A stretch of 47,598 nt of DNA, from positions 1-47,598 of the forward strand of contig JAGIAK010000008.1 in the NCBI GenBank assembly GCA_017744855.1, written 5' to 3'. Origin of the DNA: Microbacterium sp. GTDB taxonomy: Bacteria; Actinomycetota; Actinomycetes; Actinomycetales; Microbacteriaceae. Shown here piece after piece: positions 1-47,598 of this stretch. The first letter of the stretch is position 1; each line of letters starts with the position of its first letter. The notes beneath the pieces were generated by a model. The model searched no databases, was not told the DNA's origin, and saw only the letters and a list, made by a program, of their open reading frames with translations. Made by a program: the position numbers and the translations under genes.

Positions 1-1453
1 CCTTGTACTTCGTCGACATGTCCAGACCGGTCTGGCGCATGGTCTCGACCACGGCGTCCAGCGACACGTAGTGCTCGCCGTCGCCGCGCAGGGCGAGGCG
101 GGCGGCCGTCACGGCCGTGGATGCGGCGATCGCGTTGCGCTCGATGCAGGGGATCTGCACGAGTCCGCCGATGGGGTCGCACGTCAGCCCGAGGTGGTGC
201 TCCATCGCGATCTCGGCGGCGTTCTCGATCTGCCGGTTGGTTCCTCCCATGACGGCGGTGAGGCCGCCGGCCGCCATCGCGCACGCCGAACCGACCTCGG
301 CCTGGCATCCGCCCTCTGCGCCCGAGATCGACGCGTTGGCCTTGAACAGCGATCCCAGCGCGGTGGCGGTGAGCAGGAACCGGCGGATGCCGCGGCGGCG
401 ATTCGCCTCGGCCACGGCACCGGGATCTTCGATCGCGCCGACAGCGACCAGCGAGGCCTCTGCGCCGAAACCGAGCAGCGCGCTGCCGACCAGCTCGCCG
501 TACGGGGTCACCGCGTTGCCTGCTCCCAGCCCCGAATCGGCGAGGAAGCGCCACCAGTACATGGCGACGGCGGGGAGGATGCCGGCGGCGCCGTTGGTCG
601 GCGCGGTGACGACGCGTCCGCCCGCGGCGTTCTCCTCGTTCACGGCGAGCGCGAAGGCGCCGAGCCACTCACCGGGCAGTTCGCGGTGTCCGTCCGCCTC
701 GACGTCGGCCAGCTGCGCGCGGATCGTGCCGGCGCGACGCTTGACCTTGAGGATCCCCGGCAGCACGCCCTCGGCGTGCAGGCCGGCGTCGACGCACCCT
801 GACATCGCGTCCCAGATCGCGTCGAGCCCCGCCGCGACGTCCTCCTCCGAGCGCATCGCCGTCTCGTTGAGGCGGGCGAGTTCCGCGATCGTGAGCCCGT
901 GCTCGTCGCACAGCGCGAGCAGCGACGCGGCATCCGCGTACGAGTACGGCAGCGCGGCCGTGGCGAGCTTCGCCTCCTCGCCGTCACGGCGGATGAACCC
1001 GCCGCCGATCGAGTAGTACGTCTCCTCGGCGACGACCCCGCCCTCCGCATCCCACGCGGTGATCGTCATCGCGTTCGGGTGACCGGGCAGGCGCGTACGC
1101 GGGGCGAACACGATGTCGTCCTTGGCGAACGCGACGTCGTGCTCCCCCGCGAGCCGCAGCGGCGACCCCTCGGGGAAGTCCGTCCACGCCGAGCGCACGT
1201 CGGCCGGATCGCACGTCTCGGGAGCCAGCCCGCGGAGCCCGGCGACGACGGCATCCGGAGTCCCGTGCCCGATGCCGGTGGCGCCGAGCGAGCCATAGAG
1301 CGTGCAGCCGACCCGTGCGACGCGGGCGAGGTCGCCGCTCGACACGAGTCGCTGCGAGAACTCCAGAGCGGCCCGCATCGGTCCGACCGTATGGGAGCTC
1401 GAGGGTCCCACTCCGATGGAGAAGAGGTCGAAGGCCGAGACGTACGCAGTCAC
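1..1453 (-). CDS. sdaA: L-serine ammonia-lyase (serine dehydratase), single-chain Fe-S type, 3' end outside window
   Basis: Deaminates L-serine to pyruvate and ammonia in the cytosol. The N terminus has the FDLFSIGVGPSSSHTVGPMRAA-type signature of the beta domain, and the alpha domain is fused behind it. Three cysteines at about residues 383 (GGCQAEVGSA), 425 (LTCDPIGG) and 436 (IPCIERNA) have the 42- and 11-residue spacing known for the 4Fe-4S ligands of this family. About 484 codons are present and the last ones read MRQTGLDMSTKYK, which in relatives lies roughly 15 residues before the end, so very little is missing. The GTG start is chosen because the signature begins within ten residues of it; a GGAGG lies only 1-2 nt upstream, which is unusually tight. 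Divergent from the CMD/ECF41 operon. Identification is secure. Confidence 0.96.
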   Translation of the reverse strand, partial: MTAYVSAFDLFSIGVGPSSSHTVGPMRAALEFSQRLVSSGDLARVARVGCTLYGSLGATGIGHGTPDAVVAGLRGLAPETCDPADVRSAWTDFPEGSPLRLAGEHDVAFAKDDIVFAPRTRLPGHPNAMTITAWDAEGGVVAEETYYSIGGGFIRRDGEEAKLATAALPYSYADAASLLALCDEHGLTIAELARLNETAMRSEEDVAAGLDAIWDAMSGCVDAGLHAEGVLPGILKVKRRAGTIRAQLADVEADGHRELPGEWLGAFALAVNEENAAGGRVVTAPTNGAAGILPAVAMYWWRFLADSGLGAGNAVTPYGELVGSALLGFGAEASLVAVGAIEDPGAVAEANRRRGIRRFLLTATALGSLFKANASISGAEGGCQAEVGSACAMAAGGLTAVMGGTNRQIENAAEIAMEHHLGLTCDPIGGLVQIPCIERNAIAASTAVTAARLALRGDGEHYVSLDAVVETMRQTGLDMSTKYK

Positions 1454-1489
1454 CCCTCCAGCTTACGTCCGAAGAATTTCTCCCGGATC

Positions 1490-1516
1490 GGTCACATCCG
1501 CCGATTCCCGTTCGTC
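1490..1516 (+). promoter_or_regulatory. ECF41-type promoter of the CMD-sigma operon
   Basis: GGTCACA (1490-1496), a 16-nt spacer, then CGTC (1513-1516). The consensus I recall for ECF41 sigma factors is TGTCACA, about 16 nt, CGTC; only the first base differs. It ends 49 nt before the ATG of the CMD gene, whose partner gene encodes an ECF41-like sigma factor, so autoregulation is the natural reading. Inference from sequence and family knowledge. Confidence 0.7.
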
Positions 1517-1565
1517 TCCTCTGTACAGCCGTCCGAAACCGGCTGCGCAGACGAAGGAGAACGAG

Positions 1566-2057
1566 ATGACCACCCCCACCACCACCCAGAACGACATCGT
1601 CGCCCACAAGGCCCGGATGCCGCACCCCGCGTTCCTGCTCGAGGGCGGCGTCGACGCCGTGAGCGGCGTGAACCGCGCCGCTCAGGCGTCCGGCGTGCCG
1701 GAGCCGCTGCTGCACCTCGTGGCATTGCGGGCAAGCCAGATCAACGGCTGCAGCTGGTGCGTCGTCGACCACTCGCGACAGGTCGTCGACGACGGAGCGG
1801 CGCCCGAGCGCGTGCATGCCGTCGCGGCCTGGCGGGACGCTCCGTACTTCACCGCGGCCGAGCGGGCCGCCCTGGAGCTCACGGAGGTACTCACCCGCCT
1901 CGCCGACCACCACGACCCCGTCACCGACGAGCTGTGGGAGGAGCTGTCCATGCACTTCGATCGTCGGCAGCTCTCCGGCCTGCTCTTCGAGATCGGCGCG
2001 ATCAACGTCTGGAACCGTCTGAACGCCGCGATCCGCCAGCCCGCCGGCTCGTACTGA
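1566..2057 (+). CDS. Carboxymuconolactone decarboxylase / AhpD-like family protein
   Basis: A 163-residue all-helical cytosolic protein. The CxxC pair is C62-S-W-C65 followed by H69, the arrangement of AhpD-like alkylhydroperoxidase or peroxidase-type members, so a thiol-redox role is more likely than true lactone decarboxylation. AAGGAG at 1554-1559 sets the ATG start. It is followed after 17 nt by an ECF41-like sigma factor; ECF41 genes are typically paired with a carboxymuconolactone decarboxylase, oxidoreductase or epimerase. The substrate cannot be told from sequence. Confidence 0.9.
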   Translation: MTTPTTTQNDIVAHKARMPHPAFLLEGGVDAVSGVNRAAQASGVPEPLLHLVALRASQINGCSWCVVDHSRQVVDDGAAPERVHAVAAWRDAPYFTAAERAALELTEVLTRLADHHDPVTDELWEELSMHFDRRQLSGLLFEIGAINVWNRLNAAIRQPAGSY

Positions 2058-2074
2058 GCGATAGGGTGCCGAGC

Positions 2075-2914
2075 ATGCAGTCGACGCCGCTGGCCGAGGA
2101 GTTCGAGTCTCATCGGAGGTATCTCATGGCCGTGGCCTATCGGATGCTCGGCTCTCACGCCGATGCCGAGGATGCCGTGCAGGAGGCCTGGCTGCGCGTC
2201 GCGAAGGCCGCGCCGGAGGCCGACGACCTGCGCGGCTGGCTGACCAGGGTCGTGAGCAGGATCTGCCTCGACCAGCTCCGCTCGCGCACCCGCCGCAGGG
2301 AGAACCCGCTCGACCTCCTCCCGGACGTCGAGCGGGCTCCGGACGACGCCGATCCCATCACACGGGCGGAGAGCGCAGACCGCGTCGGGTACGCGCTGAT
2401 GCTCGTGCTGGAGCAGCTGAACCCCGACGAGCGCCTCGCCTACGTGCTGCACGACGTGTTCGGCCTCTCGTTCGAGGAGGTGGCGCCGCTCGTCGACCGG
2501 GCGGTGCCCGCCGCCCGCAAGCTCGCGAGCAGGGCACGCGACCGGGTGCGCGGCGCCGCTCCTTCCGACCCTCAACAGGCGGCGACGAGGGAGCAGCGCC
2601 GACGGGTCGTCGACGCCTTCCTCGCCGCGGCGCGCGGAGGGGATCTCGCCGGGCTCCTCGCGCTGCTGCATCCCGAGGTCGAGTTCCGTCAGGATCAGGG
2701 CGCCGACGGCATCCGGATCATCCGGGGTGCCGACAGGGTCGCGTCGAGTGCGGCCGCCTACCACCGCTACGCGAAGGACTTCGACTTCGAGATCGTGGAG
2801 CTGGGCGACGGCTTCGCGGTCGTCGCGATCGAGGACGGCATCCCCTCGTCGATCCTCTTCTTCACCTCCGAGGGCGGCACGATCATCGCGATGGAGACCC
2901 GCGAGCTCGACTGA
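2075..2914 (+). CDS. ECF41-like RNA polymerase sigma factor with C-terminal SnoaL-like domain
   Basis: 279 residues. Sigma region 2 spans about residues 8-75 (AVAYRMLGSHADAEDAVQEAWL, split as AYRMLGSHAD and AEDAVQEAWL), region 4 about 103-160 (LSFEEVAPLV, then ARKLASRARDRVRG), and a SnoaL/NTF2-like domain about 172-279. In ECF41 factors that fused domain replaces an anti-sigma factor and tunes activity. Gene order directly behind a CMD gene and a TGTCACA-like/CGTC promoter upstream support ECF41. Two hallmark motifs are degenerate: the WLPEP linker reads NPLDLLPDVE and the DGGGK loop reads RQDQGADG. It may therefore sit at the edge of the group or in a sister group. No separate anti-sigma gene is adjacent. 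Confidence 0.88.
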   Translation: MQSTPLAEEFESHRRYLMAVAYRMLGSHADAEDAVQEAWLRVAKAAPEADDLRGWLTRVVSRICLDQLRSRTRRRENPLDLLPDVERAPDDADPITRAESADRVGYALMLVLEQLNPDERLAYVLHDVFGLSFEEVAPLVDRAVPAARKLASRARDRVRGAAPSDPQQAATREQRRRVVDAFLAAARGGDLAGLLALLHPEVEFRQDQGADGIRIIRGADRVASSAAAYHRYAKDFDFEIVELGDGFAVVAIEDGIPSSILFFTSEGGTIIAMETRELD

Positions 2915-2999
2915 CCGTCCCTCTCGTGCCCGCCGGCGTCAACCCCCTTCGGCGCGCGCCGAGCCCAGGGCAGGGTGGGGGCAACGAACAGGAGGCGCC

Positions 3000-3293
3000 A
3001 TGAACGCAGGAGAATCCGCACGCGAGGAGAACCCGGAGACCGCCGTCCCCACGCCGTCGCCGTCGTCGGGAACGGATGCCGGTGACTTCACGGTCGGCGG
3101 CGAGCCGGACACCGCGCGGACACCCGAGCAGGCCGACTCGCCGGAGGATGCCGACAACGACGAGATCCCGTCGGACGACGAGCTCGAGGAGCCGAGCACC
3201 GAGAAGGAGCCGTCGGAGGAGCCGAAGGCCCCGAATCGCGACGATCCCGAGCCCGACCACCGGGCCGTCGGTATCGGCGTGATCGACTCCTGA
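3000..3293 (+). CDS. Small acidic, probably disordered protein
   Basis: 97 residues, dominated by Glu, Asp, Pro, Ser and Thr, with almost no hydrophobic residues until the last dozen (AVGIGVIDS). No signal peptide, membrane segment or known domain is visible. CAGGAGG at about 2989-2995 is a strong ribosome binding site five nt before the ATG, which makes it a convincing gene in spite of its composition. It lies 85 nt after the sigma gene on the same strand and could be read from its own promoter or from the operon. Convergent with the flavoprotein gene. Function unknown. Confidence 0.75.
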   Translation: MNAGESAREENPETAVPTPSPSSGTDAGDFTVGGEPDTARTPEQADSPEDADNDEIPSDDELEEPSTEKEPSEEPKAPNRDDPEPDHRAVGIGVIDS

Positions 3294-3305
3294 CCCCCCG
3301 GCGGG

Positions 3306-5036
3306 CTACTCGACGAGCTTGCCCGTGGTGTCGACCTCGCGCATGAGCTCGGCGATCTCCTCGGGGATCTCCGGGATCGCCTCACGCGTGACACCGGTGC
3401 GCGGGCTCCACACGAGGTTCACCTGCAGCGTCGGGTCGGTATCGGGGAAGTCGCTCCTGTTGTGGCATCCGCGCGTCTCGCGGCGTTCCAGCGCCGCCTC
3501 GAGAGTGGCGCGCGCCGCCAGCGCCGAGGCCTTGAGGTCGAAGGCGTGCGCGAGGTCCTGGAACCCGGCGATGTCGGGGTGGATGCCGACGTCCTCCATG
3601 CGTCCGTCGATGAGATCGAGCTCGGCGAGGCCGGTGCGCAGCCCCTCCTCCGATCGCACGACGCCGGCGTACGCGGTCATCGTGTCGCGGATGGCCCGCT
3701 GCAGCGCGCGCACGTTCTCGCGGCCGTCTGCGCTGAGGAGGTCGTCGATCTCCGCGCGCGCCTGCGCCACGGCATCCGCCGACCGGTTCTGCGCCTCGAG
3801 GCCGGCCGCGTGCGCCATCGCCGCCTGCCCGACGATGCGTCCGTAGACGAGCAGCTCGATGAGGGAGTTGCCGCCGAGGCGGTTGGCGCCGTGCAGGCCG
3901 CTCGACGCCTCGCCGATCGCGTAGAGCCCGTCGACGTCGGTCTGGTGGTCGTCCGGCCGCACCCACACGCCGCCCATCGAGTAGTGTGCGGTCGGCGCGA
4001 TCTCGATCGGCTGCGCCGTGATGTCGAGCATCTGCAGCTCCATCATCGTCTGGTACACGCGGGGCAGGCGCTCCATGATCACCGCGCGCGGCAGGTGCGA
4101 CACGTCGAGCCAGACGCCGCCGTTCGGGGTGCCGCGGCCCTCGGCGATCTCGGTGTACGCGGCGAGCGCGACGCGGTCGCGGGTGGAGAGCTCCATGCGC
4201 TCGGGGTCGTACTTCGCCATGAACCGCTCGCCGAGCGCGTTGGTGAGGATGCCGCCCTCGCCGCGGGCCGCCTCGGAGATGAGGGTGCCCGCCGCGTTCT
4301 CAGGCTCCAGGATGCCGGACGGGTGGAACTGCACGAGCTCGGGGTCGCGCAGCCGCCCGCCTGCCTCGACCGCGAGGCGGAAGGAGTCGCCGGTGTTCTC
4401 ATCGCGACGCGAGGAGGTGCGTCGCCAGATGCGGTTGTGGCCGCCCGCGGCGAGGATCACGGCATCCGCATGGATGAGGTAGCGCGTGCCGTCGGCCTGG
4501 TCGAAGCCGTAGGCGCCGAAGACGACGTTGTCGCGCACGAGCAGGCGCGTGATGTACACGTTGTCGAGGATCGGCACGTCGAGCTGCTCGGCCCTGGCGA
4601 CGAGGGTGCGCTGGATCTCCAGGCCTGTGTAGTCGCCGGCGAAGGCCGTGCGGCGGAAGGTGTGCGCCCCGAAGAACCGCTGCGAGATGCGGCCGTCGTC
4701 CTCGCGCGCGAAGTCCATGCCCCAGCGCTCGAGGTCGCGGATGCCGCGCTCGGCGCCCTGCGTGACGATCTCGACCGTGTGCGGGTTGGCGAGCAGGTAG
4801 CTCTCCTTGATGGTGTCGGCGGCGTGCTGCTGCCAGGAGTCGTCGGCGTCCATGGTGCCGAGGGCCGCGTTGATGCCGCCGGCGGCGAGGGAGGTGTGCG
4901 CGTCGTTCCGCGGGCGTTTGCCGACGGCGAGCACGTCGACCCCGTGCTCGGCGACCTCGATCGCCGCACGGAGCCCGGAGCCGCCCGTGCCGATGACGAG
5001 GACGGTGGTGGAGATCTGACGTTCGCGGGTACTCAT
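3306..5036 (-). CDS. FAD-dependent fumarate reductase / succinate dehydrogenase-type flavoprotein
   Basis: 576 residues. A GxGxxG dinucleotide motif (VIGTGGSGLRAA, residues 14-25) is followed by AHTSLAAGGINAALG, whose His47 matches the residue that binds FAD covalently in SdhA/FrdA. ELVQFHPSG and TAHYSMGG are the dicarboxylate-site motifs, and the C terminus has the RGCHNRSDFP block of SdhA/FrdA. NadB lacks the flavinylation His, so L-aspartate oxidase is less likely, though automated annotation may say so. No iron-sulfur or membrane-anchor subunit is nearby, so the electron partner is unknown. An upstream ATG at 5078 would run through the divergent promoter; 5036 is preferred. Divergent from a LysR regulator that probably controls it. 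Confidence 0.85.
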   Translation of the reverse strand: MSTRERQISTTVLVIGTGGSGLRAAIEVAEHGVDVLAVGKRPRNDAHTSLAAGGINAALGTMDADDSWQQHAADTIKESYLLANPHTVEIVTQGAERGIRDLERWGMDFAREDDGRISQRFFGAHTFRRTAFAGDYTGLEIQRTLVARAEQLDVPILDNVYITRLLVRDNVVFGAYGFDQADGTRYLIHADAVILAAGGHNRIWRRTSSRRDENTGDSFRLAVEAGGRLRDPELVQFHPSGILEPENAAGTLISEAARGEGGILTNALGERFMAKYDPERMELSTRDRVALAAYTEIAEGRGTPNGGVWLDVSHLPRAVIMERLPRVYQTMMELQMLDITAQPIEIAPTAHYSMGGVWVRPDDHQTDVDGLYAIGEASSGLHGANRLGGNSLIELLVYGRIVGQAAMAHAAGLEAQNRSADAVAQARAEIDDLLSADGRENVRALQRAIRDTMTAYAGVVRSEEGLRTGLAELDLIDGRMEDVGIHPDIAGFQDLAHAFDLKASALAARATLEAALERRETRGCHNRSDFPDTDPTLQVNLVWSPRTGVTREAIPEIPEEIAELMREVDTTGKLVE

Positions 5037-5070
5037 GCGTTCCACGCTAGGAACGCCCGCCCGATAACTC

Positions 5071-5098
5071 CAATGCATTGTTCTACTCGTATCGATAC
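5071..5098. promoter_or_regulatory. Paired 10-bp palindromes in the divergent flavoprotein/LysR promoter
   Basis: CAATGCATTG at 5071-5080 and GTATCGATAC at 5089-5098 are both perfect palindromes, their centres 18 bp apart, in the 71-bp gap between the divergent genes. LysR proteins commonly bind two such sites, so this is a candidate operator pair. Binding is inferred. Confidence 0.5.
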
Positions 5099-5107
5099 AC
5101 TGACAGC

Positions 5108-6037
5108 ATGAATCTGGAGCAGCTCCGCGGCTTCGTGGAGGTCGCGCGTCTCGGCCACTTCACGCGGGCCTCCGAGAGCCTGCATCTCGCCCAGCCGTCG
5201 CTGAGCCGGCAGATCTCCACGCTGGAGCGCGAGCTCGGCGCCGAGCTGTTCCACCGCGCCCGCGGGCACATCGCGCTCACCGCGGCTGGCGACACCCTGC
5301 TCCCCCGCGCCCGACGGATGCTGGCCGAGGCCGACGCCATCCGCGAGGAGATGGGCGAGCTGCGGGGGCTGCGCCGCGGCCGCGTGCGCCTCGGCGCTCC
5401 GCCGACCCTGTGCATCAGCCTCGTCGCCGAGACGATCAGCACCTTCCACGCCGCGCACCCCGGCGTCGACCTGCACCTCACCGAGAGCGGATCGCGGCTG
5501 CTCGTCGAACAGCTCGCCGTCGGGGCCGTGGACATCGCCCTCATCACCGAGTCGGCGGGGCAGGCCGTGTCGGGCGTGAGCCTCACCCGCACGCCCCTGC
5601 TGACCGAGGAGCTCGTCGTCGTGTCGTCCGCCGCGGAGCCGCCGCTCTCCGACGGCTCCGCGATCGAGCTGGAGCAGCTCGCGACGCTCCCCCTCATCGC
5701 GTTCGACGAGAGCTACGAACTGCGCGCGACGACCGATGCCGCGTTCCGGGCCGCCGACCTCACCCCCACGCAGGTGCTGGAAGGGGCGGAGATGGATGCC
5801 GTGCTGCGCTTCGTCGAGCGCGGAGTGGGCGTCGCCGTGGTTCCGGCGATGGTGCTGCTCGACCGCCCTGAGCTACGGTCGGCGCGGCTCTCGCACCCGT
5901 CGATGACCCGCACCATCAGCCTCGCGCACCGCTCGGACGTGACCCCGGCCGCCGCGGTCGCCGCGATGCGCCGCGTGATGCTCGCGACCGCGGCCGGGGT
6001 CGCCGAGCGCGACCCCGCGATCACGAGCCTCCTGTAA
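5108..6037 (+). CDS. LysR-family transcriptional regulator
   Basis: 309 residues, the usual size. The N-terminal winged helix-turn-helix is classical (MNLEQLRGFVEVARLGHFT, then ASESLHLAQPSLSRQISTLE), followed by the two-lobed substrate-binding domain from about residue 90. The ATG at 5108 is chosen because MNLEQLR is the canonical family start; an in-frame ATG ten codons upstream would place coding sequence over the palindromic sites. Divergent from the flavoprotein gene, so it probably activates that gene in response to a small organic acid and represses itself. The ligand is not deducible. Confidence 0.93.
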   Translation: MNLEQLRGFVEVARLGHFTRASESLHLAQPSLSRQISTLERELGAELFHRARGHIALTAAGDTLLPRARRMLAEADAIREEMGELRGLRRGRVRLGAPPTLCISLVAETISTFHAAHPGVDLHLTESGSRLLVEQLAVGAVDIALITESAGQAVSGVSLTRTPLLTEELVVVSSAAEPPLSDGSAIELEQLATLPLIAFDESYELRATTDAAFRAADLTPTQVLEGAEMDAVLRFVERGVGVAVVPAMVLLDRPELRSARLSHPSMTRTISLAHRSDVTPAAAVAAMRRVMLATAAGVAERDPAITSLL

Positions 6038-6109
6038 CGGGGCCGCAGTTCACACCGATCTGCCGTGAGCGACGGATCGCGAAGCGTCGTCAGTGGAACG
6101 TGTCGCGGG

Positions 6110-7042
6110 TCAGGCCCAGAACGCGGCGAGGTGCGGCGCGAGAGCGAGCCCCTGCGCGCGGCCTATGCGCGCGGCATCTGGACGCAGCGACGGGTCCATC
6201 GCGCGCGGGCCGATCATGCGGTCGAACTCCTCCCCCGGTCTCACGGTCTCGACCGCGCTGCCGGCCGCGCGGAGGTCCTCGACCTGCGCGTCGAGCTGCA
6301 TGCGCCAGGCGAGCGGATGCCGTGTGCGGCCGCCGAACGGCGAGAGCACGAGCACCCGTCCGTACCCGGACGCCAGGTCGGCGTTCTCGTTGCGCCGGTA
6401 GCCGCCGTCGATGAAGCGGCGATCCCCGATGCGGTACGCGAATCCGCTGGAGCAGCTCGCCGCGACCGCATCCGCCAGGTCGACTCCGCTGTCGCGGTCG
6501 AACACGACGGCCTCGCCGGTCGCGGCGTCGACCGCGGGGATCAGCATCCGCCGTTCGGGCCAGTCGAGAGTCGGCAGCCGCGACGCGACCGTCGCCCGCC
6601 AGCGCGCCGCCTGGGAGCCGTCGGCGTCCAGGTCGAACGCCTCCGCTCCCATCCGGCGACGCATGTCGGCGGCGTCAGACGAGGCGGCGATGATGCCCGC
6701 CGTGCGCGCCATGTTGTCCGCGACCGAGCGCACGCCCGCGCCCGCGCGCGGGTCCGCAGTGCGGCTGTCGGATGCCGGAGCACCGGCGTCCGGTCGCGCG
6801 CGCGGGGGCATCGGCGCGAGGACCGCGTCGAGCAGCGCGGCGGGCGACGACGCGGCGAGCTGCACGGCCGTGGTGGCGCCGGCCGAGGTGCCGATCAGGA
6901 GATCCGCCGCGGCCACATCGAGGCCGGCCTCGGCGAGTCCGCCGACGACGCCCAGCAGCCATGCGTTGCCAGTCGATCCGCCACCGCCGAGCACCAGAGC
7001 GCGGCCGCCGGAGGACGGAGAGGAGAAGGAAGAGTCGTTCAT
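6110..7042 (-). CDS. Patatin-like phospholipase family protein
   Basis: 310 residues. The three patatin blocks are visible: the oxyanion GGGGSTGN (residues 19-26), the nucleophile elbow GTSAG with Ser53, and the catalytic Asp in FIDGGYRRNEN. No signal peptide or membrane segment, so a cytosolic or membrane-associated Ser-Asp lipid acyl hydrolase is expected. It is monocistronic: tRNA-Arg with a terminator lies upstream and the convergent LysR gene downstream. The substrate is unknown. Confidence 0.92.
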   Translation of the reverse strand: MNDSSFSSPSSGGRALVLGGGGSTGNAWLLGVVGGLAEAGLDVAAADLLIGTSAGATTAVQLAASSPAALLDAVLAPMPPRARPDAGAPASDSRTADPRAGAGVRSVADNMARTAGIIAASSDAADMRRRMGAEAFDLDADGSQAARWRATVASRLPTLDWPERRMLIPAVDAATGEAVVFDRDSGVDLADAVAASCSSGFAYRIGDRRFIDGGYRRNENADLASGYGRVLVLSPFGGRTRHPLAWRMQLDAQVEDLRAAGSAVETVRPGEEFDRMIGPRAMDPSLRPDAARIGRAQGLALAPHLAAFWA

Positions 7043-7110
7043 GGAATCCGCCTCTCAGGATGCACCCGCGGCTCGACTCTCGCAACCGGCAGGGCCCCGC
7101 TGGACACAGC

Positions 7111-7144
7111 AGAAACCCCCGCCGCTTCCGCGACGGGGGTTTCT
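7111..7144 (-). terminator. Rho-independent terminator after tRNA-Arg
   Basis: AGAAACCCCCG (7111-7121) and CGGGGGTTTCT (7134-7144) form a perfect 11-bp stem with a 12-nt loop. It lies 20 nt beyond the 3' end of tRNA-Arg and upstream of the patatin gene. Confidence 0.85.
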
Positions 7145-7163
7145 GTACTGTCTCAACACAGTG

Positions 7164-7236
7164 TGCGCCTGGAGGGACTCGAACCCCCAACCTTCTGATC
7201 CGTAGTCAGATGCTCTATCCATTGAGCTAGAGGCGC
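7164..7236 (-). tRNA. tRNA-Arg (anticodon ACG)
   Basis: 73 nt fold: acceptor GCGCCTC, D arm with AGCTC...GAGC, anticodon stem TCTGA/TCAGA around loop CTACGGA (anticodon ACG), T arm GGGGG-TTCGAGT-CCCTC, and 3' CAGGCGC plus discriminator A. The seventh acceptor pair is C opposite C. CCA is not encoded. It should read CGN codons after A34 deamination. Confidence 0.95.
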
Positions 7237-7238
7237 AA

Positions 7239-7265
7239 GGCCCGCTTTTCACCGCTCAGCGGGCC
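7239..7265 (-). terminator. Hairpin between the unknown gene and tRNA-Arg
   Basis: GGCCCGC (7239-7245) pairs with GCGGGCC (7259-7265), a 7-bp stem with a 13-nt loop, placed between the stop of the 7311-7931 gene and the tRNA. It lacks a clear U tract; probable terminator of that gene. Confidence 0.45.
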
Positions 7266-7310
7266 GTGGAACAGCCTACAACAGTCTTTCCCAGAAAGCG
7301 AAACGAGGCC

Positions 7311-7931
7311 TCAGGAGCGCTTCGATGAGGCCTTGGAGGCCGCCTTCGCCGCCTCTTTCCCTGCGGCTTTCTCCTGCTTCTTCAAGCGCTTCGCCCGTGC
7401 CCTTTGCTGCGACGAGAGGGCCTGCAGATCGACCAGTCGCAGCGCCTGCATCCGCGCTTCGCGCATGCGGTCGTAGTCGGGGTCCTGATCGGGCCGCATG
7501 CTCTCGACTTTGAGCCGTCGGTCGAGGTTGTGCCGCACGTCCGCCCACGCGGCCTTGCGCGCCTCTTCGACGATGACCCCCAGCTGCTCGGGGTCGTCCA
7601 TCATCTCGCGCAGCTTCGTCGCGACGCCGTGCGACTGCTTGGCGCGGCGACGGAGGTTGCGCACGTCGCGGTCGCGGTAGTCGTGCGTGCCAACGGGGTC
7701 GGAGTGCCGCCCGCGTGCGCGCTTGCGCAGGGCGGTGAGCGTCTTCTCCGCCTCCTCCGACTCCTCAGCCATCGCGCGCAAGGCTTCGCGGGTGTCGGCG
7801 ATGTACTTCTCGGTGTCGAACACCCCGCCCTCGGCGATGGTCCCGACGAGGATGTGGTTCTTGACGGCGAGGCGCGCGGCAGACGTCGCGATCGCAACGC
7901 CCTCGGCGATGGCATCCGCAGTTCGTCCCAC
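7311..7931 (-). CDS. Conserved hypothetical charged coiled-coil protein
   Basis: 206 residues from a GTG at 7931, four nt after GGAAGGAGGT, a nearly perfect Shine-Dalgarno that fixes the start. The body is helical and highly charged (coiled coil likely over residues 45-75 and 90-160), and the last 40 residues are a Lys/Ala-rich tail (KRLKKQEKAAGKEAAKAA). Such tails occur on nucleic-acid-binding actinobacterial proteins, but no domain can be named. No signal peptide or membrane segment. Divergent from the SDR gene and monocistronic. Function unknown. Confidence 0.75.
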   Translation of the reverse strand: MGRTADAIAEGVAIATSAARLAVKNHILVGTIAEGGVFDTEKYIADTREALRAMAEESEEAEKTLTALRKRARGRHSDPVGTHDYRDRDVRNLRRRAKQSHGVATKLREMMDDPEQLGVIVEEARKAAWADVRHNLDRRLKVESMRPDQDPDYDRMREARMQALRLVDLQALSSQQRARAKRLKKQEKAAGKEAAKAASKASSKRS

Positions 7932-8061
7932 CGCTACCTCCTTCCACGAGCGTACCGGTATCGCCCCTCTCGCAGGTCGGCGAGAATGGATCGCGATCGC
8001 CGCTCCCGCACCCCGGCACGACGCCGTGCCGTACGGCGGGAGCACGCCACGAGGAGGATGC

Positions 8062-8919
8062 ATGAAGCGACTCGGTTTCGCCGGCCGGACGACCGTGATC
8101 ACGGGCGCCGCGAGCGGCATGGGCGCGGACATCGCGCGACAGCTCGCCGCCAAGGGCGCGCACCTCGCGCTCGTCGACCACAACGCCGACGCCCTCGCCG
8201 CGATCGTCGCCGAGATCGCATCCGTCGGTGTGCCGACGGATGCCGTGACCGCGCACGTCGTCGACCTCCGCGACGACGAGGCCGTGCTCGCGGCAGTGAC
8301 CGAGATCACGGCAGCGCACCCCCGCGTCAACGCGCTGATCACCTGCGCGGGGTCGTCGATGCTCGGCACCATCGACCAGCTCACCATGGAGGAGATGCGC
8401 TGGCTCGTCGACGTCAACCTCTGGGGCACGGTGTCGATCACGAAGGCGCTGCTCCCCGCGCTCCGCGCCGAGCCCCAGGCCCACATCACGCATCTGGCGA
8501 GCGTGTACGCCCTCGCCGCCCCGGCCGGACGCATCCCGTACTCGCTGAGCAAGTTCGCCGTGCGCGGGTTCTCCGAGGCGCTGCGGCACGAGCTCGAGGG
8601 CACCTCGGTGACCGTCGGCGCCGTGTACCCGGCCGGCGTGCGCACGGGCATCATCCTGCACGGACGCTACGCCGCCGCGATCGACCCGGCCGTCGCCCAG
8701 CGCGCGGCGACGGCCCAGGCCGCGATGTACCACACCGAGCCCGCGGATGCCGCGGCGCGCATCGTGCGGGCGACGGAGCTGCGCCGTCCGCGCGTGATGG
8801 TGGGCCGCGAGGCCCGACTCATCGACGTGCTCACCCGCCTCGCCCCCACCTCGTACTGGCGCGCGATGCGTCGGCCGCTACGCGAGGCGATCGACACGAC
8901 GACCCCGATCGGCCGCTAG
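8062..8919 (+). CDS. Short-chain dehydrogenase/reductase (SDR)
   Basis: 285 residues. The cofactor motif TGAASGMG is at residues 14-21, an acidic D after the second beta strand (LVDHN) favours NAD over NADP, CAG replaces the usual NAG motif, and the catalytic YSLSK has Tyr160 and Lys164. Extra C-terminal helices make it slightly longer than classical 250-residue SDRs. GAGGAGG at 8051-8057 fixes the ATG. It stands alone, divergent from the coiled-coil gene. Substrate unknown; an alcohol or keto group on a small lipid or sugar is typical. Confidence 0.9.
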   Translation: MKRLGFAGRTTVITGAASGMGADIARQLAAKGAHLALVDHNADALAAIVAEIASVGVPTDAVTAHVVDLRDDEAVLAAVTEITAAHPRVNALITCAGSSMLGTIDQLTMEEMRWLVDVNLWGTVSITKALLPALRAEPQAHITHLASVYALAAPAGRIPYSLSKFAVRGFSEALRHELEGTSVTVGAVYPAGVRTGIILHGRYAAAIDPAVAQRAATAQAAMYHTEPADAAARIVRATELRRPRVMVGREARLIDVLTRLAPTSYWRAMRRPLREAIDTTTPIGR

Positions 8920-8957
8920 CCCGCGACCCTCGCGCTCGTCCCTGGAGACGGCTCGCG

Positions 8958-9821
8958 TCAGCGCACGGCGCCGACCCAGATGCCAGACGCCCACGCCTGC
9001 TGATCGGCGTTGCAGCCGACCGATCCAGGGAACCCGCGCACCACGGCCATGCAGTTGGCGAGGAACTCGGGGTTGCCGCCGAACAGCGACTGGTACGCGT
9101 CGGCCGAGGTGAGCGCGCCCCACACCTGGAACTGGTAGATGTGCGCGAGCTCGTGCGCCATCGCCCAGTTCAGCCGATCGGCGCTCCATCCGGCGATGTC
9201 CGCTCGGTACTTGATGTAGCCGTTGCTGTTCGCGCACGCTGGCGCATTGCCGCCAGCGCACGACGCCGATTCGTAGAGCCCGACGCCGCCGCCCCCGACG
9301 CGGTCGAGCGCCGCCCGCACCCGTGCGTAGCCGTCTGGCCCGCTCGACGACCAGGCGGGCCCACGTGGTCCGGAGAACTGCGCGGCCTGCCAGGCGGCGA
9401 CGTCGCCGGTGATCTTCGCGGTGAGCGCGTGAACGGTGGCCGTGGCGTTGACGACCACGGCGGGGTCACGGCGCTCGGCCAGCACCGCCTGCTGCGCCGA
9501 CACCGCGGCCGCCCTGTCGGCCGACGTGTCGACCTTGCCCTCTGCCCCGCTCAGCGCCGCGGCGAGCGCCCCCACCTCGTCGACGAACGCCGGTCGCACC
9601 GCGAGCACGGCTGACCGCTCGTCGGTCTCCTTCTGCGCGGCCTCGATCGTGCCGTGCAGGTGGCTTTCGCGGCCCTGGGCGGTGTCGAGGGAGGTGGTGA
9701 GCGTGCGCAGCTCCGAGAGGGCGCTCGCCCGCTCGGAGTCGACCGCCTCCGCACGGTCGACGACGCCCGCGGCGAGCAGCGCCCCGAGGACCGCCGCGAC
9801 GGCGAGCGACCGCCGCATCAC
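8958..9821 (-). CDS. Secreted coiled-coil protein with HELAH metallopeptidase-like motif
   Basis: 287 residues. A signal peptide (MMRRS, hydrophobic core, AEA cleavage near residue 26) is followed by about 110 residues of Ala/Glu-rich coiled coil, then a C-terminal domain with AHELAHIYQ: His223, Glu224, His227, and a possible third ligand Glu252 in GNPEFLAN. Four to five cysteines in the exported part suggest disulfides. The motif fits a zinc-binding site of a secreted peptidase or cell-wall enzyme, but I cannot name a family. GTG at 9821 overlaps the previous stop by 4 nt; an ATG at 9818 is equally possible. Translationally coupled to the small coiled-coil gene upstream. Confidence 0.75.
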   Translation of the reverse strand: MMRRSLAVAAVLGALLAAGVVDRAEAVDSERASALSELRTLTTSLDTAQGRESHLHGTIEAAQKETDERSAVLAVRPAFVDEVGALAAALSGAEGKVDTSADRAAAVSAQQAVLAERRDPAVVVNATATVHALTAKITGDVAAWQAAQFSGPRGPAWSSSGPDGYARVRAALDRVGGGGVGLYESASCAGGNAPACANSNGYIKYRADIAGWSADRLNWAMAHELAHIYQFQVWGALTSADAYQSLFGGNPEFLANCMAVVRGFPGSVGCNADQQAWASGIWVGAVR

Positions 9822-10063
9822 GGCAGCAGCCCGGTGGTGTCGGCGAGCTGCTTCTCCTGCTCGTCGATCGTGGTGCGCAGCCCGGTGAGCGTCTCGGCGA
9901 GGCGGAGGTTCGCCTGCTTCTGCTCGTCGAGGAGCTGCTGCGCCTGTTCGACCGCCGCTCTGGCGGCGTCGCGCGCCTGCACGCGCTGCTGATCGGCGGA
10001 CACCACGAGCACCGCGCCGCCGATCAGCAGCAGGCCTCCGACCACCACAGCGACAGCCCGCAT
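9818..10063 (-). CDS. Small membrane-anchored coiled-coil protein
   Basis: 81 residues: one N-terminal transmembrane segment (about residues 4-23, VAVVVGGLLLIGGAVLVV) followed by a continuous coiled coil rich in Gln, Glu and Ala to the end. Its stop overlaps the start of the secreted HELAH protein, so the two are made together and probably act together at the cell surface; the exported half of the partner is also coiled coil, which suggests direct pairing. ATG at 10063 is preceded by GAG-rich sequence rather than a strong ribosome binding site. Confidence 0.75.
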   Translation of the reverse strand: MRAVAVVVGGLLLIGGAVLVVSADQQRVQARDAARAAVEQAQQLLDEQKQANLRLAETLTGLRTTIDEQEKQLADTTGLLP

Positions 10064-10139
10064 CTCGCTACATCGCTCCCCAGTACACGCGTGTCCAGAC
10101 GTTCCGTAGCCCAAATATAGCCACGGCTGGACACCGTCA

Positions 10140-12374
10140 CTAGTCGGCGATGCCGGGCGCGGCGCTGCGGAACCTGCGCAGCCGGAGGCTGTTGAGCACC
10201 ACGAACACACTGGAGAACGCCATGGCGGCTCCGGCGAGCATCGGGTTGAGAAGGCCGAGAGCTGCAAGGGGGATCGCCGCGACGTTGTACGCCAGCGCCC
10301 AGAACAGGTTGCCGCGGATGGTTCCCAGCGTGCGGCGCGCGAGCCGGATCGCGTCCACCGCGCCCCACAGGTCGCCCCGCACGAGGGTCAGGTCGGACGC
10401 TTCGATGGCGGCATCCGTTCCCGTGCCCATGGCGATGCCGAGGTCGGACTGCGCGAGCGCCGCAGCGTCGTTGACGCCGTCGCCGACCATCGCGACCACG
10501 GCGCCCTGCTGCTGCAGCGCGGTGATCTCGGCCACCTTGCCCTCTGGCAGCACACCGGCGCGCACCCGGTCGATGCCGACGGCCTGGGCTACCTGCGCCG
10601 CGGCCGTCTCGTTGTCGCCGGTGAGGAGCACCGGCGTGAGGCCGAGTCCGCGGAGCGCGGCGATGGCGTCGGCGCTGGTGGGCTTGATGCGGTCATCGAC
10701 CACGAGCACACCCCGCACCCTGCCGTCCCAGGCGACGGCGACGGCGGTGCGCGCCTCGTCCTCGGCCCTGGCGAAGGCCGTTGCGAGATCGTCGTCCAGC
10801 CGCAGCGACCAGTCGGCGAGCAGCGACGGCCGGCCGGCGATCACCGCGTGCGACTCCACGACGCCGGAGACGCCGCGACCCTGCACGTTCTGGAAGCCGC
10901 TGACCTCGGGGAGCTCCCCGATGCGCTCGGTCGCGCCGCGCACGACGGCCTGCGCGATGGGATGCTCGGACGCGTCCTCCAGGGCGGCGGCCAGCCGCAG
11001 CACCTCGAGTTCGTCCTCGCCCTCCGCGGGGATGATGTCGACGAGCGTCATCCGCCCCGACGTCACCGTGCCGGTCTTGTCGAGCACGATCGTATCGACG
11101 CGGCGGGTGGACTCCAGCACCTCCGGGCCCTTGATGAGCACACCCAGCTGGGCGCCGCGGCCGGTGCCGACGAGCAGCGCCATGGGCGTGGCGAGTCCGA
11201 GGGCGCAGGGGCAGGCGATGATGAGCACGGCGACGGCCGCGGTCAAGGCGGCGGCAGCCCCTCCCCCGGCGAGCAGCCAGACCACGAGCGTGACCAGAGC
11301 GATGCCGAAGACGATCGGCACGAACACCGACGACAAGCGGTCGGCGAGGCGCTGCGCCTCGGCCTTGCCCGACTGCGCCTCCTCGACGAGCTTCGCCATG
11401 CGGGCGAGCTGCGTGTCCGCGCCCACCCTCGTGGCCCTGAGGAGCAGACGTCCGCCGACGTTGACCGTCGCGCCGGTGACGGCGTCGCCGGCGCCGACCT
11501 CGACGGGCACGGACTCGCCGGTCAGCATCGACGCGTCCACGGCCGACGAGCCGTCGAGCACCACGCCGTCTGCGGCGATCTTCTCCCCCGGTCGCACGAC
11601 GAACGTGTCGCCGACGAGCAGCCGCTGCAACGGCATCCGCTCCTCGACGCCGTTGCGCACGATCGCGACGTCCTTCGCGCCGAGCTCGCCGAGGGCCCTG
11701 AGGGCGGCACCGGCGCGGCGCTTCGAGCGCTGCTCCAGGAACCGCCCGAGTAGGAGGAACAGCGTCACTCCCGCCGCGACCTCGAGGTAGATGCTGCCGA
11801 GGCCGTCACCGCGCTCGATGGTGAGGCGGAACGGGTGCGTCATGCCCCACATCCCCGCCGTGCCGAAGAACAGCGCATACAGCGACCAGAGGAACGCGGC
11901 GGAGACGCCGACCGAGATCAGCGTGTCCATGGTCACCGCACGATGCCTGGCGTTGAGCCACGCCGCGCGGTGGAAAGGCCAGGCGGCCCAGAGGACCACC
12001 GGCGTGGCGAGCACGAGCGACGCCCACTGCCATCCGGGGAACTGCAGCGGCTCGACCATCGACAGCGCGATCACCGGCACGGCCAGGATCGCGGCGACGA
12101 CGAGCCGCAGGCGCAGCAGCCGGTACGCGGGATCGATCTCGAGCGGCTCCTCTTCGCGAGGAAGAGCCGCGGAGTATCCGGTGCGCACGACCTCGGAGAT
12201 GAGATCGTCGACGTCGACGCCGGGGGCGGCCTCGACGTGCGCCTTCTCGGTGGCGTAGTTGACGGATGCCGAGACTCCCTCGATCCGGTTGAGCCGCTTC
12301 TCGATGCGCGAGGCGCAGGAGGCGCAGGTCATCCCGCCGATCTCGAGGTCGAAGGCGACCGCTGTGCCCGACAC
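10140..12374 (-). CDS. copA: Copper-exporting P-type ATPase (P1B-1)
   Basis: 744 residues, eight predicted membrane segments. One N-terminal metal-binding domain has GMTCASC (C17, C20). Then come the actuator TGES, the transport motif CPC at 388-390, phosphorylated D432 in DKTGT, SEHP, and GDGVND. The last membrane pair has YN and [14 protein letters not shown], the pattern of Cu(I)-specific CopA. It exports Cu(I) at the expense of ATP. The GTG start lies 8 nt after the copZ stop, so both are one operon read from the CsoR-type operator. Full length and intact. Confidence 0.97.
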
Positions 12375-12382
12375 GGCCGGCC

Positions 12383-12592
12383 TCAGGCGCGCGCGGCGCT
12401 GTAGCCCGCCTCGTCGACGGCGGCCAGCACGGCGGCGTCGTCGAGGGCGGCATCGGAAGTGACGACGAGGCTGCCGTCGGCGGCCGACACCTGGATGCCG
12501 GTCACCCCGTCGAGCTTCGCGACCTCGCTGCGCACGGAGCCCTCGCAGTGCCCGCAGGTCATCCCGGTGACGGCGTAGGTGGTGGTGGTCAT
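12383..12592 (-). CDS. copZ: Copper chaperone (heavy-metal-associated domain)
   Basis: 69 residues forming a single ferredoxin-like HMA domain with GMTCGHC (C13, C16 region). It carries Cu(I) in the cytosol to the CopA pump encoded directly downstream. It is first in the operon and lies just behind the CsoR-type operator, so it should be induced by copper. The ATG is the only reasonable start. Confidence 0.95.
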
Positions 12593-12631
12593 GATCCCTG
12601 CTTCCTTCTCGACGGCGGCCCGTGGGCCGGA

Positions 12632-12648
12632 ATACCCCCTAGGGGTAT
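12632..12648 (-). promoter_or_regulatory. CsoR-type copper operator
   Basis: ATACCCC-CTA-GGGGTAT: two 7-nt inverted arms, the well-known CsoR/RicR-type signature, 40 nt upstream of copZ. A further ATACCCC half site is at 12665-12671. The cognate csoR gene is not in the window. Confidence 0.85.
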
Positions 12649-12704
12649 CTGTTCGGTGACAACGATACCCCTCCCCGGTCTATTCCCCAAGCCCGTGAGG
12701 AACC

Positions 12705-13364
12705 TCAGATCGAGTAGGTGCCGGCGGTCAGACGCCGCTTCGCGATCTCCTGACCGCCGGCGAGATGCACCGGGATCACGCGGCGCAGCGTCTCCGTGTC
12801 CCTCGCCTCGAGCGCTTCGAGGATGACACGGTGCTCCTCCGCCATCGCCGGCAGGTCGTCATGCTGTCCGAACAGCCAGCGCAGCCGTGTGACGAAGACG
12901 CCGATCAGCTCCGTGAGCATCTCGTTGCCTGCGAGTTCGGCGACGATCTCGTGGAACTCGGCCGCCGCGGTTCGTGCCGCGTCGTGGTCTCCGGCCTCGG
13001 CGGCGGCGACTTCGCGCTCGTAGGCACCGCGCACCCGTGCGAGACCGCGCTCGTCGTGTCGCTCCGCCGCGAAGACGAAGATGAGTGTCTCGATGGCCTC
13101 GCGCACCTCGCCGAAGTCGTGGATGTCACGGAGCGTGAACTCGCGCACGGTCGCCCAGGTGCGCGGGCGGGAGACGACGATGCCTTCCCCGACGAGGGCC
13201 CTGATGGCCTCGCGCACCGGCAGCCGCGAGACGTTCAGCTCCGCCGCGATGTCACGCTCGACGAGACGCGATCCCGGCGCCCGCCGCCCGAGGACGATGT
13301 CGTCGCGAAGGATGCGCGTCACCCTCGCCGACTCGAGTTCGCCGGTAGCCATCGCCCCCGTCAT
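12705..13364 (-). CDS. GntR-family (FCD/FadR-type) transcriptional regulator
   Basis: 219 residues. The winged helix (RLVERDIAAELNVSRLPVRE, then AIRALVGEGIVV) is followed by the all-helical FCD effector domain, where Asp/His residues (FHEIVA, HRVILEAL, HLAGG) may form the metal-carboxylate pocket typical of the group. ATG at 13364 is taken; ATG at 13352 is an alternative, and neither has a strong ribosome binding site. An FCD-type operator lies 39 nt upstream, so it probably represses itself. None of the neighbours is an obvious carboxylic-acid pathway gene, so the target is unclear. Confidence 0.92.
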   Translation of the reverse strand: MTGAMATGELESARVTRILRDDIVLGRRAPGSRLVERDIAAELNVSRLPVREAIRALVGEGIVVSRPRTWATVREFTLRDIHDFGEVREAIETLIFVFAAERHDERGLARVRGAYEREVAAAEAGDHDAARTAAAEFHEIVAELAGNEMLTELIGVFVTRLRWLFGQHDDLPAMAEEHRVILEALEARDTETLRRVIPVHLAGGQEIAKRRLTAGTYSI

Positions 13365-13402
13365 GCCAGGATTCTCTCACTCGGCGAGAGAAATTCCCAA
13401 CT

Positions 13403-13414
13403 TTGGTATCCCAA
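13403..13414 (-). promoter_or_regulatory. FCD-type GntR operator
   Basis: TTGG-TATC-CCAA, close to the TTGGTATACCAA form known for FCD regulators, in the 71-bp gap in front of the gntR gene. A second inverted repeat, TTCTCTC (13372-13378) / GAGAGAA (13386-13392), lies between it and the start codon. Confidence 0.6.
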
Positions 13415-13435
13415 GATACGGGCGGCGGCCCCCGG

Positions 13436-14278
13436 TCAGATCTGCAGAGGCCTGAGATCCATGTCGAGCGAGCGGAAGAAGGCGATCCGGTTCGGGATCT
13501 GAGATCGGATGAACGGTGCGTACCGAGGGTCGACGGCGTTCAACCGGTCCTGGTGGAACCGCACCGCGATCCACGCGTTCAGACTCTCCCCGAAGTCTTC
13601 CGAGTCGGGGTGCTCGGCGGCGTACCCGGAGATGAATCCGCCCAAGGGGCCTCCGGCCCTCCGATCGGCGTCGACCGCCGCTCTCCATCGGGCGAGGGCA
13701 GCGGAATCCTTGCGCATCTCGTTGTTGTAGGTGTGCGCCGCCTCGTGCACGAACATGTTCGGGTAGTTGGCCAGGGGGTACTTCGCCCCGGTGAAGATGT
13801 TGATGTTGCCGCCACCACCCGTGATGTTGTGCTCACCGGGGATCACATTGATGGTCTTCACCAGTCGACGGAGTTCGCGCGGAATGAGGCTCAGCGTGTC
13901 GGCGTACAGGTACGCGCGGTCCACCACCTCCTGAGGGGCCCCCATCGACACCGGCACGAGGATCTCGGTGGAGTCCAGTGCCTGCCAGTCCACGAGGAAC
14001 ACGTGGAACGACGTCGTCCATCTGTTTCCCGACACCAGCGGATTGGCGATGGTGCGGGTCTCGGGCTGCACACGCCGCTTCACGGCGACGTAGTGATGCC
14101 GCGCGTCGCCGGACCGGATCATTCCGAACGTCTGCGTCGCACTGCGCGGCGGGTTCATGGGCGAGACCTCAAGCGGCACCGCCTGCGCCGCCGAAGACAG
14201 AAGCCCACCCGCCATGCCGCCGAGCACGACCCCCGCACCCACCCTGAGTGCGTCGCGCCTGCTGATTCCGTTGGTCAT
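13436..14278 (-). CDS. Tat-exported protein with HEAAH metallopeptidase-like motif
   Basis: 280 residues. The N terminus SRRDALRVGAG is a twin-arginine signal and the AQA cleavage site is near residue 33. The mature part has FVHEAAHTYNN with His178, Glu179 and His182, and a Glu231 in EDFGESLNAWI some 49 residues on, compatible with a gluzincin zinc site. This arrangement resembles lethal-factor-like metalloprotease folds, but that is a weak impression. Tat export fits a cofactor-loaded or prefolded enzyme. Monocistronic, with a 221-bp upstream gap. Function unknown. Confidence 0.75.
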   Translation of the reverse strand: MTNGISRRDALRVGAGVVLGGMAGGLLSSAAQAVPLEVSPMNPPRSATQTFGMIRSGDARHHYVAVKRRVQPETRTIANPLVSGNRWTTSFHVFLVDWQALDSTEILVPVSMGAPQEVVDRAYLYADTLSLIPRELRRLVKTINVIPGEHNITGGGGNINIFTGAKYPLANYPNMFVHEAAHTYNNEMRKDSAALARWRAAVDADRRAGGPLGGFISGYAAEHPDSEDFGESLNAWIAVRFHQDRLNAVDPRYAPFIRSQIPNRIAFFRSLDMDLRPLQI

Positions 14279-14450
14279 GCGGGTCCTCTCTCCCCGTGCT
14301 CGCGGGCGGAGAAGATCTCGACAGAACTGTGCTCCGTGCCCGGCCCGTCGAGCCGCGCTCCCACTATCGCAGCGGCACAGCGCATCCTCCCGCTCGGCGG
14401 ACGAACTGGCAGGGCGGCCGCCTCATCCGGCAGCGGAAGCGATCAGGAGG

Positions 14451-14480
14451 GGCGGACGCTGCAGCGCCCGCCCCCCCCCC
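14451..14480. other. Imperfect hairpin and C10 tract in the 221-bp gap 14279-14499
   Basis: GGCGGACGCTG (14451-14461) and CAGCGCCCGCC (14462-14472) are inverted with one mismatch, and run into ten consecutive C at 14471-14480. It sits just beyond the 3' end of the 14500-15141 gene and might end its transcript, but there is no U tract. The rest of the gap holds only the upstream region of the Tat-exported protein. Confidence 0.4.
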
Positions 14481-14499
14481 TTCCCGTCAGGGGCGCCGA

Positions 14500-15141
14500 T
14501 CAGGGCAGGCGGTTCGCGATCGCGAGGTTCGCGCGCAGCTCGTCGGCGTTCTGGCGCACGACGTAGGCCGGGCGGTCGCGCTCGACGCGCCAGGACTCGC
14601 TGAGCGGGCCGATGTTCACGGTGTCGAACCCGGCGCGATCATAGAAGCGCGTGACGAACTCGACGGCCTCGGCATCGTCGCCCGCGGTCGCCAGCGCGCG
14701 ACGGTCGGGGGTGCCGGCCGGCGTCCCCGTGGTGGTGATGTCCCCGGAGCCGATGTGGTTGAACGCCTTGACCACCTTCGACGTCGGCAGATGCTGCTGG
14801 AGGAGCTCGGACGTCGTCGTCTCCCCGCGGTCGAGGGCGTCGATGTGCCCGTCGCGCTCGAAGTAGTAGTTGTTGGTGTCGAGCACGATCTTGCCGGCGA
14901 GCGGCTCGACCGGAACCTGATCGATGGCACGCAGCGGCACGGTCACGACCACCACGTCACCGGCGGCTCCCGCCTCCTCGGCGGTGGCGGCGGTGGCGTG
15001 CGGTCCGAGGTCAGCGATGAGGTCGGCGAGAGTCTCCGGGCCCCGGGAGTTCGCGATCACGACCTCGTAGCCCTGCGCGATCGCGGCGCGCGCGATCTGC
15101 GATCCGATGTGTCCTGCACCGATGATTCCGAGAGTTGTCAT
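14500..15141 (-). CDS. NADPH-dependent F420 reductase-like oxidoreductase
   Basis: 213 residues with an N-terminal Rossmann fold, GIIGAGHIGSQIARAA (residues 5-20) and NSRG after the second strand, which favours NADP. The layout (VVVVTVPL, then LDTNNYY, then VKAFNHIGS) is that of the F420-dependent NADP oxidoreductase family, which also includes members that do not use F420. It could transfer hydride between F420 and NADP or act as a general reductase. No F420 genes are in view. Start ATG at 15141 opens directly into the Rossmann motif. Confidence 0.85.
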   Translation of the reverse strand: MTTLGIIGAGHIGSQIARAAIAQGYEVVIANSRGPETLADLIADLGPHATAATAEEAGAAGDVVVVTVPLRAIDQVPVEPLAGKIVLDTNNYYFERDGHIDALDRGETTTSELLQQHLPTSKVVKAFNHIGSGDITTTGTPAGTPDRRALATAGDDAEAVEFVTRFYDRAGFDTVNIGPLSESWRVERDRPAYVVRQNADELRANLAIANRLP

Positions 15142-15191
15142 GATGGGCGCAACAGCTCCGGAGCACCCGGCTATTCCCCTGCACCGACATC

Positions 15192-16124
15192 TCAGAGATC
15201 GAGGAAGAAAGACTCCTCCGCACGGCGGTACCCGAGCTGCTCGTACAGGTCGACGGCACCGGTGTTGAACCCGAACACGTGCAGTCCGATCGAGTCGGCG
15301 CCGATGGCTCGCGCCTCACGCTCGGCGGCGTGCATGAGCTCCCGTCCGTAGCCCTGACGGCGATGCTCCTTCGCGACCTCGATGTCGAGCACGAACGCGT
15401 GCGGGCTGCCGTCGCGCAGTCGGGCTCCCACCCACAGAATGCCCACCTCCTCGCCGTCGACGGATGCCGTCAGCAGCGACTGCCCTGGGGTGTCGACGCC
15501 GTCCGGCAGCTCCGCCAGCATCTGACGGTGCGACTCCGCGACGGCCTCCTCCTCGGTGTACCGCCCCGAGGCGGCGAGGTCGAGGGCGAACTCGGCCTCG
15601 GAGTGCGCGGCGAAGGAGCGGTACCGCTCAGCGGACATCGCGCTCACCTCGATCCGCGGGTCGAGCTCGCGGGCCGGCAGCGGTTCGAGGATCATCTGGA
15701 TCGAGGCCAGGGTGAATCCGCGCCCCGCGATCAGGGCGTGCCCGATGCGGTCGTCCGGATGCAGCGCGATGCTGAGTCGCGACGCCTCCCGGTCGCGGGC
15801 TATGCGCACGATCTGGTCGTACAGCTCGCCAAGCGCCGTCGCGGACACCCCGTCGTCGAGATCGAGATCGACGATGAACACCTTGTCTCCGGCCGCACCC
15901 AGCCACACGGTGCCCCGCTCGCGGCCGTCGTGGCCGACGACGAGGATGAGCGAGGTCGGTGTCGCCGCCCCCTCGGGCAGCAGCTCGGTCAGGAACCGGT
16001 CGGCGTGCTCCTCGGCATCCGCGCCGATCCTCAGCCTCGACCGGTCGCTGCGGACGGCGATGCGGTCCCGCGCGGCAGACCGCCATGCGTCGAAGCGGTC
16101 GGCGGGCAGGGGCGCGAGCTGCAT
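15192..16124 (-). CDS. Tandem GNAT-type N-acetyltransferase
   Basis: 310 residues. The C-terminal half (about 155-310) is a complete GNAT domain: VLDIEVAKEHRRQGYGRELM carries the acetyl-CoA loop RRQGYG, and FNTGAVDLYEQLGY is motif B. The N-terminal half repeats the same layout (GTVWLG, VFIVDLDLD, GHALIAGRGF) but lacks the R/QxxGxG loop, so it is probably a non-catalytic duplicate. The cytosolic substrate is unknown. It lies 12 nt downstream of sufU on the same strand and could be co-transcribed with sufSU. Confidence 0.85.
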   Translation of the reverse strand: MQLAPLPADRFDAWRSAARDRIAVRSDRSRLRIGADAEEHADRFLTELLPEGAATPTSLILVVGHDGRERGTVWLGAAGDKVFIVDLDLDDGVSATALGELYDQIVRIARDREASRLSIALHPDDRIGHALIAGRGFTLASIQMILEPLPARELDPRIEVSAMSAERYRSFAAHSEAEFALDLAASGRYTEEEAVAESHRQMLAELPDGVDTPGQSLLTASVDGEEVGILWVGARLRDGSPHAFVLDIEVAKEHRRQGYGRELMHAAEREARAIGADSIGLHVFGFNTGAVDLYEQLGYRRAEESFFLDL

Positions 16125-16136
16125 GGTCGTGTGCGC

Positions 16137-16571
16137 TCAGCCCTTGGCGAGAGCGTCCTCCGCCGCGACCCAGGCGAGCATGGCGCACTTGACCCTGGCC
16201 ACGTACTTCGACACCCCGCCGAGAGCCGCGGCGTCACCGAGCAGCTCCTCGTCCGGCTCGATCTTGCCGCGCGAACGCATCGCCTCGCGGAAGGAGGCGA
16301 TACGTACCTCCAGTTCCGGCACGGTGAGCCCCTCGGCCAGTTCGGACAGCAGCGAGGCGGAGGCCTGCGAGATCGCGCAGCCGTGCCCCTCCCACGCGAT
16401 GGCCTCGATGGTGCCGTCGGCGGCGCGATGCACCTGCAGGGTGACCTCGTCGCCGCAGGTGGGGTTGAGCTGGTGCGACTGGGCGGTGATCTCCTCGCGC
16501 AGCCCGAAGCCGTGCGGGGTGCGCGAGTGGTCGAGGATCAGTTCTTGATACAGGTTCTGCAGGTCGCTCAT
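16137..16571 (-). CDS. sufU: SufU Fe-S assembly sulfur-acceptor protein
   Basis: 144 residues. Three conserved cysteines, C39 in NPTCGDE, C65 in GHGCAIS and C129 in VKCAML, with D41, are the zinc and sulfur-transfer residues of SufU, and an insertion between the second and third cysteines separates it from IscU. It accepts persulfide from SufS. Its ATG overlaps the sufS stop by 4 nt (ATGA), so the two are translationally coupled. sufB, sufC and sufD are not in the window. Confidence 0.95.
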   Translation of the reverse strand: MSDLQNLYQELILDHSRTPHGFGLREEITAQSHQLNPTCGDEVTLQVHRAADGTIEAIAWEGHGCAISQASASLLSELAEGLTVPELEVRIASFREAMRSRGKIEPDEELLGDAAALGGVSKYVARVKCAMLAWVAAEDALAKG

Positions 16572-17866
16572 GCGCCCCTCCGGAAGAACTCGATGGCGGC
16601 GGCGGTGCCGGCGATCACCGCATCGACCTCGGCATCCGTCGTGTAGAGATAGGTGCTCGCCCTTGTCGACGAGGTGACGCCGAGGCGGCGGTGCAGCGGC
16701 TGGGCGCAGTGGTGGCCGACGCGCACGGCGATGCCGAGATCGTCGAGGAACTGGCCGACGTCGTGCGAGTGGATGCCTGCGACGTCGATGCTCGCGAGCC
16801 CGACACGGGGCAGGTCGATGCCGCCGCCGAGCACCCGCACGCCCTCGATGGCGCCGAGCCCGTCGACCAGGCGGCGACCGAGCGCGGCCTCGTGCGCGGC
16901 GATCCGCGGCATCCCCACGGCCGAGAGGTAGTCGACCGCCGCGGCGAGCGCGATCGCCTGGGAGACCCGCTGGGTGCCGGCCTCGAAGCGCTGCGGGGGC
17001 GGCAGATATTCGGCCTCCGTCGTGGTGACGGTGGTGATCATGGAGCCGCCGGTGAGGAACGGCGGCATGATCTCGAGCAGCTCGCGGCGGCCGTAGAGGG
17101 CGCCGATGCCGGTGGGGCCGAGCATCTTGTGGCCGGAGAGCACGGCGAAGTCGACGTCGAGGGCCTTCACGTCCAGCGGCAGGTGCGGGGCCGACTGGCA
17201 GGCGTCGAGCAGCACGAGGGCGCCGTGAGCGTGCGCGAGGGCGATCAGCTGCTCGACGGGGTTGATCACGCCGAGCACGTTGGAGACGTGGGTGACCGCG
17301 ACGATCCTCGCGCGCTCGCCGATCAGCTCGGCGGCGACGTCGAGCCGGAGTGCGCCCTCGTCGTCGAGCGGGATCACGCGGAGGGTCGCGCCGGTGCGGG
17401 CGGCGAGCTCCTGCCACGGGATGAGGTTGGCGTGGTGCTCCATCTCGGTGGTGACGATCTCGTCGCCCTCGCCGAATCGCAGCCGCGCGGCGGCCTCTCC
17501 CCCTCGTCCGAGCGAGGCGTTGGAGAGGGAGTAGGCCACGAGGTTGATCGCCTCGGTGGCGTTGGAGGTCCAGACGATCTCGTCGTCGCGGGCGCCGATG
17601 AAGCGGGCGAGCGTCGAGCGCGCGTCCTCGAACAGCTCGGTGGCCTCAGCCGCCAGCGTGTGCGCCCCGCGGTGCACGGCGGAGTTCATGGTCGTCGCGA
17701 ACTCGCGCTCGGCGTCGAGCACCGCCAGCGGACGCTGCGAGGTCGCGCCGGAGTCGAGGTACGCGAGCGGATGCCCGTTGACCTCGGCGGCGAGGATCGG
17801 GAAGTCCGCACGGATGCGGAGCACCTCCTCGGCGGTCATCGGCGCGGAATCGCTCGGAGTGCTCAT
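16568..17866 (-). CDS. sufS: Cysteine desulfurase SufS
   Basis: 432 residues, class V aminotransferase fold. PLP lysine K247 lies in SGHKMLGPTG, and the catalytic Cys387 is in GHHCAQPLHRRLG, the short-loop arrangement of group II SufS enzymes. It takes sulfur from cysteine and hands it to SufU, encoded with a 4-nt overlap. ATG at 17866 gives a 15-residue lead before the fold; an internal ATG (residue 10) is possible. Intact. Confidence 0.96.
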   Translation of the reverse strand: MSTPSDSAPMTAEEVLRIRADFPILAAEVNGHPLAYLDSGATSQRPLAVLDAEREFATTMNSAVHRGAHTLAAEATELFEDARSTLARFIGARDDEIVWTSNATEAINLVAYSLSNASLGRGGEAAARLRFGEGDEIVTTEMEHHANLIPWQELAARTGATLRVIPLDDEGALRLDVAAELIGERARIVAVTHVSNVLGVINPVEQLIALAHAHGALVLLDACQSAPHLPLDVKALDVDFAVLSGHKMLGPTGIGALYGRRELLEIMPPFLTGGSMITTVTTTEAEYLPPPQRFEAGTQRVSQAIALAAAVDYLSAVGMPRIAAHEAALGRRLVDGLGAIEGVRVLGGGIDLPRVGLASIDVAGIHSHDVGQFLDDLGIAVRVGHHCAQPLHRRLGVTSSTRASTYLYTTDAEVDAVIAGTAAAIEFFRRGA

Positions 17867-17921
17867 CCTTCTAGCTTCTCATCCGCTGCGCGGTGTCGGG
17901 GCCGCGCCATAGGATCGCAGC

Positions 17922-18569
17922 ATGTTCAGCGCCGACACCCTCGCGACCTTCATCGTCGCGGCGTTCGTGATGGTCGTCATCCCCGGCCCCACCGTGCTCT
18001 TCACGATCGGCCGCGCGATGGCCCTCGGGCGGGCGGGCGGCTTCCTCAGCATCCTGGGCACCGCCGTCGGCTCGCTGCTGCTCGTGGTGGGAGTCGCACT
18101 GGGAGTCGGCACGATCATCGCGCAGTCCGTGGTGCTCTTCACGATCGTCAAGGTGCTCGGTGCCGGCTATCTCGTGTTCCTCGGTATCCAGGCCATCCGA
18201 CACCGCAAGGATGCCGCCGGCGCGATCACGGGCGCGCAGCCGCAGCGCTCTGGCGTACGACTGCTCGTCGAAGGCTTCGTCGTCGGCGTCAGCAACCCCA
18301 AGTCGATCGCGTTCTTCCTCGCGATCCTCCCCCAGTTCGTCGACCTGCACGCGGGCTCCGTGCCCCTGCAGCTGTTCGTGCTCGGCGCGATCGTCGTGTC
18401 GATCGGCGTGACCTGCGACGCGGTGTGGGTGCTGCTGGCGAGCGCGGCCCGCGACTGGTTCGGGCGCTCCCCGCGGCGGCTGGAGGTCATGGGCGGGGTC
18501 GGGGGCGGGCTGATGATCGCCCTCGGCGTGTTCCTGCTCTTCTGGAATGAGAAGCCGGCGACCGCCTGA
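17922..18569 (+). CDS. LysE/RhtB-family amino-acid exporter
   Basis: 215 residues and about six membrane segments. The N-terminal segment ends in VVIPGPTVLFTIGRA, the PGP motif of the family, and a second conserved block GFVVGVSNPKSIAFF lies in the middle. It would export an amino acid or homoserine-lactone-like solute by proton antiport; the substrate cannot be assigned. Divergent from sufS with a 55-bp shared gap, convergent with the DUF1206 gene. Confidence 0.93.
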   Translation: MFSADTLATFIVAAFVMVVIPGPTVLFTIGRAMALGRAGGFLSILGTAVGSLLLVVGVALGVGTIIAQSVVLFTIVKVLGAGYLVFLGIQAIRHRKDAAGAITGAQPQRSGVRLLVEGFVVGVSNPKSIAFFLAILPQFVDLHAGSVPLQLFVLGAIVVSIGVTCDAVWVLLASAARDWFGRSPRRLEVMGGVGGGLMIALGVFLLFWNEKPATA

Positions 18570-18578
18570 CCGTCCGGG

Positions 18579-19379
18579 TCACATCCGGGCGTAACGGGCG
18601 CGGGCGACGCAGAAGACGCCGTAGACGATGAGCCCGGCCGCCACCGCCCAGAGCATCGCTCGACCCCACGGAAGCTGAGCGATCCCGTGCAGCGCGGCAT
18701 CCAGGCCGGCCGCCTTCTGCGGGTCCTGCGTGAGAGCGGCGATGAGGAACAGCGATCCCGTGGCACCGACCGCGACGCCCTTCGCGAGGTACCCGACCAC
18801 TCCGAGCGCGCGGATCCCGGCGCCTGCCGGTCCACGGGGCACGTCGATCGTCTTCTCGAATCCCCTGGTCAGCCCCCCGACGATGAAGCCGACGCCGACG
18901 GCGACCACCGCGGCTCCGATGAGCACGAGCAGGAAGACCCCGCCCGGCGCCGCCATCACCCGCGCGCTGAGGGTCTGCGACGTGCGTTCGGAGTCCGCGC
19001 TGCCGCCGACCGCGTAGACGAGAGCCATCGTCGCGACGGTGAGGTAGGCGAGGGTGATCCCGATCGCCTTGAGCCGTCGCGCCCATTTCCTGGTCTCTTC
19101 GGGATCGGCGACGAGCAGGGCGCTGATGACCTGCCACGCGGCGAGCGCTCCGAGGCCGATCGCGATGAGCAACAGCAGCAGCCCGCCGATCGGCGTGCTG
19201 CGGACCTGCGCCATCGCTCCGTCCTGGTCGGCGTCCCCGCCCGCGCCTCCCGCGACCGAGATCGCGATGGCGCCGATCACGATATGGACCAGTCCGAGCA
19301 CCACGAAGCCCGCGCGGGCGACGCGGCGGAACGTCGTGGATCCCTTCGCCGCCCTCGCGGCCTGTTTGGCAGTGCTCAC
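18579..19379 (-). CDS. DUF1206 membrane protein
   Basis: 266 residues with six membrane segments arranged as three similar pairs, each pair starting with an ARxGFVVLGLVHIVIG- or GIRALGVVGYLAKG-like stretch, which is the triplicated DUF1206 repeat. No function is established for the family. GTG at 19379 is chosen because it opens an MSTAKQAAR-like cytosolic tail directly before the first repeat; the ribosome binding site is weak. It lies 52 nt downstream of the AraC gene on the same strand. Confidence 0.85.
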   Translation of the reverse strand: MSTAKQAARAAKGSTTFRRVARAGFVVLGLVHIVIGAIAISVAGGAGGDADQDGAMAQVRSTPIGGLLLLLIAIGLGALAAWQVISALLVADPEETRKWARRLKAIGITLAYLTVATMALVYAVGGSADSERTSQTLSARVMAAPGGVFLLVLIGAAVVAVGVGFIVGGLTRGFEKTIDVPRGPAGAGIRALGVVGYLAKGVAVGATGSLFLIAALTQDPQKAAGLDAALHGIAQLPWGRAMLWAVAAGLIVYGVFCVARARYARM

Positions 19380-19431
19380 CGGGGAAGCGTAGCGATCAGC
19401 GCGGACGTTCGCACAGGGGCTTGCGCCCGGG

Positions 19432-20313
19432 TCAGGCGACGCTTCCGGCCGGAGCCGCCTCCACGGCCAACCAGAGCTCGCACACCGCGTGGGTGCCGGT
19501 GAACTCCCGGTAGCGCACGATCGACGGGCCTGGTCGCAGCACCCAGGGGTTGGAGGGGAACCACTCCGTCGCCGTCGCCGCCCACAGAGACTGCAGGGTG
19601 GACGGGAAGGGGCCGTCGGCGGAGAACACCGCCCAGGCCCCGGCATCCACGAGGATGCTGTCGAGGTCGGCTGGCACGTCGCTCGTCGAGGAGATCGACA
19701 CCCCGTGCAGGTAGGTGTGTTCGGTGCCCTCCGGCGCGTCGGGTTCGACATCGGCGGTCACGGCCAGGATGCCACTGGGCTCCGCGTTCGAGATCGCCTT
19801 CAGTCGCGCGTGCTCCTCAGGCGGGATGGACGCGATGTGCTCCTGGATGCGCGTGTTCACCCCCTCGTGCTGCAGGGGGACGCGGGCGGCGTGACCGACG
19901 AGGGTGAGGGCGGGGGTGGTGAGGATGGTGACGTCCATGGAGGTGCTCCCTTCGACGCTCAGGCGGAACCTGAGCATGGGTTGTGTGCGAAGAGGGCCGC
20001 CCGATCGGCGCGCCTCGGTCGGACCGATACCGTGCACCGCACGGAACGCCCGGCCGAGGGCCTCTGTCGACCCATACCCGTGCCGCACGGCCACCGCGAG
20101 GATGTCCGGCGCCCCGGCGACGAGCTCCGCGCCGGCGAGCGTCATCCTCCGCCTGCGCACGTACTCCGACAGCGGCATGCCCGCCAGCGACGAGAACATC
20201 CGCCGCAGGTGGTACTCGGTCGTGCCGTGCGCACGCGCGAAGGCGACCAGGTCGATCTCTGCGCTCGCATCGCTCTCAACGGACGCGACGAGTGCGTTGA
20301 GCGTTCCGATCAT
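19432..20313 (-). CDS. AraC-family regulator with GyrI-like effector domain
   Basis: 293 residues. The N-terminal AraC-type double helix-turn-helix (EYHLRRMFSSLAGMPLSEYV, AVRHGYGSTEALGRAFRAVH, GPTEAR) covers residues 25-103, and a GyrI-like small-molecule-binding domain follows to the end. This is the SoxS/Rob-like layout reversed from classical AraC and typical of drug- or ligand-sensing activators. Start at 20313 is chosen because AGAGAGG precedes that ATG by five nt; an ATG at 20334 overlaps the ribosome binding site. Divergent from the unknown membrane protein with a 200-bp gap. Confidence 0.88.
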   Translation of the reverse strand: MIGTLNALVASVESDASAEIDLVAFARAHGTTEYHLRRMFSSLAGMPLSEYVRRRRMTLAGAELVAGAPDILAVAVRHGYGSTEALGRAFRAVHGIGPTEARRSGGPLRTQPMLRFRLSVEGSTSMDVTILTTPALTLVGHAARVPLQHEGVNTRIQEHIASIPPEEHARLKAISNAEPSGILAVTADVEPDAPEGTEHTYLHGVSISSTSDVPADLDSILVDAGAWAVFSADGPFPSTLQSLWAATATEWFPSNPWVLRPGPSIVRYREFTGTHAVCELWLAVEAAPAGSVA

Positions 20314-20513
20314 GCAGCCCTCTCTTTCCTCCATCGTCGCCGCACCGTGTCGGCGCCGGCCCGATCATCCGTGCCCGATCCGGTAGGGCTCAGGCACGAC
20401 TGTCGCACACCGCAAGGAACTGCCGCCATGTCGAGAGTGTCAGAAGGCGGGCATAGCGTGCTCACCAACGGCCGTGACCGCGCGCCGACAACTTCCTCGA
20501 TCGGAGGGACCGC

Positions 20514-21662
20514 ATGGCGTCCGTTCTCGACTTCAATCCCTGGGCCAGACACGAGAGATCCCGACAGGGAATCACGATCGCACAGCCGCGCCTCCTGATG
20601 GCCGGTACGCTGGGCGCGGCGATCCTGCTCGTCGCAGCCGAAATCGCGGTCGCGGGTTGGTCGACTGCCGCACCGGCCCTCCGCACCGCGATACAGATCG
20701 TCATCGCCGTGCTCGTCGTGGTCGCCCTCCTCGCCGCTGCGTTCTTCCTCCCTCTCTACCGCATCGTCCCGATCGCGGCCCAGCACGTCCGTGCCGGCGC
20801 GCTTCTCGTCACGTCTCCACACCCGCTGCTCGCCCAGGCGTGCACCGTCACGAGCACCTTCGTGTTCCATGGGGAAGCGCGAACGGAGACCTGGCTGGGA
20901 ATGGTCGACGGGAGCGATGTCGAAGTCGACATCGCCACCGTCGTGCATGTCGCGGAACCGCGAGATCGCTTCGCTCGGCTCCGCGCGCGACCTGAGGAGG
21001 GGCGACGCGCCCCCGCCCAACCTTCGGAAAGCGCTCTTGGAGTGCTCGCAGCCATCTGGGACGTCCGGCTCAGGCTCCGACACGACGATGTCCTCGTCGA
21101 GGAGGTGTCCGCCGAGCTGGGAGCACAGCCCACGACGGAGTACGACGAGCTCCTCGAGCTCCGCCTCATCAGACAGAGCAGGCGCGGCATCGGTCGCGGG
21201 CAGAGAACCTACGTGTCGCTCCGGCCAGCGGGCATGATCACGCTCGCCGCGGTTTTGCGTGAACGGGATATCGAGATCTACAACGACGCAGGAAAGGAAG
21301 TACCAGTGGTCATCAACAACTCAGGCATCATAATGAGCGGCAGCCCCGGTGGCATCGCCAACCTCGGCAGCGGCAGCATCCATGTCATGGTGGCCCCTGA
21401 CGTGTACGACGCCCTGACGGCGTTGGCCACTGCGGCGAGTGCACTATCGACCAGGGTCGACGAGCCCGACACCGCCACGCGACTCGCCGATGCCGCTGAT
21501 GACCTCCAGCACGAGCTCGACCATCCGCAGCACTCTGCACAGCGCCTCAAGCGATTCACCCGTTCGATCATCGACATCGGCGGATCCGGTGTGGCCGCCC
21601 TGATCGGCAATGCCGCGTGGGGCACGCTCGCCGTCTGGCTCGGACTCACCGGCAACGGATGA
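20514..21662 (+). CDS. Unrecognised membrane protein with central cytoplasmic region
   Basis: 382 residues. Two membrane segments near the N terminus (about 28-49 and 58-81), a long soluble region that looks mixed alpha/beta with a charged DEYDELLELRLI-like winged-helix-type stretch around 205-250, then a Gly/Asn/Ser-rich low-complexity strand region (VINNSGIIMSGS, GGIANLGSGSIHV) around 265-290, a helical part, and a hydrophobic C-terminal segment (GVAALIGNAAWGTLAVWLGL). GGAGGG seven nt before the ATG fixes the start. Base composition is slightly less GC-extreme than the neighbours, which may hint at accessory origin. I do not recognise the family. Confidence 0.75.
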   Translation: MASVLDFNPWARHERSRQGITIAQPRLLMAGTLGAAILLVAAEIAVAGWSTAAPALRTAIQIVIAVLVVVALLAAAFFLPLYRIVPIAAQHVRAGALLVTSPHPLLAQACTVTSTFVFHGEARTETWLGMVDGSDVEVDIATVVHVAEPRDRFARLRARPEEGRRAPAQPSESALGVLAAIWDVRLRLRHDDVLVEEVSAELGAQPTTEYDELLELRLIRQSRRGIGRGQRTYVSLRPAGMITLAAVLRERDIEIYNDAGKEVPVVINNSGIIMSGSPGGIANLGSGSIHVMVAPDVYDALTALATAASALSTRVDEPDTATRLADAADDLQHELDHPQHSAQRLKRFTRSIIDIGGSGVAALIGNAAWGTLAVWLGLTGNG

Positions 21663-21673
21663 GCACCCCGGGG

Positions 21674-21811
21674 TCAGAGCTCGACGGGCGGCGACTCCGG
21701 CTCGGTGTCGGCGACCTCCGGGTGCTTCGCAAGGTTGACGACGGCGGCGATCAGTCCGCCCCACACGGTGACCATGGCGACGATCATCATGACGACGGCG
21801 GTGGGGGTCAT
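21674..21811 (-). CDS. metS: Small subunit of methionine/alanine importer
   Basis: 45 residues: one membrane segment (residues 3-27) and an acidic C-terminal tail. Its ATG overlaps the stop of the transporter gene by 4 nt (ATGA). In Corynebacterium glutamicum the equivalent 60-residue MetS is required for MetP activity, and this size, topology and coupling match. It would sit in the cytoplasmic membrane with MetP. Confidence 0.88.
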   Translation of the reverse strand: MTPTAVVMMIVAMVTVWGGLIAAVVNLAKHPEVADTEPESPPVEL

Positions 21812-23427
21812 GCTCCGGCTCCTCTCTCGGCGGTCGGCGCCGTGACGGCGGCGGTCTCCGCGTCGGGATCGTAGTGCTCGGCGGCGAGGAACTCGTCGTA
21901 GTCGGGATCGGCCTTGGCGTGCGAACGCGCGCCCCACGGAAGCAGAGCGAGCAGTGCGGCGATGAGCACGAGCGCGATCACCATGCCCCAGCCGAACACG
22001 CCCACGAACCACCCGGGATAGTCCCCGTACGGAGACGAGATCTTCGACACCAGCTCGCTGACGAACAGATAGCCGAGCACCAGCGGGGCCAGCACGCCGA
22101 TCAGCAGCATCCAGAAGCGTCCGACGGTGAAGCTCGACCGGCGGTTGAGGTGGTCCTTCAGGGCCGGCAGTCGATGCAGCACCCACGCCACGACGATCAC
22201 CGCGACCAGCGCCACGGCCATGATTCCGAAGGCGTTCACGAATGCGTCGGCGGTGTCGAGCACAGACAGTGCGGTCGTCGTCGAGAACAGCGCCATCGAG
22301 ATCACGGCCAGCGGGACCGACACGATGAGCGTGGTGCGGATGCGCCCCCACCCGAGCTTGTCCTGCAGGGCGGCGACGATGACCTCGAGGATCGAGATGA
22401 GCGAGGTGACACCCGCGAACACGAGCGCACCGAAGAAGAGCACGCCGATGATCGAGCCGCCGGTCGCCTGCGAGACGATCGTCGGGAAGGCGATGAAGGC
22501 CAGCCCGATACCCGACGACGCGACGCCCGAGACCTCGGTCCCCTGTGCCTGCGCCATGAAGCCCAGCGCGGCGAAGACGCCGATGCCGGCGAGGATCTCG
22601 AAGCCGGAGTTCGCGAACGCCACGACGAGGCCTGAGCCGGTGAGGTCGGTCTTGCGCTTCAGGTACGACGAGTACGTCACCATGATGCCGAACGCCACCG
22701 ACAGGGAGAAGAAGATGTGCCCGTACGCCGAGGCCCACACTGCGGGGTCGGCGAGCGCCGCCCAGTCCGGGGTGAAGAAGGCGTTGAGGCCGTCGAGGGC
22801 GCCGGGCAGGAACAGCGACTGCACGACGAGGATCGCGAACATCACGGTCAGCAACGGCATCAGGATCATGTTCGCCCTGCCGATGCCGCGCTTCACGCCG
22901 AGCGCCATGATGACGACCACGACGAGCCACACCACGACGAGCGGGATGCCGACCTGCGGCACGAACTCCGTCGAGACGCCGACCTTCGCCACATCCGCCG
23001 AGCGGAGGAAGTCGCTGAAGAAGAAGTCGTTCTCGTTGCCTGGTCCCCAGGTCAGCTGTGCCGAGAACCACGTGTACATCGCCGCCCACGCGATGATCAC
23101 CGCGTAGTACACCGCGATCACGACGCAGATGAGCACCTGCCACCACCCCAGCACCTCGGCGCGGCGGTGCATGCGGCGGAAGGCGAGCGGCGCCGACCCG
23201 CGGAAGCGGTGGCCGATGGCGTAGTCGAAGAACAGCAGCGGGATGCCGGCGGTGAGCAGCGCGCAGAGGTACGGGATGAGGAACGCGCCCCCTCCGCCCT
23301 CGTACGCCACATAGGGGAAGCGCCAGATGTTGCCCAGCCCCACCGCCGAGCCGATCGCGGAGAGGATGAACACGTTCCGCGAGCCGAACGCCTCGCGCCG
23401 GGATGTGTGCGTCGATGCGGTGACCAT
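21808..23427 (-). CDS. metP: Sodium-dependent neurotransmitter-symporter-family importer, MetP-like
   Basis: 539 residues, 11-12 membrane segments. The first segment carries SAIGSAVGLGNIWRFPYVAYEGGGGAF (SAIGSAVGLG, NIWRFPYVAY), the sodium and substrate site of the NSS/SNF family. Coupling to a MetS-like 45-residue gene points to methionine and alanine uptake driven by sodium. The C-terminal tail is soluble and acidic. Divergent from the hydroxyacid dehydrogenase gene. Confidence 0.92.
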   Translation of the reverse strand: MVTASTHTSRREAFGSRNVFILSAIGSAVGLGNIWRFPYVAYEGGGGAFLIPYLCALLTAGIPLLFFDYAIGHRFRGSAPLAFRRMHRRAEVLGWWQVLICVVIAVYYAVIIAWAAMYTWFSAQLTWGPGNENDFFFSDFLRSADVAKVGVSTEFVPQVGIPLVVVWLVVVVIMALGVKRGIGRANMILMPLLTVMFAILVVQSLFLPGALDGLNAFFTPDWAALADPAVWASAYGHIFFSLSVAFGIMVTYSSYLKRKTDLTGSGLVVAFANSGFEILAGIGVFAALGFMAQAQGTEVSGVASSGIGLAFIAFPTIVSQATGGSIIGVLFFGALVFAGVTSLISILEVIVAALQDKLGWGRIRTTLIVSVPLAVISMALFSTTTALSVLDTADAFVNAFGIMAVALVAVIVVAWVLHRLPALKDHLNRRSSFTVGRFWMLLIGVLAPLVLGYLFVSELVSKISSPYGDYPGWFVGVFGWGMVIALVLIAALLALLPWGARSHAKADPDYDEFLAAEHYDPDAETAAVTAPTAERGAGA

Positions 23428-23507
23428 GTCGGCGAGACTACCCGAGACCCGCGCCGACGCCGGGGCGGCTCCCGGGCGGCGGCCGGTACGGTGGTGCCGG
23501 AGGCGCC

Positions 23508-24440
23508 ATGAAGATCCTGATCCCGAACACCATCGAGCTGCGGCTGAGCACGGACGCCGAGGTCGTGATCTACGACGTGCATGCGGAGATCCCCTCGGAG
23601 CACCGTGACGCCGAGGTGCTCGTCTCCTGGCACAACTCGCCGCGATACCTGCAGGATGCCGCGCGCACCCTCCCCCGTCTGCGACTCGTGCAGGCGCTCG
23701 CCTCCGGTGCCGACGTGGTGCTGGCCGCCGGGTTCGGAGACGACGTGAGGATCTGCTCCGGGCGCTCGCTGCACGACGGGCCGGTCGCCGAGCATGCGCT
23801 CACGCTCGTGCTCGGCGCGGTCAGGCGGCTGGACCGTCTGCACGAGGCACAGCGCTCGCACCGCTGGGACGAGGACTTCATCAGCGCGCAGGCCGCGCCG
23901 GCCACGCACGACCTCTACACGCTCGCTGGCAGCACGGTCACGATCTGGGGCTTCGGCTCGATCGCCTCCCGACTCGCGCCGATGCTGCGGATGCTGGGAG
24001 CGGACGTGCGCGGCATCGCCCGCACCGCCGGCATCCGCTCCGGCTTCGAGGTCCACGCCGACACGGATGCCTCCGCCGTGCTGGCTGACACCGATGTGCT
24101 GATCTCGGTGCTGCCGGCGACCGACGAGACGGCCGATCTGTTCGACGCCGCCGTGTTCGGTGCGCTCCCGCAGGGCGCCGTGTTCGTGAACGTCGGTCGC
24201 GGGGCGACCGTCGACGAGGACGCCCTGCGCGACGCACTGGAGTCGGGGCAGCTGCGCGCTGCGGCCGTCGACGTGACCAAGACGGAGCCGCTGCCGCCCG
24301 AGTCTCCGCTGTGGGACGCGCCGAACCTCGTGATCACGCCGCACGTCGCCGGCAACCGCCCGGTCGGAGCGGGAGCGCTCATCGACGAGAACGTCGCGCG
24401 GCTGCGCGACGGCCGCGAGCTGATCAACCGGGTGGGCTGA
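23508..24440 (+). CDS. D-isomer-specific 2-hydroxyacid dehydrogenase
   Basis: 310 residues. The NAD-binding motif is [11 protein letters not shown], followed by the family signatures [26 protein letters not shown] and the catalytic-His block [10 protein letters not shown]. The catalytic Arg is in NVGRG, and E in [13 protein letters not shown] is the acid of the relay. It reduces a 2-keto acid or oxidises a D-2-hydroxy acid with NAD(P)H; phosphoglycerate is possible but the protein lacks the ACT domain of SerA. GGAGG precedes the ATG by five nt. The next gene starts 40 nt downstream. Confidence 0.92.
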
Positions 24441-24480
24441 GGGCCTGGACACGCCGCCGGGGTCGGCGCATGCTGAACCC

Positions 24481-24876
24481 ATGAGCGCTTTCCAGACCAC
24501 GCACGCCTTCAGCGGGTTCAGCGTCGACGACATCGACGCGGCCCGCACGTTCTACGGCGAGACCCTCGGGCTCGACGTCTCCACCAACGAGATGGGGTTC
24601 CTCGACATCCGGCTGCCGCAGGGCGGGTCGATCCTCGTGTACGCCAAGCCCAACCACACGCCGGCGAGCTTCACGATCCTCAACTTCCCCGTCGACGACG
24701 TGGAAGCCGCGGTCGACGACCTCAACGCGCGCGGCGTCGTCACCAAGATCTACACCGATCCCGACTTCGGCACCGATGCGAAGGGCATCGCGCACGGCGC
24801 TCCCGGTCGTGGCCCGGACATCGCCTGGTTCACCGACCCGGCAGGCAACGTGCTGTCGGTGCTCGCCGCGGGCTGA
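24481..24876 (+). CDS. VOC (glyoxalase/bleomycin-resistance) superfamily protein
   Basis: 131 residues with two beta-alpha-beta-beta-beta modules: [24 protein letters not shown] at the start and [12 protein letters not shown] at the end are the classical motifs. Probable metal ligands are H in the first strand and E/D-N residues in the second module, but substrate is not assignable. Follows the hydroxyacid dehydrogenase on the same strand and ends just before a strong hairpin. Confidence 0.9.
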
Positions 24877-24895
24877 CGACACAGCTTCCGATACG

Positions 24896-24947
24896 AGAAA
24901 GACCCCCACTTCGTGAGGGTCTTTCTTCGTCTGCGGAGTCGGAGGGA
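24896..24947. repeat. 52-bp direct repeat, copy 1
   Basis: Identical to 25001-25052, offset 105 bp. It holds a terminator hairpin and then CGGAGTCGGAGGGA, which equals the last 14 nt of the tRNA-Ser gene. Here that tRNA fragment is orphaned: the bases after 24947 do not continue the tRNA. Confidence 0.95.
24897..24925. terminator. Bidirectional terminator, copy 1
   Basis: GAAAGACCC (24897-24905) pairs with GGGTCTTTC (24917-24925); a CAC/GTG inner stem follows one mismatch. It lies 20 nt after the VOC stop and would end the 23508-24876 transcript. Confidence 0.85.
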
Positions 24948-25000
24948 GCCGTCGGTCGCTCCGCTGCCTCCTCCCAAATCCCGCAACACGGTCAAGACGA

Positions 25001-25052
25001 AGAAAGACCCCCACTTCGTGAGGGTCTTTCTTCGTCTGCGGAGTCGGAGGGA
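25001..25052. repeat. 52-bp direct repeat, copy 2
   Basis: Second copy of the 52-bp unit; its right 14 nt are the true 3' end of tRNA-Ser(GCT). Confidence 0.95.
25002..25030. terminator. Bidirectional terminator, copy 2, after tRNA-Ser
   Basis: Same 9-bp stem as copy 1 (GAAAGACCC/GGGTCTTTC), eight nt beyond the tRNA-Ser 3' end. On the minus strand it is followed by TTCGTC. Confidence 0.85.
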
Positions 25053-25127
25053 TTTGAACCCTCGGTCCCCTTGCGAGGACTCCACCTTAGCAGGGTGGTG
25101 CACTAGGCCTGACTATGCGACGACTCC
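25039..25127 (-). tRNA. tRNA-Ser (anticodon GCT)
   Basis: 89 nt with acceptor GGAGTCG/CGACTCC, anticodon stem CCACC/GGTGG around CTGCTAA (anticodon GCT), a long serine-type variable arm, T arm GAGGG-TTCAAAT-CCCTC and discriminator G. CCA not encoded. It reads AGC and AGT codons. Confidence 0.96.
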
Positions 25128-25233
25128 AGGCATCCGGCTCGTGAGCGCGGATGCGCCCTGCAATCATAACCGTTCCCGCGGGCTGTCACGAATCGGGGCG
25201 CATCCGTCCGACGAACGGCACACCGCGCACACG

Positions 25234-25269
25234 CCGACGCCCCCTCCCGCGCGCGGAAGGGGGCGTCGG
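25234..25269 (-). terminator. Strong hairpin terminator after the GH3 gene
   Basis: CCGACGCCCCCT (25234-25245) and AGGGGGCGTCGG (25258-25269) form a perfect 12-bp stem with a 12-nt loop, eight nt beyond the glucosidase stop. The stretch 25131-25233 between it and tRNA-Ser shows nothing else. Confidence 0.8.
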
Positions 25270-25276
25270 TGCACGG

Positions 25277-27553
25277 TCAGGAGCCGGCGTTGGCGGCGGA
25301 GAGCAGCTGCTCGACCTGCTCGTAGGTCACGTCGATGCCGGGGAATCCGATGAGGCGACCGATCGGGAACGACGCCATCATCTTCTGCATGGCCTCGTCG
25401 TTGGGGACCATCGAGACGGCCGAGGCGTCGGCGCTTGCCAGCTCGCCCATGAACCCGCCGAGCGCGCCCATCACGATCGGCCCCGCCACCGGGTGCGCCA
25501 CGACGTCGCCGATCGACGAGTTCATGGTCAACGGCAGCACGACGTCGTCGCCCTGCACGGCGACGATCTCCGAGGAGCGGATGTCGCGGCTGGACGCGGC
25601 GACGTCGACGACGTAGTCCCCGCCCTCGACCACGTAGCGGTCGACGCGGACGTCCCAGTAGGCGAGGTCCTCGCGGCGCACGACGAGGTCGACCGTGCGG
25701 GTCTCCCCCGCGGCGAGCGCGACGGAGGCGAAGGCTTTGAGCTCGCGCGGGGCGCGCTGCACGATCGAGCCGGGGAGGGAGACGTAGACCTGCACGACCT
25801 CACGCCCGTCGCGATCACCCGTGTTGGTCACGTCGACGGAGACGGCGACGTCGCCCGCGCCGTTCAGCGACACCGAGGCCTCCCCGTAGGCGAACGTCGT
25901 GTACGAGAGACCGTGCCCGAACGGGTACGTCACGTCCAGCCCCTTCGCGTCGTACCAGCGGTATCCGACGAGCAGTCCCTCGCCGTAGCGGACGTGGCCG
26001 AACTCGCCGGGGAAGTTGCCGTAGGAGGGGTTGTCCTCCAGGCGCACCGGGACCGTCTCGGTGAGCTTGCCTGACGGGTTCACCGCTCCGTACAGCACGT
26101 CGGCGACGGCGCTGCCTCCGGCCTGACCGAGCAGCCAGCTCTCCACGATCGCGGGCACGCGGTCGGCGAAGGGCAGCGCCACGACGCCGCCGTTCGAGAG
26201 CACCACGACGGTGCGGGCGTTGGCGGCGAGCACGGCATCCAGCACGGCCAGCTGCGCGGCGGGCAGGTCGATGTGGTCGCGGTCGAAGCCCTCCGACTCC
26301 TCCGCGGCCGGCAGGCCGAGGAACACGACGGCGACGTCGGCTGCGGCGGCGACCTCGACGGCCTCTGCGCGGAGGTCGTCGGCGGAGCGTCCGGATGCCG
26401 CGACGGCACCGCCCGCGACCGCGAATCCCGGCGCGTAGGAGACGGCGTCGCCGCCGACCTCGCGCAGGGCGTCGAGCGCGGCGTCGACTCGCGTCGGGTT
26501 GATGAGCGACGAGCCGGCGCCCTGGAAGCGCGGCTCGGCGGCGAACGCACCGATCACGGCGACCCTCTGAGTCGGCGCGAGCGGGAGCAGGGCGCCGTCG
26601 TTCTTCAGCAGCACGATCGAGCGGCCTGCGGCCTCACGTGCGAGCGCGTGGTGCGCGTCGACGTCGAGCGGTCCGGAGACGGCCGGGCGCTCCCCCGCCT
26701 TGCGCACGAGGTCGATCGCACGGTCGGCGGCGGTGTCGAGCACGGACTCCGCGAGCCGTCCGTCGCGCACGGCGGCCACGAGCTGCGCGTCGGTCCGTCC
26801 ACCGGATGCGGGCATCTCCAGGTCGAGTCCGGCGGCGACACCGGCGACCCGGTCGTTCACGGCGCCCCAGTCCGACACGACCAGGCCGTCGAAGCCCCAC
26901 TCGTCTCGCAGCACGCTGGTGAGCAGCCACGGGTCCTCCGAGGTCCACACGCCGTTGAGCCTGTTGTACGAGCACATCACGGTCCACGGCGACGCGTCCT
27001 TGACGACGCGCTCGAAGCCGCGCAGGTAGATCTCGCGCAGCGGGCGAGGGTCGACGTCGGAGCTGGCGCGCATCCGGTCGAACTCCTGATTGTTGGCGGC
27101 GAAATGCTTGAGCGAGGTGCCGACGCCCTGCGACTGCACACCGCGCACGGACGCTGCGCCGAGCACGCCCGACACGATCGGGTCCTCGGAGAAGTACTCG
27201 AAGTTGCGTCCGCACAGGGGCGAGCGCTTGATGTTGATGCCGGGGCCGAGCACGACGGCGACGTTCTCGATCGCGGCCTCAACGCCGATCGCCGCGCCCA
27301 CGCGCTCGATGAGCTCGGGATCCCACGACGAGCCGATGCCGACTGCGGGCGGGAAGCAGGTCGCGGGGACGCTGGAGGCGAGGCCGAGGTGGTCGGTGCC
27401 GCCCGCCTGCTTGCGGAGGCCGTGCGGGCCGTCGGTCATCATGATCGACGGGAGGCCGACCCGGTCGACGGCCTTGGTGGTCCAGAAGTCCGCGCCGCTG
27501 GTCAGCGATGCCTTCTCCTCGAGGGTGAGGTCGGATGCCGAGATCTCGGTCAT
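25277..27553 (-). CDS. Glycoside hydrolase family 3 beta-glucosidase
   Basis: 758 residues, no signal peptide, so cytosolic. The N-terminal TIM barrel has the nucleophile Asp228 in VVSDWGAV and the KHFAANNQE block (residues about 155). The second alpha/beta sandwich (about 300-520) supplies the acid/base Glu, likely in AAEESEGFDRDH, and a fibronectin-III-like domain (about 575-645) follows; the C-terminal 100 residues are less conserved. It would cleave beta-linked glucosides or cellobiose taken up from outside. A good -35/-10 pair lies upstream and a TetR gene is divergent, so it is likely TetR-controlled. AAAGGA precedes the ATG. Confidence 0.95.
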   Translation of the reverse strand: MTEISASDLTLEEKASLTSGADFWTTKAVDRVGLPSIMMTDGPHGLRKQAGGTDHLGLASSVPATCFPPAVGIGSSWDPELIERVGAAIGVEAAIENVAVVLGPGINIKRSPLCGRNFEYFSEDPIVSGVLGAASVRGVQSQGVGTSLKHFAANNQEFDRMRASSDVDPRPLREIYLRGFERVVKDASPWTVMCSYNRLNGVWTSEDPWLLTSVLRDEWGFDGLVVSDWGAVNDRVAGVAAGLDLEMPASGGRTDAQLVAAVRDGRLAESVLDTAADRAIDLVRKAGERPAVSGPLDVDAHHALAREAAGRSIVLLKNDGALLPLAPTQRVAVIGAFAAEPRFQGAGSSLINPTRVDAALDALREVGGDAVSYAPGFAVAGGAVAASGRSADDLRAEAVEVAAAADVAVVFLGLPAAEESEGFDRDHIDLPAAQLAVLDAVLAANARTVVVLSNGGVVALPFADRVPAIVESWLLGQAGGSAVADVLYGAVNPSGKLTETVPVRLEDNPSYGNFPGEFGHVRYGEGLLVGYRWYDAKGLDVTYPFGHGLSYTTFAYGEASVSLNGAGDVAVSVDVTNTGDRDGREVVQVYVSLPGSIVQRAPRELKAFASVALAAGETRTVDLVVRREDLAYWDVRVDRYVVEGGDYVVDVAASSRDIRSSEIVAVQGDDVVLPLTMNSSIGDVVAHPVAGPIVMGALGGFMGELASADASAVSMVPNDEAMQKMMASFPIGRLIGFPGIDVTYEQVEQLLSAANAGS

Positions 27554-27592
27554 GAGCGTTCCTTTCGCGGGCGACAGCGGTGTCCTGCGAAA

Positions 27593-27621
27593 ACTATATG
27601 TCGGTCAGTATTAGATTTCAA
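27593..27621 (-). promoter_or_regulatory. Sigma-A-type promoter of the GH3 gene
   Basis: On the minus strand TTGAAA (27616-27621), 17-nt spacer, TATAGT (27593-27598), then about 33 nt to the ATG. The divergent TetR gene shares this 95-bp AT-richer gap, so the repressor probably binds within it. Confidence 0.7.
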
Positions 27622-27648
27622 ACGTTGTTCAGGATTACCCTCGGTGAC

Positions 27649-28233
27649 ATGGCACGACGAGGTTCGTACGCGAAGGGCGTGGCGCGGCGCGAGGAGATCC
27701 TCGAGAGCGCCCTCGACGTGATCGGGCGCCGTGGGTACCAGAACGCCTCCCTGAAGCAGATCGCCGAGGTCGTCGGCGTCACCCCCGCCGCACTGCTGCA
27801 CTACTTCGGCTCGAAGGAGGAGCTCTTCACGGCCGTGCTGCGCAAGCGCGACGAGCACGACAGCCTCGACCCCGTCGTGCAGGGCCTCGACGATGCACGG
27901 GCCGGACTCGTGCAGGTGATCAGGCACAACACCGAGGTGCCCGGCCTGGTCGAGCTCTTCTCACGGCTCGCCGTCGACGCGGCCGACCCCGCGCACCCGG
28001 CCCACGACTACTTCCTCGAGCGCAGCGCACAGTTGCGGGAGTCCGTGGTCGAGGGGTTCACGCGCGACCCCGACCGCGCCGGCCTCCTCGACGCCGAGAC
28101 GACGGCCAGGGTGGTGCAGGCCGTCGCCGACGGGCTGCAGCTGCAGTGGATGATCGACCCGAGCGTCGACATGGCCGGGATCGTCGAGAAGCTCATCGAC
28201 GCCCTCTTCCCGCCGTCCTCTCCTGCGAGCTGA
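27649..28233 (+). CDS. TetR-family transcriptional regulator
   Basis: 194 residues. The N-terminal helix-turn-helix is typical (REEILESALDVIGRRGYQNA, then KQIAEVVGVTPAALLHYFGS), followed by an all-helical ligand domain. The start at 27649 is chosen because MARRGSYAKG leads directly into the domain; no Shine-Dalgarno is visible, and TACCCT at 27636-27641 would allow a leaderless transcript. It is divergent from the GH3 gene and is its obvious regulator; the inducer would be a sugar or glucoside derivative. Confidence 0.92.
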   Translation: MARRGSYAKGVARREEILESALDVIGRRGYQNASLKQIAEVVGVTPAALLHYFGSKEELFTAVLRKRDEHDSLDPVVQGLDDARAGLVQVIRHNTEVPGLVELFSRLAVDAADPAHPAHDYFLERSAQLRESVVEGFTRDPDRAGLLDAETTARVVQAVADGLQLQWMIDPSVDMAGIVEKLIDALFPPSSPAS

Positions 28234-28239
28234 CGGCGA

Positions 28240-28270
28240 CCGTGCGGACCGGCGCCGCCGATCCGCACGG
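28240..28270. terminator. Hairpin between convergent tetR and permease genes
   Basis: CCGTGCGGA (28240-28248) and TCCGCACGG (28262-28270), perfect 9-bp stem extended by CGGC/GCCG inside. No U tract; likely a shared terminator for both directions. Confidence 0.6.
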
Positions 28271-28275
28271 CCCGG

Positions 28276-29214
28276 TCACCCCTTCACGGCACCGCCGAGG
28301 CCCGCCGAGCGGAGGAACACCGACTGGAACACCAGGAACATCGCGATGGGGATCAGTGTCGCGATCGCGAGTGCGGCCAGGAACACGTCCAGCTCCGTCT
28401 GCGACTGCACCGCGGGAAGCCGCACGGACAACGGCTGCACGGCGGGATCCGGGAGCACGAGCATCGGCCAGAGGTAGTCCTTCCATGCGGCGATGATCGC
28501 GAACACCGACACCACCCCGAGGATGGGCTTCGACATCGGCAGCACGATCGACCAGAAGAGCCGGAAGGGCCCGGCTCCATCGGTGCGCGCCGCCTCGAAC
28601 ACCTCTCGGGGCAGTCCGTCGAAGAACCGCTTCACGAGCAGGATGTTGAACGCGTTCGCTCCCATCGGCAACCACACGGCCAGGTAGTTGTTGAGCAGGT
28701 TCGCCCCCGGGAGCATCGGCGGGTGCACGATCGTCAGATACAGCGGCACGAGCAGCACGATGCCGGGGATGAAGAGGGTCGCCAGGACGAGGGCGTTGAG
28801 TATCCCCGCATACCGCGGCTTCAGCACCGACAGCGCATAGCCGGCCGTCGTCGCGATGAGCAGTTGCACAGCCCAGGCCCCTGCGGCGATCACGATCGTG
28901 TTGAAGAAGTACCTGTCGATGTGGATATCGGTCCACGCGGTCGACAGGTTGGCCCAGTCGATGCCGTTCGGCCACAGCGCGAACGGTTGCGTCAGGGTGT
29001 CCTGCGTGGGCGTGACCGCCGACTTCGCCAGCCAGAGGATGGGGCCGAGCCCCGCGACGACGAGCCCGACGAAGAGGAACACGTGCGTCGCGGTCATCCC
29101 GAGACGGATGCCAGGGCGACGGCGCTCCGCCTCCGAGATGACGGTGCGGTCCGCGGCGCGCTCCGCGCGCTCCGCGGCCTTCTCGGCTGCACGGTCGTCT
29201 GTGCGAGCGGTCAT
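28276..29214 (-). CDS. Carbohydrate ABC transporter permease (MalG-type)
   Basis: 312 residues: a charged N-terminal tail (about 40 residues) and six membrane segments. The EAA loop is FEAARTDGAGPFRLFWSIVLP, where the ATPase docks. It is the last gene of the lacI-GH13-binding protein-permease cluster and overlaps the preceding permease by 4 nt (ATGA). No ATPase gene is in the cluster, so a shared MsiK-type ATPase encoded elsewhere is likely. Substrate probably an alpha-glucoside or maltodextrin, from the GH13 neighbour. Confidence 0.93.
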   Translation of the reverse strand: MTARTDDRAAEKAAERAERAADRTVISEAERRRPGIRLGMTATHVFLFVGLVVAGLGPILWLAKSAVTPTQDTLTQPFALWPNGIDWANLSTAWTDIHIDRYFFNTIVIAAGAWAVQLLIATTAGYALSVLKPRYAGILNALVLATLFIPGIVLLVPLYLTIVHPPMLPGANLLNNYLAVWLPMGANAFNILLVKRFFDGLPREVFEAARTDGAGPFRLFWSIVLPMSKPILGVVSVFAIIAAWKDYLWPMLVLPDPAVQPLSVRLPAVQSQTELDVFLAALAIATLIPIAMFLVFQSVFLRSAGLGGAVKG

Positions 29215-30173
29215 GTCGTGCTCCAGCGGTCGGTGAGTCGGAAGTACAGCCAGGACAGCACGGCGAGCACGATCGCGAGCAGCACGGACACTGCAGTAGC
29301 CTCCCCGTAGTCGCCGCCGAGACTGTTGCGGAACGCCTTGTCGTAGATGTACAGCAGCACGGTCTTGGTGGCGCCGGCAGGACCGCCTCCCGTGAACAGG
29401 AACGGCTCGAGGAAGACCTGGGCGGTCGCGATGACCTGCAGGATCAGCATGATGAAGAGGATGCCGCGCAGCTGCGGCAGCGTGACGTGCCAGATCTTGC
29501 GCCAGATGCCTGCGCCGTCGACCTCGGCCGCGTCGTACAGCTCGGGCGGCACGCCCAGCAGCGCGGCGAGGTAGATGATGATCGATCCGCCGGCGCCGGC
29601 CCAGGTGGCCTCCAGCACGAGCGACGGCATGGCCTGCACGGCATCCTGAATCCACGGCTGCGGCGGGATCCCCACCCACGCGAGCACCGAGTTGAAGACG
29701 CCGGAAGGATCGGCGCTGTAGAAGAACTTCCACAGCAGCACCGCGACGACCGGCGGGATCACGACCGGCAGGTAGGCGAGCGCCGAGTACAACCCCTTGC
29801 CGCGGCGCACCTCGCTCATCAGCACCGCCATGAGCAGCGGAAGCGGGAACCCGAACAGCAGAGCGAGCACGGCGAACCACAGGGTGTTGATCACCGCCCG
29901 GCCCAGCGCGGGGTCGGACAGCACCGTGACGTAGTTGTCGAGTCCGACCCAGTCCGAGACGATGAGGTTCGTCTTCTGCAGGCTCATGATCACCGACTGC
30001 ACGATCGGCGACCAGGAGAAGAACACGAACACGAACAGCATGGGCAGCACGAACAGGAGGTTCGCGAGGCCGCCACCGCGGTACCAGGTGAGCGGGCTGC
30101 GGCGGCGGGCGGGGCGCACCGCGGGCGGCGGAGTCTCCTCCGCCGCCCGCGGCTCGTCGAGAGTCATCGTCAC
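29211..30173 (-). CDS. Carbohydrate ABC transporter permease (MalF-type)
   Basis: 320 residues, about 40-residue cytosolic tail and six membrane segments; EAA loop is YDAAEVDGAGIWRKIWHVTLP. GTG at 30173 is used, with ATG at 30167 an equal alternative; neither has a clear ribosome binding site, and it begins only 8 nt after the binding-protein stop, so translation may be coupled. Together with the second permease it forms the membrane channel of a sugar importer. Confidence 0.92.
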   Translation of the reverse strand: MTMTLDEPRAAEETPPPAVRPARRRSPLTWYRGGGLANLLFVLPMLFVFVFFSWSPIVQSVIMSLQKTNLIVSDWVGLDNYVTVLSDPALGRAVINTLWFAVLALLFGFPLPLLMAVLMSEVRRGKGLYSALAYLPVVIPPVVAVLLWKFFYSADPSGVFNSVLAWVGIPPQPWIQDAVQAMPSLVLEATWAGAGGSIIIYLAALLGVPPELYDAAEVDGAGIWRKIWHVTLPQLRGILFIMLILQVIATAQVFLEPFLFTGGGPAGATKTVLLYIYDKAFRNSLGGDYGEATAVSVLLAIVLAVLSWLYFRLTDRWSTT

Positions 30174-30180
30174 GGACGTG

Positions 30181-31551
30181 TCACTCGTCGAGCTTCGCCT
30201 GCGCGTCGCTCTGGGCCTGGGCCAGCAGCGCGTCGATGTCGGCGTTCTGATCCGTCAGCACGCTCTGCACCACGGTGTCGAGCAGGGCGTATACCTCCTG
30301 CGTCTTCGTCTTCGGCTCGCCGACCGGAGTCTGGTCCCAGATACCCTCGCGGAACGGCGTCATCTGGTCGACCGGCACGTTGATGTAGTCGGCGATCCAC
30401 TCCTGCGACTGCTCGTAGAGGTCACGGCTGAGCACGGGCAGCAGCGGGGTGCCGACCGCCTGACCCGACTCGTCCAGCGTCTTGGCGTCGAGGATCGCGG
30501 CGTCCTTGTCCATGAGCTTCTGCATGTAGTACCAGTCGATCCACTCCACAGCCGCCGCCTTGGTCTTCTCGTCGACGGTCGGGCTGATCACGGCGATGTC
30601 GCCGCCGCCGAGGGTGCCAGGGTCATCGCCCTCGGTGGGGACGACGGTCAGACCGTAGATCGACGGGTCCATGCCGAAGTCGCGCACGAGCGCGGTGTAG
30701 ACGTCTGAACCCGACGTGTACATGCCGATGTTGCCGGCGGCGAACTCCTGGTTGATGGTGCCCCAGTCGAGGTCGACCTTCGAGCCGAAGGAGCCGTCCT
30801 CCCACTTCAGGTCGTGCAGGAACTGCAACGACGCCTTCGTGGCCTCGCTGTCGACCGTCGACGTCGCCGAGCCGTCTGCGGCATCCGTCTGCGTGCGGCC
30901 ACCGCGTGCGACGGTCTGCGCCGTGAGCTGCCACCCGCCGGTGTTGTTGATCGCCATCTGCGCGTAGCCGGACTTGCCGGTGGCGTCGTGGATCTTCTTC
31001 GCCGCCTCCCGGATCTCGTCCCAGGTGGTGGGCGGGCTGTCCGGGTCGAGGCCGGCCTGCTCGAAGAGGTCGCGGTTGTAGTGCAGCCCCATCGCGTACG
31101 CCTGCCGCGGGAAGCCGTAGATCTTGCCGTCGCCGCCCGTGACCCCGTCGAGGATGATGGGGTTGAACTTGTCGGCGTATCCGAGTTCCTTCACCTCGGC
31201 GGTGACGTCCATGAGCTGCCCGTTCTCGAGCAGGGTCTTGGAATCGGTGAACGGCACCGTGAACACGTCGGGCAGGCTGCCGCCCGCGAGCTGCACGGCG
31301 AAGGTCGGACCCTCCCACTCGTACTCGACCCCGATGATGTCGATGTCGGGGTGTTCCTTCTCGAACTGCTTCTCCTGGGCGGCGAAGGCGTCGTACGCCG
31401 CGGCATCCGCTCCCGGGGGGAAAGTGGCGACCCGCAGCTCCGTCTTGCCGCTGCCATCCGCCTCACCCCCGCCTGCGCTGCAGCCGGCGAGCGCGCCGAC
31501 GACCGCCAGAGCCGTGAGGCTCGCGAGGAGCCCTCTGTTGATTGACGTCAT
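30181..31551 (-). CDS. Extracellular sugar-binding lipoprotein
   Basis: 456 residues. The signal peptide ends in the lipobox LAGC with Cys24, so the protein is anchored to the outer face of the membrane. The rest is a two-lobed solute-binding fold of the MalE class (FPRQAYAMGLHYNRDLFEQA is its ligand-proximal block). AAGGA nine nt before ATG 31551 fixes the start; an upstream ATG adds only MEGRT. It captures the sugar for the two permeases. It follows the interrupted GH13 gene by 40 nt. Confidence 0.94.
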   Translation of the reverse strand: MTSINRGLLASLTALAVVGALAGCSAGGGEADGSGKTELRVATFPPGADAAAYDAFAAQEKQFEKEHPDIDIIGVEYEWEGPTFAVQLAGGSLPDVFTVPFTDSKTLLENGQLMDVTAEVKELGYADKFNPIILDGVTGGDGKIYGFPRQAYAMGLHYNRDLFEQAGLDPDSPPTTWDEIREAAKKIHDATGKSGYAQMAINNTGGWQLTAQTVARGGRTQTDAADGSATSTVDSEATKASLQFLHDLKWEDGSFGSKVDLDWGTINQEFAAGNIGMYTSGSDVYTALVRDFGMDPSIYGLTVVPTEGDDPGTLGGGDIAVISPTVDEKTKAAAVEWIDWYYMQKLMDKDAAILDAKTLDESGQAVGTPLLPVLSRDLYEQSQEWIADYINVPVDQMTPFREGIWDQTPVGEPKTKTQEVYALLDTVVQSVLTDQNADIDALLAQAQSDAQAKLDE

Positions 31552-31591
31552 TGTCCGTCCTTCCATGTGTATTGCGATCGGGTGGTGCAGG

Positions 31592-33277
31592 TCAGTCCGC
31601 TTGCGGGGAGCGCCCCGTCTCGGGGCGCAGCAGCAGCCAGGCGGTCGAGTCGGGGGGCAGCGCGCCGTCGAGGGCGCAACTGGCGAGGATCACCTCGTGG
31701 TGGGCGGGCAGCGGCACCGTCCCCGCACCCAGGTTGGTGATGCTCACGACGCCGTCGCCGCGCTGGAACGCCAGCACGTCGGCGCCCAGCTCCAGCCAGT
31801 CCAGGCGGCCGTCGACGAGGTCGCGGATGCTGCGGCGCAGCGCGATCGCCGAGCGGTAGAGGTGGAGAGTGGAGTGCGGATCGGTCTCTTGGGCGTCGAC
31901 TGTGAGCGCGGCCCAGTCGGTGGGCTGCGGCAGCCACGGGGAACCGCCGAACCCGTATGGACTTGCGTCCCCCGACCACGGCAGCGGCACCCGGCATCCG
32001 TCGCGGCCCGGATCGACCCCGCCGGAGCGGAAGTGCATGGGGTCCTCGATGACCTCGCGCGGCAGCTCCACCTCGGGGAGCCCGAGCTCGTCGCCCTGGT
32101 ACACGTAGAGGCTGCCGGGGAGGGCCGCCACGAGGAGCGCCGCCGCCCTGGCCCTGCGCGTGCCGAGCACGGGGTCCGACGGAGTGCCGAACCTCTTGCG
32201 GTCGAAGGCGAAGGACGAGTCGGCGCGGCCGTACCGCGTCACCGGTCGTGTCACGTCGTGGTTCGACAGCACCCAGGTCGCAGGAGCGCCGACGGGCGCA
32301 TGCTCGGCGAGCGTTCGTTCGATGGAGGCACGCATCGCCGCGGCGTTCCACGGCTGAGTCATGAAGCCGAAGTTGAAGGCCGTGTGCATCTCGCCGGGAC
32401 GGAGATAGCGGGCGAACCTCTCGGCGTCGTCGAGCCACACCTCGCCGACGAGCACCCGCTCGCCCTCGTACTCGTCGGCGACGCGACGCCAGGACCGGTA
32501 GATGTCGTGCAGCTCATCGCGATCGACGTGCGGATGCTCGCCGGGCGCCGCAGCCCCTTAGGGGAGGTTCGGGAGGGCCGGGTCCTTCACCGGCAGGGCG
32601 GCCGAGTCGATGCGCACGCCGGCGACGCCGCGGTCGAACCAGAAGCGCAGCACGTCCTCATGCTCGCGACGCACGTCGGGGTGGTTCCAGTTGAGGTCGG
32701 GCTGCTCGGGTGTGAACAGGTGCAGGTACCACTCGCCTGGCACGCCGTCGGCATCCGTCGTGCGAGTCCAGGTGGCGCCCTGGAAGCTGGAGACCCAGTC
32801 GGTGGGGATCCCCGCTCCGTCTGCTCCGTGCCCGGGATGGAACCAGAAGCGCTCACGCTCCGGACTGCCCGGCCCCGCCGTGAGGGCCTGCTGGAACCAC
32901 TCGTGCTCAGAGGAGATGTGGTTCGGGACGATGTCGATGATCGTGCGGATGCCGAGAGCGAGGGCCTCCTCGATGAGGTGCTCGGCCTCGGCGAGCGTGC
33001 CGAACCGGGGGTCGATGCCCCGATAGTCCTGCACGTCGTAGCCGCCGTCGGCGAGGGGGCTCGGGTACCACGGGTTGAACCACAGGGCGTCCACGCCGAG
33101 ACTCTTCAGGTAGCCCAGTCGGGAGCGCACGCCCGCGAGGTCGCCGATGCCGTCGCCGTTCCCGTCGGCGAAGCTGCGCACGTAGACCTGGTAGATCACG
33201 GCGGTGCGCCACCAGCCCGCGTCGGCGGGAGGGGTCGCGGCCGGTGCGGTGCTGCGGCGCTGAACCTCGGTGTCCAC
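31592..33277 (-). pseudogene. GH13 alpha-glucosidase (oligo-1,6-glucosidase type) interrupted by an in-frame TAA
   Basis: The frame is otherwise open for 562 codons from GTG 33277, four nt after GAGGAG. Residues 1-239 hold the AVIYQVYVRSFADGNGDG start of the barrel, DIVPNH and the nucleophile Asp224 in GVRIDSA; TAA at 32558-32560 is codon 240. The same frame continues with EHPHVDRDELHDIYRSWR, the acid/base Glu279 in LVGEVWLD, SNHD and the C-terminal beta domain. Since the Asp and Glu are separated, neither part should be active. No frameshift is needed: it is a single nonsense codon, or a sequencing error. It would have split alpha-glucosides imported by the adjacent ABC system. Confidence 0.85.
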
Positions 33278-33309
33278 GGAACTCCTCGTCGTCGATGGCG
33301 GGTGTTCCG

Positions 33310-33338
33310 AATGTAGCGATTCTTTGTGATTCACGCAA
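33310..33338 (-). promoter_or_regulatory. Promoter of the glucosidase-transporter operon
   Basis: Minus strand TTGCGT (33333-33338), 17-nt spacer, TACATT (33310-33315), about 26 nt of leader to the GTG. The -35 lies inside the upstream LacI half site. Confidence 0.75.
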
Positions 33339-33376
33339 GAAGTAAACAGAATGTCGTAATTTTGCTACTTCTTGCG
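33334..33376 (-). promoter_or_regulatory. LacI-type operator pair in front of the glucosidase gene
   Basis: CGCAAGAAGTA (33334-33344) and TACTTCTTGCG (33366-33376) are a perfect 11-bp inverted repeat 21 bp apart. Each carries the CGCAAG half site that also forms the operator at lacI, and one covers the -35 box, so binding should repress. Confidence 0.75.
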
Positions 33377-33409
33377 AGCACGACAATGCTCCGACCGGCG
33401 CAGACCCTT

Positions 33410-34414
33410 TTACGCGGCCGGCCCTGTCGAGGCGCGCAGCACGAGCTCCGGCTCGAAGAGCAACTCGTCGCCGGCATGCACTGTGCCGGCGATCTGCGCG
33501 AGCAGCAGCTCGATCACGGCGCGACCCATCGATTCGATCGGCTGGCGCACCGTCGTCAGCGGAGGCTCCGTGCAGCTCATCAGCGCCGAGTCGTCGAAGC
33601 CCACGACGCTGACGTCGCCCGGAACGCTCAGTCCTGCGCGACGCGCGGCGCGCACGGCGCCGAGGGCCATGGGATCGCTCGCGCACACCACCGCGGTGGC
33701 TCCGGCGGCGAACAGCCGCGCCGCGCCCGCCTGCCCCGACTCCAGGGAGTAGAGGCCACGCGCCACGAGGTCGTCCGACAGCGGGCTGCCGAGACGCTCG
33801 AGCAGTCGCCGGGCGGCGTCGAGCTTGCGCTGGGAGGGGATGTGGTCCGCAGGGCCGAGCAGCAGGCCGATCCTCCGATGCCCCAGCTGATGCACGTGCA
33901 GCACAGCCTGCTCCGCAGCGGTGGCGTCGTCCGTCGACACCGTCGCGAAATGGAGCTCAGGCACCCTCGCGTTGACGAGCACCGTCGGAAGGTTCACCTG
34001 GCGCAGACGCTCGTAGTGGCCGTGCACGGCATCCGCCTGCGTGTAGTTGCCCCCGAGGAAGATCACCCCCGACACCTGCTGGGCGAGGAGCAGGTCGACG
34101 TAGTCCGACTCGGTGACGCCCCCGGCGTTCTGCGTGCACAGCAGGGGCGTGTACCCGTTCTGCGTCAGCGCCCCGCCCACGATCTCGGCGAACGCGGGGA
34201 AGATCGGATTCTGCAGTTCGGGGAGCACGAGGCCCACGAGTCGCGCCCGTTCCCCGCGAAGCTTGGTCGGCCGCTCGTAGCCCAGCACGTCCAGGGCCGT
34301 GAGCACGGCCTGCCTCGTGGCCTCCGACACCCCCGGCTTGTCGTTGAGCACGCGGCTCACCGTGGCCTCGCTCACGCCGACCTTGCGGGCCACCTCTGCC
34401 AGACGCTTCGACAT
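33410..34414 (-). CDS. LacI-family transcriptional regulator
   Basis: 334 residues. The DNA-binding head is canonical (LAEVARKVGVSEATVSRVLN, then DKPGVSEATRQ), with a hinge around residue 50 and a periplasmic-binding-protein-like ligand domain from residue 60. It is first on the minus strand before the GH13/ABC cluster and its half site CGCAAG recurs there, so it is the local repressor, released by a sugar such as maltose or isomaltose. ATG 34414 opens directly into the head. Confidence 0.95.
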   Translation of the reverse strand: MSKRLAEVARKVGVSEATVSRVLNDKPGVSEATRQAVLTALDVLGYERPTKLRGERARLVGLVLPELQNPIFPAFAEIVGGALTQNGYTPLLCTQNAGGVTESDYVDLLLAQQVSGVIFLGGNYTQADAVHGHYERLRQVNLPTVLVNARVPELHFATVSTDDATAAEQAVLHVHQLGHRRIGLLLGPADHIPSQRKLDAARRLLERLGSPLSDDLVARGLYSLESGQAGAARLFAAGATAVVCASDPMALGAVRAARRAGLSVPGDVSVVGFDDSALMSCTEPPLTTVRQPIESMGRAVIELLLAQIAGTVHAGDELLFEPELVLRASTGPAA

Positions 34415-34421
34415 CCGCTCA

Positions 34422-34445
34422 GTGTACGCAAGTTCTTGCGTACAC
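34422..34445 (-). promoter_or_regulatory. LacI-type autoregulatory operator
   Basis: GTGTACGCAAG (34422-34432) and CTTGCGTACAC (34435-34445) form a perfect 24-bp palindrome with a two-base centre, 8 nt upstream of the lacI start. The inner CGCAAG half sites match those at the glucosidase promoter. Confidence 0.85.
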
Positions 34446-34472
34446 TTGCGCGAATATCGGCGCTCGGACGAC

Positions 34473-34506
34473 GAGGGCGCCTCCCCCGTTCGGAAGAGAC
34501 GCCCTC
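34473..34506 (-). terminator. Hairpin after the LCP gene
   Basis: GAGGGCGCCTC (34473-34483) pairs with GAGACGCCCTC (34496-34506) except for one mismatch; 17 nt beyond the LCP stop. Confidence 0.6.
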
Positions 34507-34522
34507 ATGGTGTCGCCGTTTC

Positions 34523-35770
34523 TCAGCGCACGTTGCCGTTGGAGCAGACCGTCTGCGCGGCCGAGGTGCCCTTGATCGTGTTCGGCAGTTGCACGACGTT
34601 GTCCGGCGTCGCCGTCGGGTCGGGAGTGGCGGACGGATCCGTCGGCGTCGTCGTGGGGCCGGGATCGGTCACGACGACACCGTCGTTCTTGGTGTTCTCG
34701 TGGGTGACCTGCAGCTGCGCGTTGGAGTTGATCGCGTCCCACATCGCCTGCGCGGCCGCCTTGTTCGGAACGACCTTGTTGTCGTTGTCGGGATCGGTTC
34801 CCGTCGGGTACTGCAGGAACACGATGTCCTCGTACTTCACCGATTTGAGTGCAAGCGCGATCTGCACGATCTTGCCGGGGTCGGCAAGGGACTCGCTGGG
34901 CTCGAGGTTGTTGACCGCGGTGGTCGCCAGCTTCAGCATGAGGGGCACGTTGCCGAGGGTGTCGGAGCTGATGAGCTTCTTCGCGAGATTCGACATGTAC
35001 TGCTGCTGGTTGCCGATGCGTCCGAGGTCACTGCCATCGCCGACGCCCTTGCGGGTGCGCAGGAACTGCAGCGCCTCCAGCCCCTGCAGGGTGTGCGTGC
35101 CTGCCGCGAGGTCGAGCGAGGTGAAGCGGTCCTTGATCGGGTTCGCGAGGCAGACCTCGACGCCCCCGATGGCGTTGGTGATCTCGATCACGCCGCCGAA
35201 GGTGACGGATGCCGCGAACTGCACCTCCTGGCCGGTGAGCTTGGAGATCGTCTTCACGACGCAGTTGAGGCCGCCGTCGGTGTACGACGTGTTCAGCGGC
35301 TGCTTGCTCATCGCCGAGTGGGTCTTGCCCTTGTCGTCCTGGCACTCGGGGATCGGGATCATCAGGTCGCGGGGGAAGCTGACCACGGTCACGCGCCGAG
35401 GGGCATCGGAGACGTGCACGAGCAGGTTCACGTCGTTGAGCGTGCCGCCGGAGTCCTTACCCGTGCAGCGTTCGCCGAAGTACTGCTTGTACGCGTCTTC
35501 GCAGGTGTCGACGCCGGCGAGCACGAGGTTGAATCCGCCCTCGTAGGCCCCGATGTCCGGCGGCAGATCCTTCTGGCCCTCGATCTCCACGGCGTTCGCG
35601 GTCACCGTGCTGGTGAAGTCGTAGACGATGTAGCCGACGACGGCCGCCCCGCTCACCAGCACCACCGACAGGCCGATCGCGATGAACTTCAGCAGCTGGC
35701 TGACGGGCCCCGGTGTGCGCAGCTGTCCATGGCGCGCGATGGTACGACGGCGTCGGGTGTTCTGACTCAC
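34523..35770 (-). CDS. LytR-CpsA-Psr (LCP) family protein
   Basis: 415 residues. A cytosolic basic tail (NTRRRRTIARHG) and one membrane anchor (about 27-50) precede the extracellular LCP domain, with GTLNDVNLLVH, SFPRDLMI and TFGGVIEITNAIGGVEV, where Arg/Asp residues bind polyprenyl pyrophosphate. A Thr/Pro-rich tail ends the protein. LCP enzymes attach glycopolymers such as arabinogalactan-like or teichoic-type chains to peptidoglycan. Five cysteines in the extracellular part suggest disulfides. GTG start, AAAGG nine nt upstream. Preceded by tRNA-Ser. Confidence 0.92.
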   Translation of the reverse strand: MSQNTRRRRTIARHGQLRTPGPVSQLLKFIAIGLSVVLVSGAAVVGYIVYDFTSTVTANAVEIEGQKDLPPDIGAYEGGFNLVLAGVDTCEDAYKQYFGERCTGKDSGGTLNDVNLLVHVSDAPRRVTVVSFPRDLMIPIPECQDDKGKTHSAMSKQPLNTSYTDGGLNCVVKTISKLTGQEVQFAASVTFGGVIEITNAIGGVEVCLANPIKDRFTSLDLAAGTHTLQGLEALQFLRTRKGVGDGSDLGRIGNQQQYMSNLAKKLISSDTLGNVPLMLKLATTAVNNLEPSESLADPGKIVQIALALKSVKYEDIVFLQYPTGTDPDNDNKVVPNKAAAQAMWDAINSNAQLQVTHENTKNDGVVVTDPGPTTTPTDPSATPDPTATPDNVVQLPNTIKGTSAAQTVCSNGNVR

Positions 35771-35823
35771 TCGGGGCCTTTCGGTTCAGCCTGCGATGCG
35801 GGGGGACATCGTGCTCCTGGGGG

Positions 35824-35908
35824 CGGAGGGTAAGGGATTCGAACCCTTGAGACATTTCTGCCCACTGGTTTTCAAGACCAGCTCCATCGGCCGCTCGGAC
35901 AACCCTCC
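35824..35908 (-). tRNA. tRNA-Ser (anticodon TGA)
   Basis: 85 nt: acceptor GGAGGGT/ACCCTCC, anticodon stem CTGGT/ACCAG around CTTGAAA (anticodon TGA), long variable arm, T arm AAGGG-TTCGAAT-CCCTT, discriminator G. CCA not encoded. It lies just downstream of serS and the HAD gene. Confidence 0.96.
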
Positions 35909-35950
35909 CGACGGATGAATCCGCCGACAAGCCGTGAGTCTAGCCGAGTT

Positions 35951-36772
35951 CTATTCTCCCGCGTCGACCTGGGCGGGTGCTGGAAGCGTGTTCAGAGCGC
36001 GCGCCAACCCGCCGTCCTCGACGACGTCGGTCACCTCGCCCGCCGCATCCTTCACCTCGGCGGGCGCCTGCCCCATGGCCACGGCCCTGCCGCCCAGGGT
36101 GCGCGCCCACCCGAACATGCCGATGTCGTTGCGGCCATCGCCGGCCACGAGCACGCGATCTCCCGACATCCCCAGCTCGGTGCGCACGCGCTCCAGAGCA
36201 GTGCCCTTGTCGACGCCCTGCGGGGCGATGTCGAGCCACGCCGTCCAGCCGATCGCGTAGGAGACCTCGTTGAGTCCGGCATCCGCCACCAGGCGGTGGA
36301 AGTCGTCTTCGTCATGCCCCGGCGACACGACGACGATGCGCGAGACCGGCTCGGCGCCGAGCTCGTCGAAGTCGACCTGGCGCCCGCCGTCGAGTGTCCA
36401 GTCGTCGAGGTGCTCCGTGAAGAGACGCTGCCCCGAGCCCAGCTCGACCATGTAGCGCGCCTCGGGCAGCCGGTCGCGCAGCAGTTCAAGCACCGGGGTC
36501 GGATCGAACGTCTCGACGCTCCACCGCTCCCACGCGCCGTCGACGCGTCGCATGGTGACCGCGCCGTTCGAGCACACGACGAACTCCGGCTCCAGCCCAA
36601 GCTCCTCGACGTACCGGCGCGTGGCCATCCAGCTGCGGCCGGTGGCGATCGTGACCTCGTGACCCGCGTCGCGCAGGCGGGCGACGGCCTCTGGCACGCC
36701 AGGGCTCATCGACTCGTCTTGCAGCAGGATGGTCCCGTCGACGTCGAGACCGACGAGCCACGGGGCCGTCAC
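35951..36772 (-). CDS. HAD-superfamily (Cof-type) phosphatase
   Basis: 273 residues. Motif I is LDVDGTIL (nucleophile Asp near residue 10), motif II ATGRS, motif III around [10 protein letters not shown] and motif [12 protein letters not shown]; an alpha/beta cap lies between II and III, as in Cof/type IIB members. It would dephosphorylate a small metabolite such as a sugar phosphate or nucleotide. The GTG start overlaps the serS stop by 4 nt, so the gene is translationally coupled to serS. Confidence 0.93.
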
Positions 36773-38040
36773 GCCTCGGGCTCCAACACCTCGATGCCGC
36801 CGAGGTAGGGCCGCAGCACCTCTGGGACGCGAACCGAGCCGTCGGCCTGCTGATGGGTCTCGAGCAGCGCGACGATCCAGCGCGTGGTGGCGAGCGTGCC
36901 GTTGAGGGTCGCGACGTGCTGCGTCTTGCCGCCGTCTTCCGGGCGGTGCCGCACGTCGAGGCGGCGCGCCTGGTAGGTCGTGCAGTTCGAGGTCGAGGTG
37001 AGCTCGCGGAACGCCTCCTGCGTGGGGACCCACGCCTCGATGTCGTACTTGCGCGCGGCGCTGGACCCCAGGTCTCCCGCGGCGACGTCGATCACGCGGT
37101 AGGCGAGGCCGAGAGAGGTCAGCATCTCCTCCTGCAGCGCGACGAGACGCAGGTGCTCGGCCTCGGCATCCTCCGGCGTCGTGTAGACGAACATCTCCAG
37201 CTTGTTGAACTGGTGCACGCGGATGATGCCGCGGGTGTCCTTGCCGTGCGAGCCGGCCTCCCTGCGGTAGCAGGTGGACCAGCCGGCGTAACGGAGCGCG
37301 CCCTTGGCGAGGTCGACGATCTCGTCCTTGTGGTACCCGGCGAGGGCGACCTCGCTGGTGCCGACGAGGTAGAGGTCGTCCTCCTTGTCGAGGTGGTAGA
37401 CCTCATCGGCGTGCTCGCCGAGGAAGCCGGTGCCCTGCATGATCTCCGGCCGCACGAGCGTCGGGGTGATCAGCGGGACGAAGCCGTTCTGCAGCGCCTT
37501 GTCGAGCGCGAGGTTCATCAGCGCGATCTCGAGGCGGGCGCCGATGCCGCGTAGGAAGTAGAAGCGCGCGCCGGACACCTTCGCTCCACGCTCCATGTCG
37601 ATGGCGCCGAGGATCTCGCCGAGCTCGAGATGGTCACGCGGCTCGAAGTCGAAGGCGGGGATCTCGCCGACGCGGCGCAGCTCGACGAAGTCGGCCTCTC
37701 CGCCGGCGGGGACGCCGTCGATCACGACGTTCTCGATGCGGGCGAGAGCGACGGATGCCGCGTCCACCGCCTCGTTCGCGACCTGCTGCGCCTGCTTGAC
37801 GCGGTCGGCGAGGTCCTTGGCCTGGGCGACGAGCGCGGCCTTCTCCTCCTTGGGCGCCTTCGCGACCTGCTTGCCGAAGGCGTTCTGCTCCGCGCGGAGG
37901 TCCTCGAAAGCGGCCAGAGCCGAGCGGCGCGATCGATCGGCCTCGAGCGCCTCGTCGACGGAGGACTGGTCGTTGCCGCGGGCGGCCTGTGAACGGCGGA
38001 CGATCTCGGGATTCTCCCGAAGCAGGGCGAGGTCGATCAT
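36769..38040 (-). CDS. serS: Seryl-tRNA synthetase
   Basis: 423 residues, the normal bacterial length. The N-terminal antiparallel coiled-coil arm (about 30-100) that grips the long variable arm of tRNA-Ser is followed by the class II core with [14 protein letters not shown], motif 2 in [21 protein letters not shown] (split [14 protein letters not shown] and IIRVHQF) and motif 3 in [15 protein letters not shown]. It charges tRNA-Ser; a tRNA-Ser gene lies downstream on the same strand. Essential and intact. Confidence 0.98.
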
Positions 38041-38077
38041 TCACCAAGTCTACGGGTGCGCTCCGACGCCCTTCGCC

Positions 38078-38103
38078 TGTCACAAACCGGCTCCTGCGTC
38101 GTC
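38078..38103 (+). promoter_or_regulatory. Second ECF41-type promoter, before the SnoaL-like gene
   Basis: TGTCACA (38078-38084, perfect match to the ECF41 -35), 15-nt spacer, CGTC (38100-38103), ending 53 nt before the GTG start. The same two elements with 16-nt spacing precede the CMD-sigma operon at 1490-1516. Confidence 0.6.
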
Positions 38104-38156
38104 TTCCCCAGAGAGAGATCGACCGCTCCGGTCGATCCACGATGAAAGGACAATCC

Positions 38157-38537
38157 GTGACCACTCCCGTCTCCTCCCTGGATCGGCTCAACCTCGCCTT
38201 CGCCGAGCGGTTCAACGCCCGCGATCTCGACGGCCTGATGGCGCTCAACGCCCCAGGCGTCGTCTTCGTCCCCGCCCCCGGTCAGCCGGTCAGCGGTGAA
38301 GCCGCCGTGCGCGCGGCGCTGGAGGGCTTCCTCGGGCTGAACCTGCCGATCACGATGACCGTCCGCCGCACGTTCGAGTCGAACGGCATCGGCCTGGCCG
38401 TCGCCGACTGGTCGATCACGGGCACCGGCCCCGACGGCTCGGACATCGCCCTCGCCGGCACGACCGCCGATGTGGCAGTGCACGACGCGGAGCACGGCTG
38501 GCGCTACGCGGTCGACAACCCGTTCGGCACCGCCTGA
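38157..38537 (+). CDS. SnoaL/DUF4440-like (NTF2 fold) protein
   Basis: 126 residues of a single NTF2-like cone domain: an N-terminal helix pair (LDRLNLAFAERFNARDLDGL), the small-molecule pocket strands, and the WRYAVDNPFG ending typical of the group. GTG 38157 is chosen because AAAGGA lies six nt upstream; ATG 38142 would place that sequence inside the gene. Probably a ketosteroid-isomerase-like or ligand-binding protein; no catalytic set can be assigned. It shares fold with the C-terminal domain of ECF41 sigma factors and appears to have an ECF41-type promoter. Confidence 0.85.
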   Translation: MTTPVSSLDRLNLAFAERFNARDLDGLMALNAPGVVFVPAPGQPVSGEAAVRAALEGFLGLNLPITMTVRRTFESNGIGLAVADWSITGTGPDGSDIALAGTTADVAVHDAEHGWRYAVDNPFGTA

Positions 38538-38574
38538 CGCGCCCTCGTCGAGGGGGTCGGCGCCGCCGGCTCCC

Positions 38575-39090
38575 TCAGTCGGCCTCCATGCCGGAGCGCC
38601 GGCATCCGCTCATCGCCTTGCGTGCGCGCGAGATGCGCTGGCGGGCCGCGGCGGGTTCGATGCCGAGACGATCAGCGACCTCGGCGGTGCTGAGGCCGTC
38701 GACCACGGTGAGGAGCAACGGCTCCCTGAGCGCGTCGGGCAGGTCGTGCAGCGCGGCGAGGGCGCCGTCGAGGAACGTACGGATCTCCACCGTGTCGGCC
38801 ACGCTCACCTCCGCCGGCGTGTCGTCGTCGAGCGGCATCTCCGGTCGGCGGGAGCGCAGCCGGGCGAGATCGATGGCCGCGTTGCGGGCGATCGAGTCCA
38901 GCCACGCACACATCCGGCCCGGCTCAGGCGACTCCAGGTGGGCGATCCCCCGCCAGGCACGGAGCAGCGTCTGCTGCGCCACATCCTCGGCGTCGTCCAC
39001 CGGAACACCCAGAGAGATGCTCCGCCGCCGAAGCCGCTCAGGGTCCTCGGCGATCATCGTCGCGAGGAGGGCCCGACGCTCATCGTTCAT
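38575..39090 (-). CDS. ECF-family RNA polymerase sigma factor
   Basis: 171 residues: region 2 (VDDAEDVAQQTLLRAWRGI, then WLDSIARNAAIDLARLRSR) and region 4 (LREPLLLTVVDGLSTAEVAD, RLGIEPAAARQRISRARKAM). GAGAGGGG precedes ATG 39090. It is the short classical form without the SnoaL tail of the other sigma factor. No zinc-finger anti-sigma gene follows; instead it converges on the SnoaL-like gene and diverges from the lipid kinase. Group and stimulus unknown. The C-terminal CRRSGMEAD tail holds a single Cys. Confidence 0.9.
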   Translation of the reverse strand: MNDERRALLATMIAEDPERLRRRSISLGVPVDDAEDVAQQTLLRAWRGIAHLESPEPGRMCAWLDSIARNAAIDLARLRSRRPEMPLDDDTPAEVSVADTVEIRTFLDGALAALHDLPDALREPLLLTVVDGLSTAEVADRLGIEPAAARQRISRARKAMSGCRRSGMEAD

Positions 39091-39148
39091 ATCGGCTACC
39101 CCTCTCCAGCCGGCCGGGACGTCCAGTCGCCGGGATTAGAGTAGCGCC

Positions 39149-40147
39149 ATGACGAAGCGCTCCCCCGCCCGACGCCAGGCGGCGCTCGTCTACAACCCGA
39201 TCAAGGTCGACGAGAAGCGGCTGCGCGCCACGGTGCGCGAGCTGTCCAGAGAGGCGGGGTGGGAGCATCCGGCTTTCTACCCGACCACGATCGAGGATGC
39301 CGGACAGCACGCCACGGCGCAGGCCCTGGAACGTGGAGTCGACGTCGTGCTCGTCGCCGGGGGCGACGGCACGGTGCGGGCGGTGGCCGAGGCGATGGCG
39401 GGCAGCGGCGTGCCTCTCGCCATCCTCCCCAGCGGCACGGGCAACCTCCTCGCTCGCAACCTCGGGCTGCCGCTCGGCGATCCCGCGGAGATGGTGCGCG
39501 CCGCGCTCGGCGACTTCCGTCACGCGATCGACATCGGCTGGGCGCAGGTGATGCGTGCCGACGGCGAGGAGTCGGAGCACGCGTTCGTCGTGCTCGCCGG
39601 CATCGGTCTGGATGCCGACATGATCGCGAACACCCGGCCCGACCTCAAGAAGTCGGTCGGTTGGATCGCGTACGTCGACGGCGCTGCCCGCTCCCTCGCC
39701 ACCGCGAAGCCCTTCCGCGCCGTCTTCCAGATCGACGACGGCCGTCTGCACTCGACGAAGGTGCACAGCATCCTGTTCGCGAACTGCGGCACCCTGCCCG
39801 CGGGCATCGCGCTCATCCCCGACGCCTCGATCGCCGACGGCGCGCTCGATGTCGCCGTGATCCAGCCGACGGGAGCCTTCGGCTGGCTCGGCGTGTGGCG
39901 CAAGATCTGGTGGGACAACTCGGTGCTGCGCCGGTTCCGCGCCGGCCGTCTCGTATTGCAGCGCCGCGGCAAGGACGCCTCGGTGCACTACTTCCGCGGA
40001 CTCGTCGCCGAGGCCGCAGCCACAGACCCGATCCCGGTCGAGCTCGACGGCGACGAGTTCGGAGAGGCCGTCCGGATGACGTGCCGTGTCGACGAGGGCG
40101 CTCTCCTCGTCGCGCTGCCTGCCGGCCACCCCGTGCAGTCGATCTGA
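39149..40147 (+). CDS. Diacylglycerol kinase-type lipid kinase (DAGK catalytic domain)
   Basis: 332 residues. The nucleotide loop GGDGTVRAV is at residues 71-79, followed by LPSGTGNLLARNLGLP and the second-domain block GIGLDADMI, all standard for the DagK/YegS/BmrU family. It would phosphorylate diacylglycerol or a related lipid alcohol at the inner membrane face. Divergent from the ECF sigma gene, convergent with the lipoprotein gene. Confidence 0.93.
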   Translation: MTKRSPARRQAALVYNPIKVDEKRLRATVRELSREAGWEHPAFYPTTIEDAGQHATAQALERGVDVVLVAGGDGTVRAVAEAMAGSGVPLAILPSGTGNLLARNLGLPLGDPAEMVRAALGDFRHAIDIGWAQVMRADGEESEHAFVVLAGIGLDADMIANTRPDLKKSVGWIAYVDGAARSLATAKPFRAVFQIDDGRLHSTKVHSILFANCGTLPAGIALIPDASIADGALDVAVIQPTGAFGWLGVWRKIWWDNSVLRRFRAGRLVLQRRGKDASVHYFRGLVAEAAATDPIPVELDGDEFGEAVRMTCRVDEGALLVALPAGHPVQSI

Positions 40148-40183
40148 CGCCGCCGGCCGACCGCGGCGCCCCGATCCTTCCGC

Positions 40184-40909
40184 TCAGCCGCGCACGGCGA
40201 CGGTGCCGTCGAGCCCTCCGCCGACGAGCGTGAGCATGAAGCCGTCGTCGGCGACCTTGTCGTCGCCGAAAGCGAGCAGCGTCGCCCGAGGAGCCATGTC
40301 CATGGTGCAGACCTTGGACTCGTCGGTGAGGAACGATACGGTCCCGGTCGCGCCGCTGCCGTCGAGCGACACCACCGCCGGCGGGCAGCTCGACGAACCC
40401 CAGGTGAGGAGCACGAGCGTGCCGTCGTCGACCCAGCCGGCCGACGGCGTGTACTCCGTCGACGTGCCGGGGACCCCGGTGAACGCCGGGTCGCCGTCGA
40501 GGTCCACCGTGTCGGAGACGTCGCCGTAGGTGACCTTCAACGTGATCTCCTTCGTCGGGTCCACGCCCTCCGGCACGGCGCCGACGCTGGCGCGCGGCGC
40601 GTAGTCGGCGGTGCACACGGTGCCGGCGTCGTCACCGTCGGTGAGCGTGACGGAGATCGTCTGCCCCTCCGCCGTGGCCGACTCGACCTGCGGGATGCAG
40701 GTCGAGGACCCGGAGGTGACGACGGCGAACATGCGGCCGTCGTCGAGGAGGGCCCCCTCCATGTCGTCGGAGGGCCCTGTCGACGCCGTCGAGTCCGGCG
40801 ACGCGGAGCTCGTGGGCGCGGAGGAACCAGGGGTCGACGTGCACCCCGCGATGAGCGCGACGGCGGCGAGCGCGGACAGGGCGGCGGCGAGACGCGTCGA
40901 GGAGGTCAT
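40184..40909 (-). CDS. Lipoprotein with two tandem copies of an unnamed domain
   Basis: 241 residues. Signal peptide with lipobox IAGC (Cys23), a Ser/Thr/Pro-rich stalk (24-50), then two homologous modules: 56-140 and 161-241. Each starts DDG, has GSS-x-C (C71, C175), a VCT-x-D (C99, C201) and APRA, so each probably carries one disulfide. Small beta-sandwich modules on a stalk suggest binding on the cell surface. No known family recognised. It sits between the lipid kinase and cardiolipin synthase but is read alone. Confidence 0.82.
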   Translation of the reverse strand: MTSSTRLAAALSALAAVALIAGCTSTPGSSAPTSSASPDSTASTGPSDDMEGALLDDGRMFAVVTSGSSTCIPQVESATAEGQTISVTLTDGDDAGTVCTADYAPRASVGAVPEGVDPTKEITLKVTYGDVSDTVDLDGDPAFTGVPGTSTEYTPSAGWVDDGTLVLLTWGSSSCPPAVVSLDGSGATGTVSFLTDESKVCTMDMAPRATLLAFGDDKVADDGFMLTLVGGGLDGTVAVRG

Positions 40910-40982
40910 GCCATCCACGGTACCCAGGTGCGGCCTGCACGGGGCATCGATCTCATCACGTTCCGATGCGGACGGAACGGCG

Positions 40983-42443
40983 CTACTGCAGGGCCGAGGT
41001 GAGGCGAGCGAGGTTGTCGAGCACGGTCGACCGCAGCGGCTGCTGCATCCACTCCTCGAGGGTGAGCTCCCGGCTGAGCTCGCGGTAGTGGTCCTCGACG
41101 ACGCGCATCTCGGCGACGAACTCCTCGCCGCGCACGAGCATCGACACCTCGAGGTTGAGACCGAAGGAGCGCATGTCCATGTTGCTGGAGCCGATGACCG
41201 CGACCTGATCATCGATCGTGAGGCTCTTGGTGTGCAGGATGTACGGTTTGCGGTACATCCAGATGCGCACGCCCGCCTTGAGCAGCACCTCGTAGTAGCT
41301 GCGTTGGGCGTGGTAGACCATCGCCTGGTCTCCCTCTTCGGAGACGAAGAGCTCCACGGCCACACCCCGGTCGACAGCCGCGGTGACGGCGAGCAGGAGC
41401 GCCTCGTCCGGCACGAAGTACGGGCTGACGATCATGATCTTCTCCTTGGCCGCGTAGAGCAGGCCGAGGAAGAGGCGCAGGTTGTTCTCGACTTCGAACC
41501 CGGGGCCGGAGGGCACGACCTGGCAGTCGAGGTCGCCCGTGCCGGACTGGGACTGCGTGATGTCGATCTCTTCGAGAACCTGGTCGGTCTCGCTGTACCA
41601 GTCGCTGAGGAAGATGGCGTTGACGCTGAGCACCACGGGGCCGTCGATGCGCACCATGAGATCGACCCAGTGCAGGCCCCGCTTGATGTTCTTCGGGAGG
41701 TTGTAGGTCGAGTCGGTGACGTTCTGCGACCCCAGGAAGGCCACGGTGCCGTCGACGACGAGGAGCTTGCGGTGGTTGCGCAGATCGGGCCGCTGCATGC
41801 GCCCCTTCAGCGGCTGCACCGGCAGCATGAGGTGCCAGTCGGCGCCCATGCGGTTCAGTCGGGTGATCGTCTGCCGATAGCGCGGCTTCCACCTGTTCGC
41901 CCAGTGGTCGAGCAGCACGCGTACCGTCACGCCGCGGGCCGCGACCTCCTCGAGCGCGCGGAAGAAGTTGTCGGTCGACTCGTCGGACTGGAGGATGTAG
42001 AACTCGACGTGGACGTACTCGGTGGCGGCACGGATCTCGTCGGCCATCGCATCGAGAGACCCCTGGTAGTCGGAGATGAGGTGAGCTCCGTTGTCGCCCG
42101 AGATCGGCAGCGCGCCCAACTGGTGGTTCATCTCGACCAGAGGAGGGAACCAGCTCGGCGGGTCGGGGCGGAGCGTGCCGAAGTGCAGATGCTCGCTGGT
42201 CTCGGCGATGTACTCGTTGATCTGGTCCTGCTTCCGGCGGCGCGCGCGCGGAAGACGCGGGTTGCCGATGAGGAGGAAGAGCAGCACCCCGACGAACGGG
42301 ATGAAGAAGATGGCGAGAAGCCAGGCCATCGCTGCTGTGGGGCGACGGTTGCGCGGGACGACGATGATCGCCGTGATGCGGATGGACAGGTCGAGGACGA
42401 AAAGGAAGGCGGCGAGCCACCAACCCCAGGTGTCGGGAGTCAT
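40983..42443 (-). CDS. cls: Cardiolipin synthase (phospholipase D superfamily)
   Basis: 486 residues. Two N-terminal membrane segments (PLDNF region) precede two HKD motifs: HRKLLVVDG with His224 and HTKSLTIDD with His404. This is the bacterial two-phosphatidylglycerol type: it makes cardiolipin and glycerol at the membrane. GAGGACGAGGG precedes ATG 42443; an upstream frame extension (to 42494) has no better start. Full length. Confidence 0.95.
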   Translation of the reverse strand: MTPDTWGWWLAAFLFVLDLSIRITAIIVVPRNRRPTAAMAWLLAIFFIPFVGVLLFLLIGNPRLPRARRRKQDQINEYIAETSEHLHFGTLRPDPPSWFPPLVEMNHQLGALPISGDNGAHLISDYQGSLDAMADEIRAATEYVHVEFYILQSDESTDNFFRALEEVAARGVTVRVLLDHWANRWKPRYRQTITRLNRMGADWHLMLPVQPLKGRMQRPDLRNHRKLLVVDGTVAFLGSQNVTDSTYNLPKNIKRGLHWVDLMVRIDGPVVLSVNAIFLSDWYSETDQVLEEIDITQSQSGTGDLDCQVVPSGPGFEVENNLRLFLGLLYAAKEKIMIVSPYFVPDEALLLAVTAAVDRGVAVELFVSEEGDQAMVYHAQRSYYEVLLKAGVRIWMYRKPYILHTKSLTIDDQVAVIGSSNMDMRSFGLNLEVSMLVRGEEFVAEMRVVEDHYRELSRELTLEEWMQQPLRSTVLDNLARLTSALQ

Positions 42444-42533
42444 CCCTCGTCCTCTCTGCGACGGCGCCGGCTCGCCGATCGTCTCGGCGGGCACCTTCGC
42501 TACACAGTAACGGATGCCGCGGACACGGTCGGG

Positions 42534-42554
42534 GAGCGGCCGGCGCGGCCGCTC
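42534..42554 (-). terminator. GC-rich hairpin after the small membrane protein
   Basis: GAGCGGCC (42534-42541) and GGCCGCTC (42547-42554), 8-bp stem, 5-nt loop, 21 nt beyond the stop of the 42576-42749 gene. No U tract. Confidence 0.5.
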
Positions 42555-42575
42555 AGCGGTGCGGAGTACGGGAAC

Positions 42576-42749
42576 TCAGGAGCGCGGAGGCAGACCGCGC
42601 GCCGCGCGCTCTTCCGCCTCGATGCGGGCGTGGACGCGGCGCTCGGTGCGGTCGAAACGGAGGATGCCGCGCACCACGAAGAAGAAGACGACGCTGACGC
42701 CGATGGTCGGAAGGATCGACCAGGCGGCGGCGAGCCAGAAGTTCTCCAT
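42576..42749 (-). CDS. Small single-pass membrane protein
   Basis: 57 residues: one membrane segment (residues 4-28, NFWLAAAWSILPTIGVSVVF then FFVVRG) and a highly charged cytosolic tail (FDRTERRVHARIEAEERAA). GGAGG sits close upstream of ATG 42749; a GTG at 42785 would add 12 residues. Similar short proteins are common and conserved in actinobacteria. Function unknown. It lies upstream of cls on the same strand, separated by a hairpin. Confidence 0.7.
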   Translation of the reverse strand: MENFWLAAAWSILPTIGVSVVFFFVVRGILRFDRTERRVHARIEAEERAARGLPPRS

Positions 42750-42862
42750 GCCTCCATGGTACGCGAGCGGACTTCTCCTCCACATCGGGGCCTTTTCAGG
42801 AATCTCGGGCTCAGCCTGTGGACAACCCCCGACGGGCCGTCCAGAGCGCGCATGCTCTCGAC

Positions 42863-43984
42863 ATGACCACCATCCTCCGAGCCGCGGACTCCGCTGGCCT
42901 CCTCCGCATCGTCCCCTCTCTCGCCGGCTTCACACCGCGGAACAGCCTCGTGCTGCTCCCGTTCCATGGCTCTCGCACCTACGGCGCGATGCGGATCGAC
43001 CTGCCCTCGCCGTCGACCAGTCTGGTTCCGTACGCCGAGACGGCGATCGATCTCGTCACCCGAGTCGGCGGAGCGGATGCCGTAGCCGTCATCGTGTACG
43101 CCGACTCGGGCACCGAGCACACGCACGACGGCCTCGTCCTCCCCCACGACGTGCTGATGGACGAGGTCCTCGGGTGTGCCGAGGACGCAGGACTGCGTGT
43201 CGCCGACGCGCTCTGCGCCCTGCCGCACGGCTGGGCGAGCTACCTCGACGACGATCCGGAGATCGCCCCGTACGACGATTCGACTCCGCCCGCCGTCCCC
43301 GGTCTCGGGGATGTGACGGGCGACCAGCTCGCGGGAACGGCGCTGCCGCGTGTCGGTCTCGCGGTCGCCGAGCGCGTCGGGAGGGCCTTCCGGTCGCTCG
43401 AGGCGGGGATGTGCGGCGTCGGGCAGAACGCGTCCACGACCCGAGACTCCCCCGCGTCCGCGGCCCTCGCGTTGCTCGACGACCCTCCAGCGCTCGTGGA
43501 ACGCGTGCTCGATGCCCCCGATACCCTCCCCACGTCGGAGACGGCGGCTCTGCTGTGGTGCCTGAGTCGTCCGCTGCTGCGCGACGCGGCACTCACCCAG
43601 TGGGCGACGGATCTCAGCGACGGCCGTCGTGCCCTTGCTGCACAGCTCGCCTGCGCCGATGCCGGCGTACCCGTCCCCGAGCGCGTCGCTCGGGTGTTCG
43701 TCGGCCACGGCCCCACGCCCGATCCCGATCGTCTCCGCCTGGCGCTGACGGCCGTGCGGTGGATCGTCGCCGCGGCCCCGCGGTCGGCGAGGCCTGGTCC
43801 GCTCGCTGCAGCGGCCTGGCTCTCCTGGGCGCTCGGCCGCGCGACGCACGCCGGGCACTATCTCGGGATGGCTCTCGAGATAGACCCGGAGCACGGGCTG
43901 GCCGGAGTGCTGTCGACGATGCTCCGCTCCGCACCGCTGCCGGAGTGGGCGTTCCGCCGAGGTCCGGTCGCGGCGGCTACTTGA
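42863..43984 (+). CDS. DUF4192 domain-containing protein
   Basis: 373 residues, cytosolic. The N-terminal LLRIVPSLAGFTPRNSLVLL block with GAMRIDLP and LALVVYAD-like strand (AVAVIVYADSG) defines DUF4192, an actinobacterial family of unknown function; the C-terminal half is helical and TPR-like (AAAWLSWALGRATHAGHYLGMALEIDPEHG region). The ATG at 42863 begins MTTILRAA. Its stop overlaps the 3' end of lysS by 8 nt on the opposite strand. Confidence 0.85.
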   Translation: MTTILRAADSAGLLRIVPSLAGFTPRNSLVLLPFHGSRTYGAMRIDLPSPSTSLVPYAETAIDLVTRVGGADAVAVIVYADSGTEHTHDGLVLPHDVLMDEVLGCAEDAGLRVADALCALPHGWASYLDDDPEIAPYDDSTPPAVPGLGDVTGDQLAGTALPRVGLAVAERVGRAFRSLEAGMCGVGQNASTTRDSPASAALALLDDPPALVERVLDAPDTLPTSETAALLWCLSRPLLRDAALTQWATDLSDGRRALAAQLACADAGVPVPERVARVFVGHGPTPDPDRLRLALTAVRWIVAAAPRSARPGPLAAAAWLSWALGRATHAGHYLGMALEIDPEHGLAGVLSTMLRSAPLPEWAFRRGPVAAAT

Positions 43985-45500
43985 CCAGGGGGAAGAGGAT
44001 GGTCTCGCGGATGCCGAGCCCCGTGATCGCCATGAGCAGGCGGTCGATCCCCATCCCCATTCCACCGGACGGCGGCATGCCGTGCTCGAGTGCGCGCAGG
44101 AACTCCTCGTCGATCGGCATGGCCTCGACGTCACCCCGCGCGGCAAGCTTGGCCTGCTCGACGAAGCGCTCGCGCTGGATCACCGGGTCGACGAGCTCGG
44201 AGTATCCCGTCGCCAGCTCGAACCCACGGATGTACAGGTCCCACTTCTCGACCACACCGGCGATCGAGCGGTGCTCGCGCACGAGCGGAGACGTGTCGAC
44301 CGGGAAGTCCATGACGAACGTCGGACGCACGAGGTCGCCCTTGACGAAGTGCTCCCACAGCTCCTCGACCAGCTTGCCGTGCGTGGCCTGCGGAGGGAGG
44401 TCGACGCCGTTCTCCTCGGCGAAGGCGATGAGGTCCTCCACCGAGTCCTGCGGGGTCACCGTGCGCCCGGACGCCTCGGAGAGCGACTCGTACATCGAGA
44501 TGCGGTCCCACTCGCCGCCGAGGTCGTACTCGGTACCGTCGGCCCAGGTCACGGTGGTCGAGCCCGAGACCGCGATGGCGGCCTTCTGCACGAGCTCCTG
44601 CGTCAGCGCGGCCATCTGGTTGTAGTCGCCGTACGCCTGGTAGGCCTCCAGCATCGCGAACTCGGGGCTGTGCGTGGAGTCGGCGCCCTCGTTGCGGAAG
44701 TTGCGGTTGATCTCGAACACGCGCTCGATGCCGCCGACGACGGCACGCTTCAGGTAGAGCTCCGGTGCGATACGCAGGTAGAGCTCGGTGTCGAACGCGT
44801 TCGAGTGGGTGACGAAGGGGCGGGCGGAGGCGCCGCCGTGCTGCACCTGCAGCATGGGGGTCTCCACCTCGAGGTAGTCGTGCTCGGTGAAGGTGGCGCG
44901 GAGGCTGGCGTTGACGGCGGCACGCGCGCGCACGGTGGTGCGAGCCTGCTCGCGCACGATGAGGTCGAGGAACCGACTGCGCACCCGGCCCTCCTCGCTC
45001 AGTTCGGCGTAGGCATTGGGCAGCGGGAGGATCGCCTTGGACGCGATCGCCCACCCGTCGGCCATGATCGACAGCTCGCCGCGGCGGCTGGCGATGACCT
45101 CGCCGTGCACGAAGACGTGGTCACCCAGGTCGACGTACTCCTTCCAGTCGGCGAGGGACTCCTCGCCGACGTTCGCGAGGGAGATCATCGCCTGGATGCG
45201 CGAGCCGTCGCCCGACTGCAGCGTCGCAAAGCACAGCTTGCCGGTGTTCCGGCTGAACACCACGCGACCGGCGACCCCGACCGAGACACCGGTCTCCTCG
45301 CCCGGCTCGAGCGAGTACTCGGCGACGAGGGAGGGGATGGTGTGCGTCACCGGCACGCCGACGGGGAACGCGCCGCCGCCGGCATCCGCGCGCTTCGCGA
45401 TCAGTCGCTCGCGCTTGGCGAGGCGCACGGCCTTCTGCTCGTGGACGTCCTCTTCGGTGGCGTCGGGGGTCTGCTCGGGCGCGGCGGACGCGTCAGTCAT
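43977..45500 (-). CDS. lysS: Lysyl-tRNA synthetase, class II
   Basis: 507 residues. N-terminal OB-fold anticodon domain (AGRVVFSRNTGKLCFATLQS), then the class II core: motif 2 in FEINRNFRNEGADSTHSPEF, motif 3 in GMGMGIDRLLMAITG. Charges tRNA-Lys. AAGGAG lies upstream of ATG 45500. Essential and intact. Follows the DUF2520 gene by 72 nt on the same strand. Confidence 0.97.
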   Translation of the reverse strand: MTDASAAPEQTPDATEEDVHEQKAVRLAKRERLIAKRADAGGGAFPVGVPVTHTIPSLVAEYSLEPGEETGVSVGVAGRVVFSRNTGKLCFATLQSGDGSRIQAMISLANVGEESLADWKEYVDLGDHVFVHGEVIASRRGELSIMADGWAIASKAILPLPNAYAELSEEGRVRSRFLDLIVREQARTTVRARAAVNASLRATFTEHDYLEVETPMLQVQHGGASARPFVTHSNAFDTELYLRIAPELYLKRAVVGGIERVFEINRNFRNEGADSTHSPEFAMLEAYQAYGDYNQMAALTQELVQKAAIAVSGSTTVTWADGTEYDLGGEWDRISMYESLSEASGRTVTPQDSVEDLIAFAEENGVDLPPQATHGKLVEELWEHFVKGDLVRPTFVMDFPVDTSPLVREHRSIAGVVEKWDLYIRGFELATGYSELVDPVIQRERFVEQAKLAARGDVEAMPIDEEFLRALEHGMPPSGGMGMGIDRLLMAITGLGIRETILFPLVK

Positions 45501-45572
45501 GTGCGGGGCTCCTTGAAAAGTCCCTGCCAGTTTACCGAGGTCCGCTCCCCGCCCGGATTCGGGACGGGAACG

Positions 45573-46277
45573 TCAGAGCAGCGGCGAGGGGTCCGAGGTA
45601 TCGCGCAGTGCGCGCTCGACGGTGGACTGGACGAGCGCGGAGAGGTACCCGCCGGGGTTCTCGACGCCGATGTCGCGCAACCGAGCCGTCGACTGGCCGA
45701 TGATCGATCGCGAGAACTCGGTCACCGTCTGGATCGCGTCGGCATATGCGGCCCGATCGCCCTCGGCGACGACGACCGGCTCGCATCCCATCTCGACAGC
45801 CAGTGCCTGGGCGATCGGCAGCACGGCGGGAGGCGCCGTCACCGCCGCGTACCCCGCCTGCAGCTGCCGCAGATCGATCGACGTGCCGGAGAAGGCGATC
45901 GCCGGATGCACCGCCAGCGGGATGGCGCCCCGTTCCGCGGCCGGACGCAGCACATCGATGCCGTGTGCCGGGTCGGTGTGCAGCACGAGCTGGCCGAGCT
46001 GCCACCCGCCGAGCTCCGCGATGCCGGCGACGAGTTCCGGCAGCTGCTCGTGCGGCACCGCGATCACCACGAGCTCGCTCCTGCGCACGACGTCGAGCGC
46101 GTCGAGCACCGGCACGCCGGGCAGCACGGCCGCAGCGCGCTCATCGTCCGATCCGCTCGTGATCCCCGTCACCGCGTGACCTGCGCCGGCGAGCGCGGCG
46201 CCGATGACGGGTCCGACCCGCCCCGCGCCGATGATCCCGACGCCGAGCCGACCGTCACGGCGCAGCGGATCACTCAC
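45573..46277 (-). CDS. Rossmann-fold DUF2520 protein
   Basis: 234 residues. The N-terminal NADP-binding motif VGIIGAGRVGPVIGAAL (about residues 12-28) and a VVIAVPHEQLPE block precede the C-terminal helical DUF2520 domain (from about 125, AIAFSGTSIDLRQLQ). Oxidoreductase or binding protein of unknown substrate; in relatives it lies near panC and lysS. GTG 46277 overlaps the previous stop by 8 nt, so translation is coupled. Confidence 0.88.
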   Translation of the reverse strand: MSDPLRRDGRLGVGIIGAGRVGPVIGAALAGAGHAVTGITSGSDDERAAAVLPGVPVLDALDVVRRSELVVIAVPHEQLPELVAGIAELGGWQLGQLVLHTDPAHGIDVLRPAAERGAIPLAVHPAIAFSGTSIDLRQLQAGYAAVTAPPAVLPIAQALAVEMGCEPVVVAEGDRAAYADAIQTVTEFSRSIIGQSTARLRDIGVENPGGYLSALVQSTVERALRDTSDPSPLL

Positions 46278-47598
46278 CGTTCGCGTCCGAGGTCGCAGGG
46301 GGCACGACCGGCGGCACAGGGGGCACGACCGGCGGCACAGGGGGCACGACCGGCGGGACGGGCGGAGCCGCCGGCGCCACGCCCGACGGGGCCACGTACG
46401 GCGGAGGCGGCGTGAACGCTCCGGGTGCGGGCGGCGTCGGTGTCGTCCCCGGAGCCTGGTGCCCCGACGGGGCGACGTACGGTGGAGGCGGCGTGAACGA
46501 TCCCGGCGCCGGAGGTGCGACCGGATATCCCGGAGGTGCCGGAGGTGCGACCGGATACCCCGGAGGCGTCGGCTGCACAGGCGCCGCAACGGGGAACCCC
46601 GGAGCGCCGGCCGTCTCGGCGTGCGCACCCCAGCGGTGGGTGTGGTCGAGGGAGGCGGCGCGCACCGCCGCGCGGCTCACACCGTCGAGCAGCGCCAGGG
46701 CGTCGTCGCGCTCCAGTCCAGAGAGAACGCCGGTGATCGGCCCCTGCACCGAGTGCACCTGCGCCCCCGACACCCGCTGCGCCCGGTCGATCGGCCCCTG
46801 GGCGAGCGAGACGCCCTGCAGCCGCGCGAGCGGGAAGATCGCGAGCTTCCGCCACACGGTGCCGCGTCGCAGCAGCACGCCGAACTCGGTGACCGCGTAG
46901 CCATGGCGCTTCCACGACAGCGGCCGGCGCCATCCGGCGCGGGCGGGCATGGTGCGGTACGGGTCTCCCGCCACCGGCCCGAGGATGCCGTGCTCCCACA
47001 CCAGCGGGATGTCGGCGGTCGGCGCGTCGGGAAGGATCAGCGCGAGCACGCGCTCCACGTCGGCCCGCTTTCCCACCGGCAGCACCACATTGAACTGCTG
47101 CGCGCTGCCCGACGACTGCTGCGATGCGCTCTTGCCGCTCATGCGGTTGATCTTGATGGTCCACCAGCCGAACGGACGCCACAGCAGCGACTGCGACACC
47201 TCGACGGCGAAGATGCGTCCAGGCGGCAGCGTCTCGGTGACCGTGGTCAGGAGGCCGTACGTGATCCGCACGCCATCGGGGGTCGGTGCGATCGAGTAGC
47301 GCAGCGACTTGGAGATCTGCGCCCAGGTGATGCCGATCACGGCGATCACGAGCGGGATCCCCATGCCGAGGCCGAGACCCACGCCGATGATGCCCGTCAC
47401 CGGAGCGTCGTCGAAGATCGCCCCGAACAGCACGCCGCCCATCGCGACGAGGAAGATCACCCCGAAGAACACGACCCACAGCACGGCGGCGATCAGCTGC
47501 GAACCGATCAGCCGCCCTGTCGGGATCTTCACGACGCTCTCCGGCGCGACGTCTGCGAGGTCGACTCCGGATATGAGGCTGTTCACCCCGCTGCCGAC
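46270..47598 (-). CDS. PH-domain (bPH2/YdbT-like) membrane protein with Pro-rich tail, N terminus outside window
   Basis: 443 in-frame codons are present and the frame is open to the window edge. A GTG at 47586 exists but the protein begins inside a domain boundary (VAPESVVKIPTGRL precedes a membrane pair), so one more bPH2 repeat probably lies upstream. Two membrane segments (IAAVLWVVFFGVIFLVAMGG, IIGVGLGLGMGIPLVIAVIG), a bPH2 domain (RYSIAPTPDGVRITYGLLTT), a second bPH2 (YAVTEFGVLLRRGTVWRKLA), then about 120 residues rich in Pro with repeated GYPVAPP, FTPPPPYVAPSG and PPVPPVV. YdbT relatives protect the envelope against stress; the tail may recruit SH3-like partners. Confidence 0.88.
   Translation of the reverse strand, partial: VGSGVNSLISGVDLADVAPESVVKIPTGRLIGSQLIAAVLWVVFFGVIFLVAMGGVLFGAIFDDAPVTGIIGVGLGLGMGIPLVIAVIGITWAQISKSLRYSIAPTPDGVRITYGLLTTVTETLPPGRIFAVEVSQSLLWRPFGWWTIKINRMSGKSASQQSSGSAQQFNVVLPVGKRADVERVLALILPDAPTADIPLVWEHGILGPVAGDPYRTMPARAGWRRPLSWKRHGYAVTEFGVLLRRGTVWRKLAIFPLARLQGVSLAQGPIDRAQRVSGAQVHSVQGPITGVLSGLERDDALALLDGVSRAAVRAASLDHTHRWGAHAETAGAPGFPVAAPVQPTPPGYPVAPPAPPGYPVAPPAPGSFTPPPPYVAPSGHQAPGTTPTPPAPGAFTPPPPYVAPSGVAPAAPPVPPVVPPVPPVVPPVPPVVPPATSDANGE
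46298..46356 (-). repeat. 21-bp tandem repeat coding the PPVPPVV tail
   Basis: Unit GGGGGCACGACCGGCGGCAC plus A, copies at 46298-46318 and 46319-46339 are identical and a third from 46340 is partial. Seven residues (PPVPPVV) per unit, in frame, so copy-number change would keep the reading frame. Confidence 0.9.

Follow-up and report, generated by a model that had tools for sequence, protein, structure and literature searches.

The GH13 gene and its sugar-uptake locus

The window, by which we mean the whole 47,598-nucleotide stretch analysed here, is contig C203 of a Microbacterium draft genome of 3.14 Mb in 214 contigs, listed as 79.45% complete; from its contig number and completeness the draft is probably metagenomic. 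On the minus strand it carries a LacI-type repressor gene, a GH13 gene with a single in-frame TAA and the genes of a sugar ABC transporter. The features are the following:

34421..34446, no strand assigned: perfect 12-nt inverted repeat, operator-like, upstream of lacI
33410..34414, minus strand: LacI-family repressor, upstream of the GH13 gene, ending in TAA, no internal stop
33324..33386, no strand assigned: operator-like inverted repeat upstream of the GH13 gene, 21-nt arms, 81% complementary, with GCAAGAAGTA / TACTTCTTGC
31592..33277, minus strand: putative GH13 alpha-glucosidase gene, GTG start at 33277, TGA end, single internal TAA
32561..33277, minus strand: N-terminal 239 codons, first half of the alpha-amylase domain, ending 15 residues past Asp224
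32558..32560, minus strand: in-frame TAA, codon 240, flanked on the plus strand as CCCC-TTA-GGGG
32453..32455, minus strand: GTG, the first possible in-frame restart after the stop (35th codon), with GAGGG seven bases before it
31592..32557, minus strand: post-stop part of 321 codons plus TGA, with the remaining catalytic domain (Glu279, Asp341) and a DUF3459 match
30181..31566, minus strand: sugar ABC transporter substrate-binding protein, no internal stop
29211..30173, minus strand: ABC transporter permease, no internal stop
28276..29214, minus strand: second ABC transporter permease, no internal stop

The minus-strand translation of the GH13 gene runs to 562 codons, with one internal stop and a terminal TGA. 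On the plus strand, CCCC occupies 32554-32557, TTA 32558-32560 and GGGG 32561-32564, in agreement with the sequence context described in the earlier note, and the TAA at 32560-32558 is indeed, as that note held, the only stop inside the gene. With the stop numbered as position 240, the motifs GVRID, GEVW and SNHD correspond to Asp224, Glu279 and Asp341, the catalytic residues of GH13 enzymes. Hence all three are encoded, but under translation table 11 the TAA at codon 240 prevents their appearance in a single chain. Searched separately, the two halves match the PF00128 model in order (positions 1-201 before the stop and 210-445 after it), which upholds the view that they lie in the same frame and belong to one protein. 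Read through the stop, the gene matches the whole catalytic domain (model 1-445) with 323 bits and "1 TAA"; it is the top PF00128 match among the eight listed in the genome and the sole one with a stop. Neither half, when searched apart, reaches an NCBIfam cut-off, and the proposed designation as an alpha-glucosidase rests on PDB matches. With the intact G021 orthologue as the query, the alpha-glucosidase entries 8yif and 8yie are matched over residues 22-552 with E of about 1e-153; these belong to the same family and, unlike the stop-bearing window gene, are full-length proteins.

The gene order is widely conserved. In all 25 Microbacterium loci compared (L009-L033) the LacI gene, the GH13 gene and the gene for the substrate-binding protein follow one another in this order, and both permeases stand beside the GH13 gene in 23 of them, the remaining two being short contigs. 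In five of these loci (L027, L028, L029, L030 and L033), the GH13 protein is 75-83% and LacI 78-90% identical to that of the window, whereas the binding protein is 50-52% and the permeases 64-73% identical (the binding protein is 80-86% identical in the other 20), a pattern that looks like an exchange of the transporter genes downstream of a retained enzyme gene. The ATG listed for the binding protein of the window, at 31566, is probably not its start—the ATG at 31551, 15 bases further on and following GGAAGG, begins an apparent signal peptide. Past the transporter genes, positions 25277-28233 hold a GH3 glycosidase gene and a divergent TetR gene. The best NCBIfam match of the former is exo-alpha-(1->6)-L-arabinopyranosidase, at 924.6 bits and under the cut-off of 1300. 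This pair is found next to the locus in 11 of the 25 relatives, in loci that extend only about 5 kb past the match.

Orthologues in the genus and the site of the break

Besides the window, the orthologue set holds 79 places, with at least 73% DNA identity among the matches listed and few candidates scored per genome. All were read. In 74 of the 79 the frame is open to near its normal end (first stop at least 532 residues past the start of the match), and the other five are frameshifted (L107, L181, L182, L183 and L184). The stops in the pieces of these five lie at residues 550-552, which is the normal end of the protein, or, for L183, at 396, where the match is carried by another frame. None of the 79 listed places shows an in-frame stop within the gene body, and a further orthologue outside this set (G350, contig C3; 73% protein identity) is matched over residues 3-551 without a stop. 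An in-frame stop is therefore seen at one of 80 places, that of the window alone. Four of the five frameshifted orthologues come from one- or two-contig assemblies (G091, G308, G299 and G183, listed as 68, 76, 92 and 96% complete), which suggests that these four frameshifts are indel errors; the fifth (G062) comes from a contig of 3.7 kb.

The closest DNA match to the window gene is 82% identical, among the matches listed from 365 other genomes of the genus group, so that the comparison is one between species. The best 25 of 80 loci listed from named genomes are all from Microbacterium, and the nearest genomes in a second collection are marked as the same genus. Two intact orthologues without internal stops, from M. 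murale (L030; 82.9% protein identity) and from G021 (85.1%), resemble the window gene in near-equal length, in the same motifs, in the LacI gene upstream and in the ABC transporter genes downstream; the transporter genes of M. murale differ in being more distant (50-73%).

Residue variation along the protein appears to be highest in the loop that holds the stop. In an alignment with 45 intact orthologues, all distinct (46 distinct sequences from 94 loci, with L107 left out and 38 places fetched later not among them), the codon 240 column holds nine different residues and falls in the 99th percentile of entropy. The smoothed entropy along the protein (residues 26-540) is highest at 243, and the proteins of relatives show indels near codon 240. 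In a structural model of the M. murale orthologue, the stop position lies between a strand at 220-223 and a helix at 254-268; the mean pLDDT of this model is 60 and falls below 50 at residues 225-256, so that it lends the loop placement only weak support. We suggest that the break falls in the variable loop leading from strand 4 to helix 4, as far as a model of such low confidence can indicate. The stop does lie between the catalytic Asp and Glu, as had been claimed (codon 240 against Asp224 and Glu279), and the loop at this site is under less constraint than any other in the protein. The frameshifted orthologue L181 (positions 1180-1240; G299) breaks in this same loop, at residue 239 and beside a run of five Cs; its frame breaks a second time downstream, which makes it look like an indel error.

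The codons that relatives use in this column are mostly remote from TAA: one of the 45 orthologues has a codon a single change away, 17 have codons two changes away and 27 three. Hence a single change would need an unusual starting codon, a point that weighs equally against a real single change and a single-base error.

Draft quality and age of the lesion

An earlier coding scan of the window scored antisense frames equally high, and a scan by codon usage was used in its place. This covered 20 stretches (397 kb) and the window, together 444.6 kb or about 14% of the genome, and is blind to frameshifts and heavily decayed genes. It returned 10 stops with a coding signal on both sides, nine of which are gene ends with the start of the next gene close behind; for one of these, C33:37766, what is seen is the downstream start, as the gene before it extends past the edge of the stretch. 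The GH13 stop is the sole mid-gene stop found in the sequence scanned. Likewise, 117 of the 118 ABC_tran matches in the genome are free of stops, the exception being a partial match of 25 bits. With one mid-gene case among the 10 candidates in 444.6 kb, the idea that the assembly is generally full of stops finds no support. The scan and the ABC_tran counts mark the GH13 stop as a rare lesion; a single wrong base is neither proved nor excluded by them.

The conservation of the gene speaks to its age. The window sequence keeps all 266 of the residues that are invariant in the 45 orthologues, 131 before the stop and 135 after it. With no hits at about 610 nonsynonymous sites, the neutral drift that can have followed the loss of function is capped at about 0.005 substitutions per site (95%), or at 0.010 if only the sites after the stop are counted, against a third-position terminal branch of 0.58 for the window gene. 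Hence the gene either worked until very recently or still works and the base is wrong. Along the branch of the window, the ratio of first- plus second-position to third-position change is 0.122 for the whole gene (rank 6 of 34), 0.045 before the stop (rank 21 of 35) and 0.166 after it (rank 5 of 35; median 0.095), the ranking being confined to sequences with a third-position branch above 0.08 (34 of the 46 for the whole gene and 35 for the halves). Pairwise ratios, of the window against those of other pairs, are 0.24 vs 0.18 before the stop and 0.31 vs 0.24 after it. The value for the post-stop part mildly hints at relaxation, lies inside the range of intact genes and comes from third positions that are probably saturated; such a hint also sits uneasily with the 135 of 135 invariant residues kept. 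Overall, the gene appears from these substitution patterns to have been under selection until very recently.

Origin of the stop and its consequences

We regard the GH13 gene, with moderate confidence, as a recent nonsense allele that gives an inactive fragment of 239 residues. The stop is confined to one lineage and the gene is intact in its relatives (no in-frame stop at the 79 listed places, 74 of them intact), the pattern expected of a recent nonsense pseudogene. The same perfect conservation of invariant residues is also expected from a wrong base, and this counts against the certainty of recent loss. An error of consensus or assembly, in which the organism has an unbroken gene and a single base, or a position mixed between strains, was miscalled in the draft, is a plausible if tentative alternative. 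It gains from the 214 contigs and incomplete state of the draft, from the 266 of 266 residues kept, from the lack of the stop at every listed orthologous place and from the four frameshifts in one- or two-contig assemblies, which suggest errors in this gene elsewhere. It loses from the 444.6 kb scanned, in which no further mid-gene stop was found, and from the 117 stop-free ABC_tran matches. The frame is kept on both sides of the stop, so an indel error is not the cause. An old, decaying pseudogene is barely conceivable: the single stop and the slightly raised position ratio after it could be read in that sense, but there is no second stop in the frame, GC3 is 0.916 before the stop and 0.907 after it, and the complete set of invariant residues contradicts such a history.

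There remain explanations in which the enzyme is still made. The stop might be read through by a suppressor tRNA or by leaky termination, with low-level full-length enzyme as a form of regulation, which we consider very unlikely. The continuation of coding constraint past the stop is the type of argument used by Belinky et al. 2021 (PMC7918605), according to whom readthrough is frequent at in-frame stops that orthologues have in common. Their genes resemble the window gene in having one in-frame stop with purifying selection still visible; their large-scale set, however, required the stop in orthologues of at least two species, and the present one was seen in a single genome. As none of the 79 listed orthologous places shares it, the argument does not carry over, and the constraint is accounted for by recency alone.

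Both bacterial release factors read TAA, and the adjoining lacI gene terminates with this codon; among the nine genes whose terminators were looked at, one ends in TAA (lacI), one in TAG and seven in TGA. Of 34 tRNA places found, 31 were read by ARAGORN, and in these, from a genome 79.45% complete, no anticodon for UAA, UAG or UGA occurs. Given the lacI terminator and the 31 tRNA places read, recoding of TAA is not supported. A functional split enzyme, in which the 239-residue fragment would pair with a chain begun anew at the GTG at 32455 to form a working barrel, is more improbable still. The location of the break in the variable loop that joins strand 4 to helix 4, on the low-confidence model, would suit it, as would the in-frame GTG downstream of the stop with GAGGG seven bases ahead. 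Against it, the restart loses 34 codons, including the conserved HPH...DRDE..HDIYR.WR stretch, the GAGGG is explained as coding for part of an EGER motif common in relatives, and none of the relatives read has such a split. Taken more broadly, a real and fixed TAA with the enzyme still made, by low readthrough or by two-chain assembly at this loop, could uncouple sugar uptake from hydrolysis, and to this we give only a slim chance. Recoding, readthrough and a working split enzyme are all without positive support. Of the three options raised in the earlier note, recent loss and sequencing error both fit the data, and readthrough is the one that fared poorly.

If the allele is a recent nonsense mutation, as we favor, a normal, conserved GH13 gene, the first one after the LacI-type repressor gene of a sugar-uptake locus, would have gained one nonsense change very recently. 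Ribosomes would stop after 239 residues, and the fragment, devoid of Glu279, Asp341 and half of the barrel, would be inactive. Past the stop, some 1 kb of message would then go untranslated: up to the listed ATG at 31566 this amounts to 991 bases, against 25 in an intact gene, which makes Rho-dependent polarity on the transporter genes possible and might lower their expression. The C-over-G ratio in this stretch peaks at 2.3 over 78 bases, which could at best suggest a Rho site, and scanning of 31500-34500 for promoters and terminators gave no match. The claim that the transport genes and the repressor are intact holds, as the binding protein, both permeases and LacI are free of internal stops. 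The corollary that uptake may continue is too simple, for polarity could reduce the transporter. Elsewhere in the genome, contig C82 ends within a second GH13 gene, of which 206 residues are present (223 bits to PF00128); a further enzyme of the same general type may therefore exist, and may cover some of the loss.

No paper on a prematurely terminated copy of this gene in Microbacterium came up in a literature search. A GH13 gene with one stop is an ordinary event of little significance by itself. It is either a clean case of a gene at the first step of loss, with one stop and no further damage seen, or an illustration of how one base can leave a draft genome seemingly short of an enzyme. Should the stop be real, the organism might take up a sugar which this enzyme no longer splits, and a stop ahead of the transporter genes would offer a simple natural test of polarity.
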